A stretch of DNA of 64,000 nucleotides. Source: Clostridiales bacterium Firm_16. GTDB taxonomy: Bacteria; Bacillota; Clostridia; Saccharofermentanales; Saccharofermentanaceae. A program made the position numbers and the translations under genes. Location: contig LVAV01000054.1 of assembly GCA_001604185.1 (NCBI GenBank), forward strand, positions 124,001 through 188,000, in the 5' to 3' direction. This document shows positions 1-64,000 of this stretch, piece after piece. The first letter of the stretch is position 1. Every line of letters begins with the position of its first letter. Below the pieces are notes generated by a model. The model made no database searches. It was not told the DNA's origin and worked only from the letters and a program-made list of their open reading frames with translations.

Positions 1-372
1 GCCTCGCAGAATGCGATCGATTTTGCCACACGACTCTACACTTGCTGCCTCGGAAGAGAACCGGAGCAGGGGGGACTGAAGTACTGGTCACTGGCTCTGA
101 CGAATCTCGAACAGACAGGCTGCACGGCGGCAAAACTGTTCTTCACGAGCGATGAGTTTGTGAACTTCAAGCTGAAGGACGCGGAGTATGTCAGACGTCT
201 GTACACGACCTTTATGGGCAGAGAACCGGCCGCAGACGAGATCACCTACTGGACCGGCGAGATCCGAAAAGGAACCCAGACCAGATACAGCATCATGCAG
301 TTCTTCGGACAGTCACAGGAATTCACGGATATCTGTAAGAAGTACGGCATCGAACGAGGAGAGATCGCATAA
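1..372 (+). CDS. DUF4214 domain protein, C-terminal part (5' end outside window)
   Basis: The reading frame is open from base 1 to the TAA at 370-372 and has no start inside the window, so only the last 123 residues are seen. They contain two copies of a helical repeat: the first has LYTCCLGREPE followed by GLKYWSLAL, the second has LYTTFMGREPA followed by EITYWTGEI. This R-x-Y-x-x-x-x-GREP...YW pattern is typical of DUF4214, a domain found as tandem C-terminal repeats in large secreted or cell-surface bacterial proteins. The exact role is unknown. The next gene starts 84 bases downstream on the same strand but looks unrelated. A GTG at 160 could start a short frame, but it lies inside the first repeat unit and has no ribosome site. 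Confidence 0.75.
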   Translation, partial: ASQNAIDFATRLYTCCLGREPEQGGLKYWSLALTNLEQTGCTAAKLFFTSDEFVNFKLKDAEYVRRLYTTFMGREPAADEITYWTGEIRKGTQTRYSIMQFFGQSQEFTDICKKYGIERGEIA

Positions 373-456
373 GCACGCCGCCTTCGACATGTTCTTGCAT
401 TTTCTTTTCGATAGACACAAAATATGGAAAGATAGATTTCAAGCAGGAGCGGGACT

Positions 457-1596
457 ATGAGTGAACTGAATAACGATATGGCGGTACTGTCCGCAAACAG
501 AGAAAAGACGATCGTAAAGACAAGTATAATCGGCATCGTGACCAATCTCCTGCTTGTGGGATTCAAAGCTTTTGTCGGTCTGGTCTCCAATTCCATCGCC
601 GTTATTCTGGACGCGGTCAATAATCTCTCGGATGCACTTTCTTCTGTGATTACGATCGTCGGCGCCAAGCTCGGTGCAAAACAGCCCGACAAGAAGCATC
701 CTCTGGGTTATGGACGGATCGAGTACCTCAGTTCCATGATGGTAGCTGCGCTGGTGCTTTATGCAGGCATTACATCCCTTGTGGAATCGATCAAGAAGAT
801 CATCCATCCGGAAGCGGCCGACTACAGCATCGTTTCACTCGTCATCATATCCGTTGCCATTGTCGTGAAACTTTTCCTCGGGATGTATGTACGAAGCCAA
901 GGCAAAAAGGTGAACTCCGGCGCCCTCACGGCTTCGGGTTCCGATGCACTTTTCGATGCGATCCTTTCTACTTCGGTACTTGCATCTGCGATTATTTTCC
1001 TCTTGTGGGATGTTTCTCTGGAAGCTTATGTCGGTGTAGTCATTGCGGGATTCATCATTAAAGCAGGTATCGAGATGATGATCGAAACCTTGAATGACAT
1101 TATCGGCAAGCGTGAGGACGCAGACACGATCCGCGAATTGAAGGAGATCATTTGCGAAGAAGAGTCCGTTCTCGGTGCGTACGATGTTACGCTTTTTAAC
1201 TACGGTCCGAACAAGAACTACGGATCCGTACATATCGAGCTTCCCGACAACCTCAGTGTCGATGATGTCGACAAGATCACACGCAGGATTCAGACAGATG
1301 TATACCGCAAGACCGGCGTGATCCTGACCGGTATCGGAGTCTATTCTTTTAACACTTCGAATGACGAAGCAGCCCAGATGAGAAACGCGATCCAGAAGAT
1401 GGTCATGTCTCATTCCTGGGCACTGCAGCTCCACGGTTTCTACGCAGATACAGAAAAGAAAACGATCCGTTTCGACGTAGTCGTCAGCTTCGATGTCGAC
1501 AGAAAAGAAGCGGTAGAAACACTCACCAAAGAGATCCACGCATCCTACCCGGATTACGAACTGCTGATCATCCCGGATACAGATGTGGCGGATTAA
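457..1596 (+). CDS. cation diffusion facilitator (CDF) family metal transporter, possibly Mn-type
   Basis: A 379-residue membrane protein with the CDF layout: several hydrophobic segments in residues 23-215 followed by a cytoplasmic ferredoxin-like C-terminal domain. The N-terminal helix pair has the family pattern SNSIAVILDAVNNLSDALSS. CDF proteins export divalent metals in exchange for protons. The metal site reads N55-xxx-D59 in the second helix and D163-xxx-D167 in the fifth. Zinc members usually have HxxxD in the fifth helix, while N/DxxxD plus DxxxD is associated with manganese export, so Mn2+ is the better guess (inference). An AGCAGGAGCG ribosome site precedes the ATG. It is longer than minimal CDF proteins because of an extra C-terminal region (about residues 300-379). 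It appears monocistronic. Confidence 0.85.
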   Translation: MSELNNDMAVLSANREKTIVKTSIIGIVTNLLLVGFKAFVGLVSNSIAVILDAVNNLSDALSSVITIVGAKLGAKQPDKKHPLGYGRIEYLSSMMVAALVLYAGITSLVESIKKIIHPEAADYSIVSLVIISVAIVVKLFLGMYVRSQGKKVNSGALTASGSDALFDAILSTSVLASAIIFLLWDVSLEAYVGVVIAGFIIKAGIEMMIETLNDIIGKREDADTIRELKEIICEEESVLGAYDVTLFNYGPNKNYGSVHIELPDNLSVDDVDKITRRIQTDVYRKTGVILTGIGVYSFNTSNDEAAQMRNAIQKMVMSHSWALQLHGFYADTEKKTIRFDVVVSFDVDRKEAVETLTKEIHASYPDYELLIIPDTDVAD

Positions 1597-1635
1597 TCCC
1601 GACTGTAATGGCAAAACAGAATCTGCATCCATTCA

Positions 1636-1881
1636 TTAGCAGTTCAAATCGGCACTCCGGTCAGAATAATCTATGATCACCTTTTGACACATGCCGCAGC
1701 AGAAGGCTTTGACGGCCGATCCACGCATCATGGACTTTTTTGAAAGAACGACTGATCCGCGATGAAGAAAAGATCTGTTCAGCAGAGGTCTCTTGAGTCC
1801 TTTCAGCCACGCTACCTCATGCGGACTTTGAATTCTACCGATTTCCATCTGATTATTGCAATAAGGACATTTCATTTTCAA
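1636..1881 (-). CDS. small zinc-ribbon protein, PF20097/DUF6487-like
   Basis: An 81-residue protein that starts MKMKCPYCNNQMEIGRI and has a second cysteine pair, CCGMCQK, near the C-terminus. CPYC plus CxxC gives a probable four-cysteine zinc ribbon. The family of small PF20097-type proteins has this appearance; its function is not known. It lies 13 bases after the stop of the XRE regulator gene on the same strand and has a good AAAGGAGG site, so the two are probably co-transcribed. The middle part is basic and could hold nucleic acid, but that is inference. Confidence 0.7.
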   Translation of the reverse strand: MKMKCPYCNNQMEIGRIQSPHEVAWLKGLKRPLLNRSFLHRGSVVLSKKSMMRGSAVKAFCCGMCQKVIIDYSDRSADLNC

Positions 1882-1894
1882 ACCTCCTTTTCGC

Positions 1895-2476
1895 TCAACC
1901 GATTACTCCGAGCGCGAACAGGAGCGCCAGGATAGCAAGCAGACTCACAACACAGGCGATAACGATCAGGCGGATCCGTACTTTTCTGTGCGCATCCTTA
2001 TCCATTTTTCCTGTCAGCTGACGGAATCGGATAATCCCGGCAATCGAATAAATCAGTCCGATTACAGAGCAGAAGATCGCGAATGGTTCGAAAAAAATAC
2101 TGACTCTTGTGAGGTGAAAAACGAGTATGATGGCAAGAAACCCGAAATATACAGCGGAACCTGCCAGATAAGTAATGAGCTGTTTTGACAATTTTTCCTT
2201 CTCGGCGTTCGTATAGTCGGCCACCATCGTTAGGGTTTCTTTTAATTCTTCTTTCATGTTCTCACTCTTCCTTTCTCCGTTCAGAAGTTCACGGATGTCA
2301 ACGTCGTAAAAATCTGCCAGTTCAATAATGATACTGATATCCGGCATTGTGTTACCATTCTCCCATCGGGAGATGGATCTGGATGATACATTGAATCTTT
2401 CTGCCAGTTCTTCCTGAGAAAGATTCTTTTCTTTCCTGAGTTCTTTTAGAAAAGAACCGATCTTTGTCTGATCCAT
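1895..2476 (-). CDS. XRE-family transcriptional regulator with C-terminal membrane anchor
   Basis: 193 residues. Residues 1-62 are a Cro/C1-type helix-turn-helix (IGSFLKELRKEKNLSQEEL, then SSRSISRWENGNTMPD), typical of XRE regulators. After a charged linker there are three hydrophobic segments at about 101-121, 131-149 and 168-190, so the DNA-binding domain is probably tethered to the membrane. Proteins of this type in Clostridia often respond to cell-envelope signals, but no ligand can be read from the sequence. The ATG has a GAAAGGAG site. It probably forms an operon with the small zinc-ribbon gene downstream. Confidence 0.85.
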   Translation of the reverse strand: MDQTKIGSFLKELRKEKNLSQEELAERFNVSSRSISRWENGNTMPDISIIIELADFYDVDIRELLNGERKSENMKEELKETLTMVADYTNAEKEKLSKQLITYLAGSAVYFGFLAIILVFHLTRVSIFFEPFAIFCSVIGLIYSIAGIIRFRQLTGKMDKDAHRKVRIRLIVIACVVSLLAILALLFALGVIG

Positions 2477-2595
2477 AGAAGTCTCCTTTCAGTTCAAATG
2501 GTAATCGACCTTCTGAAAAACAACACGACAGAGAGTGAGAACTGCCGTATTTTCAGTACTAGACAGACGTGTCTGGTTTGTTTTGCCGCTTAACT

Positions 2596-3459
2596 TTATT
2601 TCGATGGCGCGGGATCCATATCCATGAACTCCTGTACAAGCGCCTTGTATCTCGAGATAGACTGTGCTGCTTCTTCGTTCATTGCTTTGTATTGTTCGGT
2701 CAGCTCAGCGAGCTCCTTTTTGTGAGGTTCCATGCTTTTCGTAAGAGATTTAGCGGCGATAAACTTTATGACGTGGTAGACGATGATGATCACAGCAACT
2801 ATTACTGCAAAAGCGATAAGCAGACTCCATTCCCGCTTCCATATGGAGTAACCTATTAAATACAGAGGGAGCAGGACTGTAAAGCAGACGACAGCTTCAA
2901 TCGTTTTTAGACTCGAGTTCTTTACCTCATCAAATAACTCCGTGAACATGTGGGTAGTTGAATAGAGTTCATCCTGAAACTCGTGAAGCGTCTTTTCGGT
3001 CTTATCCTTCTTTCCACTGATGTTTTTGGCTTCGGACTTAAGATTCCTGTAATGACGAAGTTCGATAAGTGCCTCGCGGACCTTTTCGAAGTATGGTTTT
3101 TGTTCAGGACGGCATTTCTCGATTGCGTTTAATAGTGTGGGCTCATCATCACTGACGTGAATCTCGCTGTCATTGTACATCCGCTTCATGTCCGGCCATT
3201 CTGTTTTGCAAAGGAAGAGTCCGCGCAACGCTTCGAAGTCGTGCGGATCTTTTGTGAGCATGAACTCATAAGCGTCTCTTGCTGAACCGTACTCGCCTCT
3301 GAGGAGAGCTTTGGAAGCTATGTCCTTAACATTTTCCTCGCGAAAATACTCGTAGTCAAAAGAAACACCGCAGAACGCGCAGACATACATCTGCCTATCA
3401 AGATCAATGTTGAGAAGTCCGCCGCATGTCGGGCAGAGATTACTCTTTAATACTGTCAT
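2596..3459 (-). CDS. zinc-ribbon and membrane-anchored protein of unknown function
   Basis: 287 residues. The N-terminus carries a rubredoxin-like knuckle pair, CPTCGG (residues 9-14) and CAFCG, which should bind zinc. A soluble helical region rich in charged residues follows (about 40-180), then two adjacent hydrophobic helices (about 192-210 and 214-236) and a coiled-coil-like tail. No enzyme motif is visible. The upstream CAGAGGAGAG ribosome site fits the ATG at 3459. It stands alone, 119 bases upstream of the XRE gene on the same strand. The function is not recognised. Confidence 0.7.
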   Translation of the reverse strand: MTVLKSNLCPTCGGLLNIDLDRQMYVCAFCGVSFDYEYFREENVKDIASKALLRGEYGSARDAYEFMLTKDPHDFEALRGLFLCKTEWPDMKRMYNDSEIHVSDDEPTLLNAIEKCRPEQKPYFEKVREALIELRHYRNLKSEAKNISGKKDKTEKTLHEFQDELYSTTHMFTELFDEVKNSSLKTIEAVVCFTVLLPLYLIGYSIWKREWSLLIAFAVIVAVIIIVYHVIKFIAAKSLTKSMEPHKKELAELTEQYKAMNEEAAQSISRYKALVQEFMDMDPAPSK

Positions 3460-3703
3460 TTCTCTCCTCTGATTCTGTGTGCCATTGCAGGTAATTTAGA
3501 TAATAATATCAACAACGGATTTCTCTGGCAATAATTTTCGAGGTCAGTTCGGCCATTGCTTGACCCGCAAGGTGGGATCAGGTATTTGTAGAAGTTGCAG
3601 GTGCGATTGAATTGAACCGTATGATACAATGCTTTTGAGATACTTTGAAAAAATAAGCTATGAGATGGAGGACTGGGCTTAGTAGTCCTTTGGAGGAAAG
3701 AAT

Positions 3704-3769
3704 ATGCACAAATTGATCATGCTTCGCGGAAACTCCGGGAGCGGGAAAACAACGGTGGCGAAGGCATGA
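3704..3769 (+). pseudogene. truncated P-loop kinase start (remnant)
   Basis: After a TGGAGGAAAG ribosome site an ATG opens a frame reading MHKLIMLRGNSGSGKTTVAKA and then stops. GNSGSGKTT is a clear Walker A loop, as at the N-terminus of small AAA/zeta-toxin-like kinases (for example proteins starting MxKLIILRGNSGSGKS). Only the first beta strand and P-loop remain; what follows is repeat DNA. It looks like the 5' stub of a gene whose body was replaced or deleted. Confidence 0.6.
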
Positions 3770-3858
3770 ACGAAGATCAACAGATAGGATCAATTGAAGT
3801 GGACTGCCACAGTGGGGAGATGCCCCGCTGCGGCAGTACTTTTACCGGCTACTTAACT

Positions 3859-4080
3859 AACCGTCCTACGCTTTTCGCGGTTTTATCAGACTGTTTCTAT
3901 GCTTGTGCAAGAACCGTCCTACGCTTTTCACGATTTTGTCAGACGGATTCTGAGTTTGAAGTGAAAACCGTCCTATGCTTTTGGCGATTCTATCAGACGG
4001 ATTCTAAGTTTGAAGTAAAAACCGTCCTACGTTTTTGCCGATTTTGTCAGACGATTTCTAAGTTTGAAGTAAAACAGTTG
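3859..4080. repeat. tandem repeat array A, four units of 53-54 bases
   Basis: Units begin with CCGTCCTACG (or CCGTCCTATG) at 3861, 3914, 3968 and 4022, so the period is 53, 54 and 54. Each unit continues with CTTTT, then GATTTTGTCAGACGG or a close variant, and the last three end with GTTTGAAGT. CCGTC at the start and GACGG in the middle are complementary. The same family recurs at 7930-8280. The 54-base period keeps a frame open (repeated VLRF-x-RFCQTDS peptide), but there is no ribosome site, so coding is doubtful. Confidence 0.75.
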
Positions 4081-4200
4081 TACACGCTAGCCTGAGTGCC
4101 GCAGAACAGTTCTTCCTTGTACACTATTATCAAAATGAAGTCATTAGCAGACTGTGTTTGCACAGGACTAGGGTGGGATGGATGTGTTGCTGTAAGCAGA

Positions 4201-4307
4201 CGTGCTCCATTCCCGATTGGATGAACGGCCGTGCAGGCGTGCTTCATTCCCGATGGGGTGAGCGGCCACGCTGACTTGTCCCATCCCCAATGGGCTACAC
4301 ATAACCG
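4201..4307. repeat. 37-base tandem repeat, three units
   Basis: Units start at 4201, 4238 and 4275 with an exact 37-base step. Units one and two share CGTGCTYCATTCCCGAT, GGRTGARCGGCC and an ending GTGC/ACGC. Unit three is more diverged (TTGTCCCATCCCCAATGGG). It lies immediately beyond the 3' end of the RNase J gene and differs in sequence from the 53-base arrays. Confidence 0.65.
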
Positions 4308-4322
4308 TCCCGAGAGAATTGT

Positions 4323-6434
4323 TTAGATCTCCGACACGGAGATAAGGATCAGCGGGCGGCGTTTCGTGATCTCGAAGAGCATGCTCTTCAGGGCGTCGCG
4401 GATGTGATTCGATTCCACGGCTTCGCGGATGGATTTCGTGGACTTCTGGGACTCCAGGCGATGCAGGTAGTTGAAGAGCTTCTGCGAGCACTCGTGCTGG
4501 ATCGGTCCGGCCTCACTCTCGAAAAGGAAACCTACAGACTGCAGTACCGGCGGGCAGAGAAGCTTGCCGGAGACCTTGGAGATGACGATGGATACAGAAA
4601 CCACACCATCGTCCGCCAGGACACGACGGTCACGGAAGACACGGTTATCGATATCACCAGCTCCGGCGCCATCAATCAAGACAGGCGCCGCAGGCACAAA
4701 GCCGGTAACTTTTGCCGAGTCAGAATTCAACTCAAGCACATCACCATTATTCAAGATAAACGTACGGGAATCCGGGATGCCCAGGCGCTTAGCCAGTTCG
4801 GCATGACGGAAAAGCATACGGTATTCACCATGGCAGGGCACGAAGTACTTCGGGCGTACCAGGGTATGGATCAAAGTCAGCTCGTCCAGGTAGGCGTGGC
4901 CGGAAACGTGTACATCTGCGAGGGACTCGTAGATGACGTGGGCGCCACGACGGAAAAGCTCGTTGATGACGCGGTAGATCGGCTTCTCGTTACCCGGGAT
5001 CGGGTGAGCGGAGAGGATGACGGTATCGCCCTCATGGATGTCCACTACACGGTGAGACGCGAAAGCCATACGGGACAGGGCACTCATCGGCTCGGCCTGG
5101 CTTCCGGTAGTGAGGATGACCACCTCTTCCGGTTCGTATTTGTTGATGTCGTTGATATCGATCAGGGTACTGGGATTCATGTTGATGTAACCCAGCGAAT
5201 TAGCCACCGAGAAGGTGTTCAGCATGGAACGCCCGATGAGCGCAACCTTGCGGTTGTACATCTCTGCCGCGGTGAAGATCTGCTGCATACGATGCACGTG
5301 GCTGGAGAAGGTGGCGATAATGATGCGGCCGGTGGTGTTCTGGAAGATCCGCTGGAAAGACTCTCCCACGTGTTTCTCGGAGGGGGAGGAGCCGGGGATC
5401 TCGACGTTGGTGCTCTCGGCCAGCATCAGGAGTACGCCCTGACGTCCGTATTCAGCGAAACGGCCGAGGTCGATAGGATCACCGTTGATCGGCGTGAAGT
5501 CGATCTTGAAGTCACCGGTATGGATCACGTTGCCCACAGGGGTGCGGATCGCGAAAGCAAAAGCGTCGGCAATACTGTGGTTGACGCGGATGAATTCGAT
5601 TGAGAAGCTGGTGCCGGCCTTGATGACGTCACCGGCTGCCGCGTAGACCAGCTCGATGCCGCGGGTACCTACACCGCCGTCCATCAGCTTGTGACGGGCC
5701 AGTTCGATGGTCAGCTTGCCACCGTAGATCGGGCATTTCAGTTCCCGCATCAGAAACGGCAGGGAACCGATATGGTCTTCATGTCCGTGGGTCAGGAAGA
5801 TACCGCGGACACGGGATTTGTTCTGGATCACGTAAGTATAGTCCTGGATAACGGAGTCGACGCCCAGCATGCTTTCTTCCGGGAAGGCGACGCCGACATC
5901 TACGATAATGATGTCGTTATCGTACTCGAAAAGCGTCATGTTTTTGCCGATCTCCTGCATGCCGCCCAGGGGGATGACCTTCAGTTTGTGGGAGGTCCGC
6001 TTGCTGGCGAAAGCCTTCTCCACGTCCTTGACGGTCTGCATGAAGGTGTCGTTGATCTGGGACAGTACTTCCTCGGATGCAGAGGCAAAAGCACCCTTAC
6101 TTACGAATTTCTTATTTGCTGCGGTGAGCTTGCGCTTCGAAGCAGTTCCTGAGGCACTCCTTCCGGAGGAAGAGCGCGAAGACGAAGCGGAAGAACGCGT
6201 AGCGTTTTTCGCTGAGGATCTTGATTGATTTTTCTTGGAAGGTTTCTTCTCGACCAGCGTCAGGGAAGTATCCTCGCGGGAGTCGGAAGAGGGGCGCTTC
6301 TTCAGGGTAGAACGAGGCGCACTAAGATTTCCCTTTTTCTTTTTTTGCGTAGCAGAAGGGAGACGAACTGCATTGTCATACTGTGCCGAGGAAGGCTTTC
6401 TGCCTGCCACGCCACGTCTGTTCGATAAAGCCAT
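4323..6434 (-). CDS. rnj: ribonuclease J family protein with long basic N-terminal extension
   Basis: 703 residues. From about residue 150 it is a metallo-beta-lactamase/beta-CASP ribonuclease: KVIPLGGMQEIGKNM, then the metal motif HGHEDHIG at 216-223, later a beta-CASP domain (STNVEIPGSSPSE, TTGSQAEPMSAL) and the C-terminal domain. RNase J acts as 5'-3' exonuclease and endonuclease in mRNA decay and rRNA maturation. The first 150 residues are unusual: Lys/Arg/Ser-rich, low-complexity, with runs such as KKKK and SSASSSRSSS, probably disordered and RNA-binding (inference). Typical RNase J is about 550 residues. The ATG follows a GAAGGA site, 26 bases after the stop of the 3D-domain gene, so the two form an operon. 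Confidence 0.92.
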   Translation of the reverse strand: MALSNRRGVAGRKPSSAQYDNAVRLPSATQKKKKGNLSAPRSTLKKRPSSDSREDTSLTLVEKKPSKKNQSRSSAKNATRSSASSSRSSSGRSASGTASKRKLTAANKKFVSKGAFASASEEVLSQINDTFMQTVKDVEKAFASKRTSHKLKVIPLGGMQEIGKNMTLFEYDNDIIIVDVGVAFPEESMLGVDSVIQDYTYVIQNKSRVRGIFLTHGHEDHIGSLPFLMRELKCPIYGGKLTIELARHKLMDGGVGTRGIELVYAAAGDVIKAGTSFSIEFIRVNHSIADAFAFAIRTPVGNVIHTGDFKIDFTPINGDPIDLGRFAEYGRQGVLLMLAESTNVEIPGSSPSEKHVGESFQRIFQNTTGRIIIATFSSHVHRMQQIFTAAEMYNRKVALIGRSMLNTFSVANSLGYINMNPSTLIDINDINKYEPEEVVILTTGSQAEPMSALSRMAFASHRVVDIHEGDTVILSAHPIPGNEKPIYRVINELFRRGAHVIYESLADVHVSGHAYLDELTLIHTLVRPKYFVPCHGEYRMLFRHAELAKRLGIPDSRTFILNNGDVLELNSDSAKVTGFVPAAPVLIDGAGAGDIDNRVFRDRRVLADDGVVSVSIVISKVSGKLLCPPVLQSVGFLFESEAGPIQHECSQKLFNYLHRLESQKSTKSIREAVESNHIRDALKSMLFEITKRRPLILISVSEI

Positions 6435-6460
6435 AAAGTATTATCCTTCGTTATTCAGTT

Positions 6461-7687
6461 TTAGTTGACGATATAGATGCTGACATTGCGAAGGGTCGGA
6501 TAGTTTCCGGTCTCGCCGTCCTCAGCAAAGATATCGATGATATGGCCTTTGACGGCAGAGCCAGTATCTTCAGCAATATAATACCCATCGCCGCCTAATG
6601 GGTCATTCTCGATGTAAACAGTAGAACCCAGCGGAATTACATTCGGGTCTACAGCAATGGTACGGCCTTCCTGGCACTCGGTACCGGAACGGGTCCAGCG
6701 TCCGCCTGCCTGCGGGCCATAGAAAGTTACCTTGAAATCAGAAGCAACCAGAGTCTTCTCGCCCTTCTTCGGTGCCGGTGTAGGTTTTGCCGGCTTCGGG
6801 GTAGGTGTCGGACACGGTGTCGGTTCCGGATCTTCCGGCTTCGGGGCCTTCGTCGGTTCCGGAGACTTAGTCGGTTCCGGTGCTTTGGTCGGAGCCTTGG
6901 TCGGCTTCGGTGTAGGCTTCGGAGAAGGTGTCGGGGTTGCCGGCTTCTCGGAAACGCACAGGGATGCCAGAACGAAAGTATCGCGGATAGTGTGGTACCA
7001 GCCGTTGCTCGTGATAGCTACGACTTCGATGGCGTCACCGGCCTTGAGGGTCTTGGTGATCTTGTATTCGGTACCCGGACCGGAACGTACGTTAACTTCG
7101 CCGTTCACGTAGAAGGTGCCGCGCATTGCTTTCTCGGTATAGGCCGGAGTCGGAGTAGCCGGCTTCGGTGTAGGTGTAGCTGTGTTTTCCTTCGGTGCGG
7201 ATGTGGGCTCGGCAGGAGCAGTTGTCTCTGCAGGTGCCGTTGTTTCTGAAGTTTCGGATGAAGCAGGAGCGCCGCCCATGATGCTGCCCAGGGAACTGTC
7301 AGAAGAAGTCTCATCTGACTCTCCGGTGGGGAGCATGCCTGCAGAAGAACGGTCCGGGTCATCCAGCATCATGCTGTTGGCACCGGAGCCCATGTCCAGA
7401 TCTGCAATGGCACCTGCCATATGCTTGTCGTCCGGATCATCCATCAGCAGTGTTGTCTCTGCTGTGGTGGTCGTAGTAGTAGCTTCGGAAGTGGCGACGG
7501 TGGATTCCACATAGTAGTTGGAAGCCTGGTCGAAAGTCGCATCGGATTCCTTCTTCTTGGAACTCAGAAGGGAGTCCGCGCCCACAACACAAGAGAAGGC
7601 GAGCAGCACGATGATACCGGCACCGATGATGCCTGATAAACGGCTGTTCTCGTGATGAACGTTCTTGGTAATACCAATAAATTTCAA
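6461..7687 (-). CDS. secreted SH3b and 3D-domain cell-wall protein
   Basis: The best start is TTG at 7687, eight bases after GGGAGG; an in-frame TTG at 7711 has no ribosome site. The 408-residue product has a membrane anchor at about 18-38, a Ser/Thr/Asp-rich stretch, a bacterial SH3 domain at about 190-245 (GEVNVRSGPGTEYKITKTL), a long Pro/Thr/Lys linker of TPTP, PTKAPE and similar repeats (about 248-315), and a C-terminal 3D domain (about 325-405) with ITVDPN-like and AEDTGSAVKGHIIDIF motifs. 3D domains (the double-psi-beta-barrel of MltA, YabE and related resuscitation proteins) act on peptidoglycan. The protein therefore probably spans the wall and trims or binds it. It is the first gene of an operon with RNase J. 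Confidence 0.85.
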   Translation of the reverse strand: MKFIGITKNVHHENSRLSGIIGAGIIVLLAFSCVVGADSLLSSKKKESDATFDQASNYYVESTVATSEATTTTTTAETTLLMDDPDDKHMAGAIADLDMGSGANSMMLDDPDRSSAGMLPTGESDETSSDSSLGSIMGGAPASSETSETTAPAETTAPAEPTSAPKENTATPTPKPATPTPAYTEKAMRGTFYVNGEVNVRSGPGTEYKITKTLKAGDAIEVVAITSNGWYHTIRDTFVLASLCVSEKPATPTPSPKPTPKPTKAPTKAPEPTKSPEPTKAPKPEDPEPTPCPTPTPKPAKPTPAPKKGEKTLVASDFKVTFYGPQAGGRWTRSGTECQEGRTIAVDPNVIPLGSTVYIENDPLGGDGYYIAEDTGSAVKGHIIDIFAEDGETGNYPTLRNVSIYIVN

Positions 7688-8351
7688 TCCGATTTTCCTC
7701 CCATGATACAATAACTATTTGACATTTTACCACGGATCGTCAAATAACGCAAAAATCAGGATTTCCAGAGGATATCTAAGGCTTGAAAACAGGCTCTTTC
7801 TGCGAATGCTTGTCGCCCAAAAGGGCTTCCCCGCGCCGCTTTTTCACGGCGTGTGAGATGGCCCGGGTGGAGCAGGTGGAGCGGATGGCCTGGCTGGCGC
7901 GGATGCACCGGATGAACCAGGCTACGACGGATATCACGAAAAACGCAGATTCGTCCTACGTTTTCGGCGATTTTATCAGACAGTTTCATGGTTGATTTTA
8001 TCAGACAGTTTCATGGTTTAATGCAGATCCGTCCTACAGCATGGGGCTCGTGGTACGACGAATTTCTCGAAAAACGCAGATTCGTCCTACGTTTTCGGCG
8101 ATTTTATCAGACAGTTTCATGGTTTAATGGATTTTATCAGACAGTTTCATGGTTTAATGCAGATCCGTCCTACAGCATGGGGCTCGTGGTAGGACAGATC
8201 TCTCGAAAAACACAGATTCGTCCTACGTTTTCGGCGATTTTATCGGACGGTTTCATTGTTTAGTGCAAATCCGTCCTACGCGCCGCACGCTTAGGACGCA
8301 GACTCGCTCACTCAGGACGCAGACTTGCGCACCCAGGACGCAGAACCGTGC
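7688..8351. other. gene-poor stretch between pyruvate kinase and the 3D-protein gene
   Basis: No protein gene is supported. Bases 7930-8280 are a compound tandem repeat and 8292-8365 a 21-base repeat (listed separately). The part next to the TTG start (7688-7780) is AT-rich and probably holds the promoter of the 3D/RNase J operon, but no clear -35/-10 pair was found. Confidence 0.6.
7930..8280. repeat. tandem repeat array B, compound units of 131-136 bases
   Basis: The unit begins CGAAAAACGCAGATTCGTCC at 7937, 8068 and 8204 (the last with CACAG for CGCAG). Each continues TACGTTTTCGGCGATTTTAT, then CAGACAGTTTCATGGTT, and units one and two repeat GATTTTATCAGACAG, then read GTCCTACAGCATGGGGCTCG. 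The last unit is cut short. CGAAAAACG and CGTTTTCG inside a unit can pair. The core GTCCTACG-TTTT-N7-TTTTATCAGAC is the same as in array A (3859-4080), so both belong to one family. Confidence 0.75.
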
Positions 8352-8365
8352 TCAGGACACGGATC
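8292..8365. repeat. 21-base direct repeat overlapping the pyruvate kinase stop
   Basis: AGGACGCAGA occurs at 8293, 8314 and 8335, with a degenerate copy AGGACACGGA at 8354. The pyruvate kinase stop codon (8352-8354, minus strand) lies at the edge of the last copy, so the repeat runs up to and slightly into the coding end. Confidence 0.65.
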
Positions 8366-10118
8366 CGCGCTTGGCGTCTACGGAAACGGTGCAGCCGTTG
8401 GTCAGAAGTTTGGTGCAGTTCTCGCAGGAGAGGATGGCCGGGATATCCAGCGCCATGGCTACGGTTGCGGCATGGCTGGCGGAATCATCGTCCTCTACGA
8501 TCAGGGCCTTCGCGTGCTTGATGAAAGGCATCATCTTATTGTTGGTGTACGGGGCAACCAGGATGATGGAGTCGTCCTCAGAAAGCGGCGGCTGGGCATC
8601 CAGATGCTCCGGATCTTTGACGATATAGACCGTACCTGTGACAAGCGAACCCTGCTCGTCCGTAGTCGGCTGGCCGTTGCCATGCACGATGGACTTACCG
8701 AGAGCCTGTACACGGATGGTGTTGGTGGTACCACTCATGCCAACCGGCGTGCCACCGGTCATAACGACCAGGTCACCGTTACTTAGGAAAGAGCACTGCT
8801 GGGCTGCCTGCATACCGACCTCGAAGAGTTCGTCGGTAGTAGCGACTTCCGGAACCAGGATCGGATATACGCCCCAACTCAGGTTCAACTGACGCTGCAC
8901 ACGCGGGAAAAGTGTACCGGCAACGATCGGGCTGGCCGGACGGAAACGGGAGATCTGACGAGCCGTTCTACCACCATGAGTCACGGTGACGATGGCTTTC
9001 GCATGGATGTCCATAGCGGTTGTGCAGGTTGCGTGAGAGATAGCGTTGGCCACAGAAGGCATCATGGAAGGCTTGGACTTACTGAACTGATCCCAGTAGT
9101 CGATGGACTTCTCGGTCTGCTCTGCGATCTGGACCATCATCTTCAGGGCCTCTACCGGATACTTACCATTGGCGGTCTCGCCGGAAAGCATGACGGCAGA
9201 AGTACCGTCATAGATAGCATTCGCCACGTCGGAAACCTCCGCGCGGGTCGGACGGGGATTACGGATCATGGAATCCAGCATCTGGGTTGCTGTGATGGAG
9301 ATCTTGCCCGCTGTATGGCACTGCTGGATGCAGCGCTTCTGCACGATCGGTACGTTAGCTGCCGGGATCTCGACACCCAGGTCACCACGGGCCACCATGA
9401 TGCCGTTACTTACCTTCAGGATCTCGTCAAAATTCAGGATACCTTCGTTGTTCTCGATCTTGGCGATGATGTTGATGCCGTGATCGCCGTTCTTCTCCAG
9501 GATGTGACGGATCTCCTGCACATCCTTGGCCTTTCTGACGAAAGATGCGGCGATGAAGTCGAATTCATTTTTGACGGCAAAAAGTATATCCTCTTTGTCC
9601 TTCGCGGTGAGGGAGGGGAGGCAGAGCTCCACATCCGGCACGTTGACGCTCTTCTTGGTAGATACAGGACCACCGTTACTTACGGTGCAGTAGATGTCGC
9701 CGTCCTTGATCTTCTTGACCACGAGCTCGATGAGACCGTCATCGATGAGGATACGGGAACCCACCTTCACGTCGTGAGACAACTCTTTGTATGAAACGGA
9801 GAATTCCTTGTCCGTACCCATGACGTCCTTCTCACGAATGACCACTTCCGAACCCTCGGTGAAAGTGGTTTTGCCGCCTTCAAATTCGCCGGTACGGATC
9901 TCCGGGCCTTTGGTATCCAGAAGAAGGGCCACAGGAAGATTCAGTTCCTCGCGGATCCGCTTCACGCGGTCGATACGCTTCTGGTGTTCTTCGTAGGAGC
10001 CGTGGGAAAAATTCAGTCTCGCCACGTTCATGCCGGCCAGCATCAGTTCGCGGATTACCTCATCGGAATCTGCGGCCGGGCCTAAAGTACAGATTATTTT
10101 CGTTTTGCGCATGCACAT
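8352..10118 (-). CDS. pyk: pyruvate kinase with C-terminal PEP-utilising-type domain
   Basis: 588 residues starting MCMRKTKIICTLGPA; the ATG at 10118 is nine bases after AAGGAG, and the frame open further upstream has no site. The barrel has LNFSHGSYEEH, the K/E metal motif region IAKIENNEG, MVARGDLGVEIP and ATQMLDSM, all pyruvate kinase signatures. It turns PEP and ADP into pyruvate and ATP, the last step of glycolysis, feeding PFL encoded nearby. After the allosteric domain there is an extra C-terminal domain of about 110 residues like the mobile phosphohistidine domain of PEP-utilising enzymes; it keeps ASHAATVAMALDIPA, including the histidine. This layout is common in Bacillota. It is transcribed alone. 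Confidence 0.95.
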   Translation of the reverse strand: MCMRKTKIICTLGPAADSDEVIRELMLAGMNVARLNFSHGSYEEHQKRIDRVKRIREELNLPVALLLDTKGPEIRTGEFEGGKTTFTEGSEVVIREKDVMGTDKEFSVSYKELSHDVKVGSRILIDDGLIELVVKKIKDGDIYCTVSNGGPVSTKKSVNVPDVELCLPSLTAKDKEDILFAVKNEFDFIAASFVRKAKDVQEIRHILEKNGDHGINIIAKIENNEGILNFDEILKVSNGIMVARGDLGVEIPAANVPIVQKRCIQQCHTAGKISITATQMLDSMIRNPRPTRAEVSDVANAIYDGTSAVMLSGETANGKYPVEALKMMVQIAEQTEKSIDYWDQFSKSKPSMMPSVANAISHATCTTAMDIHAKAIVTVTHGGRTARQISRFRPASPIVAGTLFPRVQRQLNLSWGVYPILVPEVATTDELFEVGMQAAQQCSFLSNGDLVVMTGGTPVGMSGTTNTIRVQALGKSIVHGNGQPTTDEQGSLVTGTVYIVKDPEHLDAQPPLSEDDSIILVAPYTNNKMMPFIKHAKALIVEDDDSASHAATVAMALDIPAILSCENCTKLLTNGCTVSVDAKRGSVS

Positions 10119-10242
10119 ATGATTTCTCTCCTTATTGCGTCGCGACGTCACGGGGTGCCCGGAGGGCTTCCCCGAGTCTGATCCTCAGCACGGAAACGGC
10201 ACGGACCTACCGCGCGTCACGGGTGATACAAGTTTTTTGCCT

Positions 10243-10271
10243 CATATAAGATACCACTCTATGTGTGTCAA
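10243..10271 (-). promoter_or_regulatory. probable promoter of pyruvate kinase
   Basis: On the minus strand a perfect TTGACA (10266-10271) is followed after 17 bases by TATATG (10243-10248), giving a leader of about 120 bases before the pyk start. The -10 box is weak. Confidence 0.45.
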
Positions 10272-10334
10272 TACTACAGAAAAATATTGTGCGATTTGTC
10301 AAAAAGTGACGGCACGGAGAATGCGAAATGATAG

Positions 10335-10363
10335 TTACGGTCTTCTTGCGATTTCGGTATAAT
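10335..10363 (+). promoter_or_regulatory. probable promoter of the sugar O-acetyltransferase gene
   Basis: TATAAT at 10358-10363 is preceded after 17 bases by TTACGG at 10335-10340. The start codon follows at 10388 behind GAAAGGGGGG, so the leader is very short. Confidence 0.5.
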
Positions 10364-10387
10364 TATATCATGAAAGGGGGGCTCGAT

Positions 10388-11002
10388 ATGAACCATAAAG
10401 AAAGAATGCTGGCGAATCTGCCGTATAAGTCCTGGCTGGACGGACTTTCCGAGGAGCGCATGGCGAATAAGACGAAGGTCTTTGAGTACAATAACCTTCC
10501 GCCGAATCAGCCGAAGGAGAGGGAGAAACTGCTTCGCGAGATCCTTGGCAAAACGAAGGAAGGTTATGTCTGCATCGAGTCGCCTTTCTTCTGCGATTAC
10601 GGCTACAACATCGAAGTCGGGAAGAACTTTTTTGCTAACTATAACTTTATCGTGCTGGACGTCGGCAAAGTCACCATCGGTGACGATGTTATGTGCGGGC
10701 CGAATGTCATGCTTTGTACAGCGGGGCATCCGCTTCATCCTCAGACGCGTAATTCCGGCTATGAATACGGCATCGATATCACCATCGGCAACAACGTCTG
10801 GATCGGCGGAAATGTCTGTGTCATGCCGGGCGTGAAGATCGGAGATAACGTTGTCATCGGCGCAGGTTCCGTCGTCACCAAGGATATCCCGGACAACATG
10901 CTTGCTTTCGGGAATCCTTGTCACGTGGTCCGCGAGATCACGGAAGACGACCGCGACTACTATTTCCGCGACAGGAAGTTCGACGTGGACGACTATAAGT
11001 GA
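10388..11002 (+). CDS. sugar O-acetyltransferase (maltose/galactoside acetyltransferase type)
   Basis: 204 residues beginning [19 protein letters not shown], chosen because GAAAGGGGGG lies just upstream; an in-frame upstream extension has no site. The N-terminal helical MAC domain (residues 1-55) is followed by left-handed beta-helix hexapeptide repeats ([25 protein letters not shown]-type), with the catalytic-histidine region [10 protein letters not shown]. These trimeric enzymes transfer acetyl from acetyl-CoA to a sugar hydroxyl (maa/lacA/nodL family); the acceptor cannot be told. It is a single gene ending in a strong shared terminator. Confidence 0.9.
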
Positions 11003-11036
11003 GGCCTGCGGGCGCCGCACCATAAATCACGCATGA

Positions 11037-11095
11037 AAAAACCTTCGAAGTACCTGGCCGATGCCGGCACCGTACCTCGAAGGTTTTATTTTGTG
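11037..11095. terminator. bidirectional intrinsic terminator
   Basis: AAACCTTCGA (from 11039) pairs with TCGAAGGTTT further on, and inside this GTAC pairs with GTAC and GCCG with CGGC. A-rich and T-rich flanks stand on both sides (GAAAAAACC and GGTTTTATTTT), so it can end both the acetyltransferase gene and the convergent lipoprotein gene. Confidence 0.8.
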
Positions 11096-11144
11096 TTTTT
11101 TACGCGCTTGCTCCGCGGTTTCGTTGGGCGCGCCGCGCGGGGAC

Positions 11145-13622
11145 TTATCTGTTCTTCAGTACCTCAGTTGCGCGCTCCTGAATAGTCTTGCAGATGAAGT
11201 CCAGACTCTGGAAGTCACGGAAGTATCTGTCGGCTTCGTCGAGTACGATCTTCAGGATCTCACTATCGAGACGATAAGCGTTGTCCACAGAAGTAATCAT
11301 GTTTGTGAGTTCGGCCTTTTTCTCATCCGTGATGCGGACCGGCTCCGCGCCGAATTCTGCCGGATTCTTGGAGTATTCTTTATAAAGCGCTGAGCTCAGA
11401 TCGATCTGGGCCTGGCAATTGGTGTCGTAAGCACTTCTGTTGACAGGAAGTGTTTTCTTATTGGTGCTCAGATAATCCTGGGTTTCCGAGTTGAGGAAAT
11501 AGCGGATGAACTCCCAGGCCAGGTCAGGATTGGATGCGCATGCCGTGATGGACATGGAGAGCTCTCCACGAGCGGTCATACCCTTACCCTGCAGGGAAGG
11601 ATAACCGGTGTTAAGTGTTTTTCGAGCGGGATCACCGTTCACTGTGCAGTAGTCATCCAGGCTTGCATAATTGGCCTTGATCGCGATGGTCGAATTAGTA
11701 TTAAACTGAATATCCGGTGACAGGAAATGACCGTCAGAGAAGATGATGCCGTCTTCGTATTTCGTATCAGTCACGGTATTCTTTTTCACAGCTTCAAGCA
11801 GAGACTTGAACTCAGCACTGTCGAAGTTCGCCTCGCCTTTCTCATAGTCAACGAAATCCGAATAGCACGCAGTCATGATCGGCAGAAGCATTTCCGCACA
11901 GGTATAAGGCGGGATGATCCGCAGTTCGGGCAACAGTGAAGATTTTGCTTTCTCCATATCTTCGAATGTCCACTTTTCCTTGACTTCCGTGTCTGTGGTA
12001 TTTACCACCATACCGTGAAGAGAGAAGGTGAGGGGCATGCTGTACATTTTGCCGTTGGTAGAGAAAGCATCGAAGATGTTGTAGAAGTAGTCATCTTTCT
12101 TGATGGTCGCATCGTTATCCAGATACTGCTTGAGGTCGATCAGGCATTCGTCGGTATTGAACTCAGCAAGATTGGAGAAACCCACAAGAATATCCGGTCC
12201 CGTACCTTCGTACAGTTCTTTTTCCACTTGCTGGGCGGAAAGACCCATAAACTGAATGAGGGTGTCTTCCGGATTTCCTGCAAGGTCATTGTCGCGAATG
12301 GTGTAGACCTCGATATACGCGTTGCTGGAAAGATCTGAATTGTATTCCATGATCTTTTCCGTGAGATAAGGATCCGTGTCGGTGTATAAGCCCAGCTTCA
12401 GGATCTCTTTGCCTGCATTCGGATTCTTATCGGCCGGCGTGAGTTTCACGGCAGTCATGGTGTTGGCATTGTGGCAATAGCATGCGGTACCGTACTGATC
12501 GTTATCAGTATCCGGATCCACATTCACGAAAGTCATCGAACCATCGGACAATAACTCACCGTTCGTCAGATGTGCACAGTTCACGTCGGCACTCGTATTC
12601 GACAGGATCGGCGTGGATTTGCCTTCTCCGATGTGGTATTGCGATACGCCTGTGTTGGAGAAAATAAGACAATCCTTGTTTTTAGAAAGCGCTTCGGCGG
12701 TTTCTTCATCTACTTTATATGTTTTCAGGAGTTCTCCGGTGTTCACGTCTACTTCCTGATAGGCTCCGATATAGTTTGCCGGCGGCATGGTGCGCGCGAC
12801 ATACCATTTGCCGTCAGAATAGTTCATGAAGCAGCCCAGACTCTGATCTTTCTGCTTCTTGATGAGCTTGCCTTCCGAATCGAAAAGGAAAAGAACTCCT
12901 TCCGACGAGATAAAGAAATTGCCGTTATCCACAGGGTAGGCCTGCAGCATGTAGAGGGATCCGGTGTTTTCAAATTCAATATCGCGGAGCTTCTCTCCGG
13001 AAGAGGAGATCACGAAGAACTTCGGCTTGGTCTTGCAGTCGTTGGGGTTGAACTCGGATGTGGTGACCAGGATCTCACCGTTATTCATGGGGAAGGCGCG
13101 CAGGAAGTCGCAGCGGTCACCCATGGGAATGGTGCAGATGTTCTCTCCGTTGAGGTCGAAAAGCTGCAGACTGTAGAAAATCTCTTCATCGAGCATCAGG
13201 TAGTCATTCGCCAGTAACGTATTCATCATGTTCGTACTGTCTGTCAGCGTCACTCGTACATTCGCCAGGATCCGGTCACCTACGATGGAGGCCGTGGTGA
13301 ATTCCTTTGTCGCGAACTCTACGCCTTCTACCGGCGCCAGCTTCAGTTCTGCCTTTTCTGCGTTATAGTACGACGATTTGTTTTCGACGGTCCTTTTCGG
13401 ATTCGCCTTCAAAGTTTTGGGCGTGTTTTTATTCGAGGCACCTTCGGTGTCTCCCTTATCTGACGGATCTTCTGTTATTTCGGCTCGTTCGTCGGAAAGA
13501 TCGCTGTCTTCAACGTTTGTGTTTTTCTCTGATTTCTTGGTGCTTTTCCCGCATGAGGCCATCGGCAGGACCACACAGGCCGCCAGTGACACAGCGAGCA
13601 AGCTTCGAATCACTTTCTTCAT
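11145..13622 (-). CDS. large extracellular solute-binding lipoprotein (ABC type)
   Basis: 825 residues. The start at 13622 follows TGGAGGTTTT; an upstream in-frame ATG is less likely. A lipoprotein signal ends in MASC with the lipid cysteine at residue 24. After a Lys/Asp/Glu-rich spacer, residues of about 70-400 look like a repetitive beta-rich domain (strands of the type GENICTIPMGDRCDFL), and about 405-825 a type-1 solute-binding domain (LIDLKQYLDND, MPLTFSLHGMVVNT, WEFIRYFLNSETQDYL). Such proteins normally hand sugars or oligosaccharides to an ABC importer, but no permease or ATPase genes are next to it. The gene at 16672 has the same size and layout, so they are paralogues flanking pflB. 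Confidence 0.8.
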   Translation of the reverse strand: MKKVIRSLLAVSLAACVVLPMASCGKSTKKSEKNTNVEDSDLSDERAEITEDPSDKGDTEGASNKNTPKTLKANPKRTVENKSSYYNAEKAELKLAPVEGVEFATKEFTTASIVGDRILANVRVTLTDSTNMMNTLLANDYLMLDEEIFYSLQLFDLNGENICTIPMGDRCDFLRAFPMNNGEILVTTSEFNPNDCKTKPKFFVISSSGEKLRDIEFENTGSLYMLQAYPVDNGNFFISSEGVLFLFDSEGKLIKKQKDQSLGCFMNYSDGKWYVARTMPPANYIGAYQEVDVNTGELLKTYKVDEETAEALSKNKDCLIFSNTGVSQYHIGEGKSTPILSNTSADVNCAHLTNGELLSDGSMTFVNVDPDTDNDQYGTACYCHNANTMTAVKLTPADKNPNAGKEILKLGLYTDTDPYLTEKIMEYNSDLSSNAYIEVYTIRDNDLAGNPEDTLIQFMGLSAQQVEKELYEGTGPDILVGFSNLAEFNTDECLIDLKQYLDNDATIKKDDYFYNIFDAFSTNGKMYSMPLTFSLHGMVVNTTDTEVKEKWTFEDMEKAKSSLLPELRIIPPYTCAEMLLPIMTACYSDFVDYEKGEANFDSAEFKSLLEAVKKNTVTDTKYEDGIIFSDGHFLSPDIQFNTNSTIAIKANYASLDDYCTVNGDPARKTLNTGYPSLQGKGMTARGELSMSITACASNPDLAWEFIRYFLNSETQDYLSTNKKTLPVNRSAYDTNCQAQIDLSSALYKEYSKNPAEFGAEPVRITDEKKAELTNMITSVDNAYRLDSEILKIVLDEADRYFRDFQSLDFICKTIQERATEVLKNR

Positions 13623-13878
13623 TGTAAAACCTCCAGATGTCATGTGTTTTCATTATGTCTATGGCTAAATCATACATTTTGTTTCGAATATTTGAGTGAT
13701 AGATTTGTCACGGAAAAAAGACTCGTACATGGGGTGCGTGTGCCCGCATGCCCGGGGCGGCCGCAAAATATGTGGGGGAGAAGCGCGGCCGGCGCCCCTT
13801 TGTCGGCTCTCGGTGAAAACGCCAATTCCTCATTTGCGAAGGTAAAGGAATTTGTACAAAAAATCTGCTCCAAAACAG

Positions 13879-13907
13879 ATGACAGAACGTGCCTGTTGGC
13901 ATATGAT
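13879..13907 (+). promoter_or_regulatory. probable pflB promoter
   Basis: ATGACA (13879-13884), a 17-base spacer and TATGAT (13902-13907) match a sigma-A promoter at five of six bases in each box. Transcription would start near 13914, about 290 bases before the pflB start. Confidence 0.6.
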
Positions 13908-13930
13908 GTAGTGGTAATGAAAATCATTTG

Positions 13931-14160
13931 AACGGAGAGAGTATCTCTCCTGCAGAAAGCTGTGGACGATGTGGCGATCGTCCTTCGCCGAGACGACTGC
14001 ATTACGGGGTGGCACCCGAACAACATGCAGCTCCTCCCGCGGGGTGGCACCCGAAGAAGGAAAGTGGAGGTACAGTTCTTTTGCAGAGGAAAAATCGAAG
14101 GAAAGATGAGCTTCATGCAAGGCTTTTTTAGATGAATGATTCGGGAGAGGGCCCGACTAA
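13931..14160 (+). ncRNA. candidate structured 5' leader of pflB with duplicated hairpin module
   Basis: GGAGAGA pairs with TCTCTCC around GTA (13932-13949), and GGACGA pairs with TCGTCC around an 8-base loop. Then the motif CGGGGTGGCACCCGAA occurs twice, at 14005 and 14041. The first copy sits inside CTGCAT...ATGCAG, the second inside CTCC...GGAG. A weak AGC-TT/AA-GGCT hairpin followed by six T ends the leader before the ribosome site. The motif resembles the T-box GGGTGGNACCGCG but lacks the last GCG, and no specifier stem could be drawn, so the class is unassigned. Confidence 0.4.
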
Positions 14161-14201
14161 GGGTGCTCCGCAGAAAGTGTTCGATAGGGAGGATTATTGC
14201 A

Positions 14202-16412
14202 ATGTTTGTACCTGGAAAATGGTCGGAGGACATCTGTGTCCGCGACTTTATCAACAAGAACTATACCCCGTACGATGGAGACGAGTCGTTCCTTGCGGGC
14301 CCGACGCAGGCCACGCTGGACCTCTGGGACAGGATCCTGGAGCTTCGTAAGAAGGAGAAGGAGAACGGCGGCGTACTCGACATCGACGAGCATACTATAT
14401 CTACTATTACTTCCCACGCCCCGGGTTATATTGATAAAGAAAAAGAAAAGATCGTCGGACTTCAGACCGATGCTCCGCTTAAGCGCGCGATCATGCCTTT
14501 CGGCGGCATCCGTATGGTCAGATCTTCTCTCGATGCATATGCCAGAGAGATGGATCCTGAAGTCGAGCGGGTCTTCCAATATAGAAAAACGCATAACGAT
14601 GGTGTTTTTGACGCGTATACGCCGGAGATGCAGCGTGCGCGTCACTGCGGTATCCTGACCGGTCTTCCGGACGCTTACGGCCGTGGACGTATCATCGGTG
14701 ACTATCGCCGTATCCCGCTTTACGGAACGGCTTTCCTCATTGCCCAGAAGAGAAAAGCGAAGGACCAGATCCTGCCGGATGTCATGGACGTAGAGACGAT
14801 CCAGCAGAGAGAAGAGATCTCCGAGCAGGTCAAGAGTCTGTACGAGCTGACGAAGATGGCCCAGAGCTATGGCTTCGACATCTCCCGTGCCGCCCGTAAT
14901 TTCACCGAGGCGGTGCAGTGGCTGTACTTCGGTTATCTCGGTGTGGTCAAGGAGCAGAACGGTGCGGCCATGTCCCTCGGACGTGTGTCCACTTTCCTCG
15001 ATATCTATGCGGAAGAGGAACTGAAGAACGGCACCATGACGGAGTCGGAGATCCAGGAAGTTGTCGATCACTTCATCATGAAGCTTCGTATCGTACGCTT
15101 CCTTAGAACACCGGCTTATGACGAACTGTTCTCGGGCGACCCGACATGGATCACCGAATCCATCGGCGGTATCGGTCTCGACGGCCGTCACATGGTCACA
15201 AAGATGAGCTATCGTTTCCTGCATACTCTGGAGAACATCGGGTCCGCACCGGAGCCGAACATGACGATCCTCTGGAGCCCGAATCTGCCGGAGAATTTCA
15301 AGAAGTACTGCGCGAAGATCTCCATCAACACTTCCTCCATCCAGTATGAGAGTGACGAGCTGATGCGTGAGAAGTTCGGCGACGATTACGCCATCGCCTG
15401 CTGCGTATCCGCTATGCGTGTCGGCAAGCAGATGCAGTTCTTCGGTGCCCGCGCGAATCTGGCAAAAGCTCTGCTCTATGCGATCAATGGTGGACGTGAT
15501 GAGAAGACGGGTGACCAGGTGGGTCCGGTCCGTAACCCGATCACTTCCGAATACCTCGACTACGATGAGGTCATGGCACGTTTCGATGAGACTTGTGCAT
15601 GGCTTTCCAAACTTTATATCAACACATTGAATGTTATCCACTACATGCATGACAAGTACTGCTATGAGCGTCTCGAGATGGCGCTGCACGATGAGAAGAT
15701 CGACCGTACCATGGCTTGTGGTCTTTCCGGTCTTTCGGTCATCGCGGACAGTCTGTCTGCCATCAAGTACGCGAAGGTAAAGCCGATCCGTAATGAGATG
15801 GGTCTGGCCGTAGATTTCGAGATCACCGGTGATTATCCGCAGTACGGTAACGACAACCCGAAGGTTGACCGTATCGCAGCAGAAGTGGTCCGTAAGTTCA
15901 TGAAGCAGCTCAGCAAGCATAAGTGCTACCGTAACGCTCGTCCGACCCAGTCGATCTTGACGATCACATCGAATGTCGTTTACGGTAAGAAGACCGGTTC
16001 CACACCGGACGGACGTAAGGCCGGAGAGCCTTTCGCACCGGGTGCCAACCCGATGCACGGTCGTGATCGTTCCGGCGCAGTTGCGTCTATGAGATCCGTT
16101 GCGAACCTGCAGTATGACTACAGCGAAGATGGCATTTCCTATACCTTCTCCATCCTGCCGTCCACACTTGGTAAGACCGAAGACGAGCAGAAGGTCAACC
16201 TCTATAACCTTCTCGACGGTTACTTCAGCGACGGTGGTCACCACATCAACGTTAACGTTATCCTGCGTAAGACTTTGCTCGATGCCATGGATCACCCGGA
16301 GAAATACCCGCAGCTGACGATCCGCGTATCCGGATATGCGGTAAACTTCACCACACTCACACACGAACAGCAGCTTGAGGTAGTGCGGAGAACGGTGCAC
16401 GCGAAGCTTTAA
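14202..16412 (+). CDS. pflB: formate C-acetyltransferase (pyruvate formate-lyase)
   Basis: 736 residues starting [18 protein letters not shown]; the ATG follows GGGAGGATTATTGCA. PFL is a cytoplasmic glycyl-radical enzyme that converts pyruvate and CoA to acetyl-CoA and formate. The active-site cysteine pair is seen in [13 protein letters not shown] and the glycyl-radical site near the C-terminus in [13 protein letters not shown] (G711). Length and motifs match the true PFL type rather than diol dehydratases. Its activase gene lies 2.9 kb downstream on the same strand, separated by a lipoprotein gene, and a very strong terminator follows pflB directly, so it is transcribed on its own from the promoter at 13879. 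Confidence 0.97.
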
Positions 16413-16418
16413 TCAAGA

Positions 16419-16494
16419 ACACGAAAAATCATTTTGCCGATCTGTCCTCGTTGCTTCGTAACTGCGGAGGCTCGGCAAAATGATTTTTTCGTGT
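16419..16494. terminator. very strong bidirectional terminator after pflB
   Basis: ACACGAAAAATCATTTTGCC (starting at 16419) is repeated in inverted form at 16472-16494 with a single extra T, giving a stem of about 22 pairs around a 31-base loop. A and T runs lie within both arms. Confidence 0.85.
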
Positions 16495-16671
16495 ATAGAT
16501 AAATCTCTTCGCGTCACGTTCTGCGAGGACCTAGCGACGAAAAGTAATCCGCGAAAAACTCGGTTTTTTTTCATTTTTCTTACAAAGCGGAAATGCGGTT
16601 GCATGCGCTTGTTTTCGCTCTCATAATGAATACACAAGATGTGTTGGTGAAGTGGAATGGGAGGCGATTGG

Positions 16672-19134
16672 ATGAAGTGTTTTTCAGGAAGCAAAGTGAA
16701 GCGGATCGTGGTGGGTGTGCTGGCTTCGTCGATGGTTTTTGCGTTGGCTTCGTGTAAGAAGAACGACCCGGAAAACAGTGTGTCGCCTTCTGGTGAGAGT
16801 GCGGGTTCGCAGGTTGAGCCGCAAGGAACGGGAAACGCCGGCCAGGCTGCTTATGTGCCGCATCCTGACGGAGTGATCCTAGAGACAGATCCGTACTATG
16901 CAGATACGGAGATCGAGATTTCTTTTCCTTTAGATGAAACCAAAAAACTGGAACGTCAGCATGTTGCCGGGTTTCGGTATTTCGATGATTTTTTGATTGC
17001 AACGGGAAGTACATCCTACGAAATCCCGAAGGAAGTGCAGGAAAAACTGGAAAGTCAGGATTTTTCCATCGATGCCTTGAAGGAACGTGATGCGCTTGCA
17101 TATGAGTATACTCATCCGGAGTACGGTATTTTCGATTATTCGGGCAAGTATATTGCCAGACTGGAAATGAATGTCAGCGAGGAACTGAATAATATCATTC
17201 AGCTGAAGGATGGACGTCTTCTGGCGTGGGGACAGTTTCTGAACCGGAATACGGATAAGCGTGTCGGTTACTTGTGGTTCTTTGATGCAAAGACCGGGAA
17301 ACGCACGGATAAGGTCAAGCTTACCGGTTTGGTCGAAGGTTTCAATATTATAGAACTGGCGAACGGAGATCTTGTGCTTCGTACCTGGGATACACTATAC
17401 GAAATTGATCTCAAAGGGAAAAACAAGCATGTGATTATTATGAATTCTCAGCCGGAATCTGTCTGTCAGATCGGCGATACGATCTATGTGGAGATGGTCA
17501 AATACACGGCTGATGGCGAAACCAGAACGCTTTACGAAGCGGATATGCAGAACAATAAATTGATTGCGCCTAAAAAAGAACTGAAAGTGCCGATGAAAGT
17601 ATCCTACACTTCTGATGCGGCTTATGATATCGGAACGAACGGCCTTCTGAAATGGGATCTTCAGACAGGTGAGCAGACGCAGGTCTTCCTTTGGAGCGAT
17701 ACAGATATTCCACAGGGCAACATCGGGAATCCTTTTGTAAAATCGGATACGGAGTTTTATTTTACTAAAGCGAAAGAAGTCAAACTTGGCGCCGGTCGGT
17801 CCACGCATACGCATTCTCTCGTAAAGCTTGAAAAAACAGAGAAGAATCCGTATGCCGGGCGAAAAGTACTGTCGCTTGGAGCTTATGAACTTCGGGGGGT
17901 GTATGAGCGCGCAGTGATCGAGTACAACAAGAAACCGGAGAGTAAGACGCGGGTGCTGATCTATGACCATACCGGAGATATCAGTTCCGGAAGCGCGTAT
18001 AGCAAAGCACGCGCCGATATTGCCGATCACGTACTTCTGGATATGAAGTCGGGAAATGGACCGGATATCCTGATGAATTTTTATGATTACGGAAAGTTCA
18101 ATTCGGAGCACGTACTGGTGGATCTGAATACGTATCTTGATGGTACGGACGGGCTCGACAGAAGCCTCTACTTCGACAACGTGATGCGTGCTTTTGAAGA
18201 GGACGGAAAACTATTTATGCTTCCGCTTTCCGTGCAATTCAATGCTTTGCTTACGAATAAGAATACGATGAACGGGAAAACGGATCTTACGATCGATGCT
18301 TTTTCAGAAATGCTTACAACATTCCCGGACAATGTTCTCCCGTTTTTCTCTACCGGCGGAAATGAAGTCAACTATCTTCTCACGATGGTGTCGCAGGATT
18401 TCAGTCACTATGTGGATTACAACAAATATGAAGCGCATTTTGACAGCGAGGATTTCATCAAGCTTCTTAAGATCAGCAAACAATGTGACCGGCCTGTCAG
18501 TAACAGCACGTTCGAAAGCATTATGGAATCTTTAAACCTTGATAACATGTACAACTACCATGACTCAACAGATGCAGTGATGGATGCAGGATTGTGCGCC
18601 TTTTCCTTCTTCAGCAGCCGAAGCCTATACGATTACGGACGTTGCGCAGATCTTTGCGGAGGAGATCCGTGCGTGATCGGATGGCCGACATCCCGAGGTT
18701 CGGGATTGGGTGCTTCTGCCACGGTAACGATTTCGATTTCGGCGTTTTCCAAAAATCAGAGCGAAGCATGGGATTTTGTCCGTTACATGATGCAACCGGA
18801 TGTGCTGGAAAAGATTTCCGATGAGAACTCGGCTTTCGCCGTCAGCATCAACCGTGAATGTCTGAAGCACGCAAATGAACTGAATATCTGGGATTATGAG
18901 GTTGAGGTGAAAGAGAACGGGCGAAGCATGAATTCCGCTCCGCTAAATGCAGATGAGGCCGCGAAGTTCGTTGGTCTTGTGGAGCGAATCGGGAATCCTG
19001 TCTGCATGCCGGAGTCAATCAAAGAGATCATTCAGGAAGAGGCGCCGGCCTACTTCGATGGCTCTAAGACGGCGGAAGCGGTCGCTGCGAATATCCAGAG
19101 CCGCGTGGCAACGATGGTTGCCGAGGAGAAATAA
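16672..19134 (+). CDS. large extracellular solute-binding lipoprotein, paralogue of the one at 11145-13622
   Basis: 820 residues; the start MKCFSGSKVKR is chosen because GGGAGG lies just upstream. The lipoprotein signal ends LASC with the lipid cysteine at residue 28, then an Asn/Ser/Gly/Gln spacer. About residues 75-400 form a repetitive beta-rich domain, and the rest resembles a type-1 solute-binding protein (VLLDMKSGNGPDILMNFYDYG, AWDFVRYMMQPDVLEKIS). The architecture and length equal the minus-strand gene on the other side of pflB. No transporter genes are near, so it may use a distant permease or act as a sensor (inference). It is flanked by terminator-like hairpins on both sides and is probably monocistronic. 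Confidence 0.78.
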   Translation: MKCFSGSKVKRIVVGVLASSMVFALASCKKNDPENSVSPSGESAGSQVEPQGTGNAGQAAYVPHPDGVILETDPYYADTEIEISFPLDETKKLERQHVAGFRYFDDFLIATGSTSYEIPKEVQEKLESQDFSIDALKERDALAYEYTHPEYGIFDYSGKYIARLEMNVSEELNNIIQLKDGRLLAWGQFLNRNTDKRVGYLWFFDAKTGKRTDKVKLTGLVEGFNIIELANGDLVLRTWDTLYEIDLKGKNKHVIIMNSQPESVCQIGDTIYVEMVKYTADGETRTLYEADMQNNKLIAPKKELKVPMKVSYTSDAAYDIGTNGLLKWDLQTGEQTQVFLWSDTDIPQGNIGNPFVKSDTEFYFTKAKEVKLGAGRSTHTHSLVKLEKTEKNPYAGRKVLSLGAYELRGVYERAVIEYNKKPESKTRVLIYDHTGDISSGSAYSKARADIADHVLLDMKSGNGPDILMNFYDYGKFNSEHVLVDLNTYLDGTDGLDRSLYFDNVMRAFEEDGKLFMLPLSVQFNALLTNKNTMNGKTDLTIDAFSEMLTTFPDNVLPFFSTGGNEVNYLLTMVSQDFSHYVDYNKYEAHFDSEDFIKLLKISKQCDRPVSNSTFESIMESLNLDNMYNYHDSTDAVMDAGLCAFSFFSSRSLYDYGRCADLCGGDPCVIGWPTSRGSGLGASATVTISISAFSKNQSEAWDFVRYMMQPDVLEKISDENSAFAVSINRECLKHANELNIWDYEVEVKENGRSMNSAPLNADEAAKFVGLVERIGNPVCMPESIKEIIQEEAPAYFDGSKTAEAVAANIQSRVATMVAEEK

Positions 19135-19171
19135 CCATTCCTCTCGCGCAGAACGTTTATTGTTTTCAACT

Positions 19172-19285
19172 CGCTCCTCATATGAGACAATAATGAGGAG
19201 CGATTCCGCCCTCGCGGGAGCAGAGGCTTCTATAGAATTCTCCGATAGCTTCTCACAAAGCTATCGATGAGCGATTCCGCAGGAG
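19172..19285. terminator. two inverted repeats between the lipoprotein gene and pflA
   Basis: TCGCTCCTCAT (from 19172) pairs with ATGAGGAGCGA near 19193-19203, and CGATAGCTT pairs with AAGCTATCG about 19243-19268. GAGCGATTCCGC occurs at 19198 and again at 19269. T runs are short, so this may be a processing or attenuation signal rather than a full terminator. Confidence 0.45.
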
Positions 19286-19330
19286 CGGAGCGACGAGGAC
19301 CAGCGAAGAGATAATTTGTGAGAAGCTTAT

Positions 19331-20095
19331 ATGAAGAATTCTGTAAAAGGTTATGTGCACTCTATTGAGACTCTCGGTGCCGTGGACGGGCCGGGGCTTC
19401 GGTTCGTGTTGTTTCTTCAGGGCTGTCCGCTTCGTTGCAAGTTCTGTCATAACCCGGATACCTGGCGTTTCGAGGGCGGGGAGGAAGTGACGGTGGAGCA
19501 GCAGGTGAAGCAGATCCTGCGGTACCGCACCTATATCCAAAGTGGTGGTGTGACCATCTCCGGTGGCGAGCCGCTTCGGCAGGCGGAGTTTGTTCTGGCC
19601 ATGATCCGCGCGCTGCATGAAGAAGGTATCCACGTGGCTATCGACACCTCCGGGATCTACTGTGAGGGCGTGGCATTGGAGGCCGCGATGGAAGCAGACC
19701 TTCTGCTTCTGGATATCAAGAGTTTCGATATGGAGAGAGCGAAAGAACTGACGGGCTTTACCACGGAGCACGCGTGGCGGCTTCTGCAGGCTCGGCAGGA
19801 TGCGGGAAAACCCGTGTGGATCAGACACGTCATGGTGCCCGGCATCACGCTTGTCGATAAACAATCAGATGGAAGAGCTTTTGCAACAGAAGAGGAGTGG
19901 CGCAGAGCCAACGAAGAATTGCTGGGCGGAATCGAGAAGCTGAAGAGTTTTTCCTGCGTCGAGCGGATCGACTTGCTGCCGTTCCACAAAATGGGCGAGT
20001 TCAAGTACGAAGAACTGCATTTCCCTTATGAATTGAAGGACACGGAGGAGCCGGACGAGCAGGTCGTGGAGTGGGCGGAGAACGCACTTCGGTAG
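19331..20095 (+). CDS. pflA: pyruvate formate-lyase activating enzyme
   Basis: 254 residues of the radical SAM superfamily. CxxxCxxC is at C32, C36 and C39 (GCPLRCKFCHNPDTW), which binds the 4Fe-4S cluster that cleaves S-adenosylmethionine. VTISGGEPL and the C-terminal part match PflA. It installs the glycyl radical on G711 of PflB. The start MKNSVKGYVHSIETLGAVDGP is typical of the family; GAGAAGC is a modest ribosome site. The gene is not directly next to pflB, as it usually is, but follows the solute-binding lipoprotein gene. Confidence 0.95.
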   Translation: MKNSVKGYVHSIETLGAVDGPGLRFVLFLQGCPLRCKFCHNPDTWRFEGGEEVTVEQQVKQILRYRTYIQSGGVTISGGEPLRQAEFVLAMIRALHEEGIHVAIDTSGIYCEGVALEAAMEADLLLLDIKSFDMERAKELTGFTTEHAWRLLQARQDAGKPVWIRHVMVPGITLVDKQSDGRAFATEEEWRRANEELLGGIEKLKSFSCVERIDLLPFHKMGEFKYEELHFPYELKDTEEPDEQVVEWAENALR

Positions 20096-20273
20096 AGAAG
20101 CCTTTTGGTTTTTCATGGAAAGCCTGGGAGTAGATAATTGATGTGCTATTCCAATGCCACATATCTTTATGTTAATCCCAAGGAAGCGTGGCGTATCTCT
20201 GGTTTCAGTCAGAACGCGGAATCGCAAATCAATATCAATCTTCGTAAGTGAAATCAAAAAACAGCAATCAACA

Positions 20274-21422
20274 TCAACCAGCGTAATTGGACTCGATGTA
20301 TTCGTAGATCATCTTGGAGACTTCGCCCATGATGCTCTTGGCGCGGGCGGCGTCGCCACTCTCGGTCAGGAGAGCGAGGACGTAATCTTCGGTACCGAAG
20401 ACGATACCGAGATCGTTGTAGGTTGCGCCGTTGAAGCCGACTTTGTGAGCGACTTTGACGGAAGAAGGAACACCACCCGGTACACCCCAGGAATACTCGG
20501 TGTTACACAGATCGTCGATCAGCGGTCCATAGTGCTCCGGATTCTTCTTATAATCGTTGTACAGATGCTCGGCGTACTTGGCCATGTCGATGGCGCTGGT
20601 TCTGCGCATACCGGTCTTCTCGGCACCGGTGTAATCTGTATAAGTTGCTTTGCTTCGATAATCTACAACACAGCTGATGGTCTTCAGGAATGTGTTGTTG
20701 ATAGAATCCTCGCCACCAAGACGACGGATGACCATGTTGGTACCACAGTTATCGGAGATCGTGATGGAGAGATGAGATACCTGCTGAAGCGTGTACTCTG
20801 TTCCGTCTGCAGAATTCTGGATCGTACCTGTGCCGTACTCCAGATCGCCGCCTTCTACACCATCCTTGTAAGGCGTTGCTTTGTAAGCCATCTTCTCGTC
20901 CAGCTTCAACTCGCCGGATTCGGCCTTCTCGTAAAGATATGTGTTATACGCGAGCTTAATTGAACTTGCCGCGATGATCGGCTGAGTCTCTTTGTAACCC
21001 AGTGTCTCGTTATTGCTCATGTTAATGTAGTACACGGCGTAGCGGCCGGACTGCTTGCTGAGATAATCGTTGATCTTGGTCTGCAGTGCAGAAAGATTTG
21101 CGGCTCTTGTCTCCGCATCGACGGTCTGCGTCTTGGAAGGTGCAGTGGTCTCGGCCGGCGTAGTTTCTTCGCTGGAAGCAGAAGTATCGAGAGTGATCAG
21201 ATTACCGGAAGCATCTGTCTCCGCACCGGAAGTTGCAACAGTAGTAACCTTGGTCTCGGGAGTATCTTCTTTCAAAGACATAAGCTTGCTGATGAAGATG
21301 ATGTCGCTGATGACGCAGCACATGCAGATCGCAAGACATATTATGACGAAATTCCTCCTCTTGGTCTGATTACTTCTTCTGGAACTGTAGATGTTATAGC
21401 CTGAGTTGGAAGAATGCTTCAC
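20274..21422 (-). CDS. membrane-anchored serine hydrolase of the class A beta-lactamase fold
   Basis: The start GTG at 21422 is preceded by AAGGAG seven bases away; upstream in-frame ATGs have no site. The 382-residue product has a basic N-terminus, a transmembrane anchor at about 24-48, a Thr/Ser/Glu spacer (55-105) and a beta-lactamase2-type domain (105-382). Active-site motifs are S153-S-I-K156, S223-D-N225 and H326-K-V-G329, matching SxxK, SDN and KxG. Such clostridial proteins may hydrolyse beta-lactams or act as peptidoglycan DD-peptidase-like enzymes. There is no sign of an adjacent sensor kinase/BlaR, so resistance is not established. Confidence 0.8.
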   Translation of the reverse strand: MKHSSNSGYNIYSSRRSNQTKRRNFVIICLAICMCCVISDIIFISKLMSLKEDTPETKVTTVATSGAETDASGNLITLDTSASSEETTPAETTAPSKTQTVDAETRAANLSALQTKINDYLSKQSGRYAVYYINMSNNETLGYKETQPIIAASSIKLAYNTYLYEKAESGELKLDEKMAYKATPYKDGVEGGDLEYGTGTIQNSADGTEYTLQQVSHLSITISDNCGTNMVIRRLGGEDSINNTFLKTISCVVDYRSKATYTDYTGAEKTGMRRTSAIDMAKYAEHLYNDYKKNPEHYGPLIDDLCNTEYSWGVPGGVPSSVKVAHKVGFNGATYNDLGIVFGTEDYVLALLTESGDAARAKSIMGEVSKMIYEYIESNYAG

Positions 21423-21838
21423 GATTGATCTCCTTGATATATGCGTCGCGGTCATGCTCGTCAGGTCGAAGACCTCAGTGGCGCAAACCACGTTATCTGT
21501 AATGTTTGTAGCTGATTTCCTGGATGTGAAATCAGTATAGCATCGCTAAGTTACGATTCAATTTGCTTATTGTAACAAGACGTATACAGAAGTTCAAGTA
21601 AAACTCTTTTGCTAAATCGATGCAAAAACTCTCGTTTCGTGTGGTTGAAAACCGCTGGTATGAGTACCTTTCGGGTTTTGGCTTTTCGAACTTCGGTGAC
21701 AGTATTGTCACTTGGGAAGCGGTAGAATGACTACGACGGATGAAGAGAATATTACAGAGAATTTGTTCCGACAGTCGAAAACGAAAGATGGGTGCGCAAG
21801 TGGCGTGTAGGAAATCAGTCAGCAGACGCCCGGCGCCA
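21423..21838. other. intergenic stretch upstream of the serine hydrolase
   Basis: No gene is supported in these 416 bases. They include the promoter/operator at 21512-21561 listed separately. The rest (21562-21838) shows no clear signal; the GGDEF gene on the same strand ends at 21839. Confidence 0.6.
21512..21561 (-). promoter_or_regulatory. promoter with overlapping palindrome for the serine hydrolase gene
   Basis: On the minus strand TTGAAT (21556-21561), a 16-base spacer and TATACT (21534-21539) form a promoter. CTGATTTC (21512-21519) and GAAATCAG (21528-21535) are a perfect 8-base inverted repeat that covers the expected start point, as repressor operators do. Confidence 0.5.
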
Positions 21839-23125
21839 TCACTCCGACCACTTTTCCGACAGGGAAGGAACGCAGTTGGCTTTCGCCTTGCGAAGTGTGT
21901 CGGTAATCGGTGCATCCGGATCCGTGCGGGTAGCAAAAGCAATGTGTACGCGGAGGGGGATGCCGTTTACGGTCACGCCCGGGAACTGGCACTTGCAGAT
22001 GTTGGTGAAAGCCTCCGCTTTCTCGGATTCCGTCTCCGGCATCAGGACGATGAATTCATCACTTTCCCAGCGTGCCACCATGCCGTTATCTTTCACGGCT
22101 TTGGAGATGATCTCGCCGACCTTGATCAGCAGGAGATCGCCGGTCTCGCGGCCGTAATTCTCATTGATCTGATGCATACCGCAGATATCCGCCACGATGA
22201 GACTGTAGGGACAGATTTTTTCACGGTCGGCCTTAGCAAAAACATCCTCACAGTAAGCGCGGTTATAAAGCTCGGTGAGGGGGTCGTGATAACTCAGGAA
22301 CAGGTTCTTGCTCTGGGCCTGCTTCAGCGGCGTGATGTTGTTGGTAAAACAGGAGATACCGATGATCTTTCTGTCGGCGTTCAGGATCGGAGCGTAGAAG
22401 GTCTGCCAGTAGGTGGCTGTGCGGTCATTGTCTCCGTACTTCTCTGTGTGGGAGATATATTCACCGGACAGGACTCGCTGCAGGTCATTCTTCATGCCTT
22501 CCATGATCTGCGGTTCCGAGAAAACATCCAGGATGCTTTGTCCGACCTGGATCTCTTTCTTCCAGATTCGCAGCATGGAGTACTTATGACGGTTATTAAA
22601 TGAAGTATAGCGGAACTCGGTATCGAGGGTGTAGACGATCATGTCCGGGACGGTCTCCATCATGGAGTTCTGGATAGCCTGCCACTCTTCCGCTTTCGAC
22701 TGGGAACGTTCACGATCTTGTTCCAGGTGAAAAGAATTGGCAAACTGGGAGCAGAAGAGGCGGTACATGATGAAGGCCAGAATCAGTGCATAGGTGAAAT
22801 CCTTGATGATCAGCACCAGACGGACATCATCCGATGCATCCAGGACCGACGTAACGACGGTATGACTTACGGCGATCCAGATCAGTGTGATCAGTGCGAA
22901 GAAAAGCACCGACAGGATACTGCTTCGGATGAAGGGAAGAGAGATCTTCTGCCAGAGGGACATTTTCTTCTCTTCAGAAGTGAAGGGCTCGGTGGCGGAA
23001 ACGTCCGCATCAGACGCCGCCTTGCCCGGTTTCTCCGGTGCCGGCGTCGACGGGGTATATTTAGGATCGTTAGGATCGATCCCCGCTTCTTCGCGTAGTT
23101 TTCTCAGATCGTCTTTATATGACAT
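21839..23125 (-). CDS. membrane PAS-GGDEF protein with degenerate GGDEF motif
   Basis: 428 residues. A hydrophilic N-terminus is followed by two transmembrane segments (about 66-90 and 103-125), a PAS domain (about 155-268, MMETVPDMIVYTLDTEFRY) and a GGDEF domain (about 277-428) starting HDPLTELYNRAYCEDVF. GGDEF domains make cyclic di-GMP from GTP. Here the active-site loop reads RWESDEF at 352-358, with E-S in place of G-G, so cyclase activity is unlikely; it may bind GTP or serve as a receptor. The start has only a weak GGCGG site. It is transcribed alone, divergent from scfA. Confidence 0.82.
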   Translation of the reverse strand: MSYKDDLRKLREEAGIDPNDPKYTPSTPAPEKPGKAASDADVSATEPFTSEEKKMSLWQKISLPFIRSSILSVLFFALITLIWIAVSHTVVTSVLDASDDVRLVLIIKDFTYALILAFIMYRLFCSQFANSFHLEQDRERSQSKAEEWQAIQNSMMETVPDMIVYTLDTEFRYTSFNNRHKYSMLRIWKKEIQVGQSILDVFSEPQIMEGMKNDLQRVLSGEYISHTEKYGDNDRTATYWQTFYAPILNADRKIIGISCFTNNITPLKQAQSKNLFLSYHDPLTELYNRAYCEDVFAKADREKICPYSLIVADICGMHQINENYGRETGDLLLIKVGEIISKAVKDNGMVARWESDEFIVLMPETESEKAEAFTNICKCQFPGVTVNGIPLRVHIAFATRTDPDAPITDTLRKAKANCVPSLSEKWSE

Positions 23126-23215
23126 AGTATGAAATACCGCCCTCCGACTTTCATTATAACATTTCGGAAAGGGAGAACAAGGCGGGATTTGTAGGTTTTG
23201 CCTAAGGCTTCATGG

Positions 23216-23244
23216 TTGACACCAATCATGGTGCATGCTAATAT
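23216..23244 (+). promoter_or_regulatory. scfA promoter
   Basis: A perfect TTGACA (23216-23221), a 17-base spacer and TAATAT (23239-23244) stand 33 bases before the scfA start. Confidence 0.65.
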
Positions 23245-23277
23245 TTTCATAGCATTTAATGAGTGAGGTATACTTTC

Positions 23278-23421
23278 ATGGAGCATATTAAGACTATTGA
23301 AACACGTAACCTTTGCGAGAGCGCTAAGAACGGTGGTTGCGGCGAGTGCCAGACATCCTGCCAGTCTGCCTGCAAGACATCCTGCGGTATCGCAAATCAG
23401 CAGTGCGAGAACAAGAAGTAA
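23278..23421 (+). CDS. scfA: SCIFF ranthipeptide precursor
   Basis: 47 residues: it begins MEHIKTIETRNLCESAK and continues with the core CGECQTSCQSACKTSCG, then a last Cys at 43. This is the 'six cysteines in forty-five residues' family, one of the most conserved ribosomal peptides of Clostridia. The family cysteines are C21, C24, C28, C32, C36 and C43; an additional C13 sits in the leader. The radical SAM enzyme encoded 88 bases downstream makes thioether links from cysteines to non-alpha carbons of acceptor residues. A TGAGGT ribosome site precedes the ATG and a good promoter lies upstream. A hairpin terminator follows, so the peptide is probably made in excess over its maturase. The biological role of SCIFF products, thought to be signalling, is not settled. 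Confidence 0.93.
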   Translation: MEHIKTIETRNLCESAKNGGCGECQTSCQSACKTSCGIANQQCENKK

Positions 23422-23454
23422 TTCTTGGGATCGGACATTTCTAAAGAATAAATC

Positions 23455-23498
23455 GCTGTCTTTGGTTCTCAGTTTCTGTAGCAAAGGCAGCTTTTTTA
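23455..23498 (+). terminator. attenuating terminator between scfA and scfB
   Basis: GCTGTCTTTG (23455-23464) pairs with CAAAGGCAGC (one G-U pair) and is followed by six T. It lies just before the scfB ribosome site, so part of transcription should stop here. Confidence 0.8.
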
Positions 23499-23509
23499 TG
23501 GGGTGAACC

Positions 23510-24880
23510 ATGATACATCAATACAAACTCGGTGGATACAATATCGTTCTGGACGTCTGTTCCGGAGCCCTCCACGTCGTGGACGACATCAGCTACGACG
23601 TGATAGAGCTTTTCGAGCAGAAGGATAAGGACGAATTACTCTCTTTCCTGTGTCAGAAATACCCGGCTGCGGATCCTGCTGAGATCGAGGAGTGTTATGC
23701 CCAGGTCGTGGCGCTGAAGGATGTGGGGAAGCTTTTCACACAGGATACTTATGAGCCGATGGCGGGTGAGCTGAAGGCCCGGACTTCCGGTGTCGTGAAG
23801 GCCCTGTGTCTGCACATTGCCCACACCTGCAATCTGAATTGTTCCTACTGCTTCGCGTCCCAGGGCAAATACCACGGCGAGCGGGCGGTGATGAGTTTTG
23901 AAATCGGTAAGCGCGCGCTGGATTTTCTTGTTGAGAATTCCGGTTCCCGTCATAACCTGGAGGTGGACTTCTTCGGCGGTGAGCCGCTGATGAATTTCCA
24001 GGTGGTGAAGGACCTGGTAGCGTATGCGCGGTCCATCGAGAAGGAGAAGGGGAAGAACTTCCGTTTCACCCTGACCACCAACGGCGTGCTGGTGGATGAC
24101 GATGTCATCGATTTTGCCAACCGCGAGTGCAGTAATGTCGTGCTTTCTCTGGACGGACGTAAAGAGATCCATGACCGTTTCCGTGTGGATTTCGCGGGCA
24201 ACGGCAGCTGGGAGAAGATTGTGCCGAAGTTCCAGAAGTTCGTCGAGGCCCGTGGCGGCAAGAATTACTATATGCGTGGCACCTTTACCCACGCCAATCC
24301 GGATTTCCTGGAAGACATCAAGACCATGCTGGACCTGGGCTTTACGGAGCTGAGTATGGAGCCGGTGGTCTGCGCAGAGGACGATCCGTCGAGACTGACG
24401 GAGGAGGACCTGCCTATCGTACTGGATCAGTACGAGAAGCTGGCGGAGCTCATGATCCAGCGGGATAAGGAAGGCAAGCCTTTCACTTTCTATCATTACA
24501 TGATCGATCTCAAGGGCGGACCTTGCATTTATAAGCGTATTTCCGGCTGCGGTTCGGGAACCGAGTATATGGCCGTGACCCCGTGGGGCGACTTGTATCC
24601 TTGCCACCAGTTCGTAGGCGAGGAGAAGTTCTTGCTGGGCAACATCTTCGATGGTGTGAAGAACACCGCCATCCAGGAAGATTTCGCTTCCTGCAATGTT
24701 TATGCCCGTGAAGAATGCAGAAACTGCTGGGCCAGACTGTACTGCTCCGGCGGTTGTGCGGCGAACGCCTATCACGCCACCGGTTCTGTCCGCGGTGTGT
24801 ATAAGTACGGCTGCGAGCTGTTTAAGAAGCGTATCGAGTGCGCGCTGATGGTAGCGATCCATAGAGAACTGGGCGAGTAA
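23510..24880 (+). CDS. scfB: SCIFF radical SAM maturase
   Basis: 456 residues. The N-terminal 90 residues resemble the PqqD-like recognition domain that binds the leader (MIHQYKLGGYNIVLDVCSGA). The radical SAM core has C107-xxx-C111-xx-C114 (HTCNLNCSYCFA) and FFGGEP. The C-terminal SPASM region carries the auxiliary-cluster cysteines C347, C365, C395, C403, C406, C412, C416 and C435 (for example CRNCWARLYCSGGC). This domain order and length fit the SCIFF thioether maturase, acting on the peptide encoded just upstream. GGGGTGAACC precedes the ATG. The next gene follows 113 bases later and may be read through. Confidence 0.95.
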   Translation: MIHQYKLGGYNIVLDVCSGALHVVDDISYDVIELFEQKDKDELLSFLCQKYPAADPAEIEECYAQVVALKDVGKLFTQDTYEPMAGELKARTSGVVKALCLHIAHTCNLNCSYCFASQGKYHGERAVMSFEIGKRALDFLVENSGSRHNLEVDFFGGEPLMNFQVVKDLVAYARSIEKEKGKNFRFTLTTNGVLVDDDVIDFANRECSNVVLSLDGRKEIHDRFRVDFAGNGSWEKIVPKFQKFVEARGGKNYYMRGTFTHANPDFLEDIKTMLDLGFTELSMEPVVCAEDDPSRLTEEDLPIVLDQYEKLAELMIQRDKEGKPFTFYHYMIDLKGGPCIYKRISGCGSGTEYMAVTPWGDLYPCHQFVGEEKFLLGNIFDGVKNTAIQEDFASCNVYAREECRNCWARLYCSGGCAANAYHATGSVRGVYKYGCELFKKRIECALMVAIHRELGE

Positions 24881-24993
24881 GTCCGGCGCTGAGCGGCGGG
24901 CGCGCATGGTCGCACGCGACGGCGCACATCGGCCACAACGGCGCGCCGCTACATCATTGCGGCGGCTCATTAAAGATCAACAGGAGGGAGCAC

Positions 24994-26355
24994 GTGGATA
25001 CACCGATCTGTGATTTCGTTCAAAAGTATGTCGATCGCGGTGCGGTCCGTATGCACATGCCCGGCCATAAGGGCAAGGCGTCGGTGCAGAACGCTTACGA
25101 TATCACGGAGATCGCCGACGCGGGTTTCCTATACGACAGCAAGAACGAGGCGGACCACTGCATTGCCAGAAGTGAATCCAATGCCACAGAGCTTTTCGGG
25201 TGTAAGACGTATTATTCTACGGAAGGATCATCGCTTTGTATCCGGGCCATGCTGTATCTCTGCGCGATGCGCGGGGAGGGGCGGGTCGTGCTGGCGGCGA
25301 GAAATGCGCATCAGTCTTTCCTCTCGGCGGCGGCGCTTCTGGACCTGGATGTCCGGTGGATGTGGCCTTCGGACGAGCATCTTCTTTCCATGGATCTGAC
25401 TGCGGAGCAGGTAGAGCGTGCTCTGCTGGAACTGGATACCAAACCATGCTGTGTGTATATTACTTCCCCGGATTATCTGGGGCATATCCTGCCGGTCAAG
25501 GAGATCGCGGAGGTGTGCCATGCCCGGGGCATTCCGCTGGTGGTGGATAACGCCCACGGCGCCTATCTTCGTTTTCTGGATCCGTCTCTGCACCCCTGTG
25601 ATCTGGGCGCGGATCTCTGCTGTGACTCGGCCCACAAGACGTTACCCGTTCTCACTGGTGGAGCATATCTGCACGTTAGTGCTTTTGCCGGAGAAAACTC
25701 TTCGGCGATGAATTTCACGCCAGAAGAAGTGAAGAACGCCATGCTGCTTTTCGCCTCTACCAGCCCGTCCTGGCTGATCCTGCAGTCCCTGGACCGCGCC
25801 AATACGATCCTGGCTGACGACGCATGGAAAACGCGTCTTGCGGAGACTCTGCGGCAGACGAAAGTGACGAAAGCTTTGCTTCTGAAAAAGGGATATGAAG
25901 TTTTCGGGGAAGAGCCCTGTAAGATCACGATTCTCACCTGTGTCGGCAGTGCCGAAGTTGCGGGGATCGGCGATGTGTTCCGGAAGGAACCGGATCCGAT
26001 AGAAGTGGAATACGAAGGTCCGGATGCGGTGGTGCTGATGCCCTCGACGGAGACCACAGATAAAGAGTGGGAGATCCTGCGTAAGAAGATCTCCGCGCTG
26101 CCGGAAGGAATGCCGGGTGATGGTCAGCAGAAGTGGCACCTTCGTCCGGAACGCGTGATGTCGATCCGCGAAGCCTGTATGCGACCATTCGAGATCGTGC
26201 CGCTGGAGAAGGCTGAGGGCCGTACTGCCCACATGATGCCCTGCTCCTGCCCGCCGGGCGTCCAGATCGTCGTCTGCGGCGAAAAAATCGAGGCAGAAGT
26301 GATCTCCTGCCTCGATGCGTTCGGTTTTTCCCATTGTCACGTAGTCAAGAACTGA
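24994..26355 (+). CDS. Orn/Lys/Arg decarboxylase-family PLP enzyme
   Basis: 453 residues, GTG start eight bases after CAGGAGGG. The N-terminus MHMPGHKGK, the segment TEGSSLCIRAMLYL, the aspartate of LVVDNAHGAYLRF and the lysine of DSAHKTLPVLTGGAYLH are the hallmarks of fold-type I, group III decarboxylases (arginine, lysine or ornithine). The lysine in SAHKTL should bind pyridoxal phosphate. The protein is of the short type (about 450-490 residues, YaaO/SpeA-like), without the N-terminal wing domain of the inducible enzymes. The substrate cannot be told; polyamine synthesis is the likely pathway. It follows scfB on the same strand. Confidence 0.85.
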   Translation: MDTPICDFVQKYVDRGAVRMHMPGHKGKASVQNAYDITEIADAGFLYDSKNEADHCIARSESNATELFGCKTYYSTEGSSLCIRAMLYLCAMRGEGRVVLAARNAHQSFLSAAALLDLDVRWMWPSDEHLLSMDLTAEQVERALLELDTKPCCVYITSPDYLGHILPVKEIAEVCHARGIPLVVDNAHGAYLRFLDPSLHPCDLGADLCCDSAHKTLPVLTGGAYLHVSAFAGENSSAMNFTPEEVKNAMLLFASTSPSWLILQSLDRANTILADDAWKTRLAETLRQTKVTKALLLKKGYEVFGEEPCKITILTCVGSAEVAGIGDVFRKEPDPIEVEYEGPDAVVLMPSTETTDKEWEILRKKISALPEGMPGDGQQKWHLRPERVMSIREACMRPFEIVPLEKAEGRTAHMMPCSCPPGVQIVVCGEKIEAEVISCLDAFGFSHCHVVKN

Positions 26356-26415
26356 ATCCTTTCGATAACTTCGCAGTGCGTGCTGCGTAGTAACTTGACC
26401 AGAAAGAAATCAATC

Positions 26416-26646
26416 TTATCCTTCGCTGGTGCTGTTAACGATCTCGTTGCCGAAGCATGTGACCGTTACACCCTGCTTGGTAAACTCTGTATTATTGATC
26501 TTCTCATTGTAGACCGTAATCTCATAAACCAGCGACTTGTAGCACTTCGTGCCGTCGTTGCCGATCTTTGTGATCTTGTAAGGTACCAATGCTACAGCCA
26601 ATAACAGCAGGATTACAATGAACACAACAAATGTCTTTTTCTTCAT
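26416..26646 (-). CDS. small membrane or secreted protein, unknown
   Basis: 76 residues starting MKKKTFVVFIVILLLLAVAL: a basic end followed by one hydrophobic helix (residues 5-22) and a polar C-terminal part with two cysteines. It could be a signal-anchored small protein. The start is chosen over an upstream in-frame ATG because GGAAAGG lies just upstream and the hydrophobic segment then begins as a normal anchor. No family is recognised. It converges on the decarboxylase gene. Confidence 0.55.
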   Translation of the reverse strand: MKKKTFVVFIVILLLLAVALVPYKITKIGNDGTKCYKSLVYEITVYNEKINNTEFTKQGVTVTCFGNEIVNSTSEG

Positions 26647-26820
26647 GTTATTCCCAACCTTTCCTATACATACCATGGGCATTATACCATTCTTGACAGA
26701 AATCGAGAAGAAGGAAGGAAGATTTTTTTGAAAAATCAAATGCTTCGGTTTCTGGTGCTTTTCAAAAGGTGTGGATAAGGGGTAAGATTATCTTAGTATT
26801 TCGTTTGGGAGGAACGGGTT

Positions 26821-27852
26821 ATGCAGACTTTTCGTGAAAATATCTGGAAAGATGATGAATATAAATATGAGGCGGCCTACGGCTTCGTGCCGAATCTGAT
26901 GGCTTATCTCCACGACGGTGGTCCGAGCTCTGCCACGGATAGTGCTGCATCCGGCGATGGTTCTCCGGCCGGCGGCAGGCCTTGCATGATCGTTCTTCCG
27001 GGCGGCGGATATTGTATGGTAGTCCCGCCGGAGGGCGAAGTGGTGGCCAAAGAGTTCTACGAGCGGGGCATGAACTGCTTCGTTCTTACCTATACGACGG
27101 ATATCACGATGTCGGTCCCGCTGAAGACGCAGCCTATGGAGGATGTCTCCCGTGCCGTCCGCTATGTCCGTAAAAACGCTGCGCGTTTCGGTATTGATGC
27201 TTCAAAAATCGTGGTCTGCGGTTTCTCGGCTGCATCTCATGTGTGCGGTAGCCTCGGTGTGCATTTTAAGGATGTGAAGGATCCGGATCCGGAGCTGGAT
27301 GCCATCAGCAACAGACCGGACGGATTGATCCTCAGTTACCCGGTGATCACGACCGGGGAGTTTACGCATATCTACTCGATCCAGGCCCTGATTGGTAAAG
27401 AGCCGTCTGAGGCGGAGCTGGATTATTTCTCTCTGGAAAAGAATGTTACCTCGGATACGCCGCCGTGCTTTATCTGGCAGACCGTCGACGACGATCTGGT
27501 GCCGGTGGAGAACAGCATGATGTTTGCCGAGGCCTGCCGGAAGGCGGGGGTGCCGTATACGTATCACGCGTTCCCGTATGGCAACCATGGTTTGTCGGTG
27601 CATAATCTTGCGTCCCGTAAGGGTGAGTTCGGCGAGGAGTATACGATGGAGCAGGTCATGAAGGCCGTGGATGCAGTCCGCGAGGGAAAGGGCATTAATG
27701 TCTCGGAGCAGCGTCGCAATGAGTTGATCGAGCAGTTCTCCGCACCGCTGCTGCAGATGCCGGAGGGCTTCGTGGCGCCGGAGTTCAAGGACGTGGCCAT
27801 GTGGCCCGAGATGGCGCAGATCTGGATGGAGTCGCTGTGGAGCGCGAAGTGA
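26821..27852 (+). CDS. alpha/beta hydrolase (esterase/acetyl-xylan-esterase-like)
   Basis: 343 residues with a typical esterase core: an oxyanion-hole GGGYCMV motif (PGGGYCMVVPPEGE), the nucleophile elbow GFSAAS (G-x-S-x-A instead of GxSxG) and the probable acid and histidine in DDDLVP and GNHGLS. It resembles the endo-1,4-beta-xylanase/acetylesterase-like BD-FAE group. No signal peptide is seen, so it should act in the cytoplasm. The ATG follows GGGAGGAACGGGTT. It is a single gene; the substrate is unknown. Confidence 0.8.
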   Translation: MQTFRENIWKDDEYKYEAAYGFVPNLMAYLHDGGPSSATDSAASGDGSPAGGRPCMIVLPGGGYCMVVPPEGEVVAKEFYERGMNCFVLTYTTDITMSVPLKTQPMEDVSRAVRYVRKNAARFGIDASKIVVCGFSAASHVCGSLGVHFKDVKDPDPELDAISNRPDGLILSYPVITTGEFTHIYSIQALIGKEPSEAELDYFSLEKNVTSDTPPCFIWQTVDDDLVPVENSMMFAEACRKAGVPYTYHAFPYGNHGLSVHNLASRKGEFGEEYTMEQVMKAVDAVREGKGINVSEQRRNELIEQFSAPLLQMPEGFVAPEFKDVAMWPEMAQIWMESLWSAK

Positions 27853-27991
27853 TGCGTGCCCGATGACGCGGGTGCGATAAGCCACGCCGCGAGATCAGAT
27901 GTTATGCGATTTCATGCGCGCGGCGTGATGCCGGGCGCGTACGTCGTGCCGTGGATAACCGTTGTGTGATGACGCGCCGCCCGTGGGTGTG

Positions 27992-28783
27992 TCACATCAC
28001 GATCTGATATATGATTCCGTATAGTTCGCGAAGATAGTAGGAGGGGAGCAGCCACCAGGCGGTGGAAGCGCCCTTGCCGCCGCATGCCAGTCCCAGGTCA
28101 GAGGCGATCATCTGAGCGCGGAGCTCGTGCCAGGCATTGGTAACGATGATGGCGGTATCGCCGAGGTTCTCCTTCTCCATGATCTCCTTACTGAAAAGCA
28201 TATTCTCACGGGTGGAGGTGGAGCGGTCTTCCATATAAAGACGGCTGGCGTCGATGCCTTTCTTGATGAGTTCGTCGTAGATGCATTTGGCTTCGGAGAA
28301 CGCTTCGTCCGGGCCTTGCCCGCCGGAGGCGATGCAGTAGGCCTTCGGGTGTTCTGTCAGATATTCGTAGGCGGCGTCGATTCGGGCTTGAAGTAGAAGG
28401 CTGGGTGCGCCGTTTCGTACCTGGCAGCCCAGCACGATGACCACCGGTTCGCGATCAGATGCAGGGGCTTGGCGGTTGCTGTAGGCGCACATGAAAACGG
28501 TTTCTACCGCCACAGTGAGCAGCACCACGATTGCCAGGACCGCCATCATGGTGAGAGTTTTTTTGCCACCGCCACCGTGTTTCCAGATCTCTGCGATGCG
28601 GTGGTGGATGCGGGGCATGAAGAGTCCGTAGGCAATGGCTATCAGGCTCAGGATGATGGCCGTCAGGCTGCCGATGTTCCGGCTGGCGCCGGTCATGAAC
28701 AAAAGGGAGCAGTCGATGAGCAGAAGTATTGCTGCGACGACTAAGATGATGCGAATGATGATCTGCAAAACGTTGTGGTTCAT
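27992..28783 (-). CDS. YdcF/SanA-family membrane protein (DUF218)
   Basis: 263 residues. Three hydrophobic segments at about 8-30, 38-55 and 75-98 precede an extracellular DUF218 domain: VVIVLGCQVRNGAPSLLL, SGGQGPDEAFSEA, EDRSTSTRENMLFS and VTNAWHELRAQMIA. The family (YdcF, SanA, ElyC) is linked with envelope integrity and peptidoglycan/vancomycin tolerance; the reaction is unknown. AAGGA precedes the ATG. Confidence 0.85.
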   Translation of the reverse strand: MNHNVLQIIIRIILVVAAILLLIDCSLLFMTGASRNIGSLTAIILSLIAIAYGLFMPRIHHRIAEIWKHGGGGKKTLTMMAVLAIVVLLTVAVETVFMCAYSNRQAPASDREPVVIVLGCQVRNGAPSLLLQARIDAAYEYLTEHPKAYCIASGGQGPDEAFSEAKCIYDELIKKGIDASRLYMEDRSTSTRENMLFSKEIMEKENLGDTAIIVTNAWHELRAQMIASDLGLACGGKGASTAWWLLPSYYLRELYGIIYQIVM

Positions 28784-28944
28784 ATATCCTTACCGGGGCG
28801 CCCACCCGATGCCCCGTTCCTTCAGTGTGATTCTTTTACGATCTTCTTTTCCTCTTATCCGTTAATCCTATCACACTTTGGCGGAAAGAAGAAATGACGT
28901 GTTCGAGAGTGCGATGTGGAAGACTGCGCGAATTGGGGGACGAG

Positions 28945-28996
28945 AAAGACCGCCCTCAGGTAAATGGATCTTTCCCTGAGGACGGCCTTTCCGTCA
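28945..28996 (-). terminator. feo operon terminator
   Basis: CCGCCCTCAGG and CCTGAGGACGG form an inverted repeat around a 15-base loop with T runs on both sides. On the minus strand the stem is followed by TCTTTCTC, about 50-100 bases after the feoB stop. Confidence 0.7.
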
Positions 28997-29044
28997 ATCT
29001 ATGTATAGGAGGGGCAACTGCCGTAGGCAGTCGTTGGATGGTGA

Positions 29045-31516
29045 TCAGACCTTAACTTTAGTGGTGAGCTTGGTTGCTTCTTTATAAGGCTTGAAGAGCA
29101 TGTAGATGCCGAATACCAGGAGCGCAGCTGCGATGATCACACCGAAGATGTTGGCGGTGCCGTCGAAGAGACCGCCGAACTGGGTGATCATGAGGGAGAT
29201 AATGTAGGCAAAACCGCACTGATAACCGATGGCGAACCAGGTCCATTTGGCGCTGTTCATCTCTCGCTTGATGGCACCGATGGCGGCGAAGCAAGGTGCG
29301 CAGAGGAGGTTGAAGACCAAGAAGGAGAAGGCGGTAACGCCGGTGAAGGTGGCGGCCAGTGTGGCGTAGAGCGAAGTGTCTCCACCGCCGTAGAGGATGC
29401 CCATGGTACCTACGATGTTTTCTTTAGCTACAAGTCCGGTGATGGATGCCACTGCTGCCTGCCATTCGCCCCAGCCGAGAGGCTTGAAGAGGAAGGCCAG
29501 TGCAGAACCGATGACGGCCAGGAAGGAGGAGTCGATCTGGCTCTCATCCAGCATCTGGAAGGCGCCGTCTACGATTCCGAAATTCGATGTGAACCATACA
29601 AAGATCTGGGAAAGAAGGATGATGGTTCCGGCTTTTTTGATGAAGGACCAGCCACGCTCCCATGTGGAACGAAGTACGTTCTTGAGGGTCGGCAGGTGGT
29701 AGGCGGGAAGTTCCATAACGAATGGAGCCGGTTCGCCGGCGAACATTCTTGTCTTCTTAAGGATGATGCCGGAGATGATGATGGCGGCCATACCGATGAA
29801 GTATGCGGATACGGAAACCAGGGAGCGGGACCATCCGGAGCCGCCGAAGATCGCGCCCGCGATCATGGCGATGAAGGGAACTTTGGCACCGCAGGGAATG
29901 AAAGTCGTGGTAATGATCGTCATGCGACGGTCGCGTTCGTTCTCGATGGTACGGGAAGCCATGATGCCCGGGATACCGCAGCCGGTACCTACCAGCATCG
30001 GGATGAAGGACTTTCCGGAGAGACCGAATCTTCTGAAGATACGGTCAAGCACGAAGGCGATACGAGCCATGTAACCGCAGGCTTCCAAGATCGCAAGCAG
30101 GAAAAAGAGGACCAGCATCTGTGGTACGAAACCGAGGACGGCGCCGACACCGGCGATGATTCCGTCAATGACCAGGCTCTTGACCCAGTCGGCGGCGCCG
30201 ATCTTATCCAGTCCTTCTTCGGCCAGCACCGGAATACCCGGCACCCAGATACCGTATTCGGAGGGTTCGGGGAGGGTGCCGTACTTTTCCAGTGCATCAG
30301 CTACATCTTCTGCGGATGCTTCTTCTGTTGTAATCTCCAGAGTATCTTCGTCTTCGAGTTCGTACTCGATGCCGGTGTTCTCCGGAACGGCGGCTTTCAG
30401 GGCCATGACATGTTCATCGGAAAGGCCGTCGTCGCTATCCAGGGCTTCAGCCATTTCTTCGTTTCCGTATTCGCCGACCAGTGCGGCTACGATGGCATCT
30501 GTGTCGCCATAGTCTTCTTCGATCTCTGCGTATTCGGAATCACCGATTCCAAAGAGGTGGAATCCGTCGCCGAAAAGGTTATCGTTGGTCCAGTCGGTGG
30601 CGGAGGCGCCGATGGTCATCATGGCGATATAGTAAACAAGGAACATGATGGCAGCGAAGATCGGAAGGCCCAGCCAGCGGTTGGTAACGATCCGGTCGAT
30701 CTTGTCGGAAGTAGAAAGCTTGCCGGTTCTCTTTTTCTTCAGACAGCTCTTGATAACGGTGGCGATGTATACGTAGCGTTCATTGGTAATGATGGACTCT
30801 GCATCGTCGTCCAGTTCTTTTTCCGCGGCGGAGATATCTTCCTCAATATGTGCCATCTTGTCGGCGGGGATGTTCAGGGATTCAATGACTTTGTCATCGC
30901 GTTCGAAAAGCTTGATGGCGTACCATCTTTGCTGTTCTTCAGGCTTGTCATGCACGGCGGCTTCTTCAATGTGAGCGATGGCGTGCTCGACGGGGCCGGA
31001 GAAGGAGTGCTGCGGGATCGTCTTGGTGTTCTCTGCTGCATCGATTGCGGCTTCGGCGGCTTCCATGACGCCCTTGCCTTTCAGGGCGGAAATGGCGATG
31101 ACTTTGCATCCCAGCTGACGTCCCAGTTCTTCGAGATTGATCTGGTCGCCGTTTTTCTCAACGACGTCGATCATGTTGATGGCGACAACTACCGGAATGC
31201 CGAGCTCGGTGAGCTGTGTTGTCAGATACAGATTGCGTTCCAGATTGGAGCCGTCTACGATGTTCAGGATCGCGTTCGGGCGCTCCTGGATCAGGTAGTT
31301 TCGTGCGACGACTTCTTCAAGTGTATAAGGGGAGAGGGAGTAGATGCCCGGAAGGTCGGTGATCACGACACCATCGTGCTTCTTGAGCTTACCCTCTTTC
31401 TTTTCTACTGTTACACCCGGCCAGTTTCCTACGAACTGGTTAGCACCGGTCAATGCGTTGAATAATGTTGTTTTACCACTGTTCGGGTTACCCGCCAGGG
31501 CAATACGAATGTCCAT
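29045..31516 (-). CDS. feoB: ferrous iron transporter FeoB with acidic insertion
   Basis: 823 residues. The N-terminal G domain has GNPNSGKT (9-16), DLPG (54-57) and NMID (114-117), followed by a GDI-like helical domain and two Gate regions in the membrane part, including CGYMARIAF, GTGCGIPG and PCGAKVPF. FeoB takes up Fe2+ across the cytoplasmic membrane, gated by its GTPase. Between the first membrane helix (about 283-303) and the next region it carries an insertion of about 100 residues (320-425) very rich in Glu and Asp. Most Firmicute FeoB proteins have only a short loop there. It ends the feoA-feoA-feoB operon; the gap to the nearer feoA is 120 bases. Confidence 0.96.
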   Translation of the reverse strand: MDIRIALAGNPNSGKTTLFNALTGANQFVGNWPGVTVEKKEGKLKKHDGVVITDLPGIYSLSPYTLEEVVARNYLIQERPNAILNIVDGSNLERNLYLTTQLTELGIPVVVAINMIDVVEKNGDQINLEELGRQLGCKVIAISALKGKGVMEAAEAAIDAAENTKTIPQHSFSGPVEHAIAHIEEAAVHDKPEEQQRWYAIKLFERDDKVIESLNIPADKMAHIEEDISAAEKELDDDAESIITNERYVYIATVIKSCLKKKRTGKLSTSDKIDRIVTNRWLGLPIFAAIMFLVYYIAMMTIGASATDWTNDNLFGDGFHLFGIGDSEYAEIEEDYGDTDAIVAALVGEYGNEEMAEALDSDDGLSDEHVMALKAAVPENTGIEYELEDEDTLEITTEEASAEDVADALEKYGTLPEPSEYGIWVPGIPVLAEEGLDKIGAADWVKSLVIDGIIAGVGAVLGFVPQMLVLFFLLAILEACGYMARIAFVLDRIFRRFGLSGKSFIPMLVGTGCGIPGIMASRTIENERDRRMTIITTTFIPCGAKVPFIAMIAGAIFGGSGWSRSLVSVSAYFIGMAAIIISGIILKKTRMFAGEPAPFVMELPAYHLPTLKNVLRSTWERGWSFIKKAGTIILLSQIFVWFTSNFGIVDGAFQMLDESQIDSSFLAVIGSALAFLFKPLGWGEWQAAVASITGLVAKENIVGTMGILYGGGDTSLYATLAATFTGVTAFSFLVFNLLCAPCFAAIGAIKREMNSAKWTWFAIGYQCGFAYIISLMITQFGGLFDGTANIFGVIIAAALLVFGIYMLFKPYKEATKLTTKVKV

Positions 31517-31636
31517 TCGAGATTCCTCACTTTCTGCTTTTCAGGTAATGATTTGGTTTTTTGTTAAGGTGCGCGGTCGCGAGAGTGCGCGGCCTTGCGA
31601 TGCGAGATTGCGCGGATGCGAAGTGCACCTGCTGGC

Positions 31637-31855
31637 TTATTCGACTTCGATCATTTCCGCGTCGGCCTTGCGAAGGGAAAGCTCATAGCCACGAAGATTC
31701 AGTTCCATCGGATCGCCAAGCGGCGCGACTTTGCGAACAAAGATCTCCACTCCTTTGGTGATCCCCATGTCCATGATCCTGCGCTTCACCGGCCCTTCGC
31801 CGTGGATCTTCTTAACTGTGACTGTGTTCCCGACTTTGATTTCTTTAAGTGTCAT
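31637..31855 (-). CDS. feoA: FeoA domain protein (second of two)
   Basis: 72 residues beginning MTLKEIKVGNTVTVKKI, an SH3-like FeoA fold with RRIMDMGITKGVEIFV and PMELNLRGYELSLRK. The ATG sits behind GGAGGAGTTAT. FeoA is a small cytoplasmic partner needed for FeoB function. It lies between the first feoA-type gene and feoB. Confidence 0.93.
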   Translation of the reverse strand: MTLKEIKVGNTVTVKKIHGEGPVKRRIMDMGITKGVEIFVRKVAPLGDPMELNLRGYELSLRKADAEMIEVE

Positions 31856-31892
31856 ATAACTCCTCCTTTTACTTCCGTGTGTCAGATGGTTC

Positions 31893-32105
31893 TCACACCA
31901 TGATCTTTCTGGCCATCTCTTCACTGATGGCGACACGGGATTCCTTGATGTTAACGATGACGTTTCCCGCCAAAGTGTTCACGACGGTAACGCTTCCGCC
32001 GACTACAAATCCCAGGTCTTCAAGGTGCTTCTTGACGTCCGGACTTCCACCGACTTTCTTGATGATGTTTTCTTCACCGACTTTCGAGTAACAAAGCGGC
32101 ATCAT
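31893..32105 (-). CDS. feoA: FeoA domain protein (first of two)
   Basis: 70 residues (MMPLCYSKVGEENIIKKVGG...). HLEDLGFVVGGSVTVVN and VAISEEMARKIMV are the FeoA signature. It differs clearly from the second copy, so the pair is an old duplication, as in many Clostridia. The start follows GAGGGGGGACAA; ATG ATG offers two possible first codons. The promoter and three operator copies lie upstream. Confidence 0.92.
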   Translation of the reverse strand: MMPLCYSKVGEENIIKKVGGSPDVKKHLEDLGFVVGGSVTVVNTLAGNVIVNIKESRVAISEEMARKIMV

Positions 32106-32170
32106 TTGTCCCCCCTCTTTTCCGGCTGAATGCCAATGTTGCGTTTTGTTCTTTCCTTGTAAGCAGCGCA

Positions 32171-32317
32171 GTTAGCGCCCGCTAACTATCTACACGGGAA
32201 TTATCTTTCTTTTCAGGACGATTTTCAATAGTTCGCGTTGCCGAAATCACCGATGATGACGGATTTCGTGATATTGAACAAAAAGTTAGCCGATGCTAAC
32301 GGTTAGCATTGGCTAAT
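32171..32317 (-). promoter_or_regulatory. three-copy operator of the feo operon (DtxR/IdeR-like)
   Basis: GTTAGC-N4-GCTAAC occurs at 32171-32186, at 32285-32300 and, with GCTAAT, at 32302-32317. The last two are one base apart and together form a 31-base near-perfect palindrome (32286-32316). TTAG...CTAA half-sites with this spacing recall DtxR/IdeR-family metal repressor sites, which suits iron control of feo genes. This assignment is inference; no regulator gene is in the window. Confidence 0.65.
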
Positions 32318-32402
32318 CTGATGACAGGAGAAAGGATTGACGTTGAGGAGCAGGGTGGAAGGGAGGGGGAGTGTGTGTTTCTGACTGAAGGAAAAACACT
32401 GT

Positions 32403-32642
32403 TTCAGTCGTGAATGCGGGTTTGCCTGATTTCGACTGACATCTGGGCCCCCTGATTCAGTCGCAGATGCTGGTTGGCTCGATTTCGACTGAAGTCCGAG
32501 CGATATGTGTCAGTCGAGAACCCGAAATTATCCATTTTCGACTGAAAGTGGTATGCAATTCTTCAGTCGCGCAAGCATGTTTCCCCGAATTCGACTGACA
32601 TTCGCTCGTGATCACCTCCGAATCTCATCACTCTTTCAGTCG
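32403..32642. repeat. array of inverted repeats with an exact 53-base period
   Basis: TCAGTCG stands at 32404, 32457, 32510, 32563 and 32636; CGACTGA at 32433, 32486, 32539 and 32592. Steps are exactly 53 bases for four units, then 73. Each unit is TCAGTCG-N22-CGACTGA, so it can form a hairpin with a 7-base stem, usually extended by T/A pairs. The sequences between the arms are poorly conserved. Confidence 0.8.
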
Positions 32643-32894
32643 AATATTGTGATTGAGCAGATAATGACTGATAAGCCCTTGCTTTTTTGTTGGAATCATA
32701 GTTAAATGAATCTATTCTTCATCTTGAAGCTTTTGTTATTTTCCCAATTAAATGATGTATTGATTTCGTTGAAGTATCGGACAGCCGCTTGAATAAAGCA
32801 TGTCCTCGCTTGGCTTGTATTCCAGATCGCACGAAGCAGCGAACTTCGGCTAGATTTCAAGATGCAGAAAATACATCATTTGAGAGGAAGAACT

Positions 32895-33698
32895 ATGGAA
32901 GCATTGATTCAGCAACTAGAGCAGAGAGCAAACACATTGAAGAAAGTGATCGCGAAGATCGAGCAGGATCTGAGTCTAATGCCGGCCGGGCGATTGCGAC
33001 TTTCAAAGAAAAAAGAATTTGCTATGTATTATCAGATCGTCGAGAATAGAACTGGAGAAGAAAGGAAGTACCTCAACTCAGACAGCAAGCGGCTTATCCA
33101 GCAACTAGGCCAGAAGGATTATCTGAAGGAGCTTCTGGATGTCTCACGCCGTGAATTGAAATATATTGATGATCTTCTGCGTAGCAAGTCATTATTCAGT
33201 GCCAACCATGTATACGAGGGCCTGCACGATGCGCGCAAACGCATTGTTAATCCTCTCCTTGTCGACGACGACACGTTTGCGGAGATGTGGCAGCGCCAGC
33301 CCTACAAGCCGAACCCGGCCTACCCGGAGCATCTTATCTATGCCACCAAGCGGGGAGAGATGGTGCGTTCGAAGGTGGAGGCCATGATCGCGGATATGTA
33401 CTTTGATCTGGATATCCCGTACAAATACGACTTCCCGGTGAAGCTGTTTAACAATCAGGTGAAGTATATCGACTTCGCCCTGCTTCACAAGATCACGCGG
33501 AAACTCTATTTCCACGAGCATCTCGGCATGCTCGACAACCCCGGTTATTTCAAGGACAACATGCACAAGCTGGAACTGTATCGCCAGAGCGGGATCTACG
33601 TCGGCAAGAACCTGATCCTGACGCACGAGACAGAGGATCACCCGCTCAATTTGAACATTCTCCGCGAAAACACAAGGGAACTGTTCGGGTGTTTCTAA
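32895..33698 (+). CDS. PD-(D/E)XK nuclease-like protein, unknown
   Basis: 267 residues starting MEALIQQLEQRANTLKKVIA after GAGAGGAAG. Residues 1-100 are a coiled-coil-like helical region. From about 155 the pattern E162 (SKVEAMIADMYFDL), D193 (VKYIDFALLHK) and E208 (YFHEHLGML) fits a PD-(D/E)XK restriction-like fold, of the type with E-H-L in place of E-x-K; the ending TRELFGCF resembles related uncharacterised clostridial proteins. It should bind or cut nucleic acid, but activity is inferred only. It stands alone, between the palindromic array and the lipoprotein gene. Confidence 0.6.
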   Translation: MEALIQQLEQRANTLKKVIAKIEQDLSLMPAGRLRLSKKKEFAMYYQIVENRTGEERKYLNSDSKRLIQQLGQKDYLKELLDVSRRELKYIDDLLRSKSLFSANHVYEGLHDARKRIVNPLLVDDDTFAEMWQRQPYKPNPAYPEHLIYATKRGEMVRSKVEAMIADMYFDLDIPYKYDFPVKLFNNQVKYIDFALLHKITRKLYFHEHLGMLDNPGYFKDNMHKLELYRQSGIYVGKNLILTHETEDHPLNLNILRENTRELFGCF

Positions 33699-33788
33699 AC
33701 ATCCCTGGCAGTTCCCTTGATAAATGGCATTTTGTGTCGACCTGTCTTGGTAAATCGCGAAGCGCCGACTCAGTCCTTCTGCACGAAA

Positions 33789-35534
33789 TTAATAGTACAT
33801 CTCCTCGATCCCGTAGAAGGCATCTTCCAGATTGCATCCGCCGATGATAGTGGTACCGTCATCCTTGAACACCATCTGAAGCAGATACATCACATGACCT
33901 TCGTTGTCACTGGTCGGAGACATAGTCTGAAGAATGATCGTCTGTTTCTGCGGGTTGTAAGCTACGATCGCGAGGGAAGTCTCCGCCGGGAGATCGAACC
34001 CTTCCACCGAATTCAGATTCTCATCGACTGTGTATGCATACATAACACTCTTGGTGATCAGACCCAGTTCATAAGAACGGAAGAAATCCGATTTGGTCGT
34101 AGGAAAACCATGACATCCGAGAACACTAAAGTCCGCTTCAGAAGAATGAGGAGTGATCACACCCGAACGATAGAACATAGGGAAATTGTTCGGATCGATA
34201 TAGGTGGTATCAGTAAAGAAAAAATCGACGTAGTCTACATAGGTCAGTTTTCCGTCCCCGATCTTGAATATGTATGTATCCTCATATCCCTCGATCACGC
34301 CGCAGGTGCAGTAGAGATAGAAACCGTCATCGGTGCGCATAACGAATGCACGCTTGTCGTTCGTTCCGATGGAAACATCATCCGACAGCTTGTCGAACTC
34401 GAATGACTTGCCGTTGATATCCACACACAGCTTGCCCTTCATGAGGTCCGCGTTTTCTACGGCAAAATCGAACTTAACGGTGTCAACTTTTCCGTCTCCG
34501 GTGACGTCCCATTCCAGCGTCTGATTTGCATCGAAAAAGAGCGTGTAGAATTCCGGGGTGCTTCCAAAGTAGGCCATGTTGACCTGATCTTCCATTCCGA
34601 CGATGGAGATCTTGAACCAGTCTTCACGATACATCCCTCTCGGATCCGGCAGAAGGATACCGTCATAGGTAATGCCGAAGACCGGATTATCAGATTTCAA
34701 CTGGTCCATTACCGTCTTCACGTTTTCTTCGCCCATTTCCGTAGCAGTGATCCGCTTTTCGATCACTTTGAAGAAATCCTTATCAGTACGGAAAAGATCG
34801 CTCAGTGTGAGCTGCGTCTTGGTCTGAGCATCGTAGGTGTAGGACGCGGCTTCAGAACCATCGCAGATGGCGAAAGACACGACCTCGCTGTCCATGCGGA
34901 AGCGGTCGATCGAATAATCGCAATACGTCGGGTAAAGCGACTCGCCCGCGAGTTTCTTCTGATTGAGATTTTCAACCGCCTTGTCGTATTCGGTCTGGCT
35001 GATCTTGATCCATGGATTAAACACGTCATCGAAAATCTTCGATTCCAGATCTTTGTAATTCGGATTTTGGAACAAAAGATACGGACATTCCATCGAGACA
35101 AATCCATATCCCGGCTCATCTCCGGACGTATCCATAAGATTGACACCATCGCGACGATAGTAGATCGTGGATTCCAGATTCTCCAGAGGTTTGGACGGAT
35201 CTTTCTTCGTTGTGGTCTCAGAAGTGGTCTCCGACTCAGTAGGGGCCGCGGTCGTGTCACTGGTCTCCGAAGTGGATTCCTCAGTAGATTCTGTAGTACT
35301 TTCCTCGGTCGGCTTTTCTGTGGTAGATTCTGTTGTGGACTCCTCAGTTGTGGATTCTTCTGTTGTAGATTCCTCGGTAGTGGACTCCTCTGTGGTCTTA
35401 GAAGTTGTGTCCTCTGTGGTTTCGACTTCCTCGGTGGTTTCTCTTGTGGTACGCGTCTTCTGCGTCGAAGATGTGCATGCTGCAAGAGACAGCACCATCG
35501 ATGCGCCAAGGATCATGGCTATCAGTTTTTTCAT
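33789..35534 (-). CDS. lipoprotein with Glu/Thr/Ser repeats and DUF3298/DUF4163-like region
   Basis: 581 residues. The signal peptide ends LAAC (lipid cysteine at residue 20). Residues of about 25-120 are a low-complexity spacer of TTEES-type repeats (STTEESTTEES), which probably carries the domain through the wall. The next 180 residues resemble the DUF4163/DUF3298 pair of PdaC- and RsiV-like proteins (TKTQLTLSDLFRTDKDFFKVIEKRI). The C-terminal half is beta-rich and has DVTGDGKVDTV, a calcium-loop-like segment. The function is unknown; it is a surface protein. No neighbour suggests a pathway. Confidence 0.65.
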   Translation of the reverse strand: MKKLIAMILGASMVLSLAACTSSTQKTRTTRETTEEVETTEDTTSKTTEESTTEESTTEESTTEESTTESTTEKPTEESTTESTEESTSETSDTTAAPTESETTSETTTKKDPSKPLENLESTIYYRRDGVNLMDTSGDEPGYGFVSMECPYLLFQNPNYKDLESKIFDDVFNPWIKISQTEYDKAVENLNQKKLAGESLYPTYCDYSIDRFRMDSEVVSFAICDGSEAASYTYDAQTKTQLTLSDLFRTDKDFFKVIEKRITATEMGEENVKTVMDQLKSDNPVFGITYDGILLPDPRGMYREDWFKISIVGMEDQVNMAYFGSTPEFYTLFFDANQTLEWDVTGDGKVDTVKFDFAVENADLMKGKLCVDINGKSFEFDKLSDDVSIGTNDKRAFVMRTDDGFYLYCTCGVIEGYEDTYIFKIGDGKLTYVDYVDFFFTDTTYIDPNNFPMFYRSGVITPHSSEADFSVLGCHGFPTTKSDFFRSYELGLITKSVMYAYTVDENLNSVEGFDLPAETSLAIVAYNPQKQTIILQTMSPTSDNEGHVMYLLQMVFKDDGTTIIGGCNLEDAFYGIEEMYY

Positions 35535-35759
35535 AAACCCTCATTCCTCCTATTCGCGAGCATTTCCTCCCGCCTCGCGAAAAACTCTTTCCTATCCTCT
35601 TTGGTGTTTTCATTTAACACTACATACGATGGAAAATCAAGGATTCGGGCATTCAGCAGCGTGCCCCGCGGGCTGTTCGTAAGCGCTCCACGATCCGCTA
35701 AACTGAGATTTACGATCGTCTGGATTACAATACAAATCCTATCACCCTATAAATAGTGG

Positions 35760-35765
35760 TATAAT
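35760..35765 (+). promoter_or_regulatory. probable -10 box before the NrnA-like gene
   Basis: TATAAT lies 36 bases before the start codon at 35801. No convincing -35 box is at the right distance. Confidence 0.4.
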
Positions 35766-35800
35766 AAACCTTGGGATGAAAAAAGATCGAGGGTAATAAT

Positions 35801-36778
35801 ATGTCGAAGTTAGATGAATTAGTGTCTCTTATCCAAGGGAAGAGAGTCGTTATTCAGACTCACAATTTTCCGGATCCGGATGCGGTGGCTACTGCGTTTG
35901 GACTTCAGTATCTGCTGAAAGTAAGGGGGATCGATTCCGATATCGTTTATTTCGGCACGTTCGACAAAGTTACCCTGCGCCTGATGACGGAACTGCTCAA
36001 GATCAAGACCACACAGGCCGAGAATTTCGCGAGCAGCGAGGATGATTATCTCATCAACGTAGACGGGCAGAAGAACAATGCCAACTTTACCGACATGATC
36101 GGTCAAGAGATCGCCTGCATCGATCACCACCCGTGGGTAACCGATTACGAATATGCTTTCGTGGACCACCGGATCGTAGGCGCATGTGCCACCATAATCG
36201 TGGACTATTTCCGAGAGAACGATATCGAGGTACCGGCAGACGTAGCGACAGCGCTGCTTTATGCCATCAAGGTCGATACCCAGAACTTCACCAAGAACGT
36301 AACCGCAGACGATATTGCGGCTTTTGCCATGTTGAATTCTCTGGCGGACCAGGCCTTGATTCTCCGACTCGACAGTAACGAACTGGAGATCGATGATCTC
36401 CGTGCATACGGTGCCGCGATCCAGAATCTCTACGCCAGCAAAGGACTTGGTTTCGTACACATTCCTTTCGACTGCCCGGACCGTCTGATCGCTATGGTGT
36501 CCAGCTTCATTCTTTCGCTGGACTGCGTTGTGCTTTCTGTTGTATATGCAGAGCGGGGAAAGGGCATGAAGTTCTCCATCCGTTCCGAACTGGCCAATCT
36601 TAACGCCGGTGACCTGATCCATGTCGCTTTGCAAGGTATCGGTGATGGAGGCGGACACCCCATGATGGCCGGCGGCATTATCTTCGCGGATAAGATCGCA
36701 GAACTCGGCGATGACCCAGATGCAGAGATCCGCCGTCGTTTCCTGGAAGCATATGACGATCTGAAAAAGAACTCCTGA
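35801..36778 (+). CDS. DHH/DHHA1 phosphoesterase, NrnA-like
   Basis: 325 residues. The DHH domain begins VVIQTHNFPDPDAVATAFG and has CIDHHPW; the C-terminal DHHA1 domain has the glycine-rich substrate loop GDGGGHPMMAGG. Proteins of this layout (NrnA family) hydrolyse 2-5 base RNA fragments and 3'-phosphoadenosine 5'-phosphate in the cytoplasm, finishing RNA decay. Its length is normal for the family. A GAGGGTAATAAT region precedes the ATG and a TATAAT lies upstream. It is transcribed alone, divergent from the lipoprotein gene. Confidence 0.88.
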   Translation: MSKLDELVSLIQGKRVVIQTHNFPDPDAVATAFGLQYLLKVRGIDSDIVYFGTFDKVTLRLMTELLKIKTTQAENFASSEDDYLINVDGQKNNANFTDMIGQEIACIDHHPWVTDYEYAFVDHRIVGACATIIVDYFRENDIEVPADVATALLYAIKVDTQNFTKNVTADDIAAFAMLNSLADQALILRLDSNELEIDDLRAYGAAIQNLYASKGLGFVHIPFDCPDRLIAMVSSFILSLDCVVLSVVYAERGKGMKFSIRSELANLNAGDLIHVALQGIGDGGGHPMMAGGIIFADKIAELGDDPDAEIRRRFLEAYDDLKKNS

Positions 36779-36840
36779 TCCTGGTGCCCCGACCGCACTA
36801 TTCAGAGGTTGCGTCATAGCGCGTCGGACGGATTTCCGTG

Positions 36841-38400
36841 TTACAGTGTCGAAACCTCGAAAACATCCCGATATTCGGAACTATTTCGATGCAGGAAGAG
36901 CAGGTACGAATCCGATATAAGCAGCTTGCAGTCTTCCTCGTAACGAAGAGCACCCGTCACGTCAACTTCGTACTTGTCTATGAGCACCGGGGACGCAAGA
37001 TCCAGATCGTCTTTGTAGATCTGAAGTTCTGAGCCCTCAAGAAGTGCATAATAGAACACTCCCTTATACACATTGTATGCAAGAGCTTTTTCTACATGAT
37101 TGTAAGCCTCTTTTTTGAGTCCTGAACCGGAACTGATGTGAAACAGATCATAATTCCGTGACCACTTTTCCTCGATCCCCAGTTCCGAACTCGAATATGG
37201 CTCTCGGCCGATGCTGATCTTTCTTTCGGCGTTGTAAAATATCAGATGCTCGGTGTGGTAACCGGGGTAATAGTACTGCAGATTCTGATAGCACACTTTA
37301 ATATGAGAAGAAAATGATTTGCAATTCCAGGCATACTTCTCCAAAGAAGATTTATCCATCTTACCGTTGCTGACCTTTATTCTCCAGATCTCGTCGGATA
37401 TTTCATTTAACCCGTCGATATTTTCCTTGTACACTTCGACGCTGAAATACAGATGCTCGCCACGTACGCTCAGCAGTCTGAACTGCTGGTTCAGGAAAAG
37501 ATACTTAAGGTCTTCCGAAACGTCATCGGCTGAGAACTCATCACGGCTCTGATCCTTCACGTTCAGACTGCAAAGCGTAGTCTGCACCGCGTACCTCACA
37601 TAGAAGATCGTGTTCTGGTAGTTAGTCACGTTTCCTGCGCACCCGCCATCCAGACGCTCGGTCTCGCCGTTCTTCGAGATCCGCATCAGATCCCTTACTG
37701 TGTTGTTTTCACTCGACGGATTTACGAGGATGGCATAGATCGTATCGTCGACAGAGACAGTACTGTTCAGGCTGTTGACCGCTTTATCCTCGACACGCTC
37801 TTCAATATGGGATAAGTCATCGCTATAATTCTCATATCCCACTTTCTTCATGGGCCGTAACGTGAAGAATGCGCAGACACATACGAACGCGGCGACCAGC
37901 ACCATTGCCGGGACAAGACGAGGAAGTTTCAGAGTTTTTGCCGAAAGAAAGAAAAGAATGCCCTTGACGATCAGTACCAGCAGTAACCAGACATTGAAGA
38001 CCACGAAGCCGGCAAGGCTCTGTGTGGTGGTTTCCAGTGAGCATTTGAAGTGGAAAAGAAGTATAAGAGCGATGCTGCCGATAATGATCACGACGTTGGC
38101 GGTCAGTTCGTAGATTCGCGGAATGATTGAGGTCTCGAATTTGCCCGCTTCTTTATGTGCCCAAAAGAGGGACTGGATCAGAAGCAGAAGTCCCAGGATG
38201 AGGGTTGCGCGCCATAGGACGATGAGAGTATCGACCTTGGGCTGAGCTATCTCGGAGTTAAAGACCTCGAGAAGTTTTGCCGACAGTTTCCAGGTGAAAG
38301 GCATACCCTTAAAAAAAGAGAAAATAAGAAAGATCACTGTTAGCAATACAGAGACCAGCTTGGTAAGGATGTTGTCCTGCGAGTCTATCTCATTATTCAT
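36841..38400 (-). CDS. membrane protein with DUF5050-like extracellular domain, unknown
   Basis: 519 residues beginning MNNEIDSQDNILTKLVSVLL after CGGAGGTTTACG; the frame is open further upstream, but that part runs across the tRNA gene and is not real. Five hydrophobic helices lie in about the first 200 residues, after which an extracellular beta-rich part has repeats such as DDTIYAILVNPSSENNTV and NTIFYVRYAVQ, like DUF5050 propeller-type domains. No enzyme motif is visible. It is a single gene and its role is not known. Confidence 0.65.
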   Translation of the reverse strand: MNNEIDSQDNILTKLVSVLLTVIFLIFSFFKGMPFTWKLSAKLLEVFNSEIAQPKVDTLIVLWRATLILGLLLLIQSLFWAHKEAGKFETSIIPRIYELTANVVIIIGSIALILLFHFKCSLETTTQSLAGFVVFNVWLLLVLIVKGILFFLSAKTLKLPRLVPAMVLVAAFVCVCAFFTLRPMKKVGYENYSDDLSHIEERVEDKAVNSLNSTVSVDDTIYAILVNPSSENNTVRDLMRISKNGETERLDGGCAGNVTNYQNTIFYVRYAVQTTLCSLNVKDQSRDEFSADDVSEDLKYLFLNQQFRLLSVRGEHLYFSVEVYKENIDGLNEISDEIWRIKVSNGKMDKSSLEKYAWNCKSFSSHIKVCYQNLQYYYPGYHTEHLIFYNAERKISIGREPYSSSELGIEEKWSRNYDLFHISSGSGLKKEAYNHVEKALAYNVYKGVFYYALLEGSELQIYKDDLDLASPVLIDKYEVDVTGALRYEEDCKLLISDSYLLFLHRNSSEYRDVFEVSTL

Positions 38401-38472
38401 CGTAAACCTCCGATTTTTCTCCCTAGGTCGCATTATAACAGAATCAGCCGGCCCTGCATATCGTACACTTAA

Positions 38473-38523
38473 AAGAAAAAGCCCCCCATTCATCGTACAT
38501 CGCTGTACAAGAAATGGGGGTAA
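38473..38523 (-). terminator. terminator after tRNA-Ser
   Basis: On the minus strand CCCCCATTTC and GATGAATGGGGGG enclose TTGTACAGCGATGTAC, which itself pairs, and CTTTTTCTTTT follows. It is 13 bases beyond the tRNA 3' end. Confidence 0.8.
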
Positions 38524-38535
38524 CTTCAATAAAAC

Positions 38536-38627
38536 TGGCGGAGACGGAGGGATTCGAACCCTCGAGCCGGTTACCCCGGCTAACGCATTTCGAGTGCGCC
38601 CCGTTATGACCACTTCGATACGTCTCC
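38536..38627 (-). tRNA. tRNA-Ser (anticodon CGA)
   Basis: The minus strand folds into a 92-base class II tRNA with long variable arm: acceptor GGAGACG pairs with CGTCTCC, the T arm has GGTTCGAATCC and the encoded end is GCCA. The anticodon loop CTCGAAA gives CGA, reading UCG serine codons. A terminator follows. CCA is encoded in the gene. Confidence 0.95.
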
Positions 38628-38848
38628 ACGTTATGGATCGCGGCTCGTGACGCCTGATTTCGGAATCCCGGCACATGAACGCGAATTGCTATTCGATTAT
38701 AAGAGTATGGCGGGGTTCCGTCAAGTCAGGGCCTGATTTGTAAAAATCAAACCAATTGTATATTTTTTGTGTATTCGTGTCGTAGTTTATTGATGAGAAT
38801 TTGAAAAAGGGGTAACATATTTTCAGAGATAACAATGGGGTACATATA

Positions 38849-39499
38849 ATGACAGACGAACTGAAGGACATCATCTATAGTGATCTTTTCCGGTATACCG
38901 GCAATACGAGACGATATAAGAACGTCTTCTTTACGTATGTGGAAGAGATGATGACCAGCCCGGAGTTCCACTTTATCAGTAATTTCCGTCATTGCAACTA
39001 CCATTACCTCAAGACCCAGACCAAGATCCGCGACTTTAAGTACTATTTCCATAAGGTATGCCTGCGGCTCTGCAGTCACGCGCTGGACAGAAAGTCCAGA
39101 AAGTACCATTTCCAGATCCCGTACGAGACGAAGATCGATAAAGGCTTCTATATCGCGCATTTCGGACGAATCATCATTCACCCGAAGTCCGTGATCGGCC
39201 ATAATGTCAATATTTCCACCGGCGTCGTCATCGGAACCCAGTTCCGTGGCTCGAGACGTGGCTCGCCGACCATCGGCAACTACGTATGGGTCGGTGCCAA
39301 TGCCGTGATCGTCGGCAAGATCAAGATCGGCAACAACGTTCTGATCGCGCCGGGCGCCTACGTGAACTTTGACGTACCGGACAACTCCATCGTCATCGGC
39401 AACCCGGGCCTGATCCGCCAGTCTGCCGGTGCGACACTGGGATACATCAACAATACGATCCTCTTTGACGAGTACAACGTCCGCTCGGGCGATTCCTGA
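38849..39499 (+). CDS. serine O-acetyltransferase-like hexapeptide enzyme
   Basis: 216 residues. The N-terminal 100 residues are helical and the C-terminal part is a left-handed beta-helix with IAHFGRIIIHPKSVIGHNV and IGNYVWVGANAVIVGKIKIG. The pattern is that of serine acetyltransferase CysE and of related surface-sugar acetyltransferases; IAHFGRIIIHPKSVIGHN is close to the CysE H-x-G-x-V-IH type. It would make O-acetylserine for cysteine or modify a surface glycan; no cysteine genes are near, so the second is possible. It ends 33 bases before the peptidase gene and may be its operon partner. Confidence 0.75.
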   Translation: MTDELKDIIYSDLFRYTGNTRRYKNVFFTYVEEMMTSPEFHFISNFRHCNYHYLKTQTKIRDFKYYFHKVCLRLCSHALDRKSRKYHFQIPYETKIDKGFYIAHFGRIIIHPKSVIGHNVNISTGVVIGTQFRGSRRGSPTIGNYVWVGANAVIVGKIKIGNNVLIAPGAYVNFDVPDNSIVIGNPGLIRQSAGATLGYINNTILFDEYNVRSGDS

Positions 39500-39532
39500 C
39501 GGGAGAGGCGAAGAGATAAAGGAAGATAAGTC

Positions 39533-40765
39533 ATGATCGATGTAACGGGATACCGGATCCCTCAAAGCGAGTATTTGAAACGACGCGCCAGCCTTTTTAC
39601 CAAGATCGAAGAAGGCACGGCGGTCGTTCTTTTTGCGGGAAAAGCACCCGTGGCGTCTCTGGATGAGGCCTATCCTTTCCTGGCCAACCGTACTTTCTTC
39701 TATTTCTGCGGCATCGAGCAGGAGAACTCGGTGTTGCTCCTGATCAAGCGCGGAAATGCTCCGGAGGACTGGGAGGAGAGGCTTTATATCTTCCCGAGAG
39801 AGCCGGAGAAGGAGAAGTGGACCGGCCGGCGCCTTGCTACGGAAGAAGCGGAAGAGATCTCTGGCATTTCGGATATCCGGACGCTGGATCTTCTGGACAA
39901 GGAACTGGACGATCTGCTGGGAGAATCCTTCAATATTGCCTGGGATGAGACCGATATTTCACCTGCAAGAGCCGCTTTCGGCAAGAAAGTGGCAGAGAGT
40001 GACCGGTTCGACTCCGTGACCGATATTTCTGGCTTTGTAACAATGTTACGCGTGGTCAAAAGCCCCGCTGAGGTCGACGCAATCACGAAAGCCATCCAGG
40101 TTACGGAGGAAGCGCTGGCTGTTCTGGAGCAATCTCTCTATCCGGGTATGCGGGAGTGCGAAGTCTTCGCCATACAGGAAGCAGAGATGATCAAGCGCGG
40201 ATCACTTTTCCAGTCCTTCTCCACCATCACGGCGGGCGGGAAGAACACTTTGTGCCTTCACTATCCGACGCCCACCGAGCGGATCGAGGACGGAGACATG
40301 ATTCAGATCGATACCGGCGCGCGGGCAGGGGGCTACTGCTCCGATATTTCCAGAGCCTACGCAGTCAACGGCAAGAGGAACGAACGGCAGCAGGCGCTTT
40401 TCGAGCTGATATGCGAATGCAAGAAAACGGCGCTGGCAACAATTAAGCCGGGCAGTACTATTGCCAAAGTCAACGAAGAGACGAAGAAGACGGCAGCCGC
40501 GGGCCTTCGGGACCTGGGTCTGATCCCGCATTCCGAGAAGAATCCGCTGGAAGCCGTGAAGAAATACTACTGGCATAACACACTTCACCACATGGGACTT
40601 GACGTACACGATGTCTGTGACCGGGAGATGGTCTTCGTACCGGGCATGGTCTTTGCCGTAGAACCGGGAATCTATATTCCGGAATGGGGTTTCGGATTCC
40701 GTGTGGAGGACGATGTGCTGCTGTCCCAGGAAGGCGCGCGCTATCTTTCCCACCCACAATCCTAA
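39533..40765 (+). CDS. pepP: Xaa-Pro aminopeptidase (M24B family)
   Basis: 410 residues. An N-terminal creatinase-like domain (1-170) is followed by the pita-bread metallopeptidase domain. Metal ligands are visible: IQIDTGARAGGYCSDISRAYAVNG (two Asp), HHMGLDVHDVCD (His), VFAVEPGIYIPE (Glu) and GFRVEDDVLL (Glu). The enzyme removes N-terminal residues before proline and uses two Mn2+ ions. It acts in the cytoplasm. The ATG follows AGGAAGATAAGTC. It probably shares a transcript with the acetyltransferase gene before it. Confidence 0.92.
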   Translation: MIDVTGYRIPQSEYLKRRASLFTKIEEGTAVVLFAGKAPVASLDEAYPFLANRTFFYFCGIEQENSVLLLIKRGNAPEDWEERLYIFPREPEKEKWTGRRLATEEAEEISGISDIRTLDLLDKELDDLLGESFNIAWDETDISPARAAFGKKVAESDRFDSVTDISGFVTMLRVVKSPAEVDAITKAIQVTEEALAVLEQSLYPGMRECEVFAIQEAEMIKRGSLFQSFSTITAGGKNTLCLHYPTPTERIEDGDMIQIDTGARAGGYCSDISRAYAVNGKRNERQQALFELICECKKTALATIKPGSTIAKVNEETKKTAAAGLRDLGLIPHSEKNPLEAVKKYYWHNTLHHMGLDVHDVCDREMVFVPGMVFAVEPGIYIPEWGFGFRVEDDVLLSQEGARYLSHPQS

Positions 40766-40780
40766 CAAGGCTGTAACACA

Positions 40781-40796
40781 GCGGTTAAAAAACCGC
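40781..40796. repeat. short perfect palindrome in the pepP-hydrolase gap
   Basis: GCGGTTAAAAAACCGC is a perfect inverted repeat, 16 bases after the pepP stop. It could be a weak terminator or an operator of the next gene. Confidence 0.35.
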
Positions 40797-40853
40797 CGTA
40801 GAATTATCTTAGGAGAATAGGATATATAGGAAGAAAGGGAAGGAGGCGCGAAG

Positions 40854-41900
40854 GTGCCGCTCGAAATCATTATCATTCTGATCATCGTTGTGCTTCTGCT
40901 GCTGATGGCAGGCATGGTGGCGATCCTGATCTATTCCCATGCGGTCCGCCTGGCGTACCGTTTCTTCGGTCGTCCTGAGGCAAAACCGCCCTATGACAGA
41001 TCACCTCTCTCCATTGATCAGAACACGATCTTCGGCCGTGGCCAGAACTGGTTCTACAGCAACCGCATGAATGTCCTGGACTGGCAGATGACCGCTTTCG
41101 ACGGGATCAAGCTCTACGCGTATTTCCTTCCGGCAGCTAAGAAAGAAACGAAAGAAGTCGTGATCCTGCTTCACGGCTATAACGACCATCCCTCCGTTAT
41201 GGCGGCTTTCGCCCAGCTTCATCTGGAGAAGAGGGACTGCCACATCCTGATCCCGCATCTTCGTGCGCATGGTATGAGCGACGGCAATGTGGTGGGATAC
41301 GGACTTTATGACAGTCAGGACATCGTGATGTGGATGCAGTATCTGCAGACCCGGCTGGGCCCGGATCTGTCCATCATACTCCACGGACGTTCCATGGGCG
41401 CCGCGGCGGCCATTATGGCAGCAGGATCCGGAATCGCCCCGGACAGTCTCCGAGGCATCATCGCGGACAGTTCTTTTGACGCATTAGACCGGCTTATGGC
41501 TCATCTTTACCAGAGAGACCACCGGTTCTTCGTCCGCCCCTTCCTGATGCTGGTGCGGTCCATCACCATGAAGCGCTTCGGGTTCCCCATCGAGAAGGAT
41601 GCCCCCGAGGAGATCGCTTCCCGCATTGAAGTGCCGGTACTGCTGTTCCACGGTACCGACGACGAACTGGTGCCTTCCACCATGAGTGACAATGTCTATA
41701 ACCGCATCCGCGCACCGAAGCGGATCTGCTTTATCGAAGGGGCCAAGCACTGCATGTCCTATAACGACGCCCCGGAGAAGTATTCTGCGGAGATCGACCG
41801 CTTCCGGGAGAATATCGCCGACAACGAGTGGCAGCGCCTGATCGGACGCCGTTCTGCACGCGTAGAGGAGCCCGAAGAAGAGGACGAGACGGAAGATTGA
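40854..41900 (+). CDS. membrane-anchored alpha/beta hydrolase
   Basis: 348 residues, GTG start behind GGAAGGAGG. One transmembrane helix (about 4-27) precedes a serine-hydrolase domain (FrsA/YqkD type): HGYNDHPS, nucleophile elbow HGRSMGAA, aspartate in FHGTDDELVPS and histidine in EGAKHCMSYND. The anchor places the enzyme domain outside or inside depending on topology; outside is favoured by the short basic cytoplasmic end being absent, but this is unclear. A Glu/Asp-rich C-terminus follows. Substrate unknown. Confidence 0.8.
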   Translation: MPLEIIIILIIVVLLLLMAGMVAILIYSHAVRLAYRFFGRPEAKPPYDRSPLSIDQNTIFGRGQNWFYSNRMNVLDWQMTAFDGIKLYAYFLPAAKKETKEVVILLHGYNDHPSVMAAFAQLHLEKRDCHILIPHLRAHGMSDGNVVGYGLYDSQDIVMWMQYLQTRLGPDLSIILHGRSMGAAAAIMAAGSGIAPDSLRGIIADSSFDALDRLMAHLYQRDHRFFVRPFLMLVRSITMKRFGFPIEKDAPEEIASRIEVPVLLFHGTDDELVPSTMSDNVYNRIRAPKRICFIEGAKHCMSYNDAPEKYSAEIDRFRENIADNEWQRLIGRRSARVEEPEEEDETED

Positions 41901-41952
41901 GCGCGGGGATTTCCTTCTTCGAGGTTTTTATCCGTGAAAAGAACTGAAACTG

Positions 41953-41981
41953 TTGATTTTCCAAGTTTCAGGTGCTACAAT
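41953..41981 (+). promoter_or_regulatory. promoter of the thiT riboswitch transcript
   Basis: TTGATT (41953-41958), a 17-base spacer and TACAAT (41976-41981) lie 15 bases before the riboswitch. Confidence 0.6.
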
Positions 41982-41995
41982 AGCGACGATTCAGA

Positions 41996-42091
41996 AATGA
42001 GGGGAGCTGGCATAGCGAGCCGGCTGAGAGGGGGCGATCCATCGCGCCGACCCGGATGACCTGAACCGGATAATGCCGGCGGAGGGAACAT
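41996..42091 (+). ncRNA. TPP riboswitch (thi box)
   Basis: The classic conserved parts are all present: GGGGAGC, GGCTGAGAGG, GACCC, CTGAACCGGATAATGCCGGC and GGAGGGAA. It binds thiamine pyrophosphate and here should switch off thiT, the thiamine transporter gene directly downstream. GAAGC-GTGG-GCTTC followed by TTCTTTT (42096-42117) is the likely terminator hairpin. Confidence 0.96.
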
Positions 42092-42095
42092 AAGT

Positions 42096-42117
42096 GAAGC
42101 GTGGGCTTCTTCTTTTG
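42096..42117 (+). terminator. riboswitch expression-platform terminator
   Basis: GAAGC and GCTTC pair around GTGG and are followed by TTCTTTT, right after the TPP aptamer and before the thiT ribosome site. Confidence 0.65.
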
Positions 42118-42153
42118 CTCTTGGGGTGCCGGGATAAAAGGAGGAGTATTTTT

Positions 42154-42855
42154 ATGTCTAATGATCTGAAAAACGATCAGGAGATCGTGGATGAGCAGAT
42201 CTCCATCGCCGAACAGAAAAAGCGTCGCGCCGAGGAGCAGAAGGCTTCTGAGCGCGTGAAAAACCGCGAGATGATCCTTTCCATCGCAACAGGTGGTATC
42301 TGTATTGCGTTAAGTTATGTGCTTTCCCTGGTGAAGCTTTATGAAATGCCGCAGGGCGGTACCATCACGCCGGCTTCGATGCTGCCGTTGATCTTCTTCT
42401 GCCTGAGCTTCGGTGCGAAGAAAGGCTTCTGCGCTACCTTCGTATACAGCCTGCTGCAGCTGATCGGCGGTTATCTCATGAACTTCCCGCAGGTCATGCT
42501 GGACTATATCGTTGCTTTCACCCTGATCGGTGCGGCCGGATTCTTTGCCGCTTCGGCCAAGAAGAGAATCGAAGTGAAGAACCCGATCAAGCGTCTGAAA
42601 CTCATTAAGTTCTGGCGTATCGGCGCAGGTGTCTTCGTTGCTTTTGCACTGCGTTTCGTATCCCATCTGCTTTCCGGCGTCATCTTCTACGCAGAATATG
42701 CCGGCGACCAGAATCCATGGGTATACTCTACACTTTATAACGGAACGTTCCTTCTGGTAGAAGCCGCGATCACCGCCATTATCCTGATCGGTGTGTCCAT
42801 TGCCCTGGGCCTGCTCCGGGTCAAGATCGTATCCGAAGATAAAGCAAGCAAATAA
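42154..42855 (+). CDS. thiT: ECF thiamine transporter S component ThiT
   Basis: 233 residues starting MSNDLKNDQEIVDEQ behind AAAAGGAGGAG. After a charged cytoplasmic end of about 47 residues there are six hydrophobic segments, typical of a Thia_YuaJ/ThiT substrate-binding subunit; IALSYVLSLVKLYEMPQGG and SMLPLIFFCLSFGAKKG match the family. It captures thiamine in the membrane and works with a shared ECF ATPase/transmembrane module, which is not in the window. Its 5' leader is a TPP riboswitch, so it is made when thiamine is low. Confidence 0.92.
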   Translation: MSNDLKNDQEIVDEQISIAEQKKRRAEEQKASERVKNREMILSIATGGICIALSYVLSLVKLYEMPQGGTITPASMLPLIFFCLSFGAKKGFCATFVYSLLQLIGGYLMNFPQVMLDYIVAFTLIGAAGFFAASAKKRIEVKNPIKRLKLIKFWRIGAGVFVAFALRFVSHLLSGVIFYAEYAGDQNPWVYSTLYNGTFLLVEAAITAIILIGVSIALGLLRVKIVSEDKASK

Positions 42856-43020
42856 AGCAAGTTAGCCGGGTGTATCACTTGCACGAGTTCTTTCCCGAAA
42901 GGAAAGAGAAAAATGTGCGAATGGCAAATGAAAAAACTGGCATAATCCTCTCTAAGTATGGTATGATTGTATGAAATATTTTCTAATGTAATCATATATA
43001 CAAAGGGAGGATTTCAATTT

Positions 43021-44526
43021 ATGGCGAAGATTTTTGAGCAAGAATCACGTACATTCAGTGAGTATTTACTGGTTCCCAACCTTACTACGGAGAAGAATAC
43101 ACCTGACCAGGTGGACCTTTCGGCTCCTATCGCGAAGTACAGGAAGGGAGAAGAGGAATCCAGGCTCAAGATTAACATCCCTTTGGTATCTGCGGTCATG
43201 CAGGCCGTCTCCGATGACGGTATGGCGATCGCACTGGCACGTTCCGGCGGTATGTCTTTCGTTTTCCAGTCACAGTCTGTGGAGTCACAGTGCGAGATGA
43301 TCCGGAAAGTAAAGAAGTACAAGGCCGGAATTGTTGTTTCTGACAGCAATCTCACCCCGGACAATACAATGGAAGAAGTGGTTGAACTTCGTGAGAAGAC
43401 CAACCATGGTACATTCCCGGTAACCGAGGACGGCAAGGCCAATGGTAAGCTCCTGGGTATCGTTACCTCCCGTGACTACCGTGTGACCCGTATGGACCCG
43501 AAGACGAAGGTCGCCGAGTTCATGACACCTTTTGAGAAACTGATCGTGGCTCGTGAGGGTACGACCCTGAAGGAAGCCAACGACATCATCTGGGACCACA
43601 AGCTGAATCAGCTCCCGATCGTTGACGACAACGATTGCCTCGTAGGTCTCGTATTCCGCAAAGACTATGAATTCCATAAGGCTAACCCGCTGGAGCTCCT
43701 CGACGAGGACAAGCGTCTCATCGTTGGTGCCGGTATCAATACCCGTGACTACGAAGAGCGTGTTCCGGCCCTCATCGAGGCTGGTGCCGATGCTCTCTGC
43801 CTGGACTCTTCCGACGGATTCTCCGTATGGCAGTCCCGTGCTCTTACCTGGATCAAGTCCAACTATCCGGACGTGATCGTAGGTGCCGGTAACGTAGTAG
43901 ACGCTGAAGGCTTCCAGTATCTGGCAGAGGCAGGTGCCGACTTCATCAAGATCGGTATCGGCGGCGGTTCAATCTGTATCACCCGTGAGCAGAAGGGTAT
44001 CGGCTGTGGCCAGGCCTCCGCAGTACTGGCAGTAGCTAAAGCCCGTGACGAGTATTTTGCCAAGACCGGCGTATATATCCCGCTTTGCTCTGACGGCGGT
44101 ATCGTACATGACTACCACATGACCCTGGCTCTGGCTATGGGTGCTGATTTCATCATGCTGGGCCGTTACTTCGCAAGATTCGACGAGAGCCCGACGAGAA
44201 AACTTGTAGTCAACGGTGCTTACGTGAAGGAGTACTGGGGCGAGGGCAGTAACCGTGCCCGTAACTGGCAGCGCTATGACGACGGCGGCAAGGGCGGCAA
44301 GATGGCTTTCGAAGAAGGCGTCGATTCCTATGTACCATATGCCGGTAAGTTGAAGGATAACCTCGATTCTTCTCTGGCAAAAATGCGCGCGACCATGTGC
44401 TCCTGTGGATCTTCTTCGATTCCGGAGCTCCAGGAGAAGGCCCGCCTCGTAGTGGTTTCTTCCACATCTATCGTCGAGGGTGGCGCTCACGACGTTATCA
44501 CGAAGAACAACGACGCACCGCGCTGA
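43021..44526 (+). CDS. guaB: IMP dehydrogenase, Tritrichomonas-foetus-like type
   Basis: 501 residues from an ATG behind GGGAGGATTT. It is an IMPDH with CBS domains (about 100-220) in the barrel and converts IMP to XMP with NAD+ in guanine nucleotide synthesis. The loop around the catalytic cysteine C319 reads [20 protein letters not shown], and the flap has [18 protein letters not shown] and [15 protein letters not shown]. These match the IMPDH of the protist Tritrichomonas foetus much better than the usual bacterial loop (GPGSICTTR). Homologues with this loop occur in some anaerobes. A TATGAT box is upstream, but no good -35 box. Confidence 0.94.
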
Positions 44527-44641
44527 CCGTGGAGCGGTTGCACCTGACCGCGGCATGACGCCGGACCGTGCGTGGAGATCCGCGCCGGATGCAATACGAT
44601 AATTAAATAGAAATATAAACTAAACCAAAGGAGTGAAAACA

Positions 44642-45124
44642 ATGGCAGAAGAACAGCAGAAGAACAAGTTTACCAGAGAAGATATGGAACGCTTCAAGGA
44701 GGAACTGGAAGACAGAAAGACCAGAGTAGTCGGTGAAATCGCTAAGCAGCTCGAAGAAGCACGTGCACAGGGCGACCTTTCCGAGAACTCTGAGTACGAT
44801 GAAGCGAAAGACGCACAGGCTAAGAACGCTGCCCGTATGGCAGAGCTCGAAGAGATCCTGAAGAACGCTGAAGTGATCGACGAGTCCGAGCTGAGCAAGA
44901 CCAAGGTTTCCCTGGGTTCCAAGGTAACGATCCGTGACGAGCAGACCAAGGAAGAAGCTACCTACCAGATCGTTAACGCCAAGGCAGCCAACATCTTCGA
45001 GAAGCGTATCTCCGAGAATTCTCCGGTAGCCGCTGCGATCATCGGAAAGAAGAAGGGACAGGTTGTTGAAGTACACACTGTTGCCGGTTCTTTCAAGTAC
45101 AAGATCATGAAGATCGAACTGTAA
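44642..45124 (+). CDS. greA: transcription elongation factor GreA
   Basis: 160 residues beginning MAEEQQKNKFTREDMERFKEE, with AAAGGAG eight bases before the ATG. The N-terminal coiled coil (to about 80) has SENSEYDEAKDAQAKNAARM, the conserved tip and base of Gre factors; the C-terminal domain is FKBP-like. It enters the RNA polymerase channel and stimulates cleavage of backtracked RNA. It lies 116 bases after guaB and 79 before lysS, a common clostridial order (greA-lysS). Confidence 0.95.
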   Translation: MAEEQQKNKFTREDMERFKEELEDRKTRVVGEIAKQLEEARAQGDLSENSEYDEAKDAQAKNAARMAELEEILKNAEVIDESELSKTKVSLGSKVTIRDEQTKEEATYQIVNAKAANIFEKRISENSPVAAAIIGKKKGQVVEVHTVAGSFKYKIMKIEL

Positions 45125-45148
45125 GATAGATTATTACAATGGAAAGCA

Positions 45149-45180
45149 CGGCAGGCCTTATGACCTGCCGCGCCCGATTT
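45149..45180 (+). terminator. hairpin between greA and lysS
   Basis: CGGCAGG (45149-45155) pairs with CCTGCCG (45164-45170). The tail GCGCCCGATTTT has only four T, so it is at most an attenuator. Confidence 0.45.
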
Positions 45181-45203
45181 TATAAGAAAAAGGAGTCGAC
45201 CCC

Positions 45204-46784
45204 ATGGCTGATGAGAATAACAATAATCAGGCACAAGAGCAGGACCTGAACCAGCTCCTGAAGATCCGCCGCGAGAAGCTTGCTGACCTTCAGGCTGCAG
45301 GAAAGGATCCATTCACCATTACGAAGTACGACGTAACCGCGCATTCCCTTACGGCGAAAGCACAGTTCGAGGCCCTCGATAACGAGTTGAAGGGTAAGCT
45401 GGATGCTTCCCTTTCCGAGGAAGAGGCTGCCGAGCAGCTGAAAGCACTCCACGAGGAGAAGAAAATCGAGGTTTCCGTTGCCGGCCGTATGATGCTCAAA
45501 CGTGTTATGGGTAAGGCTTCCTTCGCCGCGATCCGCGACCTGGAGGGTGACATTCAGGTCTATGTGACTCGTGATTCTCTGGGAGTAGATGACTACCAGG
45601 ATTTCAAGAAGTACGATATCGGCGATATCATCGGCGTCAAGGGTTATCTCTTCAGAACCCGTACCGGTGAGATCTCCATTCATGCCGAAGAACTCAAGCT
45701 CCTGACCAAGAGCCTGCAGATCCTGCCGGAGAAGCATCACGGTCTGACCAATACCGATATGCGTTATCGTCAGCGTTACCTCGACCTCATCGTAAATCCT
45801 GAAGTTCGTGATACATTCATTAAGAGATCCAAAATCATCAAGGAGATCAGAAACTTCCTCGACGGAAGAGACTTCATGGAAGTCGAGACACCTATGCTGG
45901 TAAGCAATGCCGGCGGTGCAGCAGCTCGTCCCTTCGAGACCCACTACAATGCTCTCGATGAGGATGTCAAGCTTCGTATCTCTCTTGAACTTTACCTCAA
46001 GCGTCTGATCGTAGGCGGTCTTGAGCGTGTCTACGAGATCGGCCGTGTATTCAGAAACGAAGGTGTCGACACACGTCATAACCCGGAGTTCACACTGATG
46101 GAACTCTATCAGGCATACACTGATTACGAAGGCATGATGGAACTGACCGAGTCCATGTTCCGTTACCTGGCCGAGAAGGTCTGCGGCACCACACTCATCA
46201 AGTACGGCGACCTCGAGATCGACTTCGGTAAGCCTTTCGAGCGTCTTACCATGAACGAAGCCATCAAGAAGTACACCGGCATCGACTTTGATACAGTTGC
46301 CGATGATGATGCGGCAAAAGCACTTGCCAAGGAGCATCACGTTGAGTTTGAGGATCGTCACACCAAGGGTGACATCATCAACCTGTTCTTCGAGCAGTTC
46401 TGTGAAGAGAAGCTCTTGCAGCCGACATTCATCATGGACCATCCGGTTGCTATTTCTCCGCTTACGAAGAAGAAGCCGTCTGATCCGGAGAAGGTAGAGC
46501 GCTTCGAGCTCTTCATCAACACATGGGAGATGTGTAACGCATACTCCGAGCTCAACGACCCGATCGACCAGCGCGAGCGCTTCAAGGCGCAGGACGCAGC
46601 TGCCGATGCAGGTGATGAAGAAGCTAACCACACTGACGAGGACTTCCTCAACGCTCTCGAGATCGGTATGCCACCGACGGGCGGCATCGGCTACGGCATC
46701 GACCGTCTGGTCATGCTGCTTACCAACAGCCCGGCGATCAGAGACGTATTGCTGTTCCCGACGATGAAGTCGTTGGAGAAGTAA
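45204..46784 (+). CDS. lysS: lysyl-tRNA synthetase, class II
   Basis: 526 residues starting MADENNNNQAQEQDLNQLL after AAAAAGGAG. An OB-fold anticodon-binding domain (about 75-180) precedes the class II core with motif 2 (RNEGVDTRHNPEFTLME) and motif 3 (GYGIDRLVMLL). It charges tRNA-Lys. It is slightly longer than usual because of the N-terminal extension and a short insertion around 468 (AADAGDEEANH). It is the last backbone gene before the integrated element. Confidence 0.97.
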   Translation: MADENNNNQAQEQDLNQLLKIRREKLADLQAAGKDPFTITKYDVTAHSLTAKAQFEALDNELKGKLDASLSEEEAAEQLKALHEEKKIEVSVAGRMMLKRVMGKASFAAIRDLEGDIQVYVTRDSLGVDDYQDFKKYDIGDIIGVKGYLFRTRTGEISIHAEELKLLTKSLQILPEKHHGLTNTDMRYRQRYLDLIVNPEVRDTFIKRSKIIKEIRNFLDGRDFMEVETPMLVSNAGGAAARPFETHYNALDEDVKLRISLELYLKRLIVGGLERVYEIGRVFRNEGVDTRHNPEFTLMELYQAYTDYEGMMELTESMFRYLAEKVCGTTLIKYGDLEIDFGKPFERLTMNEAIKKYTGIDFDTVADDDAAKALAKEHHVEFEDRHTKGDIINLFFEQFCEEKLLQPTFIMDHPVAISPLTKKKPSDPEKVERFELFINTWEMCNAYSELNDPIDQRERFKAQDAAADAGDEEANHTDEDFLNALEIGMPPTGGIGYGIDRLVMLLTNSPAIRDVLLFPTMKSLEK

Positions 46785-46811
46785 AGCCCGAGATTTCAGT
46801 GGTTTCAGGGT

Positions 46812-46875
46812 TTCGGAATAGCTTAGTGCATCTTTTAGTGCATCATTTATTCCAAACCGGGTGCATGATAGGACA
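46812..46875. other. possible attachment region of the element
   Basis: GGAATA and TATTCC enclose TTAGTGCATC-TTT-TAGTGCATC, two direct repeats of TAGTGCATC, and a further GTGCAT follows. Short direct repeats within an inverted pair next to the first element gene fit a recombinase core or arm site. This is weak evidence; the other end would have to share part of it. Confidence 0.35.
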
Positions 46876-46929
46876 TGATCATGCAAAAATCTTTTGTACA
46901 ATTTGAGTAAATAGTCTTACAAGACTTAC

Positions 46930-46970
46930 AGACACTTTCTGCGAAATAAAACCAGAAAGTGTCTTTTTTT
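46930..46970 (+). terminator. intrinsic terminator before the zinc-ribbon gene
   Basis: AGACACTTTCTG and CAGAAAGTGTCT form a perfect 12-pair stem around an 11-base loop, followed by seven T in total. It stops transcription coming from lysS. Confidence 0.88.
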
Positions 46971-47012
46971 GTCTCAGCGATGATGAATCAATTTGTATGA
47001 AGGAGATAGCCT

Positions 47013-47927
47013 ATGAGAAGTTTTTCAGAGGTTCATCCGGAGTTGCTCAGTGAATGGTCACCGGAGAATAAATGGAGACCGGATCGGGTTTCCTATGGAT
47101 CCAACAAGCTGGTCGTTTGGAACGGATCTTGTGGCCATACGTGGACGGCTTCCGTGAAAAATCGGGGAAACCACCACGGGTGCCCCTACTGTTCCGGGAA
47201 CAGGGTTCTTGTCGGGTTCAACGATTTCGAATCAGTACACCCGGAAATAGCAAAGGAATGGTCGGAGAGGAATCTTCCAGCCACTCCCCGACAGTTCACC
47301 GCTCGCTCAGATAAGCCATTCTGGTGGAAGTGCAGTGAATGTGGGAATGAATGGAAGGCAAGGATCGCCGACCGATCTGAAGGCCACGGATGCCCATTCT
47401 GCGTTGCGTTTGCCGCTGGGAAGCGGAAGCAGGCTCGACTCGATGCGAAACAGGCAAGACTTGCTGAAAAGCGTCAGAAGCGGCTGGAACTATCCAGAGA
47501 ACAACAGATATCCAGAGATCTTAAGGACAGTGCTTTTCGAATCGCTATAATCCGCTATTACTCGGCATTAACAGGTTTTTCGGTCGTATACGACCAAATT
47601 GGTCGTAAAATCGGAATTCCCCTCCAGATTTTCTTTCCAGAGAAGTGTGCAGCTATAGAGCTCACTTCACATTTGAAGGAAGGCTGGAAGGACTGGCGAT
47701 ACGAGTATGCGAAGAACTGGCTCTGTTTGAACTCGGGCATCACGCTCATTCGGATTATCCCACAGACTGGGTATAAATTCGAAAACTGCAAGTGTGTCCG
47801 GCTCAAAAACGATTCAGCAGAAGCTCTCAACTACACACTGACACAGGTCTTTAAGAGGCTGAAGATCCCGATGGATATCGATGTCTTAAGAGACTACGAC
47901 AAGATAAGGAGGTACACGGAGTGTTAA
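47013..47927 (+). CDS. DUF4379-type zinc-ribbon protein with nuclease-like C-terminus
   Basis: 304 residues; GAAGGAGATAGCCT precedes the ATG. Two treble-clef zinc-ribbon repeats occupy residues 5-115: HPELLSEWSPENK...CGHTWTASV...GCPYCSGN, then HPEIAKEWS...CSECGNEWKARI...GCPFC. This double pattern is DUF4379, often fused to endonuclease domains. After a basic coiled coil (130-170) the rest, LQIFFPEKCAAIELTSHLKEG followed by YAKNWLCLNSGITLIRIIP, looks like a VSR/PD-(D/E)XK-like fold with Q in place of the usual first Asp. It may be a nuclease or a relic of one. As the first gene of the element it could serve defence or transfer; that is inference. Confidence 0.65.
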   Translation: MRSFSEVHPELLSEWSPENKWRPDRVSYGSNKLVVWNGSCGHTWTASVKNRGNHHGCPYCSGNRVLVGFNDFESVHPEIAKEWSERNLPATPRQFTARSDKPFWWKCSECGNEWKARIADRSEGHGCPFCVAFAAGKRKQARLDAKQARLAEKRQKRLELSREQQISRDLKDSAFRIAIIRYYSALTGFSVVYDQIGRKIGIPLQIFFPEKCAAIELTSHLKEGWKDWRYEYAKNWLCLNSGITLIRIIPQTGYKFENCKCVRLKNDSAEALNYTLTQVFKRLKIPMDIDVLRDYDKIRRYTEC

Positions 47928-47977
47928 TTCACAAGATGCTCGACGGCTTATAGCGGAAACACCGCCATAAGGCTTTA

Positions 47978-48022
47978 GGCGCTCGTTTCGTTCTCTACGG
48001 AGAACAGAACGGGCGCTTTTCT
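47978..48022 (+). terminator. intrinsic terminator before the replication-initiator-like gene
   Basis: GGCGCTCGTT...GTTCTC pairs with GAGAAC...AACGGGCGC around TACG, followed by TTTTCTATT. It has the same TTTTCT tail as other terminators in the element. Confidence 0.85.
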
Positions 48023-48053
48023 ATTCTGACGAAAAGACAAGGAGGAAAATGCA

Positions 48054-49031
48054 TTGGCAGTATTTAGAGTCAAAAAGAACGAAAACTTTACATGTATGTC
48101 GAATCATTCCCTTCGGAATCACAATCTCTCGTTGAAAGCTAAAGGCTTGCATGCGCTGATGCTGTCTCTTCCTGATGATTGGGATTACACGTTAGCGGGA
48201 CTGAATCATATTTGCAAGGAATCGATCGGTTCCATCAACGGAGCTGTTCAGGAACTGGAAAAAGAAGGATACATCGTTCGTTATCAAGATCGAGACGAAA
48301 AAGGACGAATGACTTCTTTTGTCTACACGATATTTGAAGAACCGCCGAAAAACGCTGGAAATAAAGCATCTGATCCGCATGTTGAAAAACCGCATGCGGA
48401 AAAACCGTTTACGGAAAAACCGCATGCGGAAAATCAGTCACAAGTAAATACTAATAAACAAAATACTAAAAGACAAAGTACTAAAGGACAAAGAGATGCT
48501 TACTTGCTTACTTCGCGTGCGCGTGAGATGGAACAGGCGATCGACGAACTGAGAAGCTTCATCGAAGAGAGAATTGGTCGTCCACTCTGGCATGCTGAAA
48601 TCCGGATCTGCACCGGCTGGGTGAAGAACAGCGAAGACTTGGACATGATTAGGCTGGCTGTCGAGGATAACCTCTTCCGCAAAGACAACTTTGATCTGAA
48701 GTATGTGCAGAAGACACTCGATGAGTGGAAGTCTTACGGTATCGATACACCCTTGAAAGCAAGAAATCACATTCTTGATTCTCATGTTTCAAACATTTCA
48801 ATGATGGCTGCAGAGATTGCAGAACGAAACCACAGCGACGATTTGAGAGAGAAGATCCTCATGGGAAATGAGATGACGGATCTTCAGGGAACACGTGATT
48901 ATATGATCGAGCTTTATCAGCAGAAGCGTTACGACATGCTTTTGTCGGTGGCTCATACCACATATCACAAGGATATTCTCGATTACCTCCCCGACGAGGT
49001 TCGTGAATTCATACTTAAATACTCAGTTTGA
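48054..49031 (+). CDS. HTH replication-initiator-like protein of the element
   Basis: 325 residues, TTG start behind AAGGAGGAAAATGCA. The N-terminal winged-helix part (FRVKKNENFTCMSNHSLRN, LSLKAKGLHALMLSLPDDW, INGAVQELEKEGYIVRYQ) is that of clostridial ICE and plasmid replication-initiator-type proteins. A linker rich in EKPHAEKP repeats (about 105-135) follows. The C-terminal part resembles DUF6017 (EQAIDELRSFIEERIG, then DMIRLAVEDNLF). It may start rolling or theta replication of the excised element or act as regulator; no function is proven. Confidence 0.75.
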   Translation: MAVFRVKKNENFTCMSNHSLRNHNLSLKAKGLHALMLSLPDDWDYTLAGLNHICKESIGSINGAVQELEKEGYIVRYQDRDEKGRMTSFVYTIFEEPPKNAGNKASDPHVEKPHAEKPFTEKPHAENQSQVNTNKQNTKRQSTKGQRDAYLLTSRAREMEQAIDELRSFIEERIGRPLWHAEIRICTGWVKNSEDLDMIRLAVEDNLFRKDNFDLKYVQKTLDEWKSYGIDTPLKARNHILDSHVSNISMMAAEIAERNHSDDLREKILMGNEMTDLQGTRDYMIELYQQKRYDMLLSVAHTTYHKDILDYLPDEVREFILKYSV

Positions 49032-49065
49032 AAACTGAAATACAAACACGAAAGGATTTACAACT

Positions 49066-49407
49066 ATGAAAAACGTAATTAGACAGATTGGAACAGAAGG
49101 CAGAACAACAATCCCTCAGGAGCTGAGAGATGCAATGGGAATTCGCGATGGAGACTTCCTCGCATTCGAACTGACACAGGACGGCAGACACCTTGTCCTG
49201 ACTAAGGTTGGAATGTGTCCTAAGAGCATTCCGCAGCCACCGCCAAAGTGCAGAGAGCCACAGCCTCCGAAGAAAAGATCAGAACCGCAGATGCCGGAAC
49301 AAGGCGTTATGGTAACGGCAATCGTTCCTGACATCGCTCCTGAGGATATGGAGAAAGTGCTTTTTGTGCTGCAGAACATGTTTGGTGCAGGAGGTGGTCC
49401 CCAGTGA
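49066..49407 (+). CDS. AbrB/MazE/SpoVT-family DNA-binding protein
   Basis: 113 residues. Residues 1-48 form a swapped-hairpin domain (VIRQIGTEGRTTIPQELRDAMGIRDGDFLAFEL), as in AbrB-type regulators. A proline- and lysine-rich linker (PQPPPKCREPQPPKKRSEP) and an acidic C-terminal helix follow, which may bind a partner. Its stop overlaps the GTG start of the next gene by four bases, so they are translated together. It probably controls element genes. Start ATG behind GAAAGGATTTACAACT. Confidence 0.85.
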   Translation: MKNVIRQIGTEGRTTIPQELRDAMGIRDGDFLAFELTQDGRHLVLTKVGMCPKSIPQPPPKCREPQPPKKRSEPQMPEQGVMVTAIVPDIAPEDMEKVLFVLQNMFGAGGGPQ

Positions 49408-50069
49408 GAATGAGAATCTACCAGATGGACATGACCCGGGAAGATAGCCACCACGGGATCAAACCAGTTGACGAGCATGGGAAGATCGATCCGACAAAGT
49501 ACAGGAAGGTGCTGGACGCGGAAGTGAACGAGGACACGCTGTTGGGAGCATACTACCTTTTCAATACCGTGGATCCTCACCCACTGTATTCCGGACACGC
49601 CATGACGGAAGGCGATGTGATTGTCACGAAGGAAGGTGCTTTTGCCTGGAACAGCAAACTAGGATTTCAGAAGGTCGACTTCGATGAGTCCAAGGCGCAC
49701 ACAGAAAACCAGATCAAGGTGCTTTTCGTGCAGCCACACGCGAAACCGTATGTGGCAGAGATCCCAAACACGCTCGAAGCCAAGCAGAGAGCGGTCGGTG
49801 GCTTGATCGAATTCATCTACAACCACGATGGGACGACACTCGTCGGTGATGAAGAGGCAAAGATCAAGTACAAAGAAGGAAACCGATATCTTGACGGCAT
49901 GGGCATTATCGCCGGGAACTTCCTTGTTGTGGGACTGACCGAAGAGGACTGCCGGTCACTCACAGATGAGGAGATCCAGAGGTATCAGGAAAAGTACGAC
50001 GAAGCTCCAGACATCAGCCCGGAAGAAACCGAAGCGGATGTCGGCTTCACAATGATTCAGTTCATGTAA
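49404..50069 (+). CDS. YodL-like and DUF3846 domain protein of the element
   Basis: 221 residues; GTG start nine bases after GGAGG and overlapping the preceding stop (GTGA). The N-terminal half has a YodL-like pattern (RIYQMDMTRED, LLGAYYLFNTVDPHPLYSGHAMTEGDVIV). The second half resembles DUF3846 (VQPHAKPYVAEIPNTLEAKQ, AVGGLIEFI, and NRYLDGMGIIAGNFLVVG), a small domain frequent in clostridial mobile elements. The function is not known. It is in an operon between the AbrB-like and SpoVG-like genes. Confidence 0.75.
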   Translation: MRMRIYQMDMTREDSHHGIKPVDEHGKIDPTKYRKVLDAEVNEDTLLGAYYLFNTVDPHPLYSGHAMTEGDVIVTKEGAFAWNSKLGFQKVDFDESKAHTENQIKVLFVQPHAKPYVAEIPNTLEAKQRAVGGLIEFIYNHDGTTLVGDEEAKIKYKEGNRYLDGMGIIAGNFLVVGLTEEDCRSLTDEEIQRYQEKYDEAPDISPEETEADVGFTMIQFM

Positions 50070-50087
50070 AAACAGGAGGAAACAATT

Positions 50088-50594
50088 ATGAACGAGAACA
50101 ATCAGAACAAAAACCAGAACGAAACGAACACACAGGTGGAGATCCCGAGAGTGACTGCAAGGATCACCTGGATGAACAGCGAAACGGATCCCGCAGTAGA
50201 TCCCAGACGGGCTACGGCTTCGATCACGATTGCCGATTGCTTCCGGGTTCGCGGACTTGCCGTTTTCAACGGAAAGAACGGACTCTTCGTATCGATGCCG
50301 GTTCGTCCGATGGAGAGCAAGGGCACGAAGACGTATGTTGACATTGCGCATCCAGTCACTCGTGAAATGTGGCAGGCTATTCAGGATTCGGTACTGGATG
50401 CCTATACACAGTCGATGGCGCTGGCGCAGCAGTACAAGAACGAACGTCATGCCAAGAGCAACGAAGAGGTTCCGGAAGCCCCGGTGCAGGATACTCCAAT
50501 CTCCGGAGATGAAACGATGGAAGGACTTCCCTTCTCCGTTGAAGAAGGTGTGCCGGATGAGGACGCAGTCCCGATATTGGGACAGATGATGTGA
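50088..50594 (+). CDS. SpoVG-like protein of the element
   Basis: 168 residues; ATG behind AACAGGAGGAAACAATT. Residues of about 14-110 (VTARITWMNSETDPAV, ATASITIADCFRVRGLAVFNG, LFVSMPVRP) match the SpoVG fold, an RNA/DNA-binding septation regulator domain that conjugative elements often carry. The acidic C-terminus (QDTPISGDETMEGLPFSVEE) is an addition. It probably regulates element genes. Confidence 0.82.
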   Translation: MNENNQNKNQNETNTQVEIPRVTARITWMNSETDPAVDPRRATASITIADCFRVRGLAVFNGKNGLFVSMPVRPMESKGTKTYVDIAHPVTREMWQAIQDSVLDAYTQSMALAQQYKNERHAKSNEEVPEAPVQDTPISGDETMEGLPFSVEEGVPDEDAVPILGQMM

Positions 50595-50697
50595 TTCTGG
50601 CCTCTCCGCCGTGAAATCCTATAGACATCCAATCAAAAACAAGATATATTGCAAGTAAGAAAGCATCCTTTGGGATGTACATATAGGAGGTCACAGT

Positions 50698-51615
50698 ATG
50701 AGAGACAGAAAGATCATCTCTGCTGTTCTTATCGTAGCTGTGGTCCTCGGAATCGTTGGTTGTAAGGCTAAGGGTACTAGGGAGATTGTTGAAGACGATA
50801 TCGAGATCACGACTACTACAGTAGAGGCTCAGAAAGAAACAACCGAAAGCAAAGAAGAATCCACAACAACATCAGAAACGACGACAAGCGCTGCAACCTC
50901 GGCGAGTGATACTGTTGCGCCTGATCTGACAGAGCCATCTGTTTCAGAAGCAGAAGAGACTACACCAAAAGAAACAGAACCCACAAAGGCTCCTACAAAA
51001 GATTCGGATCCAACAGAAGCGCCGATAGCAACTGCGACGCCAGTCCCGACCGAAGCTCCAAAGCCGACAGAGTCCCCGGTTCCAACTGCAGCACCGGAAC
51101 CTACGGCTACTCCGACTTCGACACCTACTCCAACGTCTGAACCAACACCATTCGACATTGACAAGTCAGCCAAAGAAAACGGTTACGAGATCATCGACAT
51201 CGACATGGGGAATGGAAAGACGGAACGAATCTATGGAGTATATGTGGATATGAGTGGCCTTGACGATAAGGTTAACGACTACCGTGAAAGTATCGGTCTT
51301 CCGAGGCTTTCGAAGGATACAAGCCACATCAGTGAGACAAAAACTCGGGCGGCTGAGATAAGCCTCCTCGGACACTTCTCACATCATAGACCGAATGGGA
51401 AAGGCGGTAGCGAGACGAACATCGTAGGCGGAACGAATGTGGACGAGTGTTATCAAGATCTGTATAACTCTCCAGGGCATCGAGCCGCTTGGGAGGATCC
51501 ATATGCTATCTCGATTTACTCGGTTGGTTTCCGAAAAATGGAGTACGACTACAGTAAAGGCGAATGGGTTGGAGCAGGACGATATACGGTTCAATACATG
51601 GATTACAACTTGTAA
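50698..51615 (+). CDS. CAP-domain lipoprotein
   Basis: 305 residues behind ATAGGAGGTCACAGT. The lipoprotein signal ends IVGC (lipid cysteine at 22). Residues of about 35-155 are a Thr/Glu/Pro spacer (TPTPTSEPTP) that should reach through the wall. The C-terminal part has the CAP/SCP signature pieces TRAAEISLLGHFSHHRPNG and YNSPGHRAAWEDP. The role of bacterial CAP lipoproteins is unclear; they may bind lipids, peptidoglycan or host molecules. It stands beside the adhesin gene, so the two form a surface module carried by the element. Confidence 0.82.
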   Translation: MRDRKIISAVLIVAVVLGIVGCKAKGTREIVEDDIEITTTTVEAQKETTESKEESTTTSETTTSAATSASDTVAPDLTEPSVSEAEETTPKETEPTKAPTKDSDPTEAPIATATPVPTEAPKPTESPVPTAAPEPTATPTSTPTPTSEPTPFDIDKSAKENGYEIIDIDMGNGKTERIYGVYVDMSGLDDKVNDYRESIGLPRLSKDTSHISETKTRAAEISLLGHFSHHRPNGKGGSETNIVGGTNVDECYQDLYNSPGHRAAWEDPYAISIYSVGFRKMEYDYSKGEWVGAGRYTVQYMDYNL

Positions 51616-51639
51616 GTAACAAAAAGAAAGAGCATGAGT

Positions 51640-51671
51640 AAGCACCTTCAGAAACGAGGGTGCTTTTCTTA
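51640..51671 (+). terminator. intrinsic terminator between CAP lipoprotein and adhesin genes
   Basis: AAGCACC (51640-51646) pairs with GGTGCTT, followed by TTCTTATG. The tail is the same as in the terminators at 60777 and 61093. Confidence 0.78.
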
Positions 51672-51698
51672 TGCCCAAATTGTAGAAAGGACAATAAC

Positions 51699-54600
51699 AT
51701 GAAGACAAAAAAGAAAAACTTTATTCGAACAATGGCCGCCGTAATTGCAACGGTGATTGCCATATCACCTATAGTTACTCGTGCGAAAGTCAGTGCCTGG
51801 GGAACACCGATTGGTGATGGCACGATTCACATGACGCATAACTCAAAGTGTGCGGAACTGTATCACAGCGGAAACCCGGAAGGTACTTCGAACTGCAATG
51901 CCAAGGCTGTGGTTAAGGATGGAAACTGGATTCCCGTTTACTGCGTAGAGAAAGGTAAGTATCTTAACGATACGGACTACGTTACCGCTTCGATGTATTC
52001 GAACAGCACCTGGAATTCGACCTACAACATGTCCGTCCGTGATGCCGTCGGCATGATCTATGTTTGTGGCTATAACGGCAATAACGGCTGGGGGCAGGTT
52101 CAGGCTGCTATCTTCGATCACGATGCAGACGATGCAACTCTTATGGCAAACAGTAACTACCACAAGTACGTTGCTACGCAGGCGCTTATCTGGGAAGTGA
52201 TTACCGGTAATACGTACTATTCCCGAAACGCTTCAGTTCAGGGTTGTATCGACACACTTCGATCTCGAATCAAGAACTATCAGAATCGGGAGTCGATAGC
52301 TGCGAATTCTACCGGCAGCATTAGCGTATATAAGACTGCATCTGATGCTGAATCACACGCTAACAGAGAAACCAGTGTAGAGAACGGTGTTGGTCATTTT
52401 GCATATGGGTACAATAGTTTCTATAACCCAACCAATTTCGTTGATTCCTCAAACTGGAAGTATGTTATCAACAACACTTCCGCAGATTTCACAACATCCA
52501 CTCAGAGAGAAAAAATCACTCTCGGATGGACTCGAGTCTACGGAAGCAGTGCAGAGGTTGGTCAGGCTGGAGAAGTTGTCTACATGCTCGATGACAACAA
52601 TGCCAATAACCTCTGGGGTGTTGTTCTTTGGACACCGGGCAACGGTAATCAGCTTACCATCTCAGCAACTGCAAGTTCCTCGAAAGTATATGCATCTTTT
52701 GAATTCAGTTTTCAGCGCGAGGCATATCAAGCAGCTGCAACTCTGAATACGACTAAAATAGATGATCAAGGAAATCCGTCCAGAGGCGCTACCTTTACAG
52801 TATATAAGGCAGATGGAACGACATTTGGCACCATGACTGATGCTAACAATGATGGTCATTACTCATTTTCTCTTTCAAGAAGTGAGTTCGCGGATGAGAA
52901 TAACATCTACTACGATACTGATAACAACGGAAAACCGATCACAACTCCTATCAGCAGAACCTATTCTGTCAAAGAAACATCTCCAGCTACAGAAGTATAT
53001 GTAAACGGAGAGTGGAAGAAGGCAACCTTTGCTGCGAACAGTACGACCTACTCAATCGGTATCTCAATCGATCGAGCAACCGGTAAGATGACATGGTCAG
53101 CTACCGGAACGAGTGGTGGTTCCGCAAACAGATCTGGTAGATCTACGGTTGGATCCATCTCTTTTGGTACTGCTAATCAGGGCGGCAAGACCGTGAACTA
53201 CCAGCAGGTCAATGCGAACGGAACCTTCTCGATCCAGAAGACGGATGAGAAAGGCAATGCTGCAAGAGGTGCTACTTTTGGAGTGTTTACTGATGCTGGC
53301 TGTACACAGAAAGCCTCGGTTACACTTTCAGATGCCAATAACGATGGTATCTATGAAGCGTCTGGATTCTCTTGGCCGAACAGAAAGAGATCTGATTCTG
53401 CTTCCCCTGCTGTTTACTACATCAAAGAACTGACGCCAGCAACGGAAGTGAAGGTTGGCGGATCCTGGCAGAAAGCGACTTGTGCACTCGACAGTACAGT
53501 CAGAACAATCCGTGTTGTCTGGAATCCGACGAACGGAGATATCACAGCTTACCTTTATGGCAGCGCTGTGACAGATTTTACCAGTGCAACACCTGAACTG
53601 ACAAAGAAAGGTTCTTTCAACGGAACCACATCGACAGTTTCTGCGGATTTCACAGGAAAGCCCTGGAAGAACACACCGTATGTTTATGCAAACGCAGACA
53701 TCACAGTGCTCAAGGTTGATAATCTTGGAAGAAGTGCCCGAGGCGCTGAGTTTACTGTTTACTCCGATAAAGATTGCAAGAACGCGATCGGAACCATGAC
53801 TGACCCGAACAACAACGGCAACTACATCTATTCTGGTATCTCTTTTGACAAGGCACTGAGAACATCGAGTGCTGCGCAGACGAAAGTCTTCTACATCAAG
53901 GAGACCAAGCCCGCAACAGAGATCCTCTTCAATGGTGAGTGGATCAAGATCGCCTGCAAAGCGGACTCCAAAGTCCGTAAAGTAACGATCACCTGGACTC
54001 CTTCCAATGGCGCTATCGAAGCGACACTGGAGGTCGATGGCAAGAATGTGCAGACAGTACAGGGCTCTTACAGTGAATCAACGTTCACTTCAACCGTGCA
54101 TGCGGATTTCTCCAACAACCCTGTAGTCAACACGATCACCTCGACCGGCTCCATGAAGATCGAGAAGTACGATGATGCGACTGGCGAACGACTTACCGGT
54201 GCTACATTCTGCGTCTATAACGACGTCAATGGAAACGGCAAGTTTGACAGCAAAGACACAGTTTACTGCGAAGCGCTGACAGATGAGGATGGCGATGGTA
54301 TCTATCTTCTCGATAAGATGCCTCTGGACAAAAAGTATCTAGTCAAAGAGACAGATGCTCCTGAGTACTATGAGACAGATCCGAACTACTACGCTTTTGA
54401 ACTTACCCCGAAGACAAGAAACGTCACCGTGGATAACGTTCAGTGGAAAGTAGTGGAAGGCGTGAAGGGTGAATTCCTGAACCATAACCCGATCATCGGG
54501 ACATCCCTTAAGGATGCAGAGACCAAGGAACACGTTACCATCGTTCGCGAGACGATCACCCTTGTGGACACTGTTTCCTACAACGGCCTGCATGTCGGAG

Positions 54601-56861
54601 AAACTTACGTCATGACAGGTACTCTCTATGACAAGGAGACCGGCGAAGTTGTTAAGGACGGAAACGGAAACGAAATCACTTCTTCCGTTACCTTCGTTCC
54701 TGAATCTGTGGAAGGAACTGTAGAAGTCGAATTCACGATCAATACGGAAGTTGCAAGAAAGAAGACTTTCGTAGCAGCTGAAAAGGTCAGACACGAAGAG
54801 AGTGAGAAGTGGGTAGGCATTCATTTTGATCTCGAAGATGAAGACCAGACCGTACAGGTTCCGGACATCCACACTACCCTCACCGACAACAGCACCAACG
54901 ATCACGTTGTGGCTTACCCGGAAGTGGAACTTACAGATGTCATCACCTATGAGAATCTTGTACCGGGACTCGAGTACACTGTTTCCGGTTATCTCATGGA
55001 CAAGAACACCAACGAGCCGCTGAAGAATGACAATGGTGAGATCATCTCAGCTAGTGAGACGTTCACCCCGAGCGAGAAGAACGGAACCGTATCCGTCACC
55101 TTCCGATTCGACAGAAAACTGGCGGACAACACTGTGCTTGTCGCTTTCGAAAGCCTCTTTTACGGAGATGTCCTCGTAGTCGAGCATAACGACATCGACG
55201 ATGTGGATCAGACCGTATATCTCCCGAGAATCCGTACAACGCTTCTCGGTCAGGACACGAAAGCGCATGTTGCTCCTAAGAGCGAGCAGATCACACTGGT
55301 GGATACAGTCGCTTATGAGAATCTGCTCCCCGGCAAGAAGTACACTCTGACAGGAACCCTTGTGAACAAGAAGACCGAGGACTTCCTGAAAGACGCGGAT
55401 GGAAATGTGATCTCTGCGACAGTCGAGTTCACTCCTGAGACAAGCAGCGGCAAGGTCGACGTGACATTCACATTCGACAGTTCACTGCTCCAGAACACAA
55501 CGCTGGTAGCCTTCGAAGAACTCAAGTACGACGGCATCACGGTGGCTACCCACAACGACATCAACGATGTGGATCAGACCGTGAACATCCCGGATATCCG
55601 AACCACTCTTTATGACAAGGATTTGGCAGAGGATCCCGAGATGAGAGACATGACCCGTGGCAACAGCACTGTCACCCTCGTGGATACAGTCTACTACGAG
55701 AACATCACTCCGAATCTTGAGTACACCGTGTACGGAACACTCATGGTCAAGGAGACAGGCGAAGCACTGATGGATAAGGATGGGAATCCGGTTACTGCAA
55801 GTGCGACATTTACTCCCGAAGAGAAGAGTGGCGAAGTAGAGGTTGAGTTCACAGTGGACACTGCTGATCTGGCCGGTAAACACCTCGTTGCATTTGAGAC
55901 ACTGGAGTACAACAATGTGGCCATCGTTGTACATGCTGATATCAAGGACGTGAACCAGACGGTACGTGTTCCGGAGATCGGCACTACCCTTACCGACAAG
56001 GAAACTGGCGATCATCTTAGTAGAATCGGCGAAAACACTGTTCTGACCGATAAGGTTTCCTACAAGGGACTTGTAGTTGGAAAGACTTACACAGTTACCG
56101 GTATCCTGATGGATAAGGAGACTGGAAAAGAACTTGCCGGCGCCGATGGTAAGCCGATTACAGCATCTGCTGAGTTCACAGCTGAAAAGACTGATGGATT
56201 CGTTGAAATCGAGTTCACTGTTGATTCCAGCCTGCTCCAGGGTAAGACCGTGGTTGCTTTCGAGACGATTCTCTATAAGGATGTTGAAATCGCTATCCAT
56301 GCCGACATCGAGGATGAAGGACAGACGGTTCTTTTCCCGAAGATCGGTACCACAGCGACAGTTGGTGGAAAGAAGGAATTCTTCCCCGGTGATTCCATTA
56401 CTCTGACAGACACAGTATCTTACGAGAATCTGATTCCCGGTAAGGTTTATGAACTTCGCGGCCAGCTCATGTGGACTTCGGGCGAACCTTTCGCACCGCA
56501 GGCACAGGCTGTTGTCAGTGTGGCAAGATTCCTTCCGACTACCGCAAACGGAACCGTTGAAGTGACATTTACATTCTTCGGACGTGAACTGAAACAGTAC
56601 GAGAAACTCGTAGTTTTCGAGGATTTGTATCTGGTAGAAGTCGTGACTGGAGAAGATGGACAGCCGGCTGAGAAACTGACCAAGATCGTTTCCCACGCGG
56701 ATTTGAATGACGAAGGCCAGACCGTATCGGTAAAGCCGTGGATCCCGTCCACTGGTGAGACCGGTGATTCCACAGGAAGTGTTCTTGCCGGATTCATCGC
56801 TATCTGTCTCGGTGGTGTGATTGCTTTCATAGTGATCAAGAAGAAAAAGGACAACGAATAA
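51699..56861 (+). CDS. giant surface adhesin: thioester domain, CnaB-like and T-Q ester-bond repeats
   Basis: 1720 residues from an ATG behind GAAAGGACAATAAC. A signal peptide (1-34) is followed by a thioester domain (about 35-235) with cysteine 82 in VYCVEKGKY and glutamine 161 in ATQALIWE, which should form an internal thioester that binds host or surface amines. Four SpaA/CnaB-like repeats follow (GATFTVYK, GATFGVFTD, GAEFTVYSD, GATFCVYND). Then come six VaFE/T-Q ester-bond-type repeats (TTLTDKETGDH, LVDTVSYENL, YTVTGTL type), and a C-terminal sorting signal IPSTGE, a membrane helix and KKKKDNE. The layout is a sortase-anchored fibre-like adhesin. It is carried by the element as cargo. Confidence 0.9.
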   Translation: MKTKKKNFIRTMAAVIATVIAISPIVTRAKVSAWGTPIGDGTIHMTHNSKCAELYHSGNPEGTSNCNAKAVVKDGNWIPVYCVEKGKYLNDTDYVTASMYSNSTWNSTYNMSVRDAVGMIYVCGYNGNNGWGQVQAAIFDHDADDATLMANSNYHKYVATQALIWEVITGNTYYSRNASVQGCIDTLRSRIKNYQNRESIAANSTGSISVYKTASDAESHANRETSVENGVGHFAYGYNSFYNPTNFVDSSNWKYVINNTSADFTTSTQREKITLGWTRVYGSSAEVGQAGEVVYMLDDNNANNLWGVVLWTPGNGNQLTISATASSSKVYASFEFSFQREAYQAAATLNTTKIDDQGNPSRGATFTVYKADGTTFGTMTDANNDGHYSFSLSRSEFADENNIYYDTDNNGKPITTPISRTYSVKETSPATEVYVNGEWKKATFAANSTTYSIGISIDRATGKMTWSATGTSGGSANRSGRSTVGSISFGTANQGGKTVNYQQVNANGTFSIQKTDEKGNAARGATFGVFTDAGCTQKASVTLSDANNDGIYEASGFSWPNRKRSDSASPAVYYIKELTPATEVKVGGSWQKATCALDSTVRTIRVVWNPTNGDITAYLYGSAVTDFTSATPELTKKGSFNGTTSTVSADFTGKPWKNTPYVYANADITVLKVDNLGRSARGAEFTVYSDKDCKNAIGTMTDPNNNGNYIYSGISFDKALRTSSAAQTKVFYIKETKPATEILFNGEWIKIACKADSKVRKVTITWTPSNGAIEATLEVDGKNVQTVQGSYSESTFTSTVHADFSNNPVVNTITSTGSMKIEKYDDATGERLTGATFCVYNDVNGNGKFDSKDTVYCEALTDEDGDGIYLLDKMPLDKKYLVKETDAPEYYETDPNYYAFELTPKTRNVTVDNVQWKVVEGVKGEFLNHNPIIGTSLKDAETKEHVTIVRETITLVDTVSYNGLHVGETYVMTGTLYDKETGEVVKDGNGNEITSSVTFVPESVEGTVEVEFTINTEVARKKTFVAAEKVRHEESEKWVGIHFDLEDEDQTVQVPDIHTTLTDNSTNDHVVAYPEVELTDVITYENLVPGLEYTVSGYLMDKNTNEPLKNDNGEIISASETFTPSEKNGTVSVTFRFDRKLADNTVLVAFESLFYGDVLVVEHNDIDDVDQTVYLPRIRTTLLGQDTKAHVAPKSEQITLVDTVAYENLLPGKKYTLTGTLVNKKTEDFLKDADGNVISATVEFTPETSSGKVDVTFTFDSSLLQNTTLVAFEELKYDGITVATHNDINDVDQTVNIPDIRTTLYDKDLAEDPEMRDMTRGNSTVTLVDTVYYENITPNLEYTVYGTLMVKETGEALMDKDGNPVTASATFTPEEKSGEVEVEFTVDTADLAGKHLVAFETLEYNNVAIVVHADIKDVNQTVRVPEIGTTLTDKETGDHLSRIGENTVLTDKVSYKGLVVGKTYTVTGILMDKETGKELAGADGKPITASAEFTAEKTDGFVEIEFTVDSSLLQGKTVVAFETILYKDVEIAIHADIEDEGQTVLFPKIGTTATVGGKKEFFPGDSITLTDTVSYENLIPGKVYELRGQLMWTSGEPFAPQAQAVVSVARFLPTTANGTVEVTFTFFGRELKQYEKLVVFEDLYLVEVVTGEDGQPAEKLTKIVSHADLNDEGQTVSVKPWIPSTGETGDSTGSVLAGFIAICLGGVIAFIVIKKKKDNE

Positions 56862-56881
56862 AAAGAAGGAAGGTGAAACCT

Positions 56882-57238
56882 ATGATGAAGGTCCTTAAGT
56901 CGGGTAATACCCGCAGAATTCTCTGCACGATCCTCATGATCGTGCTGGTCGTAGGACTCATGGCAGTTCCTTGTCTCGCGGATGGTAACGGCGATGTTGC
57001 CGGAGCCGTGGAAGCGACATGGAACTCCGCCAAGGGACAGGTGAAGACGATCACGAACAATGTAATCTTCCCTGTGCTCGACATGATCCTTGCGATCCTC
57101 TTTTTTGTGAAGATCGGTACGGCTTACTTTGACTATAGGAAGCACGGACAGTTTGAGTTCGCTGCTCCCTGCATCCTGTTTGCTTGTCTGATCTTTACTC
57201 TGACTGCGCCTCTTTACATCTGGAACATCATCGGATGA
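56882..57238 (+). CDS. DUF3852-like small membrane protein (pilin-like conjugation subunit)
   Basis: 118 residues. The signal-like segment (ILCTILMIVLVVGLMAVPCLA) is followed by two hydrophobic helices (NVIFPVLDMILAILFFVKIGTAYF and PCILFACLIFTLTAPLYIW). This resembles DUF3852 of clostridial conjugative elements and VirB2/TrbC-like pilin subunits. ATG ATG gives two possible starts behind AAGGAAGGTG. It begins the transfer gene block and is followed by a terminator. Confidence 0.75.
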   Translation: MMKVLKSGNTRRILCTILMIVLVVGLMAVPCLADGNGDVAGAVEATWNSAKGQVKTITNNVIFPVLDMILAILFFVKIGTAYFDYRKHGQFEFAAPCILFACLIFTLTAPLYIWNIIG

Positions 57239-57265
57239 GAAAGAGTCGTAACGACCTGAGAATGG

Positions 57266-57297
57266 GCGGTTTGCAATGGCGCAAGCCGCCTTTCTCA
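57266..57297 (+). terminator. intrinsic terminator inside the transfer block
   Basis: GGCGGTTTGC pairs with GCGCAAGCCGCC around AATG, followed by TTTCTC. It lies between the DUF3852-like and VirB6-like genes. Confidence 0.7.
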
Positions 57298-57327
57298 ATT
57301 CAAGAAAGATTGGAGGTAGATTGACCA

Positions 57328-58260
57328 ATGTTTGGTTGGCTAGAAGACATTATTGAAGCACTGGGAGATCTTCTCTCAGACATATACGAAGGTATCGGCG
57401 AAGTTGTATCCAAAATCATCTGGGATACGATGCTCAGATGGGTCTATGAGACTATCTATGGAGCGATTGCCGATTTCTTCACATCTATCAACAACTACGG
57501 CGCCGAGATGTTTGACCTCGGTTGGATCCAGGCAGCCGTGAGGCTGTTTGTACTTTTTGGATGGGCACTATTCATAACCGGAACTGCCGTTGCTGTATTC
57601 GATGTTGCTATCGAGTATCAGCACGGAAGAGCGAATATCCGCTCCTGCTGTCTGAACATCCTTAAGGGTTTTTTCGCCTGCAGCATGTTGGGCACGGTGC
57701 CTATTGCACTATATAAGTTCTCAATAACGCTACAGAACACGTTTTCGAAGGATTTGATCAATGCATTTATCGATGGGCAAGCCTCGAAGGATTATAGCAC
57801 TCTGATACTGGATACACTGAAAACTGTGTTCTTTATCGGTACAGGTATTGAAGGACTCCTGATGCTCCTGTACCTGATAGCGTTCGGTTACTGCACCGTG
57901 AAACTGTTTTTCGCAAACATTAAACGTGGCGGCATCCTGCTGATCCAGATCGCGATCGGATCCCTCTATATGTTCTCGGTACCCCGAGGCTACACCGACG
58001 GATTCAATCAGTGGTGCAAGCAGGTCATTGCGCTTTGCTTTACAGCTTTCATGCAAACAACGCTCATGTTTCTCGGGCTTCTGACCATGACGGACAGTCT
58101 GGCTCTGGGAACCGGAATTATGCTGGCAGCCAATGAAGTTCCGAAGATCGCGCAGCAGTTTGGTCTGGATTCCTCTGTGCACGTGAATGTGACCAGCATG
58201 GTACACACGGCCTGCACTTCGGTAAACCTGGCCCGTATGGTGGGAGGTGCGAAGTCATGA
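57328..58260 (+). CDS. VirB6/TrbL-like conjugation membrane protein
   Basis: 310 residues with several long hydrophobic helices (LFVLFGWALFITGTAVAVFDV, GFFACSMLGTVPIALYKF, LLMLLYLIAFGYCTVKLFF and more), a charged segment and the N-terminal GWLEDIIEALGDLLSDIYEGI. The pattern is that of TrbL/VirB6-type channel proteins of clostridial ICEs. It would form the inner-membrane part of the type IV secretion channel. The stop overlaps the next start (ATGA), so the two genes are translationally coupled. GGAGG lies 11 bases before the ATG. Confidence 0.78.
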   Translation: MFGWLEDIIEALGDLLSDIYEGIGEVVSKIIWDTMLRWVYETIYGAIADFFTSINNYGAEMFDLGWIQAAVRLFVLFGWALFITGTAVAVFDVAIEYQHGRANIRSCCLNILKGFFACSMLGTVPIALYKFSITLQNTFSKDLINAFIDGQASKDYSTLILDTLKTVFFIGTGIEGLLMLLYLIAFGYCTVKLFFANIKRGGILLIQIAIGSLYMFSVPRGYTDGFNQWCKQVIALCFTAFMQTTLMFLGLLTMTDSLALGTGIMLAANEVPKIAQQFGLDSSVHVNVTSMVHTACTSVNLARMVGGAKS

Positions 58261-58514
58261 ATTACATATACCCAGAAAACCTGAAAGCGAAACCGACACT
58301 GTGGTTCTGGAGCCTGAAACACTTTGTGATTCTGGCGGTCGGAGCCCTTTTGTCGATCGTATTCCTGATCCACCTGCGCCTGATTTATCCGGCAGTGGCA
58401 GTTCTGGTATACGCATTTCTCACGATCAGCCTCGATGAGGCAACAATACTGGACTTCCTGAAATACGCGGTGAGGTATTTTCTTACAACGCAGCAGGAAT
58501 TCGAATGGAGGTAA
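58257..58514 (+). CDS. PrgI-like small conjugation membrane protein
   Basis: 85 residues with two adjacent hydrophobic helices (residues 20-40 and 43-62) and a C-terminal helix. NYIYPENLKAKPTLWFWSL and the position just before an ATPase-associated gene fit PrgI-like (VirB3-type) proteins. The start overlaps the VirB6-like stop by four bases (ATGA) and has GGGAGG. Confidence 0.7.
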   Translation: MNYIYPENLKAKPTLWFWSLKHFVILAVGALLSIVFLIHLRLIYPAVAVLVYAFLTISLDEATILDFLKYAVRYFLTTQQEFEWR

Positions 58515-58519
58515 AAACA

Positions 58520-59110
58520 ATGGGGATTTTTGAATTGTTTTCGAAAGGCTCGAAAAGATCTGTGCAGAACTTGCTCGGTGTCGAGTCTTTTACGAAGTAC
58601 GGTCTTCGGACCAATAAGGGCGAGCTTCTGTTTTATCAGGTGAGCCCGATCAATATCTCCGTTCTCTCAAAAGCTTCGATCGAAGCGAAGATCCGAAATC
58701 TGATGCATGTGCTCTCGACACTTCCGAACATCGAGATCACGTGCACGGATTCTTCGGAGTGTTTCGATGACAACCAGATCTATCTGACGGAGAGAATGGA
58801 AGATGAACCGAATCCGATGATCCGGTCACTGCTGAAGAAGGACAAGGAATTCCTCGACAGTATCCAGATCGAGATGGCCACTTCCCGACAGTTTGCGTTT
58901 ATCGCAAGGTGCAAGGGACTGAAACAGGATCAGGTCTTTGCGCTGGCAAACAGAGTGGAGAAGGTCATATCTGATCAGGGATTTGAGGTGCGCCGGATGA
59001 GCAAGGAAGACATAAAGCGCTTCCTGGCTATCTATTTCGATGCCTCCTATACCGGAGACAGAATGCCGGATGTGGATGGAGCACAGTACTTTGAGACAGA
59101 GTTTGAATAG
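58520..59110 (+). CDS. VirB4 N-terminal-like conjugation protein
   Basis: 196 residues; start MGIFELFSKGSKRS chosen because GGAGG is eight bases upstream. The sequence LGVESFTKYGLRTNKGELLFYQVSPINISVLS resembles the N-terminal region that stands in front of VirB4 ATPases of this ICE group, here as a separate protein with no Walker motif. It likely anchors VirB4 to the membrane complex. The VirB4-like gene normally follows at once, but here about 2 kb of other genes lie between. Confidence 0.6.
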   Translation: MGIFELFSKGSKRSVQNLLGVESFTKYGLRTNKGELLFYQVSPINISVLSKASIEAKIRNLMHVLSTLPNIEITCTDSSECFDDNQIYLTERMEDEPNPMIRSLLKKDKEFLDSIQIEMATSRQFAFIARCKGLKQDQVFALANRVEKVISDQGFEVRRMSKEDIKRFLAIYFDASYTGDRMPDVDGAQYFETEFE

Positions 59111-59123
59111 GAGTTATCCCTTA

Positions 59124-59150
59124 ACCGAGTCATGATATAATGAACTCGGT
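59124..59150 (+). promoter_or_regulatory. promoter box inside an operator palindrome
   Basis: A consensus TATAAT (59136-59141) lies in the centre of ACCGAGT...ACTCGGT, a 7-base inverted repeat 13 bases apart. A repressor bound here would block transcription of the NifX-like gene. The -35 box is not convincing (TTATCC region). Confidence 0.55.
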
Positions 59151-59209
59151 AGGGGAAAACCCTTGGTATAGATAATCATCAGATTTCAGTGCTCAGTAAG
59201 GTGGTAGTT

Positions 59210-60517
59210 ATGTACATTGGTGTGATCTATGACAAACAGACAAAGCAGGTAGCCGATTATTCGCCGGAAGCGTCCCTGATGAAATACACGATCAGTGAGG
59301 ACGGCTATCTGGCCGACGGAACGAAATGGCTTCCCGAAGCGCAGTCTAATCTGCGTATCGAAAAGGAGAACGAGTATACAAAACTGATGGCCGTATTGAT
59401 CTGCGGAAAAATCGGTGATGGCGCAGCAAAAGCCATGGAAGATTTTAATGTAAAGGTCTACCGGAATGTCGCCGGAGATGTTAATGATGTGATCGAAACA
59501 TATAAGAATAACCAGTTGGAAGAAGGAGAAAACACGAAGCTCCCGGCCCGCCAGAATCTTTTCGAATACTTTCGTGCCCATCGTATCTATGATAAAAGAG
59601 AACTGGATTGCTATCGAAAAGGACTGGAAATGTTTGGAGTTGCTTTGACGGAGAAAGATAAGCTTTGGATCTATGACCAGTGCTATGCGCTAGAATCAAG
59701 ATGGTACTTGTTCCCGTATATTGCTGAAGTATTGGATATCCGACTTGATCTGAAACATGCGTTGAAATATATGAGCGGATTTTTGAAAGTGTTTTCCCGC
59801 ATCGACGGAAGAAACTGTGATAATGTGCAGGATCAGTCTCTCATGGTTGAAAGGATCAAGATCCTTGCTGACAATATGAAAGAAGACGAGCGTCAGGAGT
59901 TTCTGGATGAAACCTTTATCGTCGTGGCGAAAAACAGAGAGATCATGGTGGCGGAATATCTGATGGATCAGGGCGCCGATATCAGTTATGTAAACAAGAA
60001 GGGACTGTCGGTCGAAAAGTACGAAACGGCGATGGAAGATATGACAATGGCTACCTATCTTTCCTATTATCGTGCCAACGGTAAGAAGAAAGGCCCGGCA
60101 GTGGACTATTTCAAATGCAAGGTCAAAAACTTTAAGGATGAGCCATTGGAACAACGGATGTGGGTGACCCGTTACGATCCGCGATTTAAAGAGGAAGAGG
60201 AAGGTGTAGTCTTTGGCAAGCGCGCCTTGTCCGTCTGCAAAGAAATCCTCAAGGACTACGAAAAGACGGGTATCCTGAAGAAGACTACCAAGGCGGAGGA
60301 ACTCGATGCTTTTGTCGAGGAGTACAACTGGGACGATGGTTTTGAGGTTCCTCACTTCTTAGCGGTCCATCCGAACTGCAGCAGAGAAACAAAAGAGAAG
60401 ATGTACGAGCTTGTCGAAGGCAACAGCTTCTACGGAACCAAAGATTTCGAGGATTCCGATGATGAACAGTGGAAAGCTTTTATCTCGGAACTGCATGACA
60501 TGCTGAATGGGAAATAA
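59210..60517 (+). CDS. NifX-like (FeMo-cofactor-binding fold) N-terminal domain fused to a long unknown domain
   Basis: 435 residues from an ATG behind AAGGTGGTAGTT. Residues of about 1-115 resemble the dinitrogenase iron-molybdenum cofactor/NifX fold: IGVIYDKQTKQVADYS, then AVLICGKIGDGAAKAMED, FNVKVYRNVAGDVNDVIETY and NNQLEEGE. In this family the last part normally reads GIKVYLGVSGTVDEAIEAY. The remaining 320 residues are helical, with an ankyrin-like segment (VAEYLMDQGADISYVNKKG) and no clear enzyme motif. NifX-like proteins bind metal-sulfur clusters; what this fusion does is unknown. It has its own promoter/operator and sits in the transfer operon as apparent cargo. Confidence 0.55.
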   Translation: MYIGVIYDKQTKQVADYSPEASLMKYTISEDGYLADGTKWLPEAQSNLRIEKENEYTKLMAVLICGKIGDGAAKAMEDFNVKVYRNVAGDVNDVIETYKNNQLEEGENTKLPARQNLFEYFRAHRIYDKRELDCYRKGLEMFGVALTEKDKLWIYDQCYALESRWYLFPYIAEVLDIRLDLKHALKYMSGFLKVFSRIDGRNCDNVQDQSLMVERIKILADNMKEDERQEFLDETFIVVAKNREIMVAEYLMDQGADISYVNKKGLSVEKYETAMEDMTMATYLSYYRANGKKKGPAVDYFKCKVKNFKDEPLEQRMWVTRYDPRFKEEEEGVVFGKRALSVCKEILKDYEKTGILKKTTKAEELDAFVEEYNWDDGFEVPHFLAVHPNCSRETKEKMYELVEGNSFYGTKDFEDSDDEQWKAFISELHDMLNGK

Positions 60518-60840
60518 TATATTCAGAAGGATTAAGGGACAACCTTAGTACAGAAATCTTGAATTAAATGCACTAAGGAACGAGAACAGTTTTCTCCCAA
60601 TCATCTTGGCTTTCCCCCAAAATGATGCGCTTTTTAGGAGAAAGACGAGCCAAACACTCGGGTAAATACAGTCCGTATACTCGATTAGTTTGGAAAAGAA
60701 AAGCCCAACCCATCAGTCCAAGTTCAGAACAAGACGGTTTTGAACTCGGTCTATTGGTGTTGAACAAATGATGATTAAGGATCTTGGAGGATTCCAGGGT
60801 CCTTTTCTTATACGAAATAACAGTGAAGGAGGTGAGAAAA
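60518..60840. other. intergenic stretch after the NifX-like gene
   Basis: No gene is supported in these 323 bases. It contains a second copy of the 10-base TGAACTCGGT at 60741-60750 (the first is at 59141-59150) and a terminator at 60777-60810. Confidence 0.55.
60777..60810 (+). terminator. intrinsic terminator before the Cys-rich small gene
   Basis: AAGGATCTTGG pairs with CCAGGGTCCTT (two G-U pairs) around AGGATT, followed by TTCTTA. It is the same type as those at 51640 and 61093. Confidence 0.8.
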
Positions 60841-61113
60841 ATGCCGAAAAATGAAAGAAAGAATTACGAACGATGTGATAGTTGCGCATGGTCTCGAAGG
60901 TATTCGGATAAACTAATATGCATTCAAAAGAAAAGCCCGTTTTGTGCACGGTTGGTTGATAAAGATCACTGGTGCGAGTTCCATGAACTATGGTACAAGG
61001 TTGCTTATATGCAGAGAGTGGCAGGCTGGTCATTTGAACAGTGTATCGAGTTCGTGAAGCAATACTTGGAAGAACAAAGGAAGAGTGAGACGAAGGACCA
61101 AGGAGATATCTGA
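60841..61113 (+). CDS. small cysteine-rich protein, unknown
   Basis: 90 residues starting MPKNERKNYERCDSCAWSRR after GGAGGTGAGAAAA. Cysteines C12, C15, C27, C34 and C45 (CDSC, ICIQ, FCAR, DHWC) suggest a metal-binding knuckle. The second half is a charged helix. No family is recognised. It stands between the cargo gene and the VirB4-like gene; its stop codon lies inside the next terminator hairpin. Confidence 0.55.
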   Translation: MPKNERKNYERCDSCAWSRRYSDKLICIQKKSPFCARLVDKDHWCEFHELWYKVAYMQRVAGWSFEQCIEFVKQYLEEQRKSETKDQGDI

Positions 61114-61126
61114 GGTCCTTTTCTTA
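61093..61126 (+). terminator. intrinsic terminator overlapping the stop codon of the Cys-rich gene
   Basis: AAGGACC (61093-61099) pairs with GGTCCTT (61114-61120), followed by TTCTTAT. The TGA at 61111-61113 is in the loop. Confidence 0.78.
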
Positions 61127-61158
61127 TGCCAGAAAACAGAGAAAGGATGTGATAATGA

Positions 61159-62988
61159 ATGGCAAAACAGAGAGTTGTGACACCGGACGAGCTTGAGCAG
61201 ATCAGGACGAAGGACTTCTTCGACTGTGCATCTCCGGGACACATTAAGTTTATGACGGATTACTATATCTGCGGTAATTCGTATAAGTGCGTCTGGGCGA
61301 TCAAGGGGTATCCGCCGACTACAGATGCGCAGGCACTTCATGCCCAGTTGTCGGATAAGGCCGGAATTACACTCCGGTACTACTTCAGACTGGTGGAGCC
61401 GCTGGAACAGAGAAAGATCATCCAGGACGCGGCCAGAAAGAACACGATGCAGTCTACAAGCAACGATGTGAACGAGACGATCGCGGCCAATGAGAACCTG
61501 CAGGATGTAGTGGAGATGCTCAGTAATCTTCGAAAGAACAAGGAGCCGTTGCTACATACTTCGGTGTTCATTGAACTCAAAGCGAACAGCATGGATGAGT
61601 TGAAAGAACTGCAGTCTGACGTGGAGATGGAGCTTCAGAGATCCCATCTTGAAGTGGACAAGCTGCTTTTGAGACAGAAAGAAGGGTTCCTCTCGGTTAT
61701 CCCGATCGGATCCAATCAGTTTGGAGATCAGTTCGAACGAGTGCTTCCGGCAAGCTCCGTGGCGAACTTCTTCCCGTTCAACTTCAGCGGTAAGACAGAT
61801 CCGAAGGGGCTTTATATCGGAAGAGATAAGTACGGCACCAACATTCTGGTAGACTTCGATCGAAGAGCGGAAGACAAGACGACCAGTAACATTCTGATCC
61901 TCGGCAACTCCGGTCAGGGCAAATCCTACCTCATGAAACTGATCCTTACGAACATTCGAGAGTCCGGAAAGAGTGTTATCGTTCTGGATCCGGAACATGA
62001 GTATGAGGATCTCTGTAACAACCTTGGCGGCTGCTACATTGACTTCATGAGTGGCGAGTACATCATCAATCCGCTGGAGCCGAAGGCATGGTCGGAAGGA
62101 GAAAGAGAGGCAGACAAGACTGCGCCCGATGCTTTTCGACGGGTAACAAGACTGTCGCAGCACATTGCTTTTCTCAAAGACTTCTTCAGCACCTACAATG
62201 AAGATTTCAAGCAGCGGCACACGGCAACGATCGAGATTCTTCTGAAGAAGCTCTACTCGAGGTTCAACATCACGGACAGCACGGATTTCTCCAAGTTGAT
62301 TGCAGAGGACTACCCTACCATGAGAGACTTCTACGAGATCTGTGAAGAGGAACTAAACACCTACGATCCGAAACAGAATCTCCCCTACACCAGAGAGATC
62401 GTCCGAGATATTACGCTCGGAATCAACTCAATCTGTGTCGGCGCAGAGAGCAAATACTTCAACGGGCAGACCAATATCACCGATGACAAGTTCGTTTGTT
62501 TCGGGGTCAAGGGGCTGATGGACACCAACAAGAAACTCAAGGATGCAATGCTCTTCAATATCCTATCCTACATGAGCAACAAGCTCCTGGGAGATGGATT
62601 TACAGCAGCGAGCATCGATGAGCTGTATCTTTTCCTGACGAACCGGACGGCAATCGAGTATATCCGAAACGCTATGAAGAGAGTCAGAAAGAAGGAATCG
62701 ACCATGATTCTGGCTTCCCAGAACATCGAGGACTTTCTGATTCCCGGCATCAAAGAACTGACGAAGCCGCTATTCAGTATTCCGACTCATCAGTTCATGT
62801 TCAACCCGGGTCAGATTAACCCGAAGGATTACATGGATGCGCTCCAGATCGAGCCGTCGGAGTACGAACTAATCAAGTATCCGGAACGAGGAACCTGCCT
62901 CTATCGGTGCGGTAACGAGCGGTATCTGCTGCAGGTAAAAGCACCGGCATACAAGGCAGATCTCTTCGGAAATGCGGGAGGAAGGTGA
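61159..62988 (+). CDS. VirB4/TraE-type conjugation ATPase
   Basis: 609 residues. GNSGQGKSYL (Walker A, 249-256 for GNSGQGKS) with VIVLDPEHEYEDL directly after, and the Walker B region AASIDELYLFL, then ILASQNIEDFL are as in clostridial VirB4 ATPases of the CD1110 group. It powers assembly of the mating channel and works with VirB6 and the coupling protein. A modest AAAGGATG site precedes the ATG. The stop overlaps the ribosome site of the next small gene. Confidence 0.92.
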   Translation: MAKQRVVTPDELEQIRTKDFFDCASPGHIKFMTDYYICGNSYKCVWAIKGYPPTTDAQALHAQLSDKAGITLRYYFRLVEPLEQRKIIQDAARKNTMQSTSNDVNETIAANENLQDVVEMLSNLRKNKEPLLHTSVFIELKANSMDELKELQSDVEMELQRSHLEVDKLLLRQKEGFLSVIPIGSNQFGDQFERVLPASSVANFFPFNFSGKTDPKGLYIGRDKYGTNILVDFDRRAEDKTTSNILILGNSGQGKSYLMKLILTNIRESGKSVIVLDPEHEYEDLCNNLGGCYIDFMSGEYIINPLEPKAWSEGEREADKTAPDAFRRVTRLSQHIAFLKDFFSTYNEDFKQRHTATIEILLKKLYSRFNITDSTDFSKLIAEDYPTMRDFYEICEEELNTYDPKQNLPYTREIVRDITLGINSICVGAESKYFNGQTNITDDKFVCFGVKGLMDTNKKLKDAMLFNILSYMSNKLLGDGFTAASIDELYLFLTNRTAIEYIRNAMKRVRKKESTMILASQNIEDFLIPGIKELTKPLFSIPTHQFMFNPGQINPKDYMDALQIEPSEYELIKYPERGTCLYRCGNERYLLQVKAPAYKADLFGNAGGR

Positions 62989-62993
62989 GAAAA

Positions 62994-63248
62994 ATGAATT
63001 ATAGGAAGAAGAATGAGCAGATCAAAAATGATTGGAGTAGGGTTCGTGGAAAGATTCCAAGAGCAAAGTATCTGATTCGCGAAATCGATGGATGTGAATC
63101 TCATGTCGTTGATGGTGAATGGAGATACGACAGAGTACCTATGCAATTGATTGAGGCTTTGTATGACTATCTGTGGAAGGAGGTTCATGAATATGAGCGC
63201 AACTGTAGGTGCAGCACTGAAGAAAATCGCAGTAGCACTGCTATGTGA
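62994..63248 (+). CDS. small protein, unknown
   Basis: 84 residues starting MNYRKKNEQIKNDWSRVRGK behind GGAGGAAGGTGAGAAAA. It is basic and helical with no recognisable domain. It overlaps the next gene by 56 bases in another frame, so part of it may be spurious, but the ribosome site and the position are good. Confidence 0.45.
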   Translation: MNYRKKNEQIKNDWSRVRGKIPRAKYLIREIDGCESHVVDGEWRYDRVPMQLIEALYDYLWKEVHEYERNCRCSTEENRSSTAM

Positions 63249-64000
63249 TAGGAAAACAATAAAGAAAGTAGCAATCTTTTTCCTCTCCGTATTGGTGGGA
63301 CTCCTGATGCCGATGGCTGCAGTCATCGGCATTTTTGCTGGAGGAAACATCGAGATCAATGAAGAGGATATCGAAAATGCTCTGACAGATGAGCAGAAAG
63401 AATACTATGCGAAGCTGAATGCAACGTATGGTGAGATCAATGAGCGGATGCAGGAGGCCGGATTCCCTGATCGAGTGGACGAAGCCCAGACACTTTTTGT
63501 TATGGGCCTGGTTGACCACATGTACGATGAGAACTTCGTGATCAAATTGGTCGGGTGCTTTTCGCCGGGACAAACGGATGCAGAACTGGTCGCCATGGTG
63601 AACAGTGTATTCGGTACGCAGATCTCTTTGGAGGACTATCTGAAGGTTATCGTGGAGCTTCGAAAAGCAACGATCAACCCTCACATCTTCACGGATCCGC
63701 TGTCAGTGAACAACATCGATCTGGTTGCGTTCTGCCAAGAAGCATGCGATGACCAGTGGGGTTACGTGTGGGCAACCTACGGAAAAATGCTCTCCGCCGT
63801 CAAACTGGATGAGTTGGCCGAGCAGTTCCCAGATGAGGTTGGACAAGAGAAGTCCTTTATCAAACAGAACTGGTGCGGACATCGTACAGCGGACTGCGCC
63901 GGCCTCATCAAGGCGTACTTCTGGTACGACCATTCCACGGGCGAGATCGTCTATGAACTGGCGGGCTACGAGGACAAGCGAGCCAACGAACTCTATGAGG
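63193..64000 (+). CDS. NlpC/P60-like membrane hydrolase of the transfer apparatus (partial)
   Basis: The gene runs past the window end; 269 residues are seen. The start ATGAGC is nine bases behind AAGGAGG (an ATG six bases earlier lies too close to it). A single membrane helix (about 29-52, KKVAIFFLSVLVGLLMPMAAVIGIFA) is followed by a long extracellular stretch. GHRTADCAGLIKAYFWYD carries the candidate catalytic cysteine in the DCAGLI motif of NlpC/P60 peptidases. Such CD1107-type proteins open peptidoglycan for the mating channel. Confidence 0.75.
   Translation, partial: MSATVGAALKKIAVALLCDRKTIKKVAIFFLSVLVGLLMPMAAVIGIFAGGNIEINEEDIENALTDEQKEYYAKLNATYGEINERMQEAGFPDRVDEAQTLFVMGLVDHMYDENFVIKLVGCFSPGQTDAELVAMVNSVFGTQISLEDYLKVIVELRKATINPHIFTDPLSVNNIDLVAFCQEACDDQWGYVWATYGKMLSAVKLDELAEQFPDEVGQEKSFIKQNWCGHRTADCAGLIKAYFWYDHSTGEIVYELAGYEDKRANELYE

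Follow-up and report, generated by a model that had tools for sequence, protein, structure and literature searches.

Helically phased palindrome arrays beside PD-(D/E)XK-like nuclease genes in Clostridia, probable DNA sites of the adjoining enzyme

A 64,000-nucleotide stretch of the genome of Clostridiales bacterium Firm_16 (contig C54; here called the window) carries a row of five palindromes ahead of a gene for a PD-(D/E)XK-like protein. We consider it probable that the palindromes of this array serve as double-stranded DNA sites of the adjoining nuclease, and that they are kept and spread with it as a set resembling that of REP sequences and their RAYT partners. What argues for this reading is the geometry of the arrays, their linkage in cis to one gene family, an arm sequence particular to each genome, orphan arrays that carry the same arm at unlinked places, a step quantised in helical turns, an empty site in a sister species and units shared between arrays. 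That the nuclease binds and cuts the arms and mobilises the arrays is what we infer from these patterns.

The palindromes of the window have the form TCAGTCG-N22-CGACTGA and occupy positions 32404-32671, with successive steps of 53, 53, 53 and 73 bp (Table 1). An initial annotation had placed nine arms here and all nine positions are exact. Its uniform 53-base step holds for the first three intervals but not for the last, which is two helical turns longer, and its fifth TCAGTCG, correctly located at 32636, is not a lone arm but opens a full palindrome whose right arm is degenerate. The words TCAGTCG and CGACTGA occur ten times in the window, against 12 expected by chance, and nine of the ten fall inside 239 bp. 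The arms pair fully, while the 22-nt interiors and 17-nt linkers look like mutually diverged copies. A scan of 484 kb of the same genome for at least three units with any arm returned arrays at the window site and on contigs C24, C40 and C111, the latter three having been chosen because they hold TCAGTCG palindromes. In 360 kb of contig C28 there was no array of at least three units with any arm; a looser scan gave a few single-pair matches there and nine clusters in shuffled sequence. The arrays of the window match no Rfam family. By eye, a block similar to the promoter-like element just after the array precedes the related genes at loci L057, L058, L061, L067 and L080.

Table 1. Positions of the arrays, the promoter-like block and the nuclease gene in the window
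Feature	Position	Strand	Remarks
Orphan array, arm core CGTCCTACG	3859..4074	.	54-bp step
Second orphan array, CGTCCTACG core	7923..8278	.	irregular repeat array
Palindrome 1	32404..32439	.	TCAGTCG-N22-CGACTGA
Palindrome 2	32457..32492	.	step 53
Palindrome 3	32510..32545	.	step 53
Palindrome 4	32563..32598	.	step 53
Palindrome 5	32636..32671	.	degenerate right arm (TCAGTC...GACTGA); step 73 = 7 turns, not 5
Promoter-like TTGCTT-N17-TTAAAT	32679..32707	+	just after the array; putative, from sequence
PD-(D/E)XK-like nuclease gene, cognate to the array	32895..33698	+	267 aa; in-frame upstream start also at 32862

The product of the adjoining gene belongs to no Pfam or NCBIfam family. An AlphaFold (AF2) model of its 267 residues (pLDDT 92.8, pTM 0.66) has two long N-terminal helices separated by a three-stranded sheet, followed by a PD-(D/E)XK-like core. 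Structural neighbours of the core are Bax1 (Z 8.3, rmsd 3.2 over 98 residues), TnsA (Z 7.9, rmsd 3.5 over 115 residues) and Vsr (Z 6.6, rmsd 3.8 over 103 residues), with Hjc and NGO0050 also among the fold matches (Foldseek best E 0.005); a Z near 8, taken alone, may reflect just a common arrangement. The likeness to Bax1, TnsA and Vsr lies in the nuclease core, whereas the N-terminal part differs. Residues E162, D193, E208 and K160 do not vary among 68 aligned proteins (L112, which has a stop codon, was left out), and the canonical ExK lysine is absent from its usual +2 position (E208-H-L). Judged by the modelled core fold and acidic active site, the protein is a member of the PD-(D/E)XK superfamily with putative nuclease activity. 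Its N-terminal half is less conserved than the core (majority residue 0.44-0.47 versus 0.66), which would fit a part that sets specificity. The N-terminal helices match TasH (Z 8.0 over 68 residues), a match common to prefoldin and Rad50 helices. A Pfam search with the 68 proteins (E up to 0.1, best 0.0075) had no Y1 transposase, Nop or ToxN among the best 25 of 30 families. Relatives of the nuclease are present in all 23 genomes of the genus (one to ten matches each, some partial); the gene is multicopy in rumen Clostridia, and Butyrivibrio and further Lachnospiraceae have it as well (144 relatives, of which 80 were kept). No relative was found in viral contigs.

This PD-(D/E)XK-like gene, which the initial annotation had mentioned as a neighbour, proved to be the partner of the array. 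From 130 loci, three with short matches were removed, and collapsing proteins identical over residues 30-200 reduced the remaining 127 to 87 distinct loci. At least three palindromes sharing one arm lie within 800 bp of the gene in 58 of these 87 by a free-step scan, a count that retains near-duplicates and into which near relatives enter separately; 29 have no array by this test. The same test gave 0/103 in far flanks (0/48 and 0/55) and 0/173 in shuffles. Fixed-step scans (46-60 or 50-56) miss the Butyrivibrio arrays, and the free-step scans define the counts. As a rule the arrays stand on one side of the gene, upstream in 37/87 and downstream in 22/86 loci, and the side follows clade, with four changes on the tree as against 13 when shuffled (tree labels from an older fixed-step scan). 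Apart from the nuclease, no gene family recurs at more than 10 of the 80 loci compared. Among the upstream arrays, L068, L071 and L081 have by eye a promoter-like TTGAAT-N17-TTCAAT some 30-50 bp ahead of the array, which would place these arrays in the 5' leader. By eye, too, a different homologue, L077, with C-terminal likeness only, has tandem palindromes CGTCTAT...ATAGACG upstream of the gene at a step of about 61.

The spacing of the palindromes is tied to the DNA helix. Steps in cis arrays cluster at 51-55 (129 steps), 62-64 (22), 73-75 (33) and 83-85 (8), leaving 56-61, 65-72 and 76-82 empty. Of the 167 steps up to 90 bp, 166 deviate by at most 2 bp from a multiple of 10.5, steps inside one array not being independent of each other, and vector strength is highest near 10.5 bp (phase statistics on 51 arrays, after removal of eight near-duplicates from 59). 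A further 19 steps fall between 86 and 125: twelve at 104-107, where a unit is skipped, and the rest at 96, 96, 102, 114, 114, 117 and 124. Above 90 bp the fit to multiples of 10.5 is less good (96, 102, 117, 124). In a test of 12 hand-picked lineage steps, none of 100,000 random draws did as well; the step medians of L061 (63 and 73) and L127 (85 and 74) mix two step classes. Orphan arrays of Butyrivibrio have steps of 75 and 85-86. The whole-turn spacing read from 53 bases in the initial annotation is thus firmer than that number alone could make it, since related arrays use six, seven or eight turns. A step quantised near 53, 63, 74 and 84 bp points to recognition of double-stranded DNA rather than RNA. 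Phased A-tracts, as a sign of bending, show only a small rise at 10.6 bp.

The arms are kept while the sequence between them varies, in accord with the selection on arms that had been suggested from the variable spacers of the window. In 38 arrays the outer 7-9 nt pair almost completely, after which pairing drops to 363/1300 positions (28%), versus 29% in shuffled pairs. A generic covariance model of the units was dropped, MAFFT having misaligned units with different arms.

Each nuclease locus has its own arm, and that arm recurs elsewhere in the same genome. The window arm TCAGTCG is found in orphan arrays on C24, C40 and C111. A second paralogue, on C66, has the cis arm GGGGACTAAA (GACTAAA), of which there are 18 palindromes on C6, C24, C66, C108 and C113; the arm of a third, TGATATAAGG on C113, makes 21 palindromes on C24, C40, C96 and C113. 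The C96 paralogue (L169) has by eye the core CGTCCTACG, to which the two orphan arrays of the window belong. No cis partner was found for two other arm types of this genome, TGGCATAAG on C24 and ACTTCGG on C40, and scanning gave no array at the C110 paralogue. A TCAGTCG array occurs in one of 23 genomes, its own. The initial annotation had looked to relatives for conserved arms with changing spacers; the arms change, and it is the geometry that is kept.

Other genomes repeat this pattern. In G012 the arm GATAAGATC / GATAAGAT forms 20 palindromes at seven places, one of them beside the nuclease; elsewhere GATAAGAT gives one palindrome in G007 and none in 21 of the 23 genomes. A blind scan of 400 kb of its contig C18 found five arrays, all with arm GATAAGATC and all at 345-425 kb, the gene lying at 379 kb. 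Palindromes of ATAGGAT number 38, 29, 28 and 5 in the four genomes having that cis arm, three in G001, one in G012 and none in 17 of 23. GATATAA gives nine in G006, where the cis arm is of this type, and one or two in three other genomes. Three Butyrivibrio genomes with the TACGGAT arm (TACGGATA) have 21, 28 and 3 palindromes; two genomes with nucleases from other clades have none. Counted as exact copies, palindromes per genome with a cis arm range from 3 to 38. Protein identity and arm similarity are weakly correlated (rho 0.13), a value reached in 6 of 2000 permutations.

Contamination is an unlikely source of the orphan arrays. Contigs C24 and C40 do differ in 4-mer composition, but the assembly has one aroG match, which lies on C24 and shows 72-87% likeness to near full-length copies from the genus, and three arm types on C24 match nuclease paralogues of the same assembly (contamination estimate 5.4%). 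Downstream of aroG in 22 rows of relatives there was no array of at least three units, one row being without downstream sequence, one having 197 bases and two being pieces of one gene with masked bases. In G017 and G022 isolated palindromes with arms like their own stand downstream of aroG, and this may therefore be a favoured site. We also considered solitary GATAAGATC arms as REP-like singlets: 21 copies lie outside arrays, permuted 9-mers average three and 3/300 reach 21, and among 11 hand-picked variants six have 17-44 copies and five have 3-11. Codon use may explain the excess, and we make no claim of singlets.

Comparison of near relatives, and of arrays within a genome, points to turnover. 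Sister species G014 and G012 are mostly 92-95% identical along 47 kb (one piece 85%), yet G014 is without the full-length nuclease and its array, and about 4 kb of other genes stand there, among them (G014:C33:31868-35853) a gene pair that by eye resembles alginate-acetylation genes. G014 also lacks both orphan arrays that fall in the 47-kb stretch, one with a clean junction, the other gone together with flanking sequence. At the clean junction G014 reads CTGTCAAC|AACAAAAAA where G012 reads CTGTCAAC-ACAG-array-TGA-AACAAAAAA, and no target-site duplication was seen. Gain and precise loss are equally possible, and further insertions and deletions mark the region. Among the comparisons listed, the arrays of G012 have like arms and are otherwise only about 56-75% similar, so that no recent parent of the array missing from G014 was found. 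In the Firm_16 genome the C66 cis array and a C108 orphan share 125 identical nt, linkers included, with different flanks, both lying near contig ends. Two Butyrivibrio orphan arrays, of five and four units, share their left flank (95.8% over 2360 bp, array included); their right flanks do not align. On a tolerant count the array beside the nuclease of SIG348 has six units, three exact and three degenerate; its Su6 counterpart also has six, with no nuclease within the 4.5 kb read.

These observations can be joined in one scheme. Each palindrome, with two arms of 7-9 bp that in the window start about 29 bp apart, would bind a dimer; with successive palindromes nearly whole turns apart the dimers would be aligned on one face of the DNA and able to join, in an assembly that would bridge different turn numbers in different lineages. 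Every paralogue of the nuclease would recognise an arm of its own and would coevolve with its arrays, both in cis and dispersed in trans, as a REP/RAYT-like set. Recognition in trans would explain why unlinked arrays keep one arm while interiors drift and relatives have other arms, and copying between arrays would explain the shared units. By binding and probably cutting the arms, the nuclease would be likely to drive the copying, homogenisation and spread of arrays, one route being break repair from another array; ordinary recombination is an alternative route of copying. A more specific and more tentative form of this scheme is a site-homogenising element, in which the nuclease cuts or nicks the arms, repair copies units, and arm and nuclease specificity change together genome-wide, as in a bacterial satellite with its own endonuclease, the five, six, seven or eight turns between sites being the built-in, lineage-dependent ruler of the assembly. 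The pair may be selfish, regulatory or defensive.

The best of the other explanations is that the arrays are operator clusters of a sequence-specific regulator whose fold mainly binds, the cis array serving autoregulation and the orphans controlling neighbours or folding DNA. Cooperative regulators typically use helical phasing, the window array stands directly ahead of a promoter-like block, and the 12 arrays checked are intergenic, save for short ORFs of 84-112 aa, probably not genes, over four of them and margins of 7 and 21 bases at two. However, 22 of 86 loci have the array 3' of the gene, where it would hardly repress, the catalytic-type residues are invariant, and the neighbours of orphan arrays at the 12 places have, by eye, no obvious common function. 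We regard this explanation as unlikely.

Far less probable is an RNA system in which transcripts of the arrays fold into stem-loops and bind the nuclease, like type III toxin-antitoxin systems or stem-loop TIGR arrays. Some upstream arrays are close to the start codon and probably in the 5' leader; arm mismatches in upstream arrays alone are G-T 13, A-C 5 and other 9; and the orphan units of G012 are partly symmetric inside too, pairing further inward than cis arrays (48/99 inner positions, 48%, with shuffled partners at 47%). Yet over all cis arrays (1351 arm pairs) the mismatches are G-T 22, A-C 17 and other 29, with no clear wobble excess, pairing in cis arrays ends after 7-9 nt, and arrays may precede or follow the gene or stand far from it as orphans. 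RNA would also have no obvious reason for keeping a whole-turn ruler, the Rfam search of the window arrays was negative, and neither Nop nor ToxN was among the best 25 of 30 Pfam families.

Equally improbable, in our estimate, is a defence device in which the arrays hold the nuclease inactive, as a sink or self-mark, until on release it attacks foreign DNA. The C-terminal domain does resemble the PADLOC candidate PDC-S68 (E 4.9e-25), but this is only a candidate model of 1221 positions, matched only at its end, and beyond the nuclease no gene family is shared by more than 10 of 80 loci. Passive, partnerless satellite-like repeats growing by slippage, which the differing unit numbers of relatives (five versus four) might suggest, are hardly credible, since arms match across unlinked arrays of one genome where interiors do not, the arrays are linked to one gene family and the step is quantised despite unrelated arms.

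Among known systems the nearest is that of REP, BIME and REPIN sequences with RAYT, which the cited passages describe as dispersed intergenic palindromes in alternating orientation, often clustered, with a cognate gene beside some (PMC2817692, PMC3116915). Here too palindromes beside the gene recur with the same sequence elsewhere in the genome; arm and gene go together per genome, and several families per genome and lineage-specific copies are further likenesses to what those passages report. In the same accounts the enzyme is a Y1/HUH transposase and copies exceed 100 per genome, whereas our arrays go with a PD-(D/E)XK-like core and number tens of exact copies. Multi-unit arrays with near whole-turn steps of 53, 63, 74 or 84 bp and short arms about 22 bp apart also differ from the REP/RAYT arrangement as set out there. 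The defining HUH enzyme was not among the best 25 of 30 Pfam families, and we therefore do not file the system under REP/RAYT although it seems to work alike. If our reading is true, the REP/RAYT lifestyle would have been invented a second time, independently and with a restriction-type enzyme, and helix phasing could be read directly from sequence with unusual clarity. The many natural protein-arm pairs would form a data set for the evolution of DNA-binding specificity, and the presence of the system in cultured Butyrivibrio would make binding, cutting and array turnover directly testable. Nothing on such nuclease-linked phased arrays appeared among the literature matches listed, which included no preprints and few subscription papers.

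Three other array systems can be set aside because their defining features fail here. TIGR-Tas has a tandem array up- or downstream of a nuclease-type gene, with a repeat differing between loci (PMC12045711), and a unit core near 36 nt is a further, coincidental likeness. The excerpts of that source give it a Nop protein and two 8-12 nt (9-nt) guide spacers varying by unit, whereas our arms are constant, the interiors are related diverged copies, the spacing on the DNA is quantised, and the TasH fold match is limited to coiled-coil helices. CRISPR-Cas combines cas genes with near-identical repeats around unrelated spacers; here the spacers are mutually diverged copies, and the gene-family tally over 80 loci shows no conserved partner besides the nuclease. 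For a methyltransferase partner, as in restriction-modification, the same tally covers families common to more than 10 loci, of which the nuclease is the single one. Type III toxin-antitoxin systems (ToxIN and kin) likewise have a repeat array ahead of a nuclease gene; here the fold is another, the array may be 3' of the gene, there are orphan arrays, and the phasing is that of DNA. No ToxN/CptN/TenpN-type toxin family came up in the Pfam/NCBIfam search of the window gene or among the families listed for the 68 proteins.

The multi-site array proposed in the initial annotation is borne out; the nucleoid or partition role suggested for it is not supported. The arrays are few, patchy and lineage-specific, and, unlike parS/ParB and matS/MatP sites, which lie around origin or terminus, they are absent from 360 kb of C28, a contig with a terminus-type GC-skew switch. 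The array cluster of G012 is not at a skew switch either. Nor did we see a link with the feo operators named beside the array. Between feoA and the array (32171-32315) there are several TTAGC...GCTAA palindromes, which we take to resemble feo metal-repressor operators.

Several smaller features were noted. A leader of about 200 nt (TTCTTCATCTTGAAG ... ATGATGT) runs by eye ahead of window-type nuclease genes (window 32700-32895, L057, L058, L079 and L080) and may be a regulatory RNA element; that of the window has no Rfam match. Two 15-bp tandem repeat tracts, CCGCATGCGGAAAAA and TACTAAAAGACAAAG, lie at 48375-48493 of the window. Palindromes such as ATACCCCCAGGGGGTAT occur at L229 (16380-16460), at G014:C33 (near 45700) and at L249; they stand beside a presumably CsoR-like gene, adjoining the orphan array, and are likely operators. 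Finally, the short word GTGCTTTT / AAAAGCAC seems frequent in intergenic stretches of the genus (e.g. L071, L244, L249) and is possibly another dispersed element.
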